38,574 bases of DNA. Source: a virus. Both the position numbers and the translations under genes were made by a program. The stretch lies in the IMG/VR virus record IMGVR_UViG_3300030104_005028, positions 10,748-49,321 of that record; one strand, 5' to 3'. Below, piece by piece: positions 1 through 38,574 of this stretch; position 1 is the stretch's first letter, and every line of letters begins with the position of its first letter. The notes beneath the pieces are model-generated. The model ran no database searches, was not told the DNA's origin, and was given only the letters and a program-made list of their open reading frames with translations.

Positions 1-3000
1 GATAAAGTTTCTTTAATAAGAAAAGGAGAAACTATACCAGTAAAAACTGGAATCGTTGTACAAACAATCGCAAACAGCAATCAATTAGACTTAGATCAAC
101 CTATAGATCTTCAAGGAAAAGAACATGATCTACAGAGAGAATTAGATAAAACTAATGCCATATCAGGTATAAATCTTGAATTTGGTAATAATGTAATTAC
201 ATCTAATGTTCAAAATACTTATAATGATAGAGATAAAACTTATTTTGTGGCATCATCATCAATGCCATCATATTTGATTGAGAAAACTGTTGTAAAGATA
301 GAAATTTCTGATCCAAGTAATGATCCTCTTAATACATTACAATCAGGTTTAATTACAAAAAATAGTATATCTGGATTATTTAAAGAGATACAGTTTATAG
401 ACACTGTTCCATTTATTGATGGTGATTCAGTATTATATGTCCCTGAAAATGCACCTATAGTTGGTTTAACATCCAGTACAACTTACTATGTAAAAGTTAT
501 TGAGGATAATGCAGGAAAGAGAAGAATTATTAGATTATTCCCATCAAGATCATTCATACTTGTTACTGACAATGATGAGAATCCACCACATATAGAATTA
601 AATGCAGCTGGAATTGGAACTGGTTCTCATAAGTTTGTTCTTCTAAGGCATAAGAATGAGCAAATTGGAACTCAAAAGATTCTTAGAAAGTTTCCAGCAG
701 AGGTAGATATTAAATCTGGAAACTCAGTAGAGACAAAGGTAGGTTCGACTGGAATTTTAATAAACGGCGTAGAAATAGTCAATTATAAGTCTTTTGATAG
801 AATTTTCTATGGTAAGATTGAAGAACTAAAGATTTTAAATCAAGGTAAAAACTTTGATGTAATTAATCCTCCAACAATTCAAATATCTGCACCCGGATTG
901 GCATCTGCCACAACTGCCCTAGTTCAACCTGTAGTAAAAGGAAAACTAGAAGAGGTATTAGTTGACCAACAGAATTTTGATGTTGATAGAGTCCTTTCCG
1001 TGACCCTCTCAGGTGGTAATGGATCTGGTGCGGTGTTATTACCAGTCGTTACTGAAAGATTTAGAGAATTTGAATTTGATGGGAGATTATCTAATATTCG
1101 TGGAGGTGTAGATCATATTAATGATTGGATTTCATTCAAGAAATCTCATAATTTAAGAGATGGTGAGCCATTAGTCTACAATAATAATGGTTTTCCATCC
1201 ATAGGTAAAGGTGATTTTGGTGGATCTAACTCAGTTCAAAATAAAACATTATCAGATGGTGGAGTTTATTATCCTAAAGTTGTAGGTATAAATTCTGTAT
1301 ACTTATATGAAACTGCAACAGATTATCTTGCAGGGATAAACACTATTGGTTTTACTATTGAAAATGCCTCTGGTGAGCATAAATTCAGAACTTTAGAAAA
1401 GAAAAAGCATTTAAAATCTGTAAAGGTTATTGATGCAGGAACTAATTATACTAATAGAAAATTAATTGTAAAACCAGTTGGTATATCGACTGTTGAGAAT
1501 GCTATTGAATTTAAGAATCATGGATTTGTAACTGGTGATTTAGTTCAATATCAACCATCAACCACGTTAGTAAGTGATATTATTACAGGTCTTTCAACTA
1601 CTACAAGATATAGAATTCTCAAGTTAGATGATGATAAGTTCCAATTAATTAATGTTGGACTTGGAGCCACTGATCCAGATAAGAATTTCTTGAGAAGTGA
1701 GTTTACAAGAATAACAGATGCAAAGACTTCAAATCATGAGTTTTTCTTTGAACCTGTAACTGTAACAGTAAGTGCAGTTTATTCCAAGGTATCTGCATCT
1801 GAAGGAAGAGATGAGGATCTTGTAATTACTCCTAAGATAAGAGGTTCATTAGTAGATGCATATGTTCATGAGGGTGGAACAGATTATGGTTCCGAAATTC
1901 TAAATTTTGAGAAAAAACCAGAAATTAAAGTATTGACTGGTAAAAATGCAGAATTAAATCCAATTATTAAAGATGGAAAGGTTATATCATGTGATGTAAG
2001 ATTTGGTGGTAAAGAGTATACATCACCACCAGATTTAAACGTAGTTGGAGTTGGCACTGGAATTGGAGCACAATTAAGATCTGTGGTATCTGGTGGTAAA
2101 ATTACTGACGTAAAAGTTATTAATTCTGGTATTGGATACACTCTTACACCTACCTTACAAATATCACCTGCAGGTCAAGGACATATTTTAGATTCATCTA
2201 TTAGATCCTTACAAGTTAACAATCTTACAAGATTTGGTGATGAGATTCTTTTAAGAGAATCAGAAACTAATTTACAATACTCTGTTGTTGGTTATTCTGG
2301 TAAAATACAAACTGCTTTTGGTGATACCACAACAACACCGTTAGTGCACTCTCCAATTATTGGTTGGGCGTATGATGGTAATCCAATTTATGGCCCATAT
2401 GGATATTCAGAGGCAGATAATGATAGTTCTGCTGTAATTAATCTTCGTACTGGTTTTGTTATTGATACATCTAAGGTTGTAAACAGACCAACATCATCTA
2501 CATTTACTAATGGATATTTTGTTGAAGATCATACTTATACAAATGCGGGTGATTTAGATGAAAGTAATGGTAGATATTGTAAAACACCTGATTTTCCAAA
2601 TGGCACATATGCGTACTTTGCAGGGGTATCTTCAGTAACATCTCAACCAGAATTCCCATACTTCATAGGTGATACTTTTAGATCTGATCCCGTTGAAGAT
2701 AATTTTATATTAGATCAAAATAGATTTGATTTTAATGGTTCAGATTTAACTAGAAATACTTTACCATACAAGTTATCTGATAAAAATTCAAACTACAATT
2801 TTGCCATTGAGTCTTATGAAATTAAAGATCAAGTTTCCATTGTAGAATCAGTCACCAAGGGATCTATTAATGGTTTTCAGATTGTAAGTAAAGGTGATAA
2901 TTATAAAGTTGGTGATAGTTTAAACTTTGATAATGAAAAAACTGAGGGTGGTGGTGCTAGTGCTTTAGTTGAAAGAGTAGGTGGAGTAGGAGTAACAACA

Positions 3001-6000
3001 GTTACTACTGCAACAAAAACTTATGATGATGTTGTAATGGTCAGAAATGGTGTTGGTAAAGTATCAGGGTATATTGCAACATCTCATAATTTAACTACTA
3101 ATGATGTTGTTGCTATATCTGGACTTTCAACAAGTGTTGTAAGGTTAACTAATTCTCATAATATTGGTGTTACATCATCAAGTAACGTTTTATATAAAGC
3201 ATTACCCGGCCAAACATCTGCTGGAGTCGTAACTGATATTTACCTTGCATCTATCCCATCTTCAGTATCGGTTGGAAGTAGTATTGGTATTGGTACTGAA
3301 AAATTATTAGTTCTTAATACCAATAGAGAAAGAAGTATTTTAAGAGTTAAGAGAGGTATTGTTCATCCATCAAACGCAGCTGTATCTCATAAATTAGGTG
3401 GTTTAGTTCAAACAATACCACAATTCTTTACAATAGAATCTCCAGATATTGGAGATTTTACCTCTAAAGCAAATGATATAGTTTACTTTAACCCTGCAGA
3501 ATCCGTTGGTGTTGGTACAACAACTCCGGGAGAAGATTTATCTGGAAATGCTTTTGCAGATGGTAGAAATGTTACTATTGGTAAGTCATTTACCATAGGT
3601 GAATTATCTGAAGTAATTTCTATACCCATCAAAGGAATATTCATACCCAATCATCCATTTAAAGATAATCAAAAAGTAATTCTTAGAAAACCAACAAATG
3701 CTGCAAGTAGATTTGCTATTGGATTAGGAGAAATTGGTCAAGAAGGTGCTAATTTTAATTTACCTGCATCAGGAAATAGTCAAACAGTATTCATAAGAAA
3801 AATATCCGATGATGTAGTTGGACTAGCATTAACTGCTAATACTGATGCTGTTTTCTTTAGAACAGGAGATACTTTTAATAATTTTGAATATTCTTTAGAA
3901 TCTAATTTTGATCAAGTAACTGCAAAAGTTCAAAGAATTACAACTACTGTATCTACAGGATCTTCAGCTCATGGTTTATTGAATGGTGATGTAGTAAATC
4001 TTAATTTAGTTTCAAATCAATCTAAAGGAACAGGTATTACAACGTCAATTGTTGTTAAGTATAGTGCTGAGAATGATAAGATTCTTTTATTACCAACAAC
4101 TTTTGCAGCGGCTGATATAATCTCTGGTAATAAAATATCATCCTCACATGGATTTAAAACTGGAGAAAAAGTATATTATAGTGCTTCATCTCCAGCAACA
4201 GGATTAACTGCAGAAAGATCATATTTTGTTTATAGAATTGATGATGAAAATTTCCAGCTAGCAGAAACATTATATGATGTTCAAAATGAACCACCTACAG
4301 TAGTTCCTTTAACTGCAGGTAGTGGTGGAAGTGGTCAGCAACTATTCAAGGTAAATCCACCATTAACCATAGTTAGAAACGATAATTTAAAATTCTATGT
4401 TTCAGATCCATCATTAAATGGATACAAATTGAATTTCTACTTTGATTCTGAATTTAAAAATGAATTTGTATCAACAGGATCAACAGTTAATTTTGGTGTT
4501 ACTAGAACTGGAGCATCTGGTATTGGCACTAATTCATTCGTAACTTTGAATTACAATTCAACGAATCCACATGAATTATTCTACACATTAGAAAAAACTG
4601 GTTTTATAAGCACATCTGATCCTGATGTTGTTAATGCATCAAAAGTAAATTATACTGATAGTGAATATAATGGATCATATAAAGTTTTTGGTATCACAAC
4701 CAATACTTTTGATGTATCTTTACATCAAGTCCCAGAACAGACTTCATATACTGTAGGAACAGGATCTACAATATCTTATAGTACGGCTTCAAAAAATGTT
4801 GTTGGTGGTGTAGAAAAAATAAACTTAACATCAGGTGGATTTGGTTACATTACTGTTCCCGGTGTTTCAAGTATTACATCTGCTAATGGTGATGATGCTA
4901 GTATTTTATGTTTGTCGGATTCAATTAATAAAATTAGTAATGTCAGAATTACAGATCCCGGTTTTGATTATCATTCTGATAAAACATTAAGGCCTGAAGC
5001 AAGATTATCTCCAACAGTAACATTAATAAATTCTGATTCTATTGTTGATGTTAATATTGCAGAGGGTGGTGATAAGTATCTAACCACTCCAGATCTAGTT
5101 GTTGTTGATCCAGATACTGGAAAACTAACTGGTGATCAAGGAATTATACAAGTTGGATTGACAGCTAATTCAATAACCTCTGTTGAGATTTTAGAATCAC
5201 CTAGAGGATTGACTAATACTACTCATGTATTAAGAACAATAAACAATACAAATGGATATAAGATTACTAATCTTGAGACTAGTAACTCAGGTATTGTTAC
5301 ATGTACATTAAAAACACCAATTAATGGATTTGCAACACCACAGTTTACAGTAGGTGAACAGGTATTTGTTGAAAATATTGGTATTACAACCGCAGGTGGA
5401 GATGGGTTTAATTCTCCTGATAATGGATTTGTATTCTTTAATGTAACAGAATACAATAATACTGATCCAGCTATTGTTAAATTTGAACTACCAGATACTG
5501 CAACAAATCCCGGTATAGGTCTTTCTGTTCAGAATTTCGCAACTATAATTAAATTTAGTGATTATCCTCAGTTTACAGTAACTCAAAAATCATCAGAGTT
5601 TAGAACTGGTGAAAATATTTCAGTTGAAAAGAATAACAAATTTGTTAAAACTGATTTACTTGTTATTGATAATCGTGCAGATGAATTTATCAAATTAGAG
5701 GGATCTTTTGAAATAAAACTTGGAGATAAAATTCGTGGAGAAAACTCTGGAACTGTTGCCACAATTAATACTTTAACAAGAAATAAAGGTGTATTTAATA
5801 TAGATTACTCACTTCGTCAAACCAAAGGTTGGAATGATGAAATTGGTAGACTTAGTGAAGACTTTATGGTCTTAGGTGACAATCATTATTATCAAAATTT
5901 ATCATATACAATACAAAGTCCCAAAACATTTGATGAAGTTATTGATCCAGTAAATCGTTTAGTTCATACTAGTGGATTAAAGAATTTTGCTGATGTTGGT

Positions 6001-9000
6001 ATATCATCAATAGCTTCAGCAGGAATTGGTCAAACTAACGGAACAATTGTTTCAGCAGACATTATTACTGAGCAAAGAGTTGATACTATTAATGATTTTG
6101 ATCTTGCATCAGATGTTGATACAATCGATAATGGAACTAAGTCTAAGTTTATTAAGTTAAAAAATACAAAACTTGCTAAGTTTATTCAGTGTAATACAAA
6201 TAGGGTTCTTACTGTAGATAATATACGTGATCTATTCTCAAATGCAGATGCAAACTTAACAGGAAGAATTGATGTTCCTCTTGATGCAGATTTTGCTAGA
6301 TTCTTAGTTCAAACTAGGAATATAATAACTGGTGAAATCCAACTTGATGAAGTAGTTGTGCTCACTGATACTACGGATACATTCACTATCGAAAAAAATA
6401 GTATCGTATCAACTGCATCAACAATTGCAAATATTGTAGGTATAACTTCTGAGGGTAATCCAAGATTGGTTATCCGTCCTACAGATCCAAATAATGATGA
6501 TCTGGATATTAAAATTCTTAAGAACGTATTTAATACTGATCCTGTCATTAGTGGTAATCAAGCCATTGGAGGTGTAACTCTAACTGGTGTTACAACATCA
6601 AGAGTTGCTGTGGGATCAACTACAACGATTGTTAGTGGGTTCACAACTAATTTCTCTGCTTTCTATGCTACAGCAGAGGTAAAGGACACTACAAGTGGCG
6701 AGAAGAATCATATAGACATTTATGTGACTCATGATGGCACAGATTCATTCTTTAGTGAATATTATGCAGATACTTCTTCAGCACAAAATTTCTCATCAAA
6801 CTTTATTGGAACATTTACATCAAAACTTGAGAATAATGTTATTAAACTTAACTTCCATAATACAGAGTCTAATGAGATTCAAGTAAGTGCAAAAGTTGTT
6901 GGTTTTGGTACAGAAGGCCTTACTGGATTGCATAGGTTCAAAAATGCTGGACAACCTGATGGTACAGAAAGAACATTAATATTACAGTCAGGTATATCAT
7001 CTGTTCAAAGTTCTGCAGTTTCAAATATAGTCGGAGTAGATTCAAATAAATTTAGTGCAATTAGAAGTATTGTAAAAGTCGGACTTGGGACTGCTGTTGG
7101 TGCAGGAGCAACTCATGCAATTCATCAAGTTGTAGCTATCCATAATGGATCAGACACCCATACAGTTCATTATCCATTCGTATCAATTGGTAGTACATCA
7201 GGTATTGGTACATTCTCTGCAAATCTTACATCAAGTAATTTTGTATTAAAATTCCATCCTGATTCTGGGACAGGAAAGCATCATATTCAACATTTAAGTG
7301 AAGTTATCTATAGGGATATTGATATTCGCAATATACCAGATGAACTTAAGTATGGAAGAATTAGTGAGTCTGTAAGTGTGTTCCAATATAATGCAAAAAA
7401 TGGAACAAGAACAAATAAAACTGACTTTGAACTTAAGCATAATGATGTTCCAATTTTTGCGAAAACATTTAATCCAACAACAGGAGTTGGTATTAATACA
7501 TCGACTGGTGTGTTTAGTATTGATAATCATTTCTTCTCCGATGGTGAAGAGTTAGTTTATACTCCAAAATCAACATTTATTGGGGTTGCTGCTACTGCAA
7601 TGACAACCGCACATAATACTAATGTTCCATCAATTGTATTTGCTAAAAAATTAACTAATGATACATTCCAGATAGCAGCAACTAAGGGTGGAACCGCACT
7701 TACATTTGCCACAGTTGGATCTGGTAATGCTCATCAATTAGGGATGAAGAAGAAATTAGAGAAGAGTGTGTTGGTTGTTGATGGATTGATTCAATCTCCA
7801 ATGTCATTTACACCAGTAACAACTGGTCTTCAGCATAATATTGGTGGAAATATATCATCAACAACGACTGCGTTTAGTATATCTGGAATATCATCAATTA
7901 ATATTGGTGATTCTCTTAAATTTAATGATGAATTTATGAGAGTAAATTCAGTTGGAGTTGGAACAACAACTGTTGGGCCTGTGACTGGTATAGGAACTTA
8001 CTTTATTGTAGAAGTTTCACGAGGAAAATTAGGAACCACACCAGCAGTTCATAGTCAATCTGGAATATCTTCAATTGGTAGAATATTCTCTGGATCATTC
8101 AATATTGTTGATAGCACAGTTCACTTCACTGATCCTCCAAGAGGAACAAATAGTTTATCCAGAAATTTATCTAATTTAGAACCAGAAAGATCTGATTTCC
8201 AAGGTAGAGTTTATTTAAGAAAAACTTATGATGCTAATCAGATATTTGATGACGTATCAACTAAATTTACAGGAATTGAAGATACATTTAGAATGACAGT
8301 TGGTGGTGCAAACACAACTGGAATTACTACAGGTAGTTCTCTTGTATTAATTAATGGTATATTCCAAAAACCAACCACTGGAAATAATTTGAACAATAAT
8401 TATAGTTTTATTGAGGTTGGGGGAAGTGCTCAAGATATAGTATTTACTGGAATTAGTTCTGAAGGAACTGGTAATAAGATCATAAGCAATCTTGATGTGA
8501 ACCAGAATCAACTTCCAAGGGGTGGAATGGTTGTTTCAGTTGGATCATCTGGTGGACGTGGAGTGGCTCCTCTAATTGGTGCTGCTGTTACTGGAATATT
8601 AAATCAATTTGGTGTAATTACAGCTGTAGGTATTGGATCAACAGTATATGATCAATCAGTATCTCCATCAAGACCTCCCGGAACATTATCCTTTGGATCT
8701 GGATATCGACCAGTTGGAGGCACAGTTGCTATCGGTATTACTGACTTAGCGTACGAACATCGATTTGTAAGTGCTGGTGTTGGATCAATTAGAACAAATG
8801 CATCAGGTAATAATATATTTGCTGCAACCCAGAGAACTGCAACTAACGCAACATATATTTCACATACTGGATTGCTCACATTAACAATAGCAAGTCATGG
8901 ATTAAGTGCTGGTAACTTTGTTGGTATTGATACTGGAAGTGTTGTATTTACATGCTCAAGAGACAATTTCGCATCAAATCACGCATATCCTCGTGCACTT

Positions 9001-11496
9001 TCTAAAACTACAGGATTACCTGATCCGATTGCTGGTATTGCAACTGTAATTACTGCGGTAACGACAAATACTATTACTGCTTTCATTGGATTTGGTGGAG
9101 GAGCAGGTACTGGTGCTTCAGCAACTGGAAACATTGGTGTGGGTGGAACATTAGATATTAACATCGGTGCTGGTGGTACAGATTATGTAAATCCAAGATT
9201 CCAATTCCCACAACCAACATATGACAACATGGCAGTTCAAGGTGTTTCTAGACTAGGAATAGGCCCAACAACTGATACTGGTGAATCTTTACTCGTATCA
9301 TTAAATGTTGGTTCTAGTTCTACTGTAGGTATTGGATCGACATTATTTGAAATTGAATCCTTTAAGATTACAAGGCCTGGACATTCATTCAAAGTTGGTG
9401 ATGTTATTAAACCAGTTGGACTAGTAACTGCAAGAGGTGCAACACTACAAGATTTCACATTAGAAGTTACTGAAATATTTACAGATAAGTTCTCTGCTTG
9501 GGACTTTGGTGAATTTGATTTCATCGATCCAATTAATAGTTTGCAGAATGGTGTAAGAACAAGATTCCCACTTAGACTCAATCAGGAATTGTTAAGTTTT
9601 GATATTGGTGCTTCAGTTGATTCTCAACTTATTGATATGAATTCACTACTTGTAATATACGTAAATGGTGTATTACAAGAACCCGGATCTTCATATACAT
9701 TTGAAGGTGGAACAACATTTAACTTTACAGTGGCACCTGAACCTGATGATAATATTACAATATTCTTCTACAAAGGTACTTCTGCAGAAGATGTTTCTGA
9801 AATAGATGCAAAAGAAACTATAAAAGATGGTGACTTAGTTCAACTTCAAGCAAATGCTGATGTAACTACACTTACAAATGCAAATACAAGACTGATAGTA
9901 GACCAACAGCAGAAAAAGAGAACTGTTTCAGGTATCACTACTGTTGATACTTTTGAAACAGAAATCTACACTGGTGTAGGAATTAATGACTCTGCATCTT
10001 TAAAGACTTTGAGTTGGAGTAAGCAAAAGATTGATAAGGTTGTAAATGGTGTTATTGTTTCAAAAGCCAGAGATTCAATTGAACCTTTAGTATTCCCAAC
10101 AGCAAAAATTATTGGTGATATTGGTGTATCAACTGATAGAATATATGTTGACGATTCTAACTTCTTTGAATATGAGAAGGATAATGATTCTGCAGTATCA
10201 AGTATTAACTTCTCTACTCAAATATTTGATAATTTAGGATCAAGACCAGCAAAATTAAGTGCAACAGTTTCAGGAACTGGCACAATATCTGCCATATCAA
10301 TTCTTGATGGTGGTAAGGGATATGTTGGCAGTTCAACTTCCATATTAATCGCAAATCCTCCAATATCAGTGGTTTCTGGAGGAACAACTGCAACTGCAAC
10401 TGCAAATATTACTAATGGTGTTGTGACTTCTGTGACGATCACAAACGCAGGTGCTGGATATACAGGATCAATAGAATTATTCAGTGATACTTCAACATCA
10501 GATTCCTCAAGTGGAATTGTAACAAATACAATCAATGCAAGTCCAAACGTAGTGATATCTTCACCTGAACCAATTGAAGAAACAGTTTCAAACATCACTC
10601 ATGTTAAAGGTTTCTCTGGTATAGTGACAGGTATTTCTACAATAACTATAGGTTCAACTTCAGGACTTAGAATTGGATTACAAGCTGCATCTGGTCAGGC
10701 ATTCACTGATTTGTTACCTACCATGCCAATCTTTATATCAAATACTAATGTGGGTCATGGTGTAACAAGTTTAAATGAGAGTGGAAATGATAACGATGTA
10801 GTTGGTATTGGAAGAACATTCTTAGATAATGTTTATATTATCAAGAATATTAATAGACATTCAAATAATGCAGAGATTGAAGTTAATGTTAAGGGAGCTG
10901 GTATAAACACCACTGGAATAAATAATGCCGAGGTAAACCTACCATACAGCGTTACATTCACAGCAAATGGGAATAGTAATTATGTTTTAAATGGTAAGCA
11001 CAGATCGGAATTTGGTACACAAACTCCCCTATCAAATGCAGCAAATGGAACCATTTATCTCGATGAAGGTGATGTATTAAGCATTGTTAGTGCTATAGGA
11101 GCTCATCCAATAAGAATAGCAAAAACATATGGTGGAGCAGCATTAACCGCACCCGAAGGAGTTACAAATAACAACCTATCAAATGGAACTCTAACATTCA
11201 ATACTGCTGGAGTTGGGCATACATCATTTGTGTATTATTGCACAACCCCTCATGCAAGTATGAATGGTGTGATATATGTAAGAGAAAGAACTAGGGGTAA
11301 ATTCTCATGGGGTTATCTAACTAATTCTAGTGGTGGTGGTGCTGCAATATCCAGAAATAATCCAATAGCAATTGGCGTTACTGGAAATACTATTATAAGC
11401 GGTAATGGATTAGGAATTTCAACTTTCCCAACCATCCAAAGAAGAGTCTTTGGTATTCGTGATACTGGAGCACTTAGGAAAGGTCACACACCATGA
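1..11496 (+). CDS. giant virion/baseplate-associated structural protein (5' end outside window)
   Basis: The frame is open from base 1 to the TGA at 11494-11496, about 3830 residues, with no credible start inside the window. The GTG at 247 is an internal valine codon, so the gene begins upstream. It ends just before gp8, the position of T4 wedge gene 7; a baseplate or tail-fibre role is inferred from that position and its composition. It is low in Cys and rich in Gly, Ser, Thr, Val and Asn, and is built from repeated small beta modules: at least 13 with a GxGY or GxxY core, several HG-x-x-x-GDxVxY modules, and three NG-hh-Q-x-P modules. Recognisable domains are a YHYH-family domain (about 2280-2695), a module with FTCS and HAYPR motifs (about 8842-9100) and a C-terminal cupredoxin-like domain (about 10930-11284), followed by a roughly 70-residue Gly/Ser-rich tail. 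T4 gp7 is about 1032 residues, and I see no clear sequence similarity to it. Confidence 0.85.
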   Translation, partial: DKVSLIRKGETIPVKTGIVVQTIANSNQLDLDQPIDLQGKEHDLQRELDKTNAISGINLEFGNNVITSNVQNTYNDRDKTYFVASSSMPSYLIEKTVVKIEISDPSNDPLNTLQSGLITKNSISGLFKEIQFIDTVPFIDGDSVLYVPENAPIVGLTSSTTYYVKVIEDNAGKRRIIRLFPSRSFILVTDNDENPPHIELNAAGIGTGSHKFVLLRHKNEQIGTQKILRKFPAEVDIKSGNSVETKVGSTGILINGVEIVNYKSFDRIFYGKIEELKILNQGKNFDVINPPTIQISAPGLASATTALVQPVVKGKLEEVLVDQQNFDVDRVLSVTLSGGNGSGAVLLPVVTERFREFEFDGRLSNIRGGVDHINDWISFKKSHNLRDGEPLVYNNNGFPSIGKGDFGGSNSVQNKTLSDGGVYYPKVVGINSVYLYETATDYLAGINTIGFTIENASGEHKFRTLEKKKHLKSVKVIDAGTNYTNRKLIVKPVGISTVENAIEFKNHGFVTGDLVQYQPSTTLVSDIITGLSTTTRYRILKLDDDKFQLINVGLGATDPDKNFLRSEFTRITDAKTSNHEFFFEPVTVTVSAVYSKVSASEGRDEDLVITPKIRGSLVDAYVHEGGTDYGSEILNFEKKPEIKVLTGKNAELNPIIKDGKVISCDVRFGGKEYTSPPDLNVVGVGTGIGAQLRSVVSGGKITDVKVINSGIGYTLTPTLQISPAGQGHILDSSIRSLQVNNLTRFGDEILLRESETNLQYSVVGYSGKIQTAFGDTTTTPLVHSPIIGWAYDGNPIYGPYGYSEADNDSSAVINLRTGFVIDTSKVVNRPTSSTFTNGYFVEDHTYTNAGDLDESNGRYCKTPDFPNGTYAYFAGVSSVTSQPEFPYFIGDTFRSDPVEDNFILDQNRFDFNGSDLTRNTLPYKLSDKNSNYNFAIESYEIKDQVSIVESVTKGSINGFQIVSKGDNYKVGDSLNFDNEKTEGGGASALVERVGGVGVTTVTTATKTYDDVVMVRNGVGKVSGYIATSHNLTTNDVVAISGLSTSVVRLTNSHNIGVTSSSNVLYKALPGQTSAGVVTDIYLASIPSSVSVGSSIGIGTEKLLVLNTNRERSILRVKRGIVHPSNAAVSHKLGGLVQTIPQFFTIESPDIGDFTSKANDIVYFNPAESVGVGTTTPGEDLSGNAFADGRNVTIGKSFTIGELSEVISIPIKGIFIPNHPFKDNQKVILRKPTNAASRFAIGLGEIGQEGANFNLPASGNSQTVFIRKISDDVVGLALTANTDAVFFRTGDTFNNFEYSLESNFDQVTAKVQRITTTVSTGSSAHGLLNGDVVNLNLVSNQSKGTGITTSIVVKYSAENDKILLLPTTFAAADIISGNKISSSHGFKTGEKVYYSASSPATGLTAERSYFVYRIDDENFQLAETLYDVQNEPPTVVPLTAGSGGSGQQLFKVNPPLTIVRNDNLKFYVSDPSLNGYKLNFYFDSEFKNEFVSTGSTVNFGVTRTGASGIGTNSFVTLNYNSTNPHELFYTLEKTGFISTSDPDVVNASKVNYTDSEYNGSYKVFGITTNTFDVSLHQVPEQTSYTVGTGSTISYSTASKNVVGGVEKINLTSGGFGYITVPGVSSITSANGDDASILCLSDSINKISNVRITDPGFDYHSDKTLRPEARLSPTVTLINSDSIVDVNIAEGGDKYLTTPDLVVVDPDTGKLTGDQGIIQVGLTANSITSVEILESPRGLTNTTHVLRTINNTNGYKITNLETSNSGIVTCTLKTPINGFATPQFTVGEQVFVENIGITTAGGDGFNSPDNGFVFFNVTEYNNTDPAIVKFELPDTATNPGIGLSVQNFATIIKFSDYPQFTVTQKSSEFRTGENISVEKNNKFVKTDLLVIDNRADEFIKLEGSFEIKLGDKIRGENSGTVATINTLTRNKGVFNIDYSLRQTKGWNDEIGRLSEDFMVLGDNHYYQNLSYTIQSPKTFDEVIDPVNRLVHTSGLKNFADVGISSIASAGIGQTNGTIVSADIITEQRVDTINDFDLASDVDTIDNGTKSKFIKLKNTKLAKFIQCNTNRVLTVDNIRDLFSNADANLTGRIDVPLDADFARFLVQTRNIITGEIQLDEVVVLTDTTDTFTIEKNSIVSTASTIANIVGITSEGNPRLVIRPTDPNNDDLDIKILKNVFNTDPVISGNQAIGGVTLTGVTTSRVAVGSTTTIVSGFTTNFSAFYATAEVKDTTSGEKNHIDIYVTHDGTDSFFSEYYADTSSAQNFSSNFIGTFTSKLENNVIKLNFHNTESNEIQVSAKVVGFGTEGLTGLHRFKNAGQPDGTERTLILQSGISSVQSSAVSNIVGVDSNKFSAIRSIVKVGLGTAVGAGATHAIHQVVAIHNGSDTHTVHYPFVSIGSTSGIGTFSANLTSSNFVLKFHPDSGTGKHHIQHLSEVIYRDIDIRNIPDELKYGRISESVSVFQYNAKNGTRTNKTDFELKHNDVPIFAKTFNPTTGVGINTSTGVFSIDNHFFSDGEELVYTPKSTFIGVAATAMTTAHNTNVPSIVFAKKLTNDTFQIAATKGGTALTFATVGSGNAHQLGMKKKLEKSVLVVDGLIQSPMSFTPVTTGLQHNIGGNISSTTTAFSISGISSINIGDSLKFNDEFMRVNSVGVGTTTVGPVTGIGTYFIVEVSRGKLGTTPAVHSQSGISSIGRIFSGSFNIVDSTVHFTDPPRGTNSLSRNLSNLEPERSDFQGRVYLRKTYDANQIFDDVSTKFTGIEDTFRMTVGGANTTGITTGSSLVLINGIFQKPTTGNNLNNNYSFIEVGGSAQDIVFTGISSEGTGNKIISNLDVNQNQLPRGGMVVSVGSSGGRGVAPLIGAAVTGILNQFGVITAVGIGSTVYDQSVSPSRPPGTLSFGSGYRPVGGTVAIGITDLAYEHRFVSAGVGSIRTNASGNNIFAATQRTATNATYISHTGLLTLTIASHGLSAGNFVGIDTGSVVFTCSRDNFASNHAYPRALSKTTGLPDPIAGIATVITAVTTNTITAFIGFGGGAGTGASATGNIGVGGTLDINIGAGGTDYVNPRFQFPQPTYDNMAVQGVSRLGIGPTTDTGESLLVSLNVGSSSTVGIGSTLFEIESFKITRPGHSFKVGDVIKPVGLVTARGATLQDFTLEVTEIFTDKFSAWDFGEFDFIDPINSLQNGVRTRFPLRLNQELLSFDIGASVDSQLIDMNSLLVIYVNGVLQEPGSSYTFEGGTTFNFTVAPEPDDNITIFFYKGTSAEDVSEIDAKETIKDGDLVQLQANADVTTLTNANTRLIVDQQQKKRTVSGITTVDTFETEIYTGVGINDSASLKTLSWSKQKIDKVVNGVIVSKARDSIEPLVFPTAKIIGDIGVSTDRIYVDDSNFFEYEKDNDSAVSSINFSTQIFDNLGSRPAKLSATVSGTGTISAISILDGGKGYVGSSTSILIANPPISVVSGGTTATATANITNGVVTSVTITNAGAGYTGSIELFSDTSTSDSSSGIVTNTINASPNVVISSPEPIEETVSNITHVKGFSGIVTGISTITIGSTSGLRIGLQAASGQAFTDLLPTMPIFISNTNVGHGVTSLNESGNDNDVVGIGRTFLDNVYIIKNINRHSNNAEIEVNVKGAGINTTGINNAEVNLPYSVTFTANGNSNYVLNGKHRSEFGTQTPLSNAANGTIYLDEGDVLSIVSAIGAHPIRIAKTYGGAALTAPEGVTNNNLSNGTLTFNTAGVGHTSFVYYCTTPHASMNGVIYVRERTRGKFSWGYLTNSSGGGAAISRNNPIAIGVTGNTIISGNGLGISTFPTIQRRVFGIRDTGALRKGHTP
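2281..2694 (+). other. YHYH-family domain inside the giant structural protein
   Basis: The translation contains HSPIIGWAYDGNPIYGPYGY, then LDESNGR, PNGTYAYF and FPYFIGDTFR. This is the order of conserved blocks in bacterial YHYH proteins: His-Ser-Pro followed by a Gly-Trp-Ala-x-Asp-Gly-x-Pro-Ile-Tyr-Gly block, Asp-Glu-x-Asn-Gly-Arg, Pro-x-Gly-Thr-Tyr, and a final Phe-Pro-Tyr-x-Ile-Gly block. The name-giving YHYH tetrad is YAYF here, so both usual histidines are lost. The family's function is unknown. Confidence 0.8.
8842..9100 (+). other. FTCS / HAYPR beta module in the giant protein
   Basis: About 85 residues read NATYISHTGLLTLTIASHGL, a short linker, then FTCSRD and HAYPRAL, ending in a TAVTTNTIT strand pair. 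It resembles modules I recall from large structural proteins of marine phages; that comparison is from memory. It is one of the few cysteine-containing segments of this protein. Its function is not known. Confidence 0.5.
10930..11284 (+). other. cupredoxin-like (type 1 copper) domain at the C-terminus of the giant protein
   Basis: About 118 residues form a plastocyanin-like pattern: a VTFTANG beta strand, LDEGDVLSIV, AHPIRIA with a candidate ligand His at 11104-11106, then FVYYCTTPHASMNG followed by the closing strand VIYV. The C-terminal loop supplies Cys (11239-11241), His (11251-11253) and Met (11260-11262). The full Cys-His-His-Met set of a type 1 copper site is therefore present. The loop spacing is C-x3-H-x2-M, not the C-x2-H-x4-M of plastocyanin or C-x2-H-x2-M of amicyanin. 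Copper binding is an inference from the motif. Confidence 0.7.
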
Positions 11497-11506
11497 TGAT
11501 TTCTAG

Positions 11507-11514
11507 TATAAATA
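11507..11514 (+). promoter_or_regulatory. T4-type late promoter box before gp8
   Basis: An exact TATAAATA lies in the 38-base gap between the giant gene and gp8, 20 bases upstream of the ATG. TATAAATA is the core of T4 late promoters, used by the phage sigma factor gp55. The exact octamer was seen only in intergenic gaps in this window. Confidence 0.7.
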
Positions 11515-11534
11515 TAGAAAAAAACAATAAATAA

Positions 11535-13088
11535 ATGCCAGCAATTGTTACAGACCAGTTTAGAATATTAAACGCAAGTAATTTTGTTGCAGGGGTATCT
11601 TCTACAACTAATTCTTATTATGTTTGTGTCGGACTACCAAATCCTGCAAATCCTACTACTGCGTTTGGTAGACAGAATAACTGGGATACAGCTACTCCAA
11701 ATCCTACCGATAACATTGATAATGTAAATCATATTGGTGATACGACAACTTTTGGTAAAAGGGTCACATCAACAAATGTTAGAAGATTAGTTAGACGTAT
11801 TGATTGGACAAAGGGAATTAAGTATGACATGTATCGTCATGATTATAGTACACTTAATTCTGCACCAAACTCAAAAGCAACGAGATTATATAATTCAAAT
11901 TACTATGTAATGAATGAAAACTTTAATGTTTATATTTGTATTGATAATGGATCATCAGGGATAAACACAACAGGAAATGCATCGGAAGATCAACCTACAT
12001 TTACTGACTTAGAACCATCAGCAGCTGGTCAAAGTCAAGATGGTTATGTTTGGAAATTCCTATTTACAGTGAATCCAAGTGATATTATAAAATTTGACTC
12101 AACTGAATTTATTGCTTTACCAAATGATTGGCCTACTTCAATTGATGCTCAAATACAATCAGTTCGTGAAAATGGAGATTCTACCATACATAACAACCAA
12201 ATAAAGAAAGTATATATTGATAATCAAGGAGATAATTATACTGGAACTGGTGGTGAATTTGATATTTTAGGTGATGGCACAGGTGGAAAGGTAGTTGTTG
12301 ATATCACTGGTGGTAAAATAACCAATACAACGGTATCAAACGGTGGACAAGGATATACTTTTGGAGTTGTTGATCTAAGTAGTGCAAATACTGCGGCTGT
12401 AGTAGCAAATACTCCTGCTAAATTAATTACCATTATACCTCCATCAAAAGGTCATGGTTTTGATTTATATCAAGAATTAGGTGCAGATAGAGTTTTAGTT
12501 TATGCTAGATTTGATGACTCTACAAAGGATTTTCCAGTTGATACTAAATTTGCACAAGTATCTTTAATAAAAAATCCAACCTCATTCGGAACTACTTCAG
12601 TTTATACTGGAAGTTCCTTCTCATCTCTAAAGGCAATTAAATTTGAGACAATTGCAGGAACTCCTGTAATAGGTAATAAGATAGAGCAGGCCACTGGAAC
12701 TGGTAGCACTGCCACTGGATATATTGCTTCTTTTGATGCAGATACTAAAGTCTTGAAATATATTCAAGATAGGTCTTTGTATTTTGGAAATGGATCAGAT
12801 CAAACTGATTATCAGAATGTGAAATTTGGTGGTCAAGAAATACCTTTCCAATCAACAAACCGTCAGGTTGCTTTTCCCGGAGGAAGTGGATCCGTAGAAA
12901 CAACATTTAGTGCTGGTATTACTACGGTAAATAGTAGTAATGTTGCTCTCGGTGTTTCTTTCACAAGTGGTCTTGCTTCTCCTGAAATAAATAAAGGGTC
13001 AGGTGATTTACTATACATTGATAATAGGGCTACTATTACAAGAAATTCAAGACAAAAAGAAGACATCAAAATTATTCTGGAATTTTAA
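11535..13088 (+). CDS. gp8: baseplate wedge subunit gp8
   Basis: This is a 517-residue homologue of T4 gp8 (334 residues), a structural subunit of the baseplate wedge. The N-terminus carries family blocks: an initial IVTDQFR strand, the FGR-x-x-x-W segment, PNPTDN, the R-R-x-DW segment and DGYVWKFLF followed by a TEFIALPNDWP segment, which parallels T4 gp8 GDGYVWEYLF and NEYIVVP. The extra length comes mainly from the C-terminal half. That half holds two GxGY-type modules at 12211-12385 and a module around 12640-12790 also seen in gp14. The start is ATG at 11535, 20 bases after a TATAAATA box. The next gene starts 3 bases after the stop, so the two are probably co-transcribed. Confidence 0.93.
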   Translation: MPAIVTDQFRILNASNFVAGVSSTTNSYYVCVGLPNPANPTTAFGRQNNWDTATPNPTDNIDNVNHIGDTTTFGKRVTSTNVRRLVRRIDWTKGIKYDMYRHDYSTLNSAPNSKATRLYNSNYYVMNENFNVYICIDNGSSGINTTGNASEDQPTFTDLEPSAAGQSQDGYVWKFLFTVNPSDIIKFDSTEFIALPNDWPTSIDAQIQSVRENGDSTIHNNQIKKVYIDNQGDNYTGTGGEFDILGDGTGGKVVVDITGGKITNTTVSNGGQGYTFGVVDLSSANTAAVVANTPAKLITIIPPSKGHGFDLYQELGADRVLVYARFDDSTKDFPVDTKFAQVSLIKNPTSFGTTSVYTGSSFSSLKAIKFETIAGTPVIGNKIEQATGTGSTATGYIASFDADTKVLKYIQDRSLYFGNGSDQTDYQNVKFGGQEIPFQSTNRQVAFPGGSGSVETTFSAGITTVNSSNVALGVSFTSGLASPEINKGSGDLLYIDNRATITRNSRQKEDIKIILEF

Positions 13089-13091
13089 AAA

Positions 13092-16000
13092 ATGCCACAA
13101 AAAACGAATCTCAATATAAGTCCATATTTCGACGACTTTTCCAAGGATAATCAATTTTATCGGGTATTATTTAATCCGGGTAAACCTGTACAGGCTCGTG
13201 AATTAACAACTTTACAGTCAATATTACAGGATCAAGTTGAGTCTTTTGGTAGTCATATATTTAAAGAGGGATCGATGGTGATCCCCGGAAATACAAATTA
13301 TGATTATGAGTATTACTCTATTAAGTTAAATTCAGATCATTTAGGTATTCCAGTATCCCTCTACATTGAAAATTTGAAGGGTAAAACCTTAGTAGGTCAA
13401 AATACAGGAATTAGAATAAAGTTAGATAATTATGCGTTACCATCAGATGCAAATGATATTACTGATTTGACAATATTTGTCAAATATCTTGATTCAGGAA
13501 CTGACAAGAATGTTTCTTTTATGGAAGATGGTGAAAATCTCCTCATAGAAGAGACTATCACTTATGGAAACACACAAATAGCATCAGGTGAAACTGTAGC
13601 TACTTTGATTGATAGTGATGCATCTAGGGTAGGTTCAGCAGTTTCTATAGCCGATGGTGTCTTCTTTATTCGTGGACATTTTGTAAATGTTACTAGTGAT
13701 AAAATTGTACTAGATCCATATACAAATACACCAAATTATAGAGTTGGTCTTTTCATTCAAGAGGAAATAATTACTGCAAAAGATGATAGTTCTTTATATG
13801 ATAACGCAAGAGGATTCTCCAATTTTGCAGCTCCCGGTGCTGATAGATTAAAAATATCTACAAAGTTAATTAAAAAACCATTAACAGATTTTAATGATAA
13901 GAACTTCGTAGAATTAGTTCGTCTTGATAATGGTCAATTAAAAAGAACTACACCTAAAGCAGAATATTCATTAATTAAAGATTATTTCGCAAAAAGAACT
14001 TATGAAGAATCTGGAAACTATTCTGTAGGTAATTACAGTGTAGAAGTTAATGAATGTTTAAATGACGGGCTTTCAAATGAAGGTGTCTATAAAGCAGGTG
14101 AAACTACAGATATGCGTAATATTCCTGTAGAGGAATTGATGTGTGTTAAAGTTTCCCCCGGTAAAGCATACGTTAGAGGATATGATGTAGAAAAATCTGG
14201 CACTTCAGTTATTGATGTAGATAAACCAAGAGATAAAGAAAATTTAGAAAATTCTGCTGTCAACTTTGCATTAGGAACATTATTTAAATTAAATAATCTT
14301 AGAGGTGCACCTAAACTTGGTTTAAATCAAGATACTACAATACAATTATTAAATCAAAGATCTGGTAGTGGAAATAGTACGGCTCAGGGTTCTCAAATAG
14401 GTAGTGCAAGAGCATATGCATTAGAGAATGCTAATGGAAAACATACCGATGCTTCTACAGTATATGATTTGTATGTCTTTGACGTGCAAATGTTTACTAA
14501 TTTGATATTGAACTTGGCAGTATCAAATACAGAATTACCTGCTACATCATTTGTTGAAGGGTTAACAAGTGGTGCTAGTGGTTTTGCTGCATTTCAGGGT
14601 GGTGGAAGTGCAACTATAAAACTTAGAAATGTGTCTGGAACATTTATTGCAGGTGAGCAGATACGAATCAATGGAAGATTAGATCTTGTAAGAAATATTT
14701 CAGGAGATGATGGATCCACTAAAGCAGTTTTGAAGCACGGTACACAGGACGTTTTATCGGTATTTTCTAGTAATCCATTTGGAACAGGGGCACATTTTAA
14801 TGGTGACTTATTGCTTGAAGCTATTCCTATTAAAGGACTTGGAATTGGAGACGAAGTTAATGTTGATGGTTCAAATGTATTAAAGTGTGCTGGTATAACA
14901 TTTGGGTCACTAAAAATTAATGATCATATAATTGTTAATTTAACATCAGATGCAGCTCCAAGAATTAATAGAGTTAGTGCTATAACAGATAATTTGCAGA
15001 ATGTTACGTTAGCAGCATCTACAACTGTTACTGGTGTTTCTGTAGGAACTGTTTTGGCAAGTGCTACACCAACAGGTATTCATATTGCCCGTCCAAAAAT
15101 ATTAAAAGTAAGTAAAGGACTTTTTGCAGAACTTGCTAAAAGAAATGTTTCTGATGTTTCTTTAGAATCATCAAGTATTTTAGTTAAAAAACAGATACAA
15201 AAAACACCTTCAAGTGGTTCAGTTACTGTAAGTTTATCTGATGTTGGGATAACAAGTGCATTCTTTGTGCCATTTGATGGTGAAAGATACTCAGTAAATT
15301 TAAACACAAATGGAACTTATCAAGAGTTAGATAGATCACAAGTTGTTTTGGGTAATAATAATTCTACAGTAACTATAAATGGATTATCAAATACTGCATC
15401 AACAATAACTCTTACTGTACAGAAAAATGTAATCTCTCCAAAAAGTAAAGTATTATCAAGAGCAAATTCGATTACTATTTCTAAAGCTAGTCCAGTGGGT
15501 ATTGCTACTCATGGATTAACTCATAGTCCAAGTTATGGATTAAGAATTGATGATAAAGAAATATCATTAAACACAACTGATGTAACAAAAGTACTTAAAG
15601 TTTTTGAATCCACAACAGGAGTAGCTCCAACTCCAGATAAATTAATTTTTGTAAGTGGATTATCACTCAATACAGCAACTGTTTTAGGTGAAAAAATCAT
15701 AGGTTCCACAAGTGGTGCTATTGCAGCTTTAGTAGGACAAGTAAATGCAACAACAGTAGAAATAGTTAATCTTACTAGAAATAAATTTATTATTGGAGAA
15801 TCAATAACATTTGAAGAATCTAGTATTACAACTAATTTACAGGGTATAACACTTGGTCAATTTAAAGATATAACTTCTAATTATATCTTAGATAAAGGTC
15901 AAAGAGATGAATATTATGATTATTCCAGATTAGTGAGAAAGGATGGTGCACAAGTCCCATCTAGAATATTAAAAGTATTTTACAATAAATTTACAGTTCC

Positions 16001-19000
16001 TTCAGATGATACGGGTGATGTTTATACAGTTAGTTCGTATCCAGTAGAAAGTTTTAAAGATGTACCTCTATTTTCTAATGGATTAAGAGCATCAGATGCT
16101 CTTGATTTTAGACCAAGAGTTAAAGATTTTACTGGTTCAACATCTCCTTTTGACTTTGCTAGTAGAGATTTTAGTCAATCAGGAACAGGTAATCCAACCT
16201 TAATTCCAGCACCAAATGAATCGTCTGTAGTAGATTTTAGTTTTTATCTACCAAGAATTGATAAACTTGTTTTAGATATTGCTGATTCCAGAGGCCCTGA
16301 CTATCTAAGGGGTGAGTTCCAGATACTTAAGGGTGTATCATCACAAGAACCATTGGTTCCTCTTGATGTTGAAACTGCGATGACTATTGGTACAATTGAG
16401 TTACCACCATATCTTTACAATCCAAAAGACGCAGTTATCAAACTACTCGATAACCGCAGATACACCATGAGAGATATTGGTGGATTAGAAGATAGAATAG
16501 AAAATTTAGAGATTGCAACTTCTTTATCATTGTTAGAATTAGATACCAAATCACTTCAAATTCAAGATGCTGATGGTTTATCTAGATTTAAAACTGGATT
16601 TTTTGTTGATGATTTCCAAGATGCTAGTTTACTTGATAGAAGTGACCCGGATTGTAAGTGCGATATAATTGCTAGTCAGAAGCATTTGGTAACACCAACT
16701 GACTTCTATTCAGTCAAACCTGAATTAGCACTAAATCCTTCACTTAATTCAAATACAGCAGATTTTTCAGATGATCTAGCATTACTAGATTCTGGTATAA
16801 GAAAAACTGGTGATCTAATAACTCTTGATTATGATGAGAGACAGTGGATAACACAACCACTTGCTTCAAGGGTTGAAAATGTAAACCCATTTAATATTGT
16901 GACATTTAGAGGAAGAATGACTCTAAATCCAAGTGCTGATACATGGACAAGAAATGTTATTATTGATGGTGGAACAAGAACTGTTTTAGGTGATGTTCAA
17001 GGCACATGGACATCTGATCAAATAATAAGTAGTGAACCTGATACTCATATTAGATCTAGGAACGTTCAATTTGATGTTTCTGGAATGAAACCCACTACAA
17101 GATTATATCCTTTCTTTGATAGTACGAGTGGTATCGATGTTATTCCAAAATTAATTGAAATTTCAATGAGTTCTGGTGCTTTTAGTATTAATGAAATTGT
17201 TGAGGGTTTTGATGGAGCAGATAGAATATTTGTGGCAAGAACATGCGCACCAAATCATAAGACGGGTAGTATAGCTGCACCAACAACAACTTTTACAACT
17301 GATCCATATAATACAAGTCTTACAGTTCCTAGTGTATATTCATCAGCATCTACAATTTTAAATATTGATGTTGCTTCATTAGTTGAGGAAGCACAAGGAA
17401 GATTCTTTGGATTTATAACTAGTGGATTAACTTTAGTTGGTCAGGAAAGTGGGGCCACAGCGACTGTATCAAACATAAGATTGGTAACTGATATATTGGG
17501 TGATCTAAATGGATCGTTCTTCTTCAGGGATCCTTTGACAGTTCCTTCACCACCATTGATGTTTACAAATGGAACTAAAACTTTCAAATTAACATCAAGT
17601 GAAACTAATGGAAGACCACTATTAGGTGATCCATCAATCACTGAAGTAGAAACACCATACCGTACAAGTGGTGTTGTAGATACATTTAGACAGTCTTCAG
17701 TGGTCGTTCGTATTCCACCACCACCTCCAGAACCCGTTGTATTCAATATAACAAACGTTACCGAAGAGATTACTCAAAACGTTACTAACGTGACTGAGGT
17801 TACTGATGTTACCAATGTTACTAACGTGACTGAAGTTACCAATGTTACTAACGTTACTGAGGTTACTAACGTTATTCGTGAGACAGTTGTTATTGAATAT
17901 GATGACCCTCTAGCACAATCATTTACTGTTGACGAATCTGGAGCTTTCCTAACATCAGTTGATCTATTTTTTAGATCAAAAGATGAAAGAGAAAAACTTA
18001 CAGTTCAGATTAGAACTGTTGAACTTGGTATTCCTACACTTATCTTGTTACAGGATTATGCTCAAGTTGTTCTTGAACCTTCACAGATTAATATTTCTGA
18101 AGATGCATCAGTGGCAACAAACATAAAATTCCCATCACCAATTTACCTTGAGGGTGGACAAGATTATGCAGTAGTTCTATTAGCACCTTCAAGTGATAAT
18201 TATGAAGCATGGGTAGGTAGAATGGGTGAGCCCACTATTGGAACACAAACACTACCTGATGCAGAAAGTATTATTATATCCAAACAGTATATTGGTGGTA
18301 GTTTATTTAAATCTCAAAACGGTTCTATTTGGACTGCAAGTCAGTTTGAAGATCTTAAGTTTACTCTTTACAAGGCTGATTTTGCCAAATCAAGAGACGC
18401 TACTTTATTCTTCTATAACCCTGAATTAAATTATGAAAGTGCACAGGTATCTAATTTATTACCAAACGCATTACGTACTTTACCTAGAAAATTAAAAGTT
18501 AAGATTGACTCACATGTACCTGCCAGTGGTCAATTAAATATCGGTGAAATTATTGGTGAAGGAACTGCTACAGCCGCAGGTATCACCACATCACCAAGAG
18601 GAAGAATTGAAAGAGTTGGTGGTAAAGTTGGTACACTTTCTGTATCTAGTAAAGGATCTGGATATCCATCAGCTTTGTCTGGTACTACTGCTAATACCTT
18701 TGCGATTACTGGTAATGGAACGGGATTGGTAATTACCATAAACACCAGTTCAGCTCCCGGAGACAAGGTTACTGCTGTCGCAGGTATTAGTAACAGAGGA
18801 TCTGGATACTCCGTGGGAGATGTTGTAGGTATCGTAACATCCTCAAGTGGTATAGGAAGTGGAACTGGAGCACAACTCACTATTGGATCTCTTCAAAGTA
18901 ATCAAGTCGATACCTTATATCTCACTGATGTTCAAGGTGAGAATTTTGGAAATAATGCACAATTATTGAGATTCGTTCCGGGTAATAAGACATTTACTAA

Positions 19001-20462
19001 TGTTCAAGATGGTAGCAGTACCAATATTTTAGTTGATGGTGATTCAACTGTTATTGACGATCTTCATACAGGTAATGTTCTTGAAGTATCACAATACAAT
19101 CATGGAATGCACTCTGGTGTAGATAAACTTCAAATATCAAACGTAGAACCAGACACTCAGGTAATGGTGCTTGATGCTGATCTTGATATTGGAGATACTC
19201 AGTTACTTGTATCAGATCCTGCAGCTTCTGGTGTTGCTGCAACAAGTGAATTCTCTAGATTTGAAGGTATCACAACATCTAAGGGATATCTAAAAGTTAA
19301 TAATGAAATTATTTTCTATGATGGTATTCAAAATGATGATAAAACACTTGATATATCTGTGAGGGGTATAGATGGTTCAGCAATTCGTGAACATGCAAAA
19401 GGAAGCATAGTTCAAAAGTATGAATTGAATGGTTTATCATTAACAGGTATAAACTCAGAACATCAATTCTCAACTAGACCAACACTATTGGTAACTGAGA
19501 GTGATATTGATAAGTATTACATTCAAATTGACAGAGGTGCAAATAGAGGTGGAACTGGAGTAGGTGCTCATTTACCAAATAGGTCTCAGGGAGACACCAT
19601 GGCTAACTTTACCGATAATAGAATTGGTGGTGGTGATGAGATCTTTGCTTCTCAGAACATTCAGTATAATCAGATTTACCCAAGATTTAATTTCATAACT
19701 CCTGGCCAAACTGCATTGTCTGCGAAAGTCAGAAGTGTTAGTGGTAGAAGTGCAGGTGGTAATGAAGTTGCATTCTTAGATCAAGGATTCGAGGATGTTA
19801 AGATGAATTCAATTAATTCTTTAAAATCTCCAAGAATTGTGGCATCTCCTGTAAACGAGACAGCATATTTAAATTCTCTTCCTAAGAATAGATCAAGCAC
19901 TTTAGCAGTTAGGATGTTATCTGGTGATAGAAACCTTTCTCCAATTCTTGATACAATGAATGGTTCAATTCTCTATATTAGAAATAGATTGAATAAACCA
20001 ATATCTGATTATGCATCAGATCAAAGAGTAAAACTAAATACTAATGATCCACACGCAGGAATTTACATTTCAAATCGAATTGATTTGAAACAACCAGCAA
20101 CTTCTTTACAAGTCTTTGTTACTGCAAATAGACCAGAATCAGCAGACTTTAGGGTGTTGTATAAACTATTCAGTGATGAGGTGAGTGCAGGTGAACAATC
20201 ATATGAATTGTTCCCCGGATTTGATAATTTACTCGACACTGATGGTGATGGTTTTGGTGATGAAGTTATTGATCTCTCTAGAAACAGTGGAAGACCAGAT
20301 GCTTTAGTTCCATCTAGCACTGGTGGTGAATTCTTAGAATACCAGTTTAGTGCTGATAATCTTCAAGAATTTACAGGATTTGTAATTAAGGTGGTGTTTA
20401 GTGGTACAAATGAAGCCGAAGCACCAAGACTTAAGGACATAAGAGCAATCGCATTAGCATGA
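13092..20462 (+). CDS. giant DUF4815-type tail/baseplate structural protein
   Basis: This 2456-residue protein begins with the block typical of DUF4815 phage structural proteins (ISPYFDDF, then VLFNPGKPVQARELTTLQSI). A coiled-coil-like conserved segment (NRRYTMRDIGGLEDRIENLE) lies near 16450-16510, followed by a GFFVDDF block. Next come a PPPPPEP linker, a 9-residue NVT repeat (17742-17876), a beta domain starting DPLAQSFTV (about 17905), GxGY modules (18636-18835), an RG-type module (19175-19420) and a C-terminal beta domain ending in IKVVFSGTNEAEAPRLKDIR. An acidic DTDGDGFGDE loop at 20235-20264 resembles a calcium-binding loop. Its position after gp8 matches T4 genes 9-12, so a baseplate or fibre-attachment role is inferred. 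The stop overlaps the next start by 4 bases (ATGA). Confidence 0.85.
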   Translation: MPQKTNLNISPYFDDFSKDNQFYRVLFNPGKPVQARELTTLQSILQDQVESFGSHIFKEGSMVIPGNTNYDYEYYSIKLNSDHLGIPVSLYIENLKGKTLVGQNTGIRIKLDNYALPSDANDITDLTIFVKYLDSGTDKNVSFMEDGENLLIEETITYGNTQIASGETVATLIDSDASRVGSAVSIADGVFFIRGHFVNVTSDKIVLDPYTNTPNYRVGLFIQEEIITAKDDSSLYDNARGFSNFAAPGADRLKISTKLIKKPLTDFNDKNFVELVRLDNGQLKRTTPKAEYSLIKDYFAKRTYEESGNYSVGNYSVEVNECLNDGLSNEGVYKAGETTDMRNIPVEELMCVKVSPGKAYVRGYDVEKSGTSVIDVDKPRDKENLENSAVNFALGTLFKLNNLRGAPKLGLNQDTTIQLLNQRSGSGNSTAQGSQIGSARAYALENANGKHTDASTVYDLYVFDVQMFTNLILNLAVSNTELPATSFVEGLTSGASGFAAFQGGGSATIKLRNVSGTFIAGEQIRINGRLDLVRNISGDDGSTKAVLKHGTQDVLSVFSSNPFGTGAHFNGDLLLEAIPIKGLGIGDEVNVDGSNVLKCAGITFGSLKINDHIIVNLTSDAAPRINRVSAITDNLQNVTLAASTTVTGVSVGTVLASATPTGIHIARPKILKVSKGLFAELAKRNVSDVSLESSSILVKKQIQKTPSSGSVTVSLSDVGITSAFFVPFDGERYSVNLNTNGTYQELDRSQVVLGNNNSTVTINGLSNTASTITLTVQKNVISPKSKVLSRANSITISKASPVGIATHGLTHSPSYGLRIDDKEISLNTTDVTKVLKVFESTTGVAPTPDKLIFVSGLSLNTATVLGEKIIGSTSGAIAALVGQVNATTVEIVNLTRNKFIIGESITFEESSITTNLQGITLGQFKDITSNYILDKGQRDEYYDYSRLVRKDGAQVPSRILKVFYNKFTVPSDDTGDVYTVSSYPVESFKDVPLFSNGLRASDALDFRPRVKDFTGSTSPFDFASRDFSQSGTGNPTLIPAPNESSVVDFSFYLPRIDKLVLDIADSRGPDYLRGEFQILKGVSSQEPLVPLDVETAMTIGTIELPPYLYNPKDAVIKLLDNRRYTMRDIGGLEDRIENLEIATSLSLLELDTKSLQIQDADGLSRFKTGFFVDDFQDASLLDRSDPDCKCDIIASQKHLVTPTDFYSVKPELALNPSLNSNTADFSDDLALLDSGIRKTGDLITLDYDERQWITQPLASRVENVNPFNIVTFRGRMTLNPSADTWTRNVIIDGGTRTVLGDVQGTWTSDQIISSEPDTHIRSRNVQFDVSGMKPTTRLYPFFDSTSGIDVIPKLIEISMSSGAFSINEIVEGFDGADRIFVARTCAPNHKTGSIAAPTTTFTTDPYNTSLTVPSVYSSASTILNIDVASLVEEAQGRFFGFITSGLTLVGQESGATATVSNIRLVTDILGDLNGSFFFRDPLTVPSPPLMFTNGTKTFKLTSSETNGRPLLGDPSITEVETPYRTSGVVDTFRQSSVVVRIPPPPPEPVVFNITNVTEEITQNVTNVTEVTDVTNVTNVTEVTNVTNVTEVTNVIRETVVIEYDDPLAQSFTVDESGAFLTSVDLFFRSKDEREKLTVQIRTVELGIPTLILLQDYAQVVLEPSQINISEDASVATNIKFPSPIYLEGGQDYAVVLLAPSSDNYEAWVGRMGEPTIGTQTLPDAESIIISKQYIGGSLFKSQNGSIWTASQFEDLKFTLYKADFAKSRDATLFFYNPELNYESAQVSNLLPNALRTLPRKLKVKIDSHVPASGQLNIGEIIGEGTATAAGITTSPRGRIERVGGKVGTLSVSSKGSGYPSALSGTTANTFAITGNGTGLVITINTSSAPGDKVTAVAGISNRGSGYSVGDVVGIVTSSSGIGSGTGAQLTIGSLQSNQVDTLYLTDVQGENFGNNAQLLRFVPGNKTFTNVQDGSSTNILVDGDSTVIDDLHTGNVLEVSQYNHGMHSGVDKLQISNVEPDTQVMVLDADLDIGDTQLLVSDPAASGVAATSEFSRFEGITTSKGYLKVNNEIIFYDGIQNDDKTLDISVRGIDGSAIREHAKGSIVQKYELNGLSLTGINSEHQFSTRPTLLVTESDIDKYYIQIDRGANRGGTGVGAHLPNRSQGDTMANFTDNRIGGGDEIFASQNIQYNQIYPRFNFITPGQTALSAKVRSVSGRSAGGNEVAFLDQGFEDVKMNSINSLKSPRIVASPVNETAYLNSLPKNRSSTLAVRMLSGDRNLSPILDTMNGSILYIRNRLNKPISDYASDQRVKLNTNDPHAGIYISNRIDLKQPATSLQVFVTANRPESADFRVLYKLFSDEVSAGEQSYELFPGFDNLLDTDGDGFGDEVIDLSRNSGRPDALVPSSTGGEFLEYQFSADNLQEFTGFVIKVVFSGTNEAEAPRLKDIRAIALA
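17742..17876 (+). repeat. in-frame NVT/EVT triplet repeat with 27-base period
   Basis: Residues 1563-1595 of the DUF4815 protein read as tandem NVT, EVT and DVT triplets. The larger unit is NVTNVTEVT (27 bases), present about three times with synonymous differences (AAT/AAC, GTG/GTT, GAA/GAG). A degenerate copy (NITNVTEEI) precedes it. The repeat follows a polyproline linker and precedes the DPLAQSFTV beta domain, so it looks like a rigid connecting stalk. A triple-stranded beta structure is an inference from the regular 3-residue valine spacing. Confidence 0.85.
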
Positions 20463-20659
20463 TTCCAGTTGAAGGACACAAACATCTTTACCGTGATGAG
20501 AAATCAGGGGCTATCATTAATTGTGATACCTCTGGTTATATGGCATATAAGAAGATGAAAAATAGAAAAACTATCGAAAAATCTGAATTAGATAGTTTAA
20601 AGTCTGAGGTAGATACACTCAAGAGACTTTTAAGCGATTTAATCGAAAAAAATTCATAG
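20459..20659 (+). CDS. small coiled-coil protein, unknown function
   Basis: This 66-residue protein starts at an ATG overlapping the stop of the preceding gene by 4 bases (ATGA), a typical translational-coupling arrangement. The N-terminal half (MIPVEGHKHLYRDEKSGAII) resembles a short protein I remember from T4-like marine phages. The C-terminal half (SELDSLKSEVDTLKRLLSDL) has a clear heptad pattern. I do not recognise a function. Co-transcription with the DUF4815 protein suggests a virion-assembly or structural accessory role. Confidence 0.75.
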   Translation: MIPVEGHKHLYRDEKSGAIINCDTSGYMAYKKMKNRKTIEKSELDSLKSEVDTLKRLLSDLIEKNS

Positions 20660-20669
20660 ATGGTTAAAA

Positions 20670-20677
20670 TATAAATA
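20670..20677 (+). promoter_or_regulatory. T4-type late promoter box before the fibre/neck operon
   Basis: An exact TATAAATA sits in the 45-base gap between the 66-residue gene and the 114-residue gene, 27 bases upstream of the ATG at 20705. The genes downstream are tightly packed to gp17, so this box may drive a unit of about 10.5 kb. Confidence 0.7.
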
Positions 20678-20704
20678 AAGTATAGATCTAATATCATTTC
20701 ATAG

Positions 20705-21049
20705 ATGGCAGCTGTATATGTTAGCAATCTGACAATCAACACTGGTGCTACTTTCCAACAAACATTTTCATTAGAAAATACATCAACTAATTCAGCATTA
20801 AATTTAGCTGGATTTACGGTATCTTCTCAAATGAGAAAACATTCAGGAAGCACAGGTGTTGCAGCAACTTTTACCGCATCAGTATCAAACGCTGATAACG
20901 GTTCAATTCAAGTTGGATTAACAAGCACAACAACTGCTGGATTAAAACCCGGAAGATACGTTTATGACGTAATTGTTTCGGATAGTGCAGGTGAAGTAAC
21001 ACGAGTTGTTGAAGGATCAGTTTTAGTAAGACAAGGAGTGACTCGCTGA
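20705..21049 (+). CDS. small beta-sandwich virion protein, probable fibre accessory
   Basis: This 114-residue protein has no cysteine and alternating beta-strand patterns. One stretch resembles the Ig-like N-terminal domains of phage tail-fibre proteins: a SQMRKHSGS segment, then NGSIQVGLTSTTTAGLKPG and RYVYDVIVSDSAGEVTRVVEG. That family pattern (RyvYDv...DsaG.vtrvveG) is recalled from phage tail proteins. The start at 20705 is the first codon after a TATAAATA box. Its stop shares one base with the next start (TGATG), and the next two genes follow without gaps, so these three proteins probably assemble together. Confidence 0.75.
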   Translation: MAAVYVSNLTINTGATFQQTFSLENTSTNSALNLAGFTVSSQMRKHSGSTGVAATFTASVSNADNGSIQVGLTSTTTAGLKPGRYVYDVIVSDSAGEVTRVVEGSVLVRQGVTR

Positions 21050-21276
21050 TGGCCGACATCAAAGTTAGAGTTGGACAACAAAATGCAACGAGAGTTGTAT
21101 CCTCTTTAGCAGGTAATGTTAGTGGATCCCTAGCAGGATTAAGTGACACTGACATATTAAACCCTCAAAATGGGATGGTTTTAGTTTTCAACTCCTCAAC
21201 TCAAAAATTTGAAGCGACTTTACAACTGACACCCGGAACAGTACAAAATTTAGATATCAATGGAGGAAACTTCTAA
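21049..21276 (+). CDS. small structural protein with C-terminal DGG-x-F-like motif
   Basis: This 75-residue protein starts MADIKVRVGQQNATRVV. Its middle (LNPQNGMVLVFNSSTQKFEA) resembles short adaptor-like segments in phage fibre proteins. It ends in LDINGGNF, similar to the TIDGGSF end of the next protein. The gene is abutted on both sides (TGATG upstream, TAAATG downstream). Its function is unknown; an attachment or adaptor role for the fibre-like protein encoded next is inferred from context. Confidence 0.7.
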   Translation: MADIKVRVGQQNATRVVSSLAGNVSGSLAGLSDTDILNPQNGMVLVFNSSTQKFEATLQLTPGTVQNLDINGGNF

Positions 21277-23211
21277 ATGGCCAGCATAATACGAGTCAAA
21301 AGATCGACGGGCATAGCCCAACCGTCAACTCTTAACTTCGGTGAATTAGGTTTAACCGTCGGAGTAGGAACTCATGGTAATTTTGGTGGTAGATTATTCG
21401 CTGGTGACTCCGGTGATAACCCACGAATAGTTGGTGGTCGATATTACACCGACTTATTAAGTATTGAGCCGGGTAAGGTTGCTAGTCAGGCAAACCCAAC
21501 AACTGCTGCTAATGGATTCGTCGCCATTCTGGATCAAAACAGAAAGGTAGACCAATGGAATGTAGATAATTTAACGTTAGATGGTAATACATTCTCATCA
21601 ACAAATACTGATGGAAATGTAATTGTAAACCCAAATGGAACTGGTGAAATAAGAGTTCCAGATGATACCAAACTAGGATTTGGTGGTGGCACACAAGGTG
21701 ATGCTGGAAGTTCAGATTCTCAAATTGAATATGATGAGAATGGAACTGATCAATTAACCTTCACGGGTGCTGACGTAAGATTTAATATTACAACTCAGTC
21801 AACTAATAAAGATACTGGTGCCGTCATAGTAGAAGGTGGTGTTGGTATTGAAAAGAACCTCTTTGTAGGTGGTAAGTTGAATGTTGGAGGTGGTGTAACA
21901 TTTGTCTCTAATATACATCTTCCCGATAACGTCGAAGCACAATTCGGTGATGGACAAGATTTAAGAATATTTCATGATGGGGCCAACAGCAAGATCAAGG
22001 ATGTTGGAACTGGTGGACTTGATATCACAGGTAGTTTAGTTCAAGTTAAAAATGCTGCTGATAATGCAGTTCAAGCGAAATTTACTGATGGTGGCTCAGT
22101 TGAGTTATATCATAATGGGGCTAAAAAAATTGAGACTAAATCCAATGGGATCATAGTACAAGGTGAGATAGAAGTAGGAAATATTGGAATTTCATCAAAC
22201 ATCATTCAGACTCAATCTGGTGGTGGTAATCAATTATTCATTGACCCATATCCAAGTGGATTAAGTAATGAAGGTACAGTTATCATTAAGGGTGACTTAC
22301 AAGTTGATGGTACAACAACTCAAGTTAACTCAACAACTGCAACAGTCAACGACGCAATTATGCGTGTTGGTGATGTAACCAGTAAGAGAACTGTAATGAC
22401 TACAGTTGGATCTGGAACATCTACAGTTGTACTTGATTCTGTTGTTGGTATTAATACAGGAGATGCTATTGCGGGTAGTTCCTCAATTCCCGGTAATACT
22501 ACCATTCATTCATATCAAGCACCTTCAGGTGGCACTGGTATTGGTACAGTCTTCATTAGTAACAACACAACTGCTGGAATTGTAACTACAGTTCAGTTGA
22601 CAATTACACACGGATTTGATACTAATACTGACCGTGGTATTTCATTCAACTACAATGTAAGTTCTGGAACCTCAAATAATAAAATAGGTTTCTTTGGATA
22701 TAACGATAGCACAGGTGAGAATAGTCAGGCTCCTGCAAGAAGTTTCACTTATATCCCTGATGCAACAGTAACAAATGAAGTTGTAACTGGAACAAGAGGT
22801 AATTTAGATATTAAAGGTATCTATTATCAGGCAGGTGACTTCGCAACTCATGGTATTGTTTACTTTGACAGCACTGGTTTACAGAACTCAACTGATGCTC
22901 CAAGTGCTGCTACATTTACATCAACTCAGGTAATGACAACAAATACTGAGATTGTATTAACATTAGGAAGTGCATTAAGTGTTGTTGCTGGTCAATACAT
23001 GAGACAGGCAGGTGGTGGATCACAGAATGGTATTGTTAAAACAACATCAAATACAACTTCTGTGACATTGATCGGTGTTGAAGGAACATTCAATACTTCT
23101 GCTCAACTATTACTAAATGGAGCGACGACTGGAAAAGTACCTTCCAATGTTTCGACTACATATACTAGTAAACCAATGTATACCACTACGATTGATGGTG
23201 GCTCATTCTAA
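21277..23211 (+). CDS. tail-fibre-like structural protein
   Basis: This 644-residue protein begins MASIIRVKRSTG, then LNFGELGLT, which is typical of fibre-like proteins in marine T4-like phages. Residues about 173-205 contain TNKDTGAVIVEGGVGIEKNL followed by VGGKLNVGG. Residues 227-297 contain LRIFHDGANSKI and VELYHNGAKKIET, repeated-strand motifs of the same protein class. A module around 22390-22600 resembles the last module of gp14. The protein ends in IDGGSF. Sequence and position upstream of the neck genes, where T4 has fibre and whisker genes, support a fibre or whisker-like role. Receptor specificity cannot be read from it. Confidence 0.75.
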   Translation: MASIIRVKRSTGIAQPSTLNFGELGLTVGVGTHGNFGGRLFAGDSGDNPRIVGGRYYTDLLSIEPGKVASQANPTTAANGFVAILDQNRKVDQWNVDNLTLDGNTFSSTNTDGNVIVNPNGTGEIRVPDDTKLGFGGGTQGDAGSSDSQIEYDENGTDQLTFTGADVRFNITTQSTNKDTGAVIVEGGVGIEKNLFVGGKLNVGGGVTFVSNIHLPDNVEAQFGDGQDLRIFHDGANSKIKDVGTGGLDITGSLVQVKNAADNAVQAKFTDGGSVELYHNGAKKIETKSNGIIVQGEIEVGNIGISSNIIQTQSGGGNQLFIDPYPSGLSNEGTVIIKGDLQVDGTTTQVNSTTATVNDAIMRVGDVTSKRTVMTTVGSGTSTVVLDSVVGINTGDAIAGSSSIPGNTTIHSYQAPSGGTGIGTVFISNNTTAGIVTTVQLTITHGFDTNTDRGISFNYNVSSGTSNNKIGFFGYNDSTGENSQAPARSFTYIPDATVTNEVVTGTRGNLDIKGIYYQAGDFATHGIVYFDSTGLQNSTDAPSAATFTSTQVMTTNTEIVLTLGSALSVVAGQYMRQAGGGSQNGIVKTTSNTTSVTLIGVEGTFNTSAQLLLNGATTGKVPSNVSTTYTSKPMYTTTIDGGSF

Positions 23212-23216
23212 AAATC

Positions 23217-23429
23217 ATGAACAATCAAAATAATGACGTTGATGTGAACACTTTGATTAAAATTTATAATCAAAAAATATCTACATTAACAAACCAAAAT
23301 ATACTTTTGGAAGCGAAATTATTATCAATTATGCAAGACTATACTGATGAAAAAGGAAAAATTATGGCTGAAAAACTTGAGTGGCAAGAAAAGTACGAAA
23401 ATCTAGCATCTGAGGTAGAAGCAGAATAA
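23217..23429 (+). CDS. small coiled-coil protein, unknown function
   Basis: This 70-residue, highly charged protein is predicted almost entirely helical. From residue 9 it reads as a continuous heptad-like segment (IKIYNQKISTLTNQNILLEA, then a second helix ending LEWQEKYENLASEVEAE). It starts 5 bases after the fibre-like gene, and its stop TAA shares one base with the gp13 start. I do not recognise a family. It resembles the 58-residue gene at 31329 in size and helical character. Confidence 0.7.
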   Translation: MNNQNNDVDVNTLIKIYNQKISTLTNQNILLEAKLLSIMQDYTDEKGKIMAEKLEWQEKYENLASEVEAE

Positions 23430-24286
23430 TGGCAAAACCAGCTACTAGACAACAACTCATTGATTATTCTCTCAGGAAATTAGGTGCACCTGTTCTTGAG
23501 ATAAATCTTGATGATGATCAAATTGATGATCTGGTAGATGATGCCTTACAATATTTTAATGAAAGACATTTTGATGGTGTTGAGGAGATGTTCCTTAAAC
23601 ATGAGTTTACTCAAGATGAAATTGATAGAGGAAAAGCAACTTCAGAAACTGATGCAGATGTTACTGCAGGTATTGTAACTACCACAGGTACTTCAACTGC
23701 TATAAGTGGATATGGTGCGACAACTACAAGTTTTGTAGAAAATTCTAACTTTATTCAAGTTCCTGATTCAGTTATTGGTATAGAAAAAATATTCAAATTT
23801 GATAGCAGTTCCATCTCTGGTGGAATGTTTAGTATTAAATATCAATTATTTTTAAATGACTTATACTATTTTAACTCTGTTGAACTTCTTCAATTTTCAA
23901 TGGTTAAGAGTTATCTGGAGGATATTGATTTCTTGTTAACACCAGATAAACAAATACGTTTTAATAAGAAACAGAATCGTCTATATCTTGATATGGATTG
24001 GAATTCTGTTAGAGAAGGTGATTTTATAGTAATAGATTGTCAAAGAATATTAGATCCTGATGATTTTACAAAAGTCTATAATGATATGTTTCTTAAGATG
24101 TATTTGACTGCAACTATGAAACGTCAGTGGGGACAAAATTTAATTAAATTTAGAGGAGTTAAATTACCCGGTGGATTAGAATTAAATGGTAGAGAAATAT
24201 ATGAAGATGGTCAAAGAGACTTAGAATTTGCATTAACCAAGTTAAAAGAGGAATACGAATTACCACCTCTTGACTTTATTGGGTGA
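23429..24286 (+). CDS. gp13: neck protein gp13
   Basis: This 285-residue homologue of T4 gp13 (309 residues) belongs to the neck that closes the filled head and accepts the tail. The N-terminal block ATRQQLIDYSLRKLGAPV, then INLDDDQIDDLVDDALQYF, is the signature of the family. The middle (residues about 70-105) has a Thr/Gly-rich insertion. Later blocks include YFNSVELLQF and VDMDWNSV-like segments (here LDMDWNSVREGDF) and the helix KMYLTATMKRQWGQNL. The start overlaps the previous stop by one base. gp14 follows with overlapping reading frames, as expected for the gp13-gp14 complex. Confidence 0.93.
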   Translation: MAKPATRQQLIDYSLRKLGAPVLEINLDDDQIDDLVDDALQYFNERHFDGVEEMFLKHEFTQDEIDRGKATSETDADVTAGIVTTTGTSTAISGYGATTTSFVENSNFIQVPDSVIGIEKIFKFDSSSISGGMFSIKYQLFLNDLYYFNSVELLQFSMVKSYLEDIDFLLTPDKQIRFNKKQNRLYLDMDWNSVREGDFIVIDCQRILDPDDFTKVYNDMFLKMYLTATMKRQWGQNLIKFRGVKLPGGLELNGREIYEDGQRDLEFALTKLKEEYELPPLDFIG

Positions 24287-24291
24287 TATGT

Positions 24292-25911
24292 ATGGCTTTA
24301 AATCCGTTTTTTCTACAAGGATCTCAAGGTGAACAAAGGTTAGTTCAGGATATCATCAATGAACAACTGAAGATTTATGGTGTCGAAGTAACATATATTC
24401 CTAGAAAATTTGTAAATAAAAGATCTATTATAGAGGAAGTTGAGTCATCAAAGTTTGATGATAATTTTTTGATTGAAGCATATTTGAATACCTATGAAGG
24501 ATATTCAGGTGCTGGCGATGTAATGACTAAGTTTGGTGTAAGTTTGAGAGATGAAGTTACATTAACAATATCAAGAGAAAGGTTTGAAGATTTTATAGCA
24601 CCTTTTATGGATGCAGATGATTATGAATTATCAACAAGACCTCGTGAAGGTGACCTAGTTTATTTTCCACTAGGAGGTAGATTATTTGAAGTAAAGTTTG
24701 TAGAACATGAAAAACCTTTCTATCAGTTAGGTAAGAATTATGTTTATGAACTTCAATGTGAACTATTTGAATATGAGGATGAAATTATTGATACTGGTAT
24801 TCAGGCAATTGATGAGGAAATTGAGGACGTAGGATTCATAACGACATTGAATCTTGTTGGATCGGGACAAACTGCAACAGCCACGGCATCTATCTCTGCT
24901 TCATCAGGATATCTAAGTGGTATTACAGTATTAAATGATGGTAGTGGTTACACATCAACTCCAACAGTTGCTATAGGCACTAATAGGGTCGCTGGTGGTG
25001 CAAACGCATCTGCAGTTGCAATAACGACTGAAAGAGCAGGTGTATTCTCCGTTAAAGAAATTGTTATTATAAATCCCGGATCTGGATATACATTTGCTCC
25101 AAGTATAAGAATTATAGGTGGTGGAGGTAGTGGTGCAATTGCAACATGTGGAATTGTAACGGTTGGACAAGGTGTAATAGGACTAAACATAACTGATGAA
25201 GGAACTGGATACACAACTACACCATCAGTTACGATTGCAGGGCCTGGAATTGGAACTACTGCTACTGCCACCGCAATTATTAATGCAGGAAATACTCAAT
25301 TACAATCTTTCCGTATTACGAATCCCGGTTCTGGATATACCTCCACACCATCAGTTACTATTGGTGACCCAAATATTATTATTGGTCGTGGTAATTTCTT
25401 AATCAATGATCTCGTTATTGGTGAAACATCACTTACAGAGGCAAGAGTTAAATCATGGGATGTAGATACGAAGATTCTCAAAGTATCAAATGTCGGTATT
25501 GGAACAACTATCAGTGGATTCATTCCCGGAGAAAGTATTAGATCAAATACAGTATTCTTTAATACTACAAGCACTAAATCTGCCACTGTTGGAGTTAGCA
25601 CATCAATAATTGGAATCAATACTTCAAGTATTGTGGTTGGTGCTGCAATTTCAGCAGTCGATAATGTTATAGGTGCTGGAGGAACAGTTTTATCTATTGG
25701 TGCAGGAACAGTAACCCTGTCACAAAGAACTGTAAATTCAAGTTCTACAACTGTAAATGTATCCTTCGGAACCACTCAATTTGTCACTTATAACATACGT
25801 GAATATGATCAGAGAGATATATATGATGAATACACTGAAAATGACGAATTTGAAATTGAAGCAGATTCTATCATTGATTTTGCAGAAACTAATCCATTTG
25901 GTACTTACTAA
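24292..25911 (+). CDS. gp14: neck protein gp14 with a large repeat insertion
   Basis: I chose ATG 24292 over the GTG nine bases earlier (24283) because the family N-terminus is MALNPFFLQGSQGEQRL. The result is 539 residues against 256 in T4. The N-terminal 180 residues are gp14-like (VEVTYIPRKFV, LEAYLN-like helix, REGDLVYFPLGGRLFEV, YELQCELFEYEDE). The C-terminus (DEFEIEADSIIDFAETNPFG) is also gp14-like. Between them (about 24835-25790) lie roughly 320 residues of beta modules: four GxGYTxxP repeats (24922-25370), a GExI module and a VxVG-type module. gp14 works with gp13 at the head-tail neck, so the insert probably projects from the neck. Its stop shares a base with the gp15 start. Confidence 0.92.
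   Translation: MALNPFFLQGSQGEQRLVQDIINEQLKIYGVEVTYIPRKFVNKRSIIEEVESSKFDDNFLIEAYLNTYEGYSGAGDVMTKFGVSLRDEVTLTISRERFEDFIAPFMDADDYELSTRPREGDLVYFPLGGRLFEVKFVEHEKPFYQLGKNYVYELQCELFEYEDEIIDTGIQAIDEEIEDVGFITTLNLVGSGQTATATASISASSGYLSGITVLNDGSGYTSTPTVAIGTNRVAGGANASAVAITTERAGVFSVKEIVIINPGSGYTFAPSIRIIGGGGSGAIATCGIVTVGQGVIGLNITDEGTGYTTTPSVTIAGPGIGTTATATAIINAGNTQLQSFRITNPGSGYTSTPSVTIGDPNIIIGRGNFLINDLVIGETSLTEARVKSWDVDTKILKVSNVGIGTTISGFIPGESIRSNTVFFNTTSTKSATVGVSTSIIGINTSSIVVGAAISAVDNVIGAGGTVLSIGAGTVTLSQRTVNSSSTTVNVSFGTTQFVTYNIREYDQRDIYDEYTENDEFEIEADSIIDFAETNPFGTY
24922..25370 (+). repeat. four GxGYTxxPxV modules inside gp14
   Basis: Four copies of a roughly 45-residue unit with cores DGSGYTSTPTV, NPGSGYTFAPSI, EGTGYTTTPSV and NPGSGYTSTPSV start near 24922, 25060, 25180 and 25306. 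Each core is followed by a Gly/Ala/Thr-rich strand. The same core occurs in the giant protein, gp8 and the DUF4815 protein. Confidence 0.85.
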
Positions 25912-26957
25912 TGTTAGGCACATATTTTTATCACGAAATACTTAGAAAAACAGTCATTTCATTTGGAACACTGTTTAATGATATTCATATTCGACATAAA
26001 GACAACGCTGGAAAATCTATTAGTGATATGAAAGTGGCATTGGCATATGGCCCAATGCAGAAGTTTTTGGCAAGAATTGAACAACAACCAGAATTAAATA
26101 GAGCAACACAAATTAGTTTACCAAGAATGTCATTTGAGATGACGACATTGGTTTATGATCCAACAAGAAAATCAAGTGTTACTCAAACATTCAAGGCATC
26201 TGACGGAACGAATTTAAGAAAAGTATTCATGCCTGTGCCTTACAATATAGGATTTGAATTAAATATACTTGTTAAATTAAACGATGATGGTTTACAAATT
26301 TTAGAGCAAATATTACCGTTCTTTCAACCATCATTCAATCTATCAATAGATTTGATAAAAGTAATCGGAGAAAAAAGAGATATAAGTGTTGTGTTGGATA
26401 ATATTGGATTCCAAGATGATTATGAGGGAGATTTTGCTACCAGAAGAGCACTAATATATACACTCAATTTTACTGCAAAAACATTCTTATTTGGCCCAGT
26501 CGCAGATACTCCAGAAGGACTCATCAAAAAAGTTCAGGTGGATTATCATACAAATATGGACAGAGAGAATGCAAGGAGAGAACTCAGGTATGTTACAACT
26601 CCACAAGCAGTTAAGGACTATGACAATGATAATACTGCTGTATTAACATTTGAACTGAATAAATCAGCAACTAATTTCACAGTTAATGATTCCTCACAGT
26701 TTGCTGTAAATGATCGTATTGTAATTGATAGTGAGGTAATGTTAATTAAGGAAATACCTAATGCAACATCATTGAATGTCAGGAGAGGATATAGTAAAAC
26801 AATTAAGGCAACACATCCTGAAAATACAAAGATTAATAAATTAACTACAGCAGACGATAATCTAATTGATGTTGGAGATGATTTCGGATTTAGTGAAACA
26901 TCAAGCATCTTTACAGATTCACTTTCATTTAATCCTGCTACAAGGACAGACTCATGA
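25911..26957 (+). CDS. gp15: tail sheath stabilizer / tail terminator gp15
   Basis: This 348-residue homologue of T4 gp15 (272 residues) caps the tail tube and sheath and joins tail to neck. Diagnostic blocks parallel T4: an initial G-x-YFYHE segment, SFGTLFNDIHIRH, LPRMSFEM, FELNILVKLNDDGLQILEQI then LPFFQPSFNLSI, and FLFGPVADTPEGLIKK. The C-terminal addition (about residues 244-314, 26640-26850) is a beta module with VNDRIVIDSEVMLI, LNVRRGYSKTIKATH and a trailing ENTKI. The same type of module occurs in the giant and DUF4815 proteins. The end overlaps the gp16 start by 4 bases (ATGA). Confidence 0.93.
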   Translation: MLGTYFYHEILRKTVISFGTLFNDIHIRHKDNAGKSISDMKVALAYGPMQKFLARIEQQPELNRATQISLPRMSFEMTTLVYDPTRKSSVTQTFKASDGTNLRKVFMPVPYNIGFELNILVKLNDDGLQILEQILPFFQPSFNLSIDLIKVIGEKRDISVVLDNIGFQDDYEGDFATRRALIYTLNFTAKTFLFGPVADTPEGLIKKVQVDYHTNMDRENARRELRYVTTPQAVKDYDNDNTAVLTFELNKSATNFTVNDSSQFAVNDRIVIDSEVMLIKEIPNATSLNVRRGYSKTIKATHPENTKINKLTTADDNLIDVGDDFGFSETSSIFTDSLSFNPATRTDS

Positions 26958-27403
26958 TGAACACAGATTTTGGTAGTATTGAAAAATCACTTAACGTAGA
27001 AACTGATATTATACAAGAGGGTGGATGTGCAAGAAAGAGTGATTCTGCAACTGATATTACACCTAAGAAGGATGATGTTGAAAAAGACTATAATTATACA
27101 AGAGGTCAATTATATTCATTGATTGAAAAAGGACAAGAAGCAATTAATGGAATTATGGAACTTGCTGGAGAGAGTGCGAGTCCAAGAGCATATGAAGTTG
27201 CAGGCCAATTAATTAAATCTGTTGCTGATAGCACAGATAAACTAATGGACTTACAGAAAAAGGTCAAAGAAATTGATGAGGATATTACTAAAACACAAGG
27301 AAATGTCACCAATAATGCTTTGTTTGTGGGGTCTACGACAGAACTCTCAAAGTTACTAAAGAAAGGTTTTCTAAATAATAATGATACAAAAACTGCAGAA
27401 TAA
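26954..27403 (+). CDS. gp16: small terminase subunit gp16
   Basis: This is a 149-residue protein; T4 gp16 is 164. gp16 forms rings that recognise DNA and stimulate the large terminase during packaging. The conserved central helix pair is present: YTRGQLYSLIEKGQEAI, then SPRAYEVAGQLIKSVADST and KLMDLQKKVKEI. The C-terminal block NNALFVGSTTELSKLLKK also matches the family. Translation may start at the overlapping ATG 26954 or at the second ATG at 26957. The upstream overlap suggests coupling with gp15. Its stop shares one base with the next start, and gp17 follows after one intervening gene. Confidence 0.92.
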   Translation: MMNTDFGSIEKSLNVETDIIQEGGCARKSDSATDITPKKDDVEKDYNYTRGQLYSLIEKGQEAINGIMELAGESASPRAYEVAGQLIKSVADSTDKLMDLQKKVKEIDEDITKTQGNVTNNALFVGSTTELSKLLKKGFLNNNDTKTAE

Positions 27404-29619
27404 TGAAATCCTGTAAAAAAGGATACTACTATTGCAACACTGAGAAAAAATGTATGCCCATTCCTGATGGACATACTGTTCGTGATGATGGTTTTCTTAT
27501 GAAGGAAACTAAGGATAGTGATCATGAACCAGAGATGATTCGTAATCAACTCAAAACTGCAGGAAGAGCATCCAAACGCATTGTAAAACATTCTCGTAGT
27601 AAGAAAAATTTCAAAGCGTGGGTTCAATCAAAGATAACTAAAGCATCTGATTACTTAGATACTGCTGCAGACTATCTTGATAGTAAAGAGGTAAACGAAG
27701 AAGGTCTTCGAGCATGGTTTGGAAAGTCAAGTGGTACAACCAAATCTGGTAGAAAAGTTAAAGGTTGGGTTCAAGTGGGTGGAAAGTATGACGGGAAACC
27801 ATGTGCTCGCCAGCCCGGACAAAATACAACTCCTAAATGCACTTCATCATCGAAGAGAGCATCTATGAGTAAAAAAGAGAGAGATAGTGCAAGAAGAAGA
27901 AAAGTAGCAAAAGACCCTAATCAACCACAAAAATCAAGTGCAGCAGCACCAACAATGGTTTCAACTGATCCTAAGAAAAAAATGAAAGAACAATACACAA
28001 CTCTACCTCTACGACTAGAGGTTCCCAAGAGTCAAAATGATTTTAAACAAGGTTTGATGTTCCGTGAAAGTTTAAAAGAAAATAGCGGTATGCTATTTGT
28101 ATTTGATCGTATTGCACAACAGTCATTCCATATGACTGAGACAACAATACCACTTGAAGTTGCTTTCGTTAGAAAGGATGGGATTATTGAAAGTATAAAA
28201 TCATTAGAACCAAAGGATTATGATCCTGTGTATTCTGATGGTGCTATTGAGTTGGCAATTGAAGTAAATCGTGGTTGGTTCGCAGAGAATAATGTAGAAG
28301 AAGGAGATGAGTTGGTTGTAGAGTATATTATTGAAGATCCAAAAGACAAATATCGTTCAGAGACAGGAACAATATACGATATTTTAAGTGAGGTAAAAGA
28401 TAAGAAAGGAAAGAGTAGTGGATCAAAAGATGCTTGCTATCATAAGGTTAAGTCAAGATATTCGGTATGGCCAAGTGCATATGCATCTGGTGCATTAGTT
28501 AAGTGTCGTAAAGTCGGTGCTGCAAACTGGGGTAATAAATCAGAAGGATTAGAAATACAAAATTCAGATGGTAAAACAATCGCAGGTGTGGTTGATATAA
28601 TTGGGCCTGATAACTTACAACCAATTACAAATGAAAATGGTGTTTGGAAGGGAACTAAGCAGGTTGAAGAGGGTTTGTTAGTTAAAGCTGCTCAAGGTGT
28701 AGAATCTGGTGTTAGGAAGTTTAACAAACTTGATGATAGAGTTAATAGAGCAGTTGCTAGGAAAACTAAAAAAGTTGGAAAAAAGGCATTAAAACTTGTA
28801 GGTAAAGGTGTTAAAAAAGTTGCAGCTGCAACAGCTAGAGGAGCAGCAGGTGCAGTTGGTGGTGCTTTAAAGGGTGCAGCAAAAGGTGCTTACAAAGGTA
28901 TAAAAAAAGGATTAAGCGAAGAGGAAATTATTGAAAAGCATGATACTCCAAGCAATGTGAAGAAGATTGCTAAAGAATTGGATAAGGCAGTTGAAATGCA
29001 TAAGAGTCAGGCAAAACGTTTGAGAAAAGCAGGTATCTCGGAGGATGTTCCTAGAGGCCCCGGTGGTAATCCAATTAGAATAAAGGATAGGATTAAGGCA
29101 GCAAAAGGTCAGATTCCTCATGGATATCAATTGAAAAAGGAAGAAGTTGAATTAGATGAGAAGTGTTGGGCTGGATATGAGAAGAAAGGTATGAAGACTA
29201 TGTTTGGTAAGAGATATCCAAACTGTGTGAAGAAAAAGGTCTCAGAATCAGTTTACAACTGGAGAGAGGAAGTTCTTAATGATATTGAAAAAAACATTTC
29301 TGATGATGAGGGTAGGGATTACGTAAAAAAGATTGAAGAGGGCAAGAGCCCTGCTTGGCAAAGAAAAGAAGGAAAAAGTGAATCAGGTGGATTGAATGCA
29401 AAAGGTGTTGCATCATATCGTGCAGCAAATCCCGGTTCTAAGTTGAAGACTGCTGTGACAACTAAACCATCTAAGTTGAAGAAAGGATCAAAATCAGCAA
29501 ACAGAAGAAAGTCATTCTGTGCTAGAATGAAAGGTATGAAGAAAAGACTTACATCAGCAAAAACAGCAAGAGATCCAGATTCAAGAATTAATAAGTCACT
29601 TCGTAAGTGGAACTGCTGA
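27403..29619 (+). CDS. mosaic Lys-rich protein with DUF192 domain, between the terminase genes
   Basis: This 738-residue, strongly basic protein has at least six segments. Residues 1-35 hold a CxxxxYYYC...C cluster. Residues 100-190 hold a GLRAWFGKS block, a GWVQVGGKYDGKPCARQPGQ block with cysteines 134 and 146, then basic K/R stretches. Residues about 200-308 match DUF192 (GLMFRESL, GMLFVFD, IPLEVAFV, IELAIEVNRGWF). Residues 344-376 are ACYHKVKSRYSVWPSAYASG then ALVKCRKVG. Residues 440-503 are Ala/Lys/Gly-rich and histone-H1-like. Residues 588-611 are CWAGYEKKGMKTMFGKRYPN then CVKK. Residues 648-738 are a K/R-rich tail ending SFCARMKGMKKRL and RINKSLRKWNC. I recall the Cys-Lys modules from T4-like marine phages and large DNA viruses. 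DNA binding is inferred. It directly follows gp16. Confidence 0.8.
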   Translation: MKSCKKGYYYCNTEKKCMPIPDGHTVRDDGFLMKETKDSDHEPEMIRNQLKTAGRASKRIVKHSRSKKNFKAWVQSKITKASDYLDTAADYLDSKEVNEEGLRAWFGKSSGTTKSGRKVKGWVQVGGKYDGKPCARQPGQNTTPKCTSSSKRASMSKKERDSARRRKVAKDPNQPQKSSAAAPTMVSTDPKKKMKEQYTTLPLRLEVPKSQNDFKQGLMFRESLKENSGMLFVFDRIAQQSFHMTETTIPLEVAFVRKDGIIESIKSLEPKDYDPVYSDGAIELAIEVNRGWFAENNVEEGDELVVEYIIEDPKDKYRSETGTIYDILSEVKDKKGKSSGSKDACYHKVKSRYSVWPSAYASGALVKCRKVGAANWGNKSEGLEIQNSDGKTIAGVVDIIGPDNLQPITNENGVWKGTKQVEEGLLVKAAQGVESGVRKFNKLDDRVNRAVARKTKKVGKKALKLVGKGVKKVAAATARGAAGAVGGALKGAAKGAYKGIKKGLSEEEIIEKHDTPSNVKKIAKELDKAVEMHKSQAKRLRKAGISEDVPRGPGGNPIRIKDRIKAAKGQIPHGYQLKKEEVELDEKCWAGYEKKGMKTMFGKRYPNCVKKKVSESVYNWREEVLNDIEKNISDDEGRDYVKKIEEGKSPAWQRKEGKSESGGLNAKGVASYRAANPGSKLKTAVTTKPSKLKKGSKSANRRKSFCARMKGMKKRLTSAKTARDPDSRINKSLRKWNC

Positions 29620-29626
29620 TTAAATT

Positions 29627-31273
29627 ATGTCTGATAATGTTTACCTTGGAAATCCGAATCTAAAGAAAGCTAATACAGCGATCAACTTTACAGAAGATCA
29701 AGTTGTTGAGTTTGTTCGCTGTAAAGAAGATCCCGTTTATTTTGCAAGAAAGTATATACAAATAGTATCTCTTGATGAGGGTCTTGTTCCTTTTGATTTA
29801 TATCCTTTCCAAGAAAAATTAATACAAAATTTCCACGAAAGTAGATTTAATATCTGTAAAATGCCACGTCAGACTGGTAAATCTACCACTTGTGTGTCAT
29901 ACTTGTTGCATTACGCAGTTTTTAATGATAATGTCAACATTGCTATTTTGGCGAACAAAGCGTCCACTGCTAGAGATTTACTTGGCAGATTGCAACTTGC
30001 ATATGAAAATTTGCCTAGATGGATGCAACAAGGTATAATTGCATGGAATAAAGGATCTTTAGAATTAGAAAATGGATCAAAAATTTCGGCAAACTCTACT
30101 TCTTCATCTGCTGTCCGAGGTGGATCCTATAATGTCATCTTTCTTGACGAGTTCGCTTTCATCCCGAATCACATTGCTGATGACTTCTTTGCCTCTGTTT
30201 ATCCTACTATCTCGTCTGGACAAAGTACTAAGGTAATTATTGTATCTACCCCAAGGGGTATGAATCATTTTTATCGGATGTGGCATGATGCTGAAAGAGG
30301 TAAGAATGAATATGTTCCAACTGATGTTCATTGGTCAGAAGTTCCGGGCAGAGATCAAGTCTGGAAAGAACAAACAATTGCAAACACATCAGAAGCACAA
30401 TTTAAGGTTGAGTTTGAATGTGAATTTTTAGGATCTGTTAATACACTTATTAATCCTGCAAAATTAAAAAATTTAGTTTATGAAGAACCAAAGACTAAAA
30501 ATGCTGGTTTAGATATACATGAGGATCCCATAAAGGATCATAATTATCTAATAACAGTGGATGTGGCTCGTGGATTAGGAAATGATTATTCAGCATTTAT
30601 TGTCTTTGATATTACAAATTATCCATATAATGTCGTAGCAAAATATAAAAATAATGAAATAAAACCCATGCTATTTCCTAACATCATACATGATGTGGCA
30701 AAAGGATATAATGAGGCATATCTACTAATAGAAGTAAATGATATTGGAGATCAAGTTGCAAGTATTCTTCAATATGATCTTGAATATGAAAATTTGTTAA
30801 TGGCAACTATGAGAGGTCGCAACGGTCAAATTGTTGGAACTGGTTTTTCTGGAAAGAAAACTCAACTTGGTGTAAGAACAACTTCTGCTGTTAAAAAATT
30901 AGGATGCTCCAATTTAAAAACATTACTAGAAGATGATAAAATAATAGTTAAAGATTATGAGGTAATATCAGAACTTACAACATTTTCCCAAAAAGCAAAT
31001 TCATTTGAGGCTGAGGAGGGGTGTAATGATGATTTAGCAATGTGTCTTGTAATATTTGCTTGGTTAGTTGCACAGGATTATTTCAAAGAAATGACTGATA
31101 ATGATGTAAGAAAAAGATTATATGAGGAACAAAGGAATCAAATAGAGCAGGATATGGCTCCATTTGGATTCATTAATGATGGATTAGATGATGCAAGTTT
31201 TGTGGATGAATCTGGTGATGTATGGAAAGTTGATGAGTATGGTGATAGATCATACATGTGGGATTATATGTAA
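29627..31273 (+). CDS. gp17: large terminase subunit gp17 (ATPase-nuclease)
   Basis: At 548 residues (T4 gp17 is 610), this is the packaging motor that translocates DNA into the prohead through the portal and cuts the concatemer. The ATPase domain shows Walker A PRQTGKST (residues 80-87), Walker B VIFLDE with D174 and E175, and the STPRG motif (207-211). The C-terminal RNase H-fold nuclease shows TVDVARG with D312, LLIEVND with E369 and CNDDLAM with D468/D469, the expected acidic triad positions. All key residues are present and I see no intein or frameshift. It begins 7 bases after the mosaic protein, with no obvious strong ribosome site in the short gap. Confidence 0.97.
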   Translation: MSDNVYLGNPNLKKANTAINFTEDQVVEFVRCKEDPVYFARKYIQIVSLDEGLVPFDLYPFQEKLIQNFHESRFNICKMPRQTGKSTTCVSYLLHYAVFNDNVNIAILANKASTARDLLGRLQLAYENLPRWMQQGIIAWNKGSLELENGSKISANSTSSSAVRGGSYNVIFLDEFAFIPNHIADDFFASVYPTISSGQSTKVIIVSTPRGMNHFYRMWHDAERGKNEYVPTDVHWSEVPGRDQVWKEQTIANTSEAQFKVEFECEFLGSVNTLINPAKLKNLVYEEPKTKNAGLDIHEDPIKDHNYLITVDVARGLGNDYSAFIVFDITNYPYNVVAKYKNNEIKPMLFPNIIHDVAKGYNEAYLLIEVNDIGDQVASILQYDLEYENLLMATMRGRNGQIVGTGFSGKKTQLGVRTTSAVKKLGCSNLKTLLEDDKIIVKDYEVISELTTFSQKANSFEAEEGCNDDLAMCLVIFAWLVAQDYFKEMTDNDVRKRLYEEQRNQIEQDMAPFGFINDGLDDASFVDESGDVWKVDEYGDRSYMWDYM

Positions 31274-31301
31274 CAAAATAACATAAAGAGAATATTAAAC
31301 T

Positions 31302-31309
31302 TGTAAATA
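31302..31309 (+). promoter_or_regulatory. possible weak late promoter variant before the small-gene pocket
   Basis: TGTAAATA differs by one base from the late box TATAAATA. It lies in the gap after gp17, 19 bases before the GTG of the 58-residue gene. Position and spacing fit the other boxes, but a one-mismatch octamer in AT-rich DNA can occur by chance. Confidence 0.3.
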
Positions 31310-31328
31310 ACTAAGAAAGTGATATGCT

Positions 31329-31505
31329 GTGGACTGGGATATAGAAGTTAAACTATCTAATCTAAAACAAATGAACATCATTTATCAAGAACACATAGAA
31401 ATCTTAGAAAAGGAAAATGATGAAATGAAAAGTGAGATTATTTTTCTTAAAAAACAATTAGAATATAAATCATTAGGAAAGCCTGATTCTGATGGAATTG
31501 AGTGA
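31329..31505 (+). CDS. 58-residue coiled-coil protein with GTG start
   Basis: The frame runs from GTG 31329 to TGA 31503-31505, with an in-frame stop nine bases before the GTG, so the gene cannot extend further upstream. The product begins MDWDIEVKLSNLKQM and continues as a highly charged helix with heptad spacing (HIEILEKENDEMKSEIIFLK). The ATG at 31324 is out of frame and closes at once. An internal ATG at 31371 is the alternative start. A GAAAG about 9-10 bases before the GTG could serve as a ribosome site. The 3' end overlaps the Nfu gene by 14 bases. I know no function for it. It fills an otherwise empty 218-base gap, which supports it being real. Confidence 0.6.
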   Translation: MDWDIEVKLSNLKQMNIIYQEHIEILEKENDEMKSEIIFLKKQLEYKSLGKPDSDGIE

Positions 31506-31797
31506 AGATGAATTAAATCAATATAATTATTTGAAAAGGCAACATTATTTGGCGACACATATGGAATTAACTGAAGAAAATGTAATTAGAGTATTAGAAG
31601 AACTCTTACCTTACATAGAAGCGGATGGTGGATGGTTGGAGTTTGTAGAAATAGAGCATGAAACAAATTTTGTTAAAGTAAGATTAGGTGGTGCATGTTC
31701 TACTTGTGCAATGAGTGCTATTACACTAAAGCAAGGTATAGAAAGTAAATTGATGCATGAGATTCCTGATTGCTATGGAGTAATTCAAGTTTTATAA
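31492..31797 (+). CDS. nfu: Nfu/NifU C-terminal-domain protein (Fe-S cluster scaffold)
   Basis: This 101-residue protein contains the NifU C-terminal domain: ENVIRVLEELLPYIEADGGW, then VRLGGACSTCAMSAITLKQG with the conserved CxxC (GGACSTC), and a terminal IPDCYGVIQVL. In cells this domain assembles [4Fe-4S] clusters as a bridged dimer and passes them to target proteins. Residues 1-23 precede the domain. I kept ATG 31492 because AGGAAAG lies about nine bases upstream, while the internal Met24 has no visible ribosome site. It is a metabolic-type gene embedded in a structural cassette and overlaps its neighbours on both sides. A host Fe-S supporting role is inferred. Confidence 0.88.
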   Translation: MELSEDELNQYNYLKRQHYLATHMELTEENVIRVLEELLPYIEADGGWLEFVEIEHETNFVKVRLGGACSTCAMSAITLKQGIESKLMHEIPDCYGVIQVL

Positions 31798-32021
31798 TGG
31801 ATTTAGACATAGATGATCAATTAGATCTTGGTGAATTATTATTTACAGAAAGAAAGTGTAGATCGTGTGGAAAAATAAAAAATTTAACAGATGACTACTA
31901 TTTAACAAGAAAAAATAGAACTATGGTATCTGCATATTCATACGAATGTAAGACATGTACTATTGAACGTGTGAAGAAAAATAAGGGTAAATCAAATAAT
32001 TGGGCCTATCCAGACTGGTAG
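31797..32021 (+). CDS. small zinc-ribbon-like protein
   Basis: This 74-residue protein starts at the ATG that shares one base with the Nfu stop (TAATG); a start 27 bases upstream would overlap the Nfu frame needlessly. It carries two CxxC knuckles: CRSCGKIKNL with C25/C28-type spacing and, about 26 residues later, YECKTCTIERVKK. The intervening DDYYLTRKNR segment matches small zinc-binding proteins common in phages and HNH-associated ribbons. No HNH catalytic residues are seen. Its function is unknown; nucleic-acid binding is plausible. It probably shares a transcript with the Nfu gene. Confidence 0.75.
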   Translation: MDLDIDDQLDLGELLFTERKCRSCGKIKNLTDDYYLTRKNRTMVSAYSYECKTCTIERVKKNKGKSNNWAYPDW

Positions 32022-32057
32022 TTCATGCATAGTTTCCCCAGTAAAAACATAGGTTTT

Positions 32058-32065
32058 AATAAATA
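32058..32065 (+). promoter_or_regulatory. probable late promoter box before gp18-gp19
   Basis: AATAAATA, one base from TATAAATA, sits in the 81-base gap before gp18, 37 bases upstream of the ATG. A good ribosome site, GGAG at 32091-32094, lies eight bases before the ATG at 32103. That fits a highly expressed tail sheath gene with its own promoter. Confidence 0.5.
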
Positions 32066-32102
32066 ATTTCAGATTAATTCTGGACATTACGGAGAAAACA
32101 AG

Positions 32103-34256
32103 ATGCCTCTAAATTTAGCATCTCCGGGACTCGTTGTAAGAGAAGTTGACCTTACGATTGGTAGAGTTGATACAGCAACTACAAAGGCCGCTGGTCTTGT
32201 TGCACCTTTTCAAAAAGGGCCTATCAATGAGCCAACTACAATTGAGAACGAACAAGACTTAATTGATAACTTCGGTGAACCACTTGACATCGACAAACAT
32301 TATGAGTACTGGTTAACTGCCTCTTCATATCTTTCATATGGAGGTATCTTAAGTGTTGTAAGATCAGACGATGATGATCTCAAAAATGCAACTGACGACG
32401 GATCACCTGAGATAAAAATATTAAGCACGGAGGATTATAACAATAAGGGTTATGATCTCAATGCACTCAGCAACACAGTCGTTGCTGCAAGAAACCCCGG
32501 ATCATGGGCAAATGATCTAAAAGTTGCCATCATTGATGGTAAAGCTGATCAGCAATTTACAGCTGGTATAAGCACACTCACAGTTGGAGTTGGTGTTACT
32601 CAAGCAGTTCCTTCAGGAACAGTTCTGCCCGGTGCAGGATCAACATCACTACTTGATGGATACTTTAAAGGTATCATCACGGAAGTAAATACAACAACTG
32701 TTGGTGTCAAATTCGTAGCACATGTATCTGCTGCTGGTATTGAAACATCTAAGGATTATCAACCAAACGGTGTTTATCAATTCACTGGTGGAGTTATTAG
32801 TTACGGAATGGCTGCTAATACTGGTGGTGGTTCAACTACAACTGCAACTACACCTATAGATTGGTTTGATCAACAGAAGATTAACCTAAGTAACTCAACT
32901 ATTAGTTGGAACAATGTTGCTGAAAGGCCTGGAACTTCTGCATTTGCTGGAGCAAGAAGTTCAAGATTTGACGAGGTTCATGTCGTTGTTATAGACGATA
33001 AAGGATCTGTCACAGGAAATGCAGGAACAATCCTTGAGAAGCACTTATCACTTTCAAAAGCGAAAGATGCTGAGTTCTCTGCTGGATCACCATCATACTG
33101 GAGAAAGTATCTGTACAACAATTCAGATAATATCTTTGGAATGGGTGGCCCTGCTGGTATCACAACTGCATCATTTGAATTTGGTGGGTTTACGAAAGAA
33201 ACCGACAATGGTTGGGATCAAGAAGCACAAGGTATAACATATGCTGGTGGTGGAGTACAAACTCTAACACTTCAAGGTGGTAAGAACTACAACGGTCAAA
33301 CTGGTATTCAAACTGCTGGTGCGATGAATGCAAGTGTAGGTGGCATCACTGCTGGTTACGACTTGTTTGAGGATAAGGATCAATTTGATATTGACTTCTT
33401 ACTCATGGGTTCTGCAAACTACCCACAGCATGAAGCACAAGCAATTGCAAATAAACTTATTTCAATCGCTGAGATAAGAAAAGATGTAGTAGCATTCATC
33501 TCACCAAACAGAGGATCATTCCTAAATGACTCTGCTGTTGGAACAGGATCAGTTAATTCTGCTGCTGACATCACAGATAATGTGGTTGGATTCTATGCTC
33601 CAATTACATCATCCACATATGCAGTATTCGATAGTGGATACAAGTATATGTTCGATAGATTCTCTGACACATTCAGATATGTACCATTAAATGGTGACAT
33701 TGCTGGAACATGTGCAAGAAATGATATCAACAATTTCCCTTGGTTCTCACCAGCAGGAACAGCAAGAGGTGCAATCCTCAATGCAGTTAAACTTGCGTAT
33801 ACACCAAACCAAGCACAGAGAGATGTTCTCTACGGAAATAGAATCAACCCTGTAATCTTCTCACCCGGAGCTGGCATAGTTCTATTCGGTGATAAGACTG
33901 GATTTGGAAAAGCATCTGCATTTGATCGTATCAACGTTCGCAGATTGTTCATCTTCATTGAAGAAGCAATCTCAGCAGCTGCTAAAGATCAACTCTTTGA
34001 GTTCAATGACGAAATCACAAGAACTAACTTTGTGAATATTGTTGAACCATTCCTTCGTGATGTTCAGTCCAAACGAGGTATCTTTGACTTCAGAGTTGTT
34101 TGTGATGAAACAAATAACACTGCTGCCATCATAGATAGTAATGAGTTTGTCGCAGACATCTTCATTAAACCTGCAAGGTCAATTAACTTTATTGGTCTTA
34201 CCTTCGTTGCCACAAGAACTGGCATCTCGTTCGATGAAGTTATTGGAACTGTTTAA
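32103..34256 (+). CDS. gp18: tail sheath protein gp18
   Basis: This is a 717-residue homologue of T4 gp18 (659 residues), the contractile sheath subunit around the tail tube. The N-terminus is typical (LASPGLVVREVDLT, then a GLVAPFQKGPINEPTTI segment and the FGEP block). The C-terminal half carries the conserved core (VAFISPNRGSF, DSGYKYMFDRFSD, RINPVIFSPGAG, FGDKTGFGKASAFDRINVRR, then LFIFIEEAI). The end, INFIGLTFVATRTGISFDEV, matches the T4 C-terminal handshake strand region. The variable middle (residues about 150-330) is Gly/Thr-rich. Base use is somewhat richer in C than in the module genes, as expected for a highly expressed gene. Confidence 0.96.
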   Translation: MPLNLASPGLVVREVDLTIGRVDTATTKAAGLVAPFQKGPINEPTTIENEQDLIDNFGEPLDIDKHYEYWLTASSYLSYGGILSVVRSDDDDLKNATDDGSPEIKILSTEDYNNKGYDLNALSNTVVAARNPGSWANDLKVAIIDGKADQQFTAGISTLTVGVGVTQAVPSGTVLPGAGSTSLLDGYFKGIITEVNTTTVGVKFVAHVSAAGIETSKDYQPNGVYQFTGGVISYGMAANTGGGSTTTATTPIDWFDQQKINLSNSTISWNNVAERPGTSAFAGARSSRFDEVHVVVIDDKGSVTGNAGTILEKHLSLSKAKDAEFSAGSPSYWRKYLYNNSDNIFGMGGPAGITTASFEFGGFTKETDNGWDQEAQGITYAGGGVQTLTLQGGKNYNGQTGIQTAGAMNASVGGITAGYDLFEDKDQFDIDFLLMGSANYPQHEAQAIANKLISIAEIRKDVVAFISPNRGSFLNDSAVGTGSVNSAADITDNVVGFYAPITSSTYAVFDSGYKYMFDRFSDTFRYVPLNGDIAGTCARNDINNFPWFSPAGTARGAILNAVKLAYTPNQAQRDVLYGNRINPVIFSPGAGIVLFGDKTGFGKASAFDRINVRRLFIFIEEAISAAAKDQLFEFNDEITRTNFVNIVEPFLRDVQSKRGIFDFRVVCDETNNTAAIIDSNEFVADIFIKPARSINFIGLTFVATRTGISFDEVIGTV

Positions 34257-34274
34257 TTAAAGGACTAAAGAAAA

Positions 34275-34862
34275 ATGGCAACCCAATTTAACAGACCACC
34301 ACTTAGAACGATCACCGACTTCAAGAGCAAGATGGCCGGTGGCGGTGCAAGACCGAATCTATTTGAGGTGGAACTCGTCTTCCCTGATCCAATCGCGATT
34401 GAGAATGACGTTAAAGAAAAATCAAGGTTCTTGGTTAAAGCTGCTCAGTTACCAGCATCTAACATCACACCCATTGAAGTTAACTTCAGGGGTAGGATTC
34501 TAAAGATTGCTGGTGATAGAACCTTCGATACATGGACAGTCACCGTAATTAATGACGTTGACTTCTCTATCCGTTCCGCAGTAGAAAAATGGATGAACTT
34601 TATAAACAAAATGGAAGATGCAACTGGAGCGCAAGATCCAGCAGCGTATCAACCTGATGCTTATGTTCATCAATTAGACCGTGACGGATCCACACTTAGA
34701 ACCTATAAGTTCCATGATGTGTTCCCAACAAATATCAGTGCAGTTGACCTCAGTTATGAAACTGTGGACAGTGTAGAAGAGTTTACCGTTGAATTCCAAG
34801 TTCAGTGGTGGGAAGCACTCAAGGGCATCGGAGCTAACGCTGGCGGTGAGGCAATCAATTAA
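34275..34862 (+). CDS. gp19: tail tube protein gp19
   Basis: This 195-residue homologue of T4 gp19 (163 residues) forms the inner tail tube through which DNA passes. The T4 blocks are easy to follow: ARPNLFEVEL, FLVKAAQLPASNITPIEV, KIAGDRTFDTWTVTVIND and the closing VFPTNISAVDLSY with EEFTVEFQVQWWE. It lies 18 bases after gp18 with AGGACTAAAG in between, and no promoter box of its own is visible, so it is co-transcribed with gp18. Confidence 0.96.
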   Translation: MATQFNRPPLRTITDFKSKMAGGGARPNLFEVELVFPDPIAIENDVKEKSRFLVKAAQLPASNITPIEVNFRGRILKIAGDRTFDTWTVTVINDVDFSIRSAVEKWMNFINKMEDATGAQDPAAYQPDAYVHQLDRDGSTLRTYKFHDVFPTNISAVDLSYETVDSVEEFTVEFQVQWWEALKGIGANAGGEAIN

Positions 34863-34877
34863 ACTATTGATTTTTTT

Positions 34878-34885
34878 GATAAATA
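34878..34885 (+). promoter_or_regulatory. probable late promoter box before gp20
   Basis: GATAAATA, one base from TATAAATA, lies in the 53-base gap between gp19 and gp20, 30 bases upstream of the gp20 ATG. A TATAAT at 34889-34894 in the same gap could instead serve as an ordinary host-type -10 element, but no matching -35 is clear. Confidence 0.45.
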
Positions 34886-34915
34886 GTGTATAATAGAATA
34901 TAAAGACGTTATACA

Positions 34916-36595
34916 ATGCCTAAACTTTTTGGTTTCTCCATTGACGACTCAGATAAGAAAGCTGACTCAGTAGTTGCACCCGTTCCTCAAAATAATGAGG
35001 ACGGGGTTGACTATTTTATACAGTCTGGTTTCTATGGACAGTATGTTGATATAGAAGGAGTATATAAAACAGAATATGATCTTATTAAAAGATATCGTGA
35101 GATGGCACTACATCCTGAAGCGGATAATGCTATTGAAGATGTCGTTAATGAGGCTATTGTAAGTGATCTATACGATTCACCGATTGAAATAGAATTGTCA
35201 AATGTAAATGCAAGTGACGGTTTAAAAGATAAAATTCGTAATGAGTTTAGGCACCTTAAAGAAATTATGGACTTCGATAAGAAGTCTCACGAAATTTTTA
35301 GGAATTGGTATATTGACGGAAGATTGTTCTACATGAAGGTCATCGATGTAAAAAGACCTCAAGATGGAATACAAGAACTGAGATATATTGATCCGATGAA
35401 GATGAAATATGTCAGACAAGAAAAGAAGAAGAAAAATCAGAGAGGAAATGGTTTAATTGATGTTAATAATCTTAGAGATATAACCAAAGAAGCATATCCA
35501 GAAGTTGAAGAGTATTACATCTATACTCCAAAACCAAATTATCCTATGGGTGTATATTCCCCACAGGCAACTGGTAAGTCAAAGTCAATTAAAATTGCAA
35601 AGGATTCAATCACATATGTAACATCTGGATTGTTTGATCGCAATAAAGGAACTTGTTTATCATATCTTCATAAGGCTATCAAGGCACTTAATCAACTTAG
35701 AATGATTGAGGATTCTCTTGTTATCTACAGATTATCAAGAGCACCAGAAAGAAGAATATTCTATATTGATGTTGGTAATCTACCAAAAGTAAAAGCAGAA
35801 CAATACCTAAAAGAGGTAATGTCTCGCTATAGAAATAAACTAACTTACAATGCACAAACTGGTGAAGTTCGTGATGATCGTAAGTTTATGTCAATGATGG
35901 AAGATTTCTGGTTACCTAGAAGAGAGGGTGGTCGTGGAACTGAAATCTCAACACTTCCCGGTGGCCAAAATCTAGGCGAACTATCTGATATAGAATATTT
36001 CCAGAAAAAATTATATCGTGCATTAGGAGTTCCAGAATCAAGAATCGCATCTGAAGGTGGATTCAATTTAGGAAGATCTTCTGAGATATTAAGAGATGAA
36101 CTTAAGTTCTCTAAATTTGTAGGAAGACTACGTAAGAGATTTGGTAACATGTTCAATGACATGTTAAGAACACAATTAATTCTTAAAAATATCATCACTC
36201 CAGAAGATTGGGATACATTAAGTGATCATATTCAGTATGATTTCTTATATGATAATCAGTTTGCAGAACTTAAAGAATCTGAAATGATGAATGAGAGATT
36301 AGGTCTTGCAGCAACTGTAGAACCATATCTTGGTAAGTACTATTCAACTGAATATCTTCGTAAGAAAGTTCTTCGTCAAACTGATGTTGAGATTGAAGAA
36401 ATTGATGCACAAATTCAACAAGAAATTAAGGATGGTATTCTTCCAGATCCAAACTCAGTAGATCCAATTACAGGTGAGCCACTTGAAGGTGGTGGTGGAG
36501 ATTTAGGTGATATTCCTGTTGAAGATGATTTAGAATCACAAGGTGCAGTAACTGATGCTCAATTTGGAAATGATACCAAAAAGGCAGAGATATAA
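34916..36595 (+). CDS. gp20: portal vertex protein gp20
   Basis: At 559 residues (T4 gp20 is 524), this forms the dodecameric portal at one head vertex. It is the docking site of the gp17 motor and later the neck. Diagnostic blocks include ADNAIEDVVNEAI, LSYLHKAIKALNQLRMIEDS followed by LVIYRLSRAPERRIFYIDVG (from about residue 247), MMEDFWLPRREGGRGTEIST, LPGGQNLGELSDIEYF and ALGVPESRI, the standard marker region used for T4-like phages. The C-terminal 50 residues are acidic and Gly-rich. The last codons overlap a late promoter box for the next unit. Confidence 0.97.
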   Translation: MPKLFGFSIDDSDKKADSVVAPVPQNNEDGVDYFIQSGFYGQYVDIEGVYKTEYDLIKRYREMALHPEADNAIEDVVNEAIVSDLYDSPIEIELSNVNASDGLKDKIRNEFRHLKEIMDFDKKSHEIFRNWYIDGRLFYMKVIDVKRPQDGIQELRYIDPMKMKYVRQEKKKKNQRGNGLIDVNNLRDITKEAYPEVEEYYIYTPKPNYPMGVYSPQATGKSKSIKIAKDSITYVTSGLFDRNKGTCLSYLHKAIKALNQLRMIEDSLVIYRLSRAPERRIFYIDVGNLPKVKAEQYLKEVMSRYRNKLTYNAQTGEVRDDRKFMSMMEDFWLPRREGGRGTEISTLPGGQNLGELSDIEYFQKKLYRALGVPESRIASEGGFNLGRSSEILRDELKFSKFVGRLRKRFGNMFNDMLRTQLILKNIITPEDWDTLSDHIQYDFLYDNQFAELKESEMMNERLGLAATVEPYLGKYYSTEYLRKKVLRQTDVEIEEIDAQIQQEIKDGILPDPNSVDPITGEPLEGGGGDLGDIPVEDDLESQGAVTDAQFGNDTKKAEI

Positions 36596-36598
36596 ATA
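36591..36598 (+). promoter_or_regulatory. T4-type late promoter box before the prohead genes
   Basis: An exact TATAAATA overlaps the TAA stop codon of gp20 (36593-36595), 22 bases upstream of the gp67-like ATG at 36621. It may drive the gp67-like, 92-residue and gp21 genes. Confidence 0.7.
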
Positions 36599-36620
36599 AA
36601 ATATATACCTATCATAAAAT

Positions 36621-36812
36621 ATGGACGACATTATTGATGCGATTGCGACTGATGCATCTCCTGCGGAGATTGCTGATAGTCTAAAAGATGCAATATATCA
36701 AAAGGCTGCAGAGAAAGTAGAGGGTCTTAGACCAACTGCTTCTGCATCTATGTTTGATAATGAAATTGAGGATGAAATTGAGGTAGATACTGAACCACAA
36801 GAGGAAGAATAA
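36621..36812 (+). CDS. gp67: prohead core protein, gp67-like
   Basis: This 63-residue, very acidic protein starts MDDIIDAIATDASPAEIADS, has a helical middle (LKDAIYQKAAEKVEGLRP) and an Asp/Glu-rich tail (DEIEVDTEPQEEE). T4 gp67 (80 residues) has the same plan: MEGLIEAIKSND start, a helix and an acidic tail. It also sits directly after gp20. gp67 is a core component that shapes the prohead and is cleaved by gp21. The call rests on position and layout as much as on sequence. The stop shares one base with the next start. Confidence 0.75.
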   Translation: MDDIIDAIATDASPAEIADSLKDAIYQKAAEKVEGLRPTASASMFDNEIEDEIEVDTEPQEEE

Positions 36813-37090
36813 TGTCTAGGTTATTAATTAAAGGAACACAGATTACTGTACCAAATACAGTTGGTGCTGCTACTAGTTTTAGCAACGCAACTTGCGTTCG
36901 TTTAGTAAACAGTAGCAGCAGCACTGGTAGAACTATTACTGTTGCTGAAAATAACAGTGGTTCTGCTACTATAGGAACCTTTTCATTATTAGCAGGTCAA
37001 ACCGAAATCTTAGAAAAGAATCCAACAGATGTTGTTTTTGTTGGTTCTGGAACTGATATAAAAGGTGCAAAAGTAGGATTTACAAATTAG
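36812..37090 (+). CDS. small beta-rich protein in the gp68 position, unknown
   Basis: This 92-residue protein starts MSRLLIKGTQITVPNTVGAA, followed by CVRLVNSSSSTGRTITVAEN and later strands FSLLAGQTEILEKNPTD and VVFVGSG. It lies between the gp67-like gene and gp21, where T4 has gene 68, but it is predicted all-beta, whereas T4 gp68 is a charged helical core protein, so I do not call it gp68. It shares a base with the upstream stop, and gp21 starts four bases after its stop. Prohead association, for example as a capsid-surface or core accessory protein, is inferred from position only. Confidence 0.65.
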   Translation: MSRLLIKGTQITVPNTVGAATSFSNATCVRLVNSSSSTGRTITVAENNSGSATIGTFSLLAGQTEILEKNPTDVVFVGSGTDIKGAKVGFTN

Positions 37091-37094
37091 GACT

Positions 37095-37748
37095 ATGAAA
37101 CTAATCACAGAAGAAGTCTCTAAAGTTAAATTTATAACTGAGGGAAAAGGTGCTAAAAAGAAGATGTACATTGAAGGTGTCTTCTTGCAAGGCGACCTAA
37201 AAAATCGTAATGGCAGAATGTATCCTATTAATACTCTTTCAAAAGAGGTTGGTAGATACAATGAGGCATTTGTTCAGAAAGGTAGAGCACTTGGTGAACT
37301 TGGACATCCCGAAGGCCCAACTGTAAACCTAGATCGAGTATCTCATAAAATTACATCACTTCGTCGAGAAGGTAATAACTTTATTGGTAAGGCACAACTC
37401 TTAGAAACACCAATGGGTAAGATTGCAAAATCTCTCATATCTGAAGGTGTTACCCTCGGAGTCTCGTCTCGTGGAGTTGGTTCTTTAAAAGAAGATCATG
37501 CATCTGGATGTAAAGTCGTAGGTGAAGATTTTATGTTAGCAACTGCTGCTGACATTGTTGCTGATCCATCAGCACCTGATGCATTTGTTTCTGGAATTAT
37601 GGAAGGAAAGGAATGGATTTGGGATGGAGGAATTCTCCGTGAACAACTTGCAGAAAGAACTCAAAAGAGAATTAATACACTCGTTGATCAAAAAAGCCTT
37701 GAAGAGCATAAATTAAGTCTTTTCAATGATTTTTTATCAAATCTTTAA
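37095..37748 (+). CDS. gp21: prohead protease gp21
   Basis: This 217-residue serine protease of the T4 prohead protease family processes the scaffold, core and capsid proteins during head maturation. The core fold blocks are present: YIEGVFLQGDLKNRNGRMYP, the LGELGHPEG block with candidate catalytic His71, and LGVSSRGVGS with candidate catalytic Ser124/Ser125. The AADIVADPSAPDAFVSG block near residue 151 closes the domain. The length matches T4 gp21 (212 residues). Its substrates are probably the gp22 and gp67-like proteins encoded nearby and the capsid protein expected beyond the right edge. Confidence 0.95.
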   Translation: MKLITEEVSKVKFITEGKGAKKKMYIEGVFLQGDLKNRNGRMYPINTLSKEVGRYNEAFVQKGRALGELGHPEGPTVNLDRVSHKITSLRREGNNFIGKAQLLETPMGKIAKSLISEGVTLGVSSRGVGSLKEDHASGCKVVGEDFMLATAADIVADPSAPDAFVSGIMEGKEWIWDGGILREQLAERTQKRINTLVDQKSLEEHKLSLFNDFLSNL

Positions 37749-37752
37749 GTTC

Positions 37753-37760
37753 TATAAATA
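37753..37760 (+). promoter_or_regulatory. T4-type late promoter box before gp22
   Basis: An exact TATAAATA lies in the 38-base gap between gp21 and gp22, 26 bases upstream of the ATG at 37787. Scaffold and, probably, the capsid gene beyond the edge would be driven from here, as in T4. Confidence 0.7.
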
Positions 37761-37786
37761 AATATAGATTTATTAAGATCTAATAC

Positions 37787-38574
37787 ATGTCCGTTGGTAC
37801 AAATTTACAAGAAATGGAAAACGTAGTAACCAAAGGGGCAAAACCAGCTGATCCACAGCAAAAGGGATTGTCCATTTCAACACCGGGTCAAGGGTCTGTT
37901 GAAGATTTAGGAGGGCCTACTCCTGAAAATTCACGTCCTGATGATGACTCGAATAAGTTGAAAACACCCGGCACAACCTTAAAACAGGTAAAGGATATTG
38001 TGACTAAAGGTGCTAAGCCTGCAGATCCAATGCCAACGGGTATGAAAGAAGAGGAGAATGTCGAAGGCGATGTAGTCGCTGAAGATCCTGAAGTCTCCGC
38101 AGACGAAGTAGTTTCTGAAGAGGAAACTGCAGAAGTCGAAGAAACTCAAGAAGTTGTTGCTGAAGAAGAAACAACTGAAGAGGAAGTCGTTGAAGAAGAA
38201 AAACTTGACATCGAAGCAGATGTAAAAGCACTCTTTGAAGGCGAAGAACTTTCTGAAGAGTTTCAATCAAAGGCAAGAACAATCTTTGAAGCAGCAATTA
38301 ATTCAAAACTTGCTGAAGTCAAAGAGGCGGTAAAAACTGAATACGAAGAGCAACTTGTAGAAGAAGTTGCCACTATCAAGTCTGAGTTACAAGAAAGAGT
38401 TGACGCATACCTTGAGTATGTTGCTGACGAATGGTTGCAAGAAAATCAAATTGCAGTCGAATCTGGACTTAAGACTGAGATGACAGAATCATTCCTTGAA
38501 GGAATGAAGAATCTTTTTGAAGAACATTATGTATCCGTACCTGAAGAAAAATATGATGTCATCGAGAGCATGGT
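37787..38574 (+). CDS. gp22: prohead scaffold protein gp22 (3' end outside window)
   Basis: The frame starts at ATG 37787, just after a late promoter box, and is open to the right edge for 262 residues. The window ends inside codon 263. Residues 1-85 form a Pro/Gly-rich N-terminal extension with a duplicated VTKGAKPADP (residues 14-23 and 72-81), absent from T4 gp22. Residues 86-140 are extremely acidic. Residues 140-262 are the gp22 core: LFEGEELSEEFQSKARTIFE, a long coiled coil, then ADEWLQENQIAVESGLKTEM and FLEGMKNLFEEHYVSVPEEK, matching the T4 blocks KEWLAENKLAVDRGIKAELF and GLKGLFVEHNVVVPEE. It forms the internal head scaffold, degraded by gp21. Confidence 0.95.
   Translation, partial: MSVGTNLQEMENVVTKGAKPADPQQKGLSISTPGQGSVEDLGGPTPENSRPDDDSNKLKTPGTTLKQVKDIVTKGAKPADPMPTGMKEEENVEGDVVAEDPEVSADEVVSEEETAEVEETQEVVAEEETTEEEVVEEEKLDIEADVKALFEGEELSEEFQSKARTIFEAAINSKLAEVKEAVKTEYEEQLVEEVATIKSELQERVDAYLEYVADEWLQENQIAVESGLKTEMTESFLEGMKNLFEEHYVSVPEEKYDVIESM

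Follow-up and report, generated by a model that had tools for sequence, protein, structure and literature searches.

Our analysis showed that the open reading frame between the terminase genes of this phage encodes a chain of small modules, and it is probably a late polyprotein of the prohead core that contains head-internal peptides, is processed by gp21 and has a DUF192 domain as one of its cargoes. This reading is based on the order of the modules, the position of the gene, motif enrichment at module boundaries, capsid-targeting sequences (CTS) on solo copies of the modules, the presence of a protease gene, and published virion lists. The hot-spot character of the interval and the T4-GC119 family were known before; the gp21-processed polyprotein of packaged head peptides is what we propose here.

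A modular protein between gp16 and gp17

The 738-aa ORF (27403..29619) lies on the plus strand of the window, by which we mean the whole 38,574-nt stretch analysed, as do its modules, its predicted cleavage sites and the gp16, gp17 and gp21 genes; the phage is known from its contig alone. The ATG start shares one base with the stop codon of gp16 (terminase small subunit, 26954..27403; Pfam DNA_Packaging 4.9e-7, phrog_445 3.3e-53) in the sequence TAATG at 27401-27405, and the ORF stops 7 bases short of the ATG at 29627 of gp17 (terminase large subunit, 29627..31273; Pfam Terminase_6N/6C 5.9e-21 and 9.1e-15), confirming the arrangement given in a preliminary description of this DNA. Homology (phrog_727, E 5.5e-114) and synteny place the protein in the PHROG_727 / T4-GC119 family, here with DUF192 and DUF6321, and its tail matches several further PHROGs of unknown function. 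The ORF had no significant match in NCBIfam, PADLOC or Rfam, and a PDB sequence search found solved relatives for DUF192 alone, Pin1 matches at residues 55-110 being discarded as weak (E 0.1-0.44). Self-comparison and a window-wide search found no further copies of the modules outside the ORF, and the 49.3-kb viral contig of the source record holds no second DUF6321. Elsewhere in the window, a NifU-like protein is encoded at 31492-31797, between gp17 and gp18 (Pfam E 1.9e-21), and a gp14-like neck protein at 24283-25911 is interrupted at its centre by a long insert, which PHROG matches liken to repeats of virion fibre and structural proteins.

Eleven segments of the protein were modelled as module HMMs. 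Module A (27403..27507, residues 1-35, CKKGYYYC..., three Cys; 70 HMM relatives) contains strands in the structure model, with a pLDDT of about 77, and is followed by module B (27520..27684, residues 40-94, EPEMI...WVQSKITKASDYLDTAADYLD; 37 relatives), which the model predicts to be helical. The basic module C (27700..27936, residues 100-178, GLRAWFGK...KPCARQPGQ...PKC..., two Cys; 84 relatives) occurs elsewhere both as solo copies and as copies with a CTS. Beyond the DUF192 module (27991..28335, residues 197-311) come module E (28393..28548, residues 331-382, KDACYHKVKSRYSVWPSAYASGALVKCRKVGAANWG, two Cys; 87 relatives) and a basic Ala/Lys/Gly-rich stretch (28672..28920, residues 424-506; pI 11.0, charge +17), which is flanked by VEE423 and LSE506 and has close HMM relatives in few loci. 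A linker (28921..29160, residues 507-586) with a helical segment H (HDTPSNVKKIAKELDKAVEMHKSQAKRLRKAGISE), the HMM of which matches at varying positions, leads to module I (29161..29241, residues 587-613, KCWAGYEKKGMKTMFGKRYPNCVKKKV, two Cys, basic; 84 relatives), also present in S-CREM2 ORF160 and S-SZBM1_139, both of them virion-detected. Next to it, YNWREEVL (29254..29277, residues 618-625) is a degenerate copy of a WR box, roughly [FYHS]xWRx[DE]LxE, and misses the strict pattern; in relatives the box was found 28 times, against 0.1 in shuffles, and often at the start of a module. The chain ends in module K (29341..29616, residues 647-738, two Cys, pI 11.4), a full-length member of DUF6321 (PF19846; match at residues 657-736, E 1e-17, 65 bits against a cut-off of 28.5, full length 1-72), a domain that is often a solo gene elsewhere, in some cases behind a CTS.

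All the elements named in the preliminary description (Cys/Lys modules, DUF192, an Ala/Lys/Gly stretch and an Arg/Lys-rich tail, which is DUF6321) are thus present, and the profile search that it suggested for the Cys-Lys segments found the relatives of A, C, E and I counted above. Two of its characterisations had to be narrowed. The likeness of the Ala/Lys/Gly stretch to histone H1 holds for composition alone, and homology was dropped because residues 424-506 have no Pfam match. Strong basicity holds for the whole chain (pI 9.8, net charge about +61, 11 Cys, computed from the sequence), the Cys modules, the Ala/Lys stretch and the tail, but not for the DUF192 section, which is acidic. The products of the predicted cuts would accordingly range from pI 9.2 to 11.4 for the Cys-bearing and Ala/Lys pieces, with the DUF192 piece at pI 4.4.

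The module order A-(B)-C-DUF192-E-...-I-...-K is well conserved across loci, the modules are far better conserved than the linkers, and in several loci the chain is split into separate genes between modules. A structure model of the full chain was poor overall (pLDDT 54) and was used just to separate folded from floppy parts; low-confidence stretches fall at or beside most predicted sites, and the modelled chain looks like beads on a string.

The DUF192 module has no Cys and is well supported by Pfam (PF02643, residues 204-305; E 5e-24, 84.7 bits against a cut-off of 27) and by an AlphaFold2 model (pLDDT 84; TM 0.70-0.74 to 3PJY/3M7A). It has the same domain and fold as DUF192 / UPF0127 proteins (3M7A, 3PJY), but unlike these at large it is embedded in a putative phage polyprotein and has no signal peptide. 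The module is missing from the S-SCSM1 and P-RSM4 chains, and it is rare among cultured relatives (five cyanophage records, representing three phages), so that most cultured T4-GC119 / PHROG_727 members differ from the window protein in having no DUF192; it looks like an optional, exchangeable cargo with a conserved fold. S-SM2, Bellamy and SynMITS9220M01 are cultured cyanophages that have it. A match in a viral structure library joins DUF192 to a cytidyltransferase-like protein, and a cytidyltransferase-like enzyme was detected in S-CREM2 and S-SZBM1 virions. In the DUF192 literature we found no assigned function and nothing accounting for a role in phages.

Distribution and genomic position of the family

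Searching with tblastn, we found relatives of the protein in 513 phage records, mostly of Synechococcus and Prochlorococcus phages; by module, E occurs in 365 phage records, C in 355 and K (DUF6321) in 518. In S-SM2, P-RSM4 and S-SM1 the homologue is annotated T4-GC119, a cyanomyovirus 'hypothetical protein', and lies downstream of gp16 within the gp16-gp17 interval, which had been recognised as a hot spot of additional genes in cyanomyoviruses (PMC3037559). The fetched loci hold 82 DUF192-bearing ORFs; of the 46 loci that could be assessed, 42 have gp16 directly upstream, and gp17 comes next after an identical 7-bp gap in 40. Because gp16 and gp17 flank the homologue in most assessable loci, this interval is usually the normal place of PHROG_727 / T4-GC119 in cyanophages, and the window protein resembles the family in place as well as in module order. 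The preliminary description had regarded the gene as an unusual insertion between normally adjacent partners, which these loci contradict; the expression with the packaging motor to which it appealed is ordinary late-operon synteny and by itself no evidence.

The position, the 7-bp spacing ahead of gp17 and the basicity of the protein could also indicate an accessory of the packaging motor, acting with gp16 and gp17 outside the virion. However, the homologous gene precedes gp16 in P-SSM2, relatives are present in virions (see below), and in P-SSM4, S-SSM7 and S-CREM2 modules are also found far from the terminase genes; because of these distant modules we dropped the idea of a terminase accessory, which we consider very improbable.

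In the literature found, in a search thin on subscription journals, no function had been proposed for the family, and the literature search gave no match for DUF6321. DUF6321 matches also occur in 55 contigs (L105-L159) labelled as many different bacteria and archaea, for example L116, Nonlabens xiamenensis NZ_RMVE01000006.1; most of these are MAG contigs, and they seem to hold phage sequence that was misbinned, not genes of the hosts. In the T7-like cyanophage P-SCSP1k (L089:5863-6117), an 84-aa solo DUF6321 gene is flanked by the genes of the major capsid protein and of tail tubular gp11, and the passages found in the P-SCSP1u cryo-EM paper say nothing on this short gene of its relative.

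Predicted gp21 sites at module boundaries

In T4, gp21 cuts after L/I-X-E (PMC9026906). The window encodes a gp21 homologue, a prohead protease of the Peptidase_S77 type (37095..37748; Pfam E 3e-34), 7.5 kb downstream of the ORF, and we propose this as the processing enzyme. When the linkers were compared side by side, hydrophobic-x-Glu, (L/I/V)xE, was seen directly before the basic modules, so that both features of a T4-type gp21 substrate, (L/I)-X-E at boundaries and an encoded gp21, are present. The predicted site VNE99 before module C (27691..27699) has Glu and a hydrophobic P3 in 40/40 alignment rows, although a cut at NEE100|G is also possible there. LDE586 before module I (29152..29160) is likewise kept in 40/40 rows, LSE330 before module E (28384..28392) in all 15 rows having a residue there, and IEE646 before module K (29332..29340) in 10/37 rows at the exact column. 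MKE196 before DUF192 (27982..27990) is a weak candidate, with a hydrophobic P3 in 13/40 rows.

Compared with shuffled 45-residue upstream stretches, after a similarity filter that reduces relatedness but does not remove it, xxE precedes module I in 32 of 33 independent upstream contexts (6.7 expected), module E in 13 of 13 (7.2 expected), module K in 12 of 16 (3.7 expected) and module C in 8 of 11 (2.4 expected), with 0/500 shuffles in each case; the boundary test was not significant for module A (2 contexts) and DUF192 (2/5 contexts). A second dataset, whose loci come from GTDB contigs and from other IMG/VR phages, had similar counts for C (26/28, 6.3 expected), I (19/22, 5.1 expected) and K (23/34, 9.5 expected), again with 0/500 shuffles. 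At P3, L or I is found at 61% of boundary sites but at 14% of the remaining linker Glu; the wider set I, L, V or M is found at 243/319 against 1314/4691, a comparison between related rows in which the p-value is indicative only. The search for gp21 cleavage between modules that the preliminary description called for has thus yielded LxE at module boundaries in two datasets, which fits the predicted cleavage. Near their N-termini the S-SCSM1 and S-CREM2 major capsid proteins carry FLAE|APT and LLTE|APT, which we take to match the T4 gp23 site.

Since xxE is conserved inside the DUF192 fold too (E222, E246, E287, E295), a cut cannot be assigned from the motif alone. The weakest step of the polyprotein reading is the release of DUF192 as a separate piece, because neither its boundary nor that of A gave a significant result. 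The xxE motifs could, alternatively, be the conserved edges of folded modules, with the protein remaining uncut as a multidomain structural component of the neck, tail or outer capsid. The gene does lie among tail and neck genes, some homologue records carry the annotation 'structural protein', and virion detection leaves the place in the particle undefined. We nevertheless consider this unlikely, given that four unrelated modules have the same motif at their start, that genes are split between modules and linkers are floppy in the model, and that solo copies are without the motif in protease-less phages and have T4-type targeting peptides in others.

Solo modules and capsid-targeting N-termini

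Other phages encode the same modules in short genes, many with a T4-type capsid-targeting N-terminus directly before the module (MKTFKQYLEE|KSPAWQ, MLTFQEFITE|ATPAWQ, MKSFKEFLDE|SAAWQ, MKTFKQHLGE|DLRKWF), and one gene of two modules reads MKSFKNFIAE|RCWPGYK...LDE|ASAAWQ; since the queries included targeting N-termini, the fraction found is biased, but not the existence and variety of such genes. Other solo copies begin right at the module (MAKTAAWQRKEG, MSLRKWVQEKWV). Peptidase_S77 was present in 10/10 tested cyanomyoviruses, against 0/4 complete phages with bare modules, and in 6/6 targeting-sequence contigs longer than 75 kb. At one locus (L145) a complete MKSFKTYLSE stands in the middle of the chain, which is what a fusion of solo genes would produce. 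The window protein itself starts MKSCKKGYYYC and so has no N-terminal CTS of the kind that marks T4-type internal head proteins; this and its merely degenerate WR box count against the polyprotein reading. Apart from a T4 review, the literature search found nothing linking cyanophages with capsid targeting.

Large proteins at L167:2996-5539 and L168:4132-6282 have a cytidylyltransferase-like GRxNPPTxGH motif and are fused either to module C or to C, E and K together; the protein at L167 starts MRFSDFLQE. In L320, neighbouring genes of the S-SZBM1 gp16-gp17 interval (191 and 192) start with the capsid-targeting-like peptides MKSFKSFLSE and MKTFKQYITE, and both are missing from the published virion list.

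Module-bearing proteins in published virion proteomes

Four of five module-bearing proteins of S-CREM2, S-SCSM1 and S-SZBM1 appear in published virion lists, against 0.9 expected (p 0.004); mass spectrometry of virions cannot tell head proteins from tail proteins, and contaminants may be present in CsCl virions. In S-CREM2 (Table 3 of PMC10665884), ORF137, which lies between gp16 and gp17 and has DUF6321, and ORF160 (C-I-E) were both detected; they were the only module-bearing ORFs found in a scan that covered all but about 4.5 kb (100001-104499). ORF29, the sole module-bearing ORF of S-SCSM1, is annotated 'virion protein', and the virion proteins of that phage were identified through mass spectrometry (PMC9602691). 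Of the S-SZBM1 genes, 139 (module I and an Ala/Lys-rich stretch) is in the virion list (PMC9146016), from which 192, with a targeting sequence, a Cys-rich segment and DUF6321, is missing. An N-terminal targeting-like motif, picked by eye after seeing examples so that the p-values are exploratory, marks nine proteins of the three proteomes, six of them in virions against 1.7 expected (p 0.002); S-SZBM1_192 and two further proteins are missing from the lists, a point against the polyprotein reading. With targeting sequences on solo copies and module-bearing homologues in virion proteomes, the earlier suggestion of a packaged protein is largely supported.

The S-CREM2 hits of the targeting-like motif include a SAM hydrolase, a kinase and a cytidylyltransferase, and such segments may be how cyanophage enzymes get loaded into the head. 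Virion-detected proteins with targeting-like N-terminal segments, such as MKNFSSFLTE, comprise a SAM hydrolase, a kinase, a cytidylyltransferase/NMNAT and Cas9, at S-CREM2 genes 6, 14, 136 and 154 (L097, L088), S-SCSM1 NMNAT ORF91 (L101) and S-SZBM1_140 (L321); in S-CREM2 gene 12 (L097, L088) the segment is at residue 19.

The same cleavage motif would also serve a core scaffold of the kind formed by T4 gp22, gp67 and gp68, one that gp21 cuts, that is for the most part driven out of the prohead and that has no role after assembly; T4 core proteins are indeed cut by gp21 into several pieces, which mostly leave the head (PMC9026906; PMC9958956). Such a scaffold appears quite improbable here: relatives are detected in mature virions, the modules are much more conserved than the linkers, and solo modules with targeting peptides resemble internal proteins, which are kept.

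Discussion

The T4 internal proteins IPI, IPII, IPIII and Alt have a capsid targeting sequence and are cleaved by gp21 at L/I-X-E (PMC9026906). In common with them, the window protein is basic and late and has (L/I)xE before the mature part, and the MKTFKQYLEE-type N-termini of its solo relatives are closely similar to the T4 targeting sequence. Unlike them, it has many modules and several sites in one chain and begins without a targeting peptide, and we detected no sequence similarity between its modules and the T4 internal proteins. A single chain of many domains is also characteristic of the polyvalent proteins of phages and conjugative elements, which are thought to be packaged and processed (PMC5512222). 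Those carry their own peptidase and known effector domains, whereas here the modules are unlike theirs and gp21 would cut in trans; Pfam, NCBIfam and PADLOC showed no embedded peptidase or effector domain in the window protein.

In the polyprotein reading that we favour, one chain of independent small modules on variable linkers would co-assemble into the prohead, where the gp21 homologue would cut after (L/I/V)-x-E at the linker ends, as the sequence motifs suggest. The pieces set free in the head would be a number of small, basic proteins with paired Cys, a peptide rich in Ala and Lys, and the DUF192 domain, which is acidic. They would most likely remain with the packaged DNA and, by analogy with the internal proteins of T4, might be ejected along with it. 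Cleavage, location in the head as opposed to elsewhere in the virion, contact with DNA and ejection are steps that we infer, the association with DNA from basicity only. A more far-reaching version, to which we give even chances, is a fused T4 internal-protein system in marine T4-like phages: a modular, exchangeable polyprotein whose Cys-paired basic mini-proteins, freed by gp21 in the prohead, would be delivered together with DUF192 into the host, while the same code would load cytidylyltransferase/NMNAT, SAM hydrolase and a kinase into the heads of cyanophages.

With the family and its modules in more than 500 phage records, mostly of cyanophages, a very common cyanophage gene would gain an explanation. 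With a targeting and cleavage code that can be read, head cargo could be predicted from many so far unexplained late genes of marine T4-like phages; the code would also hint at the way in which enzymes get into cyanophage heads and would make the dose of protein delivered at infection testable.
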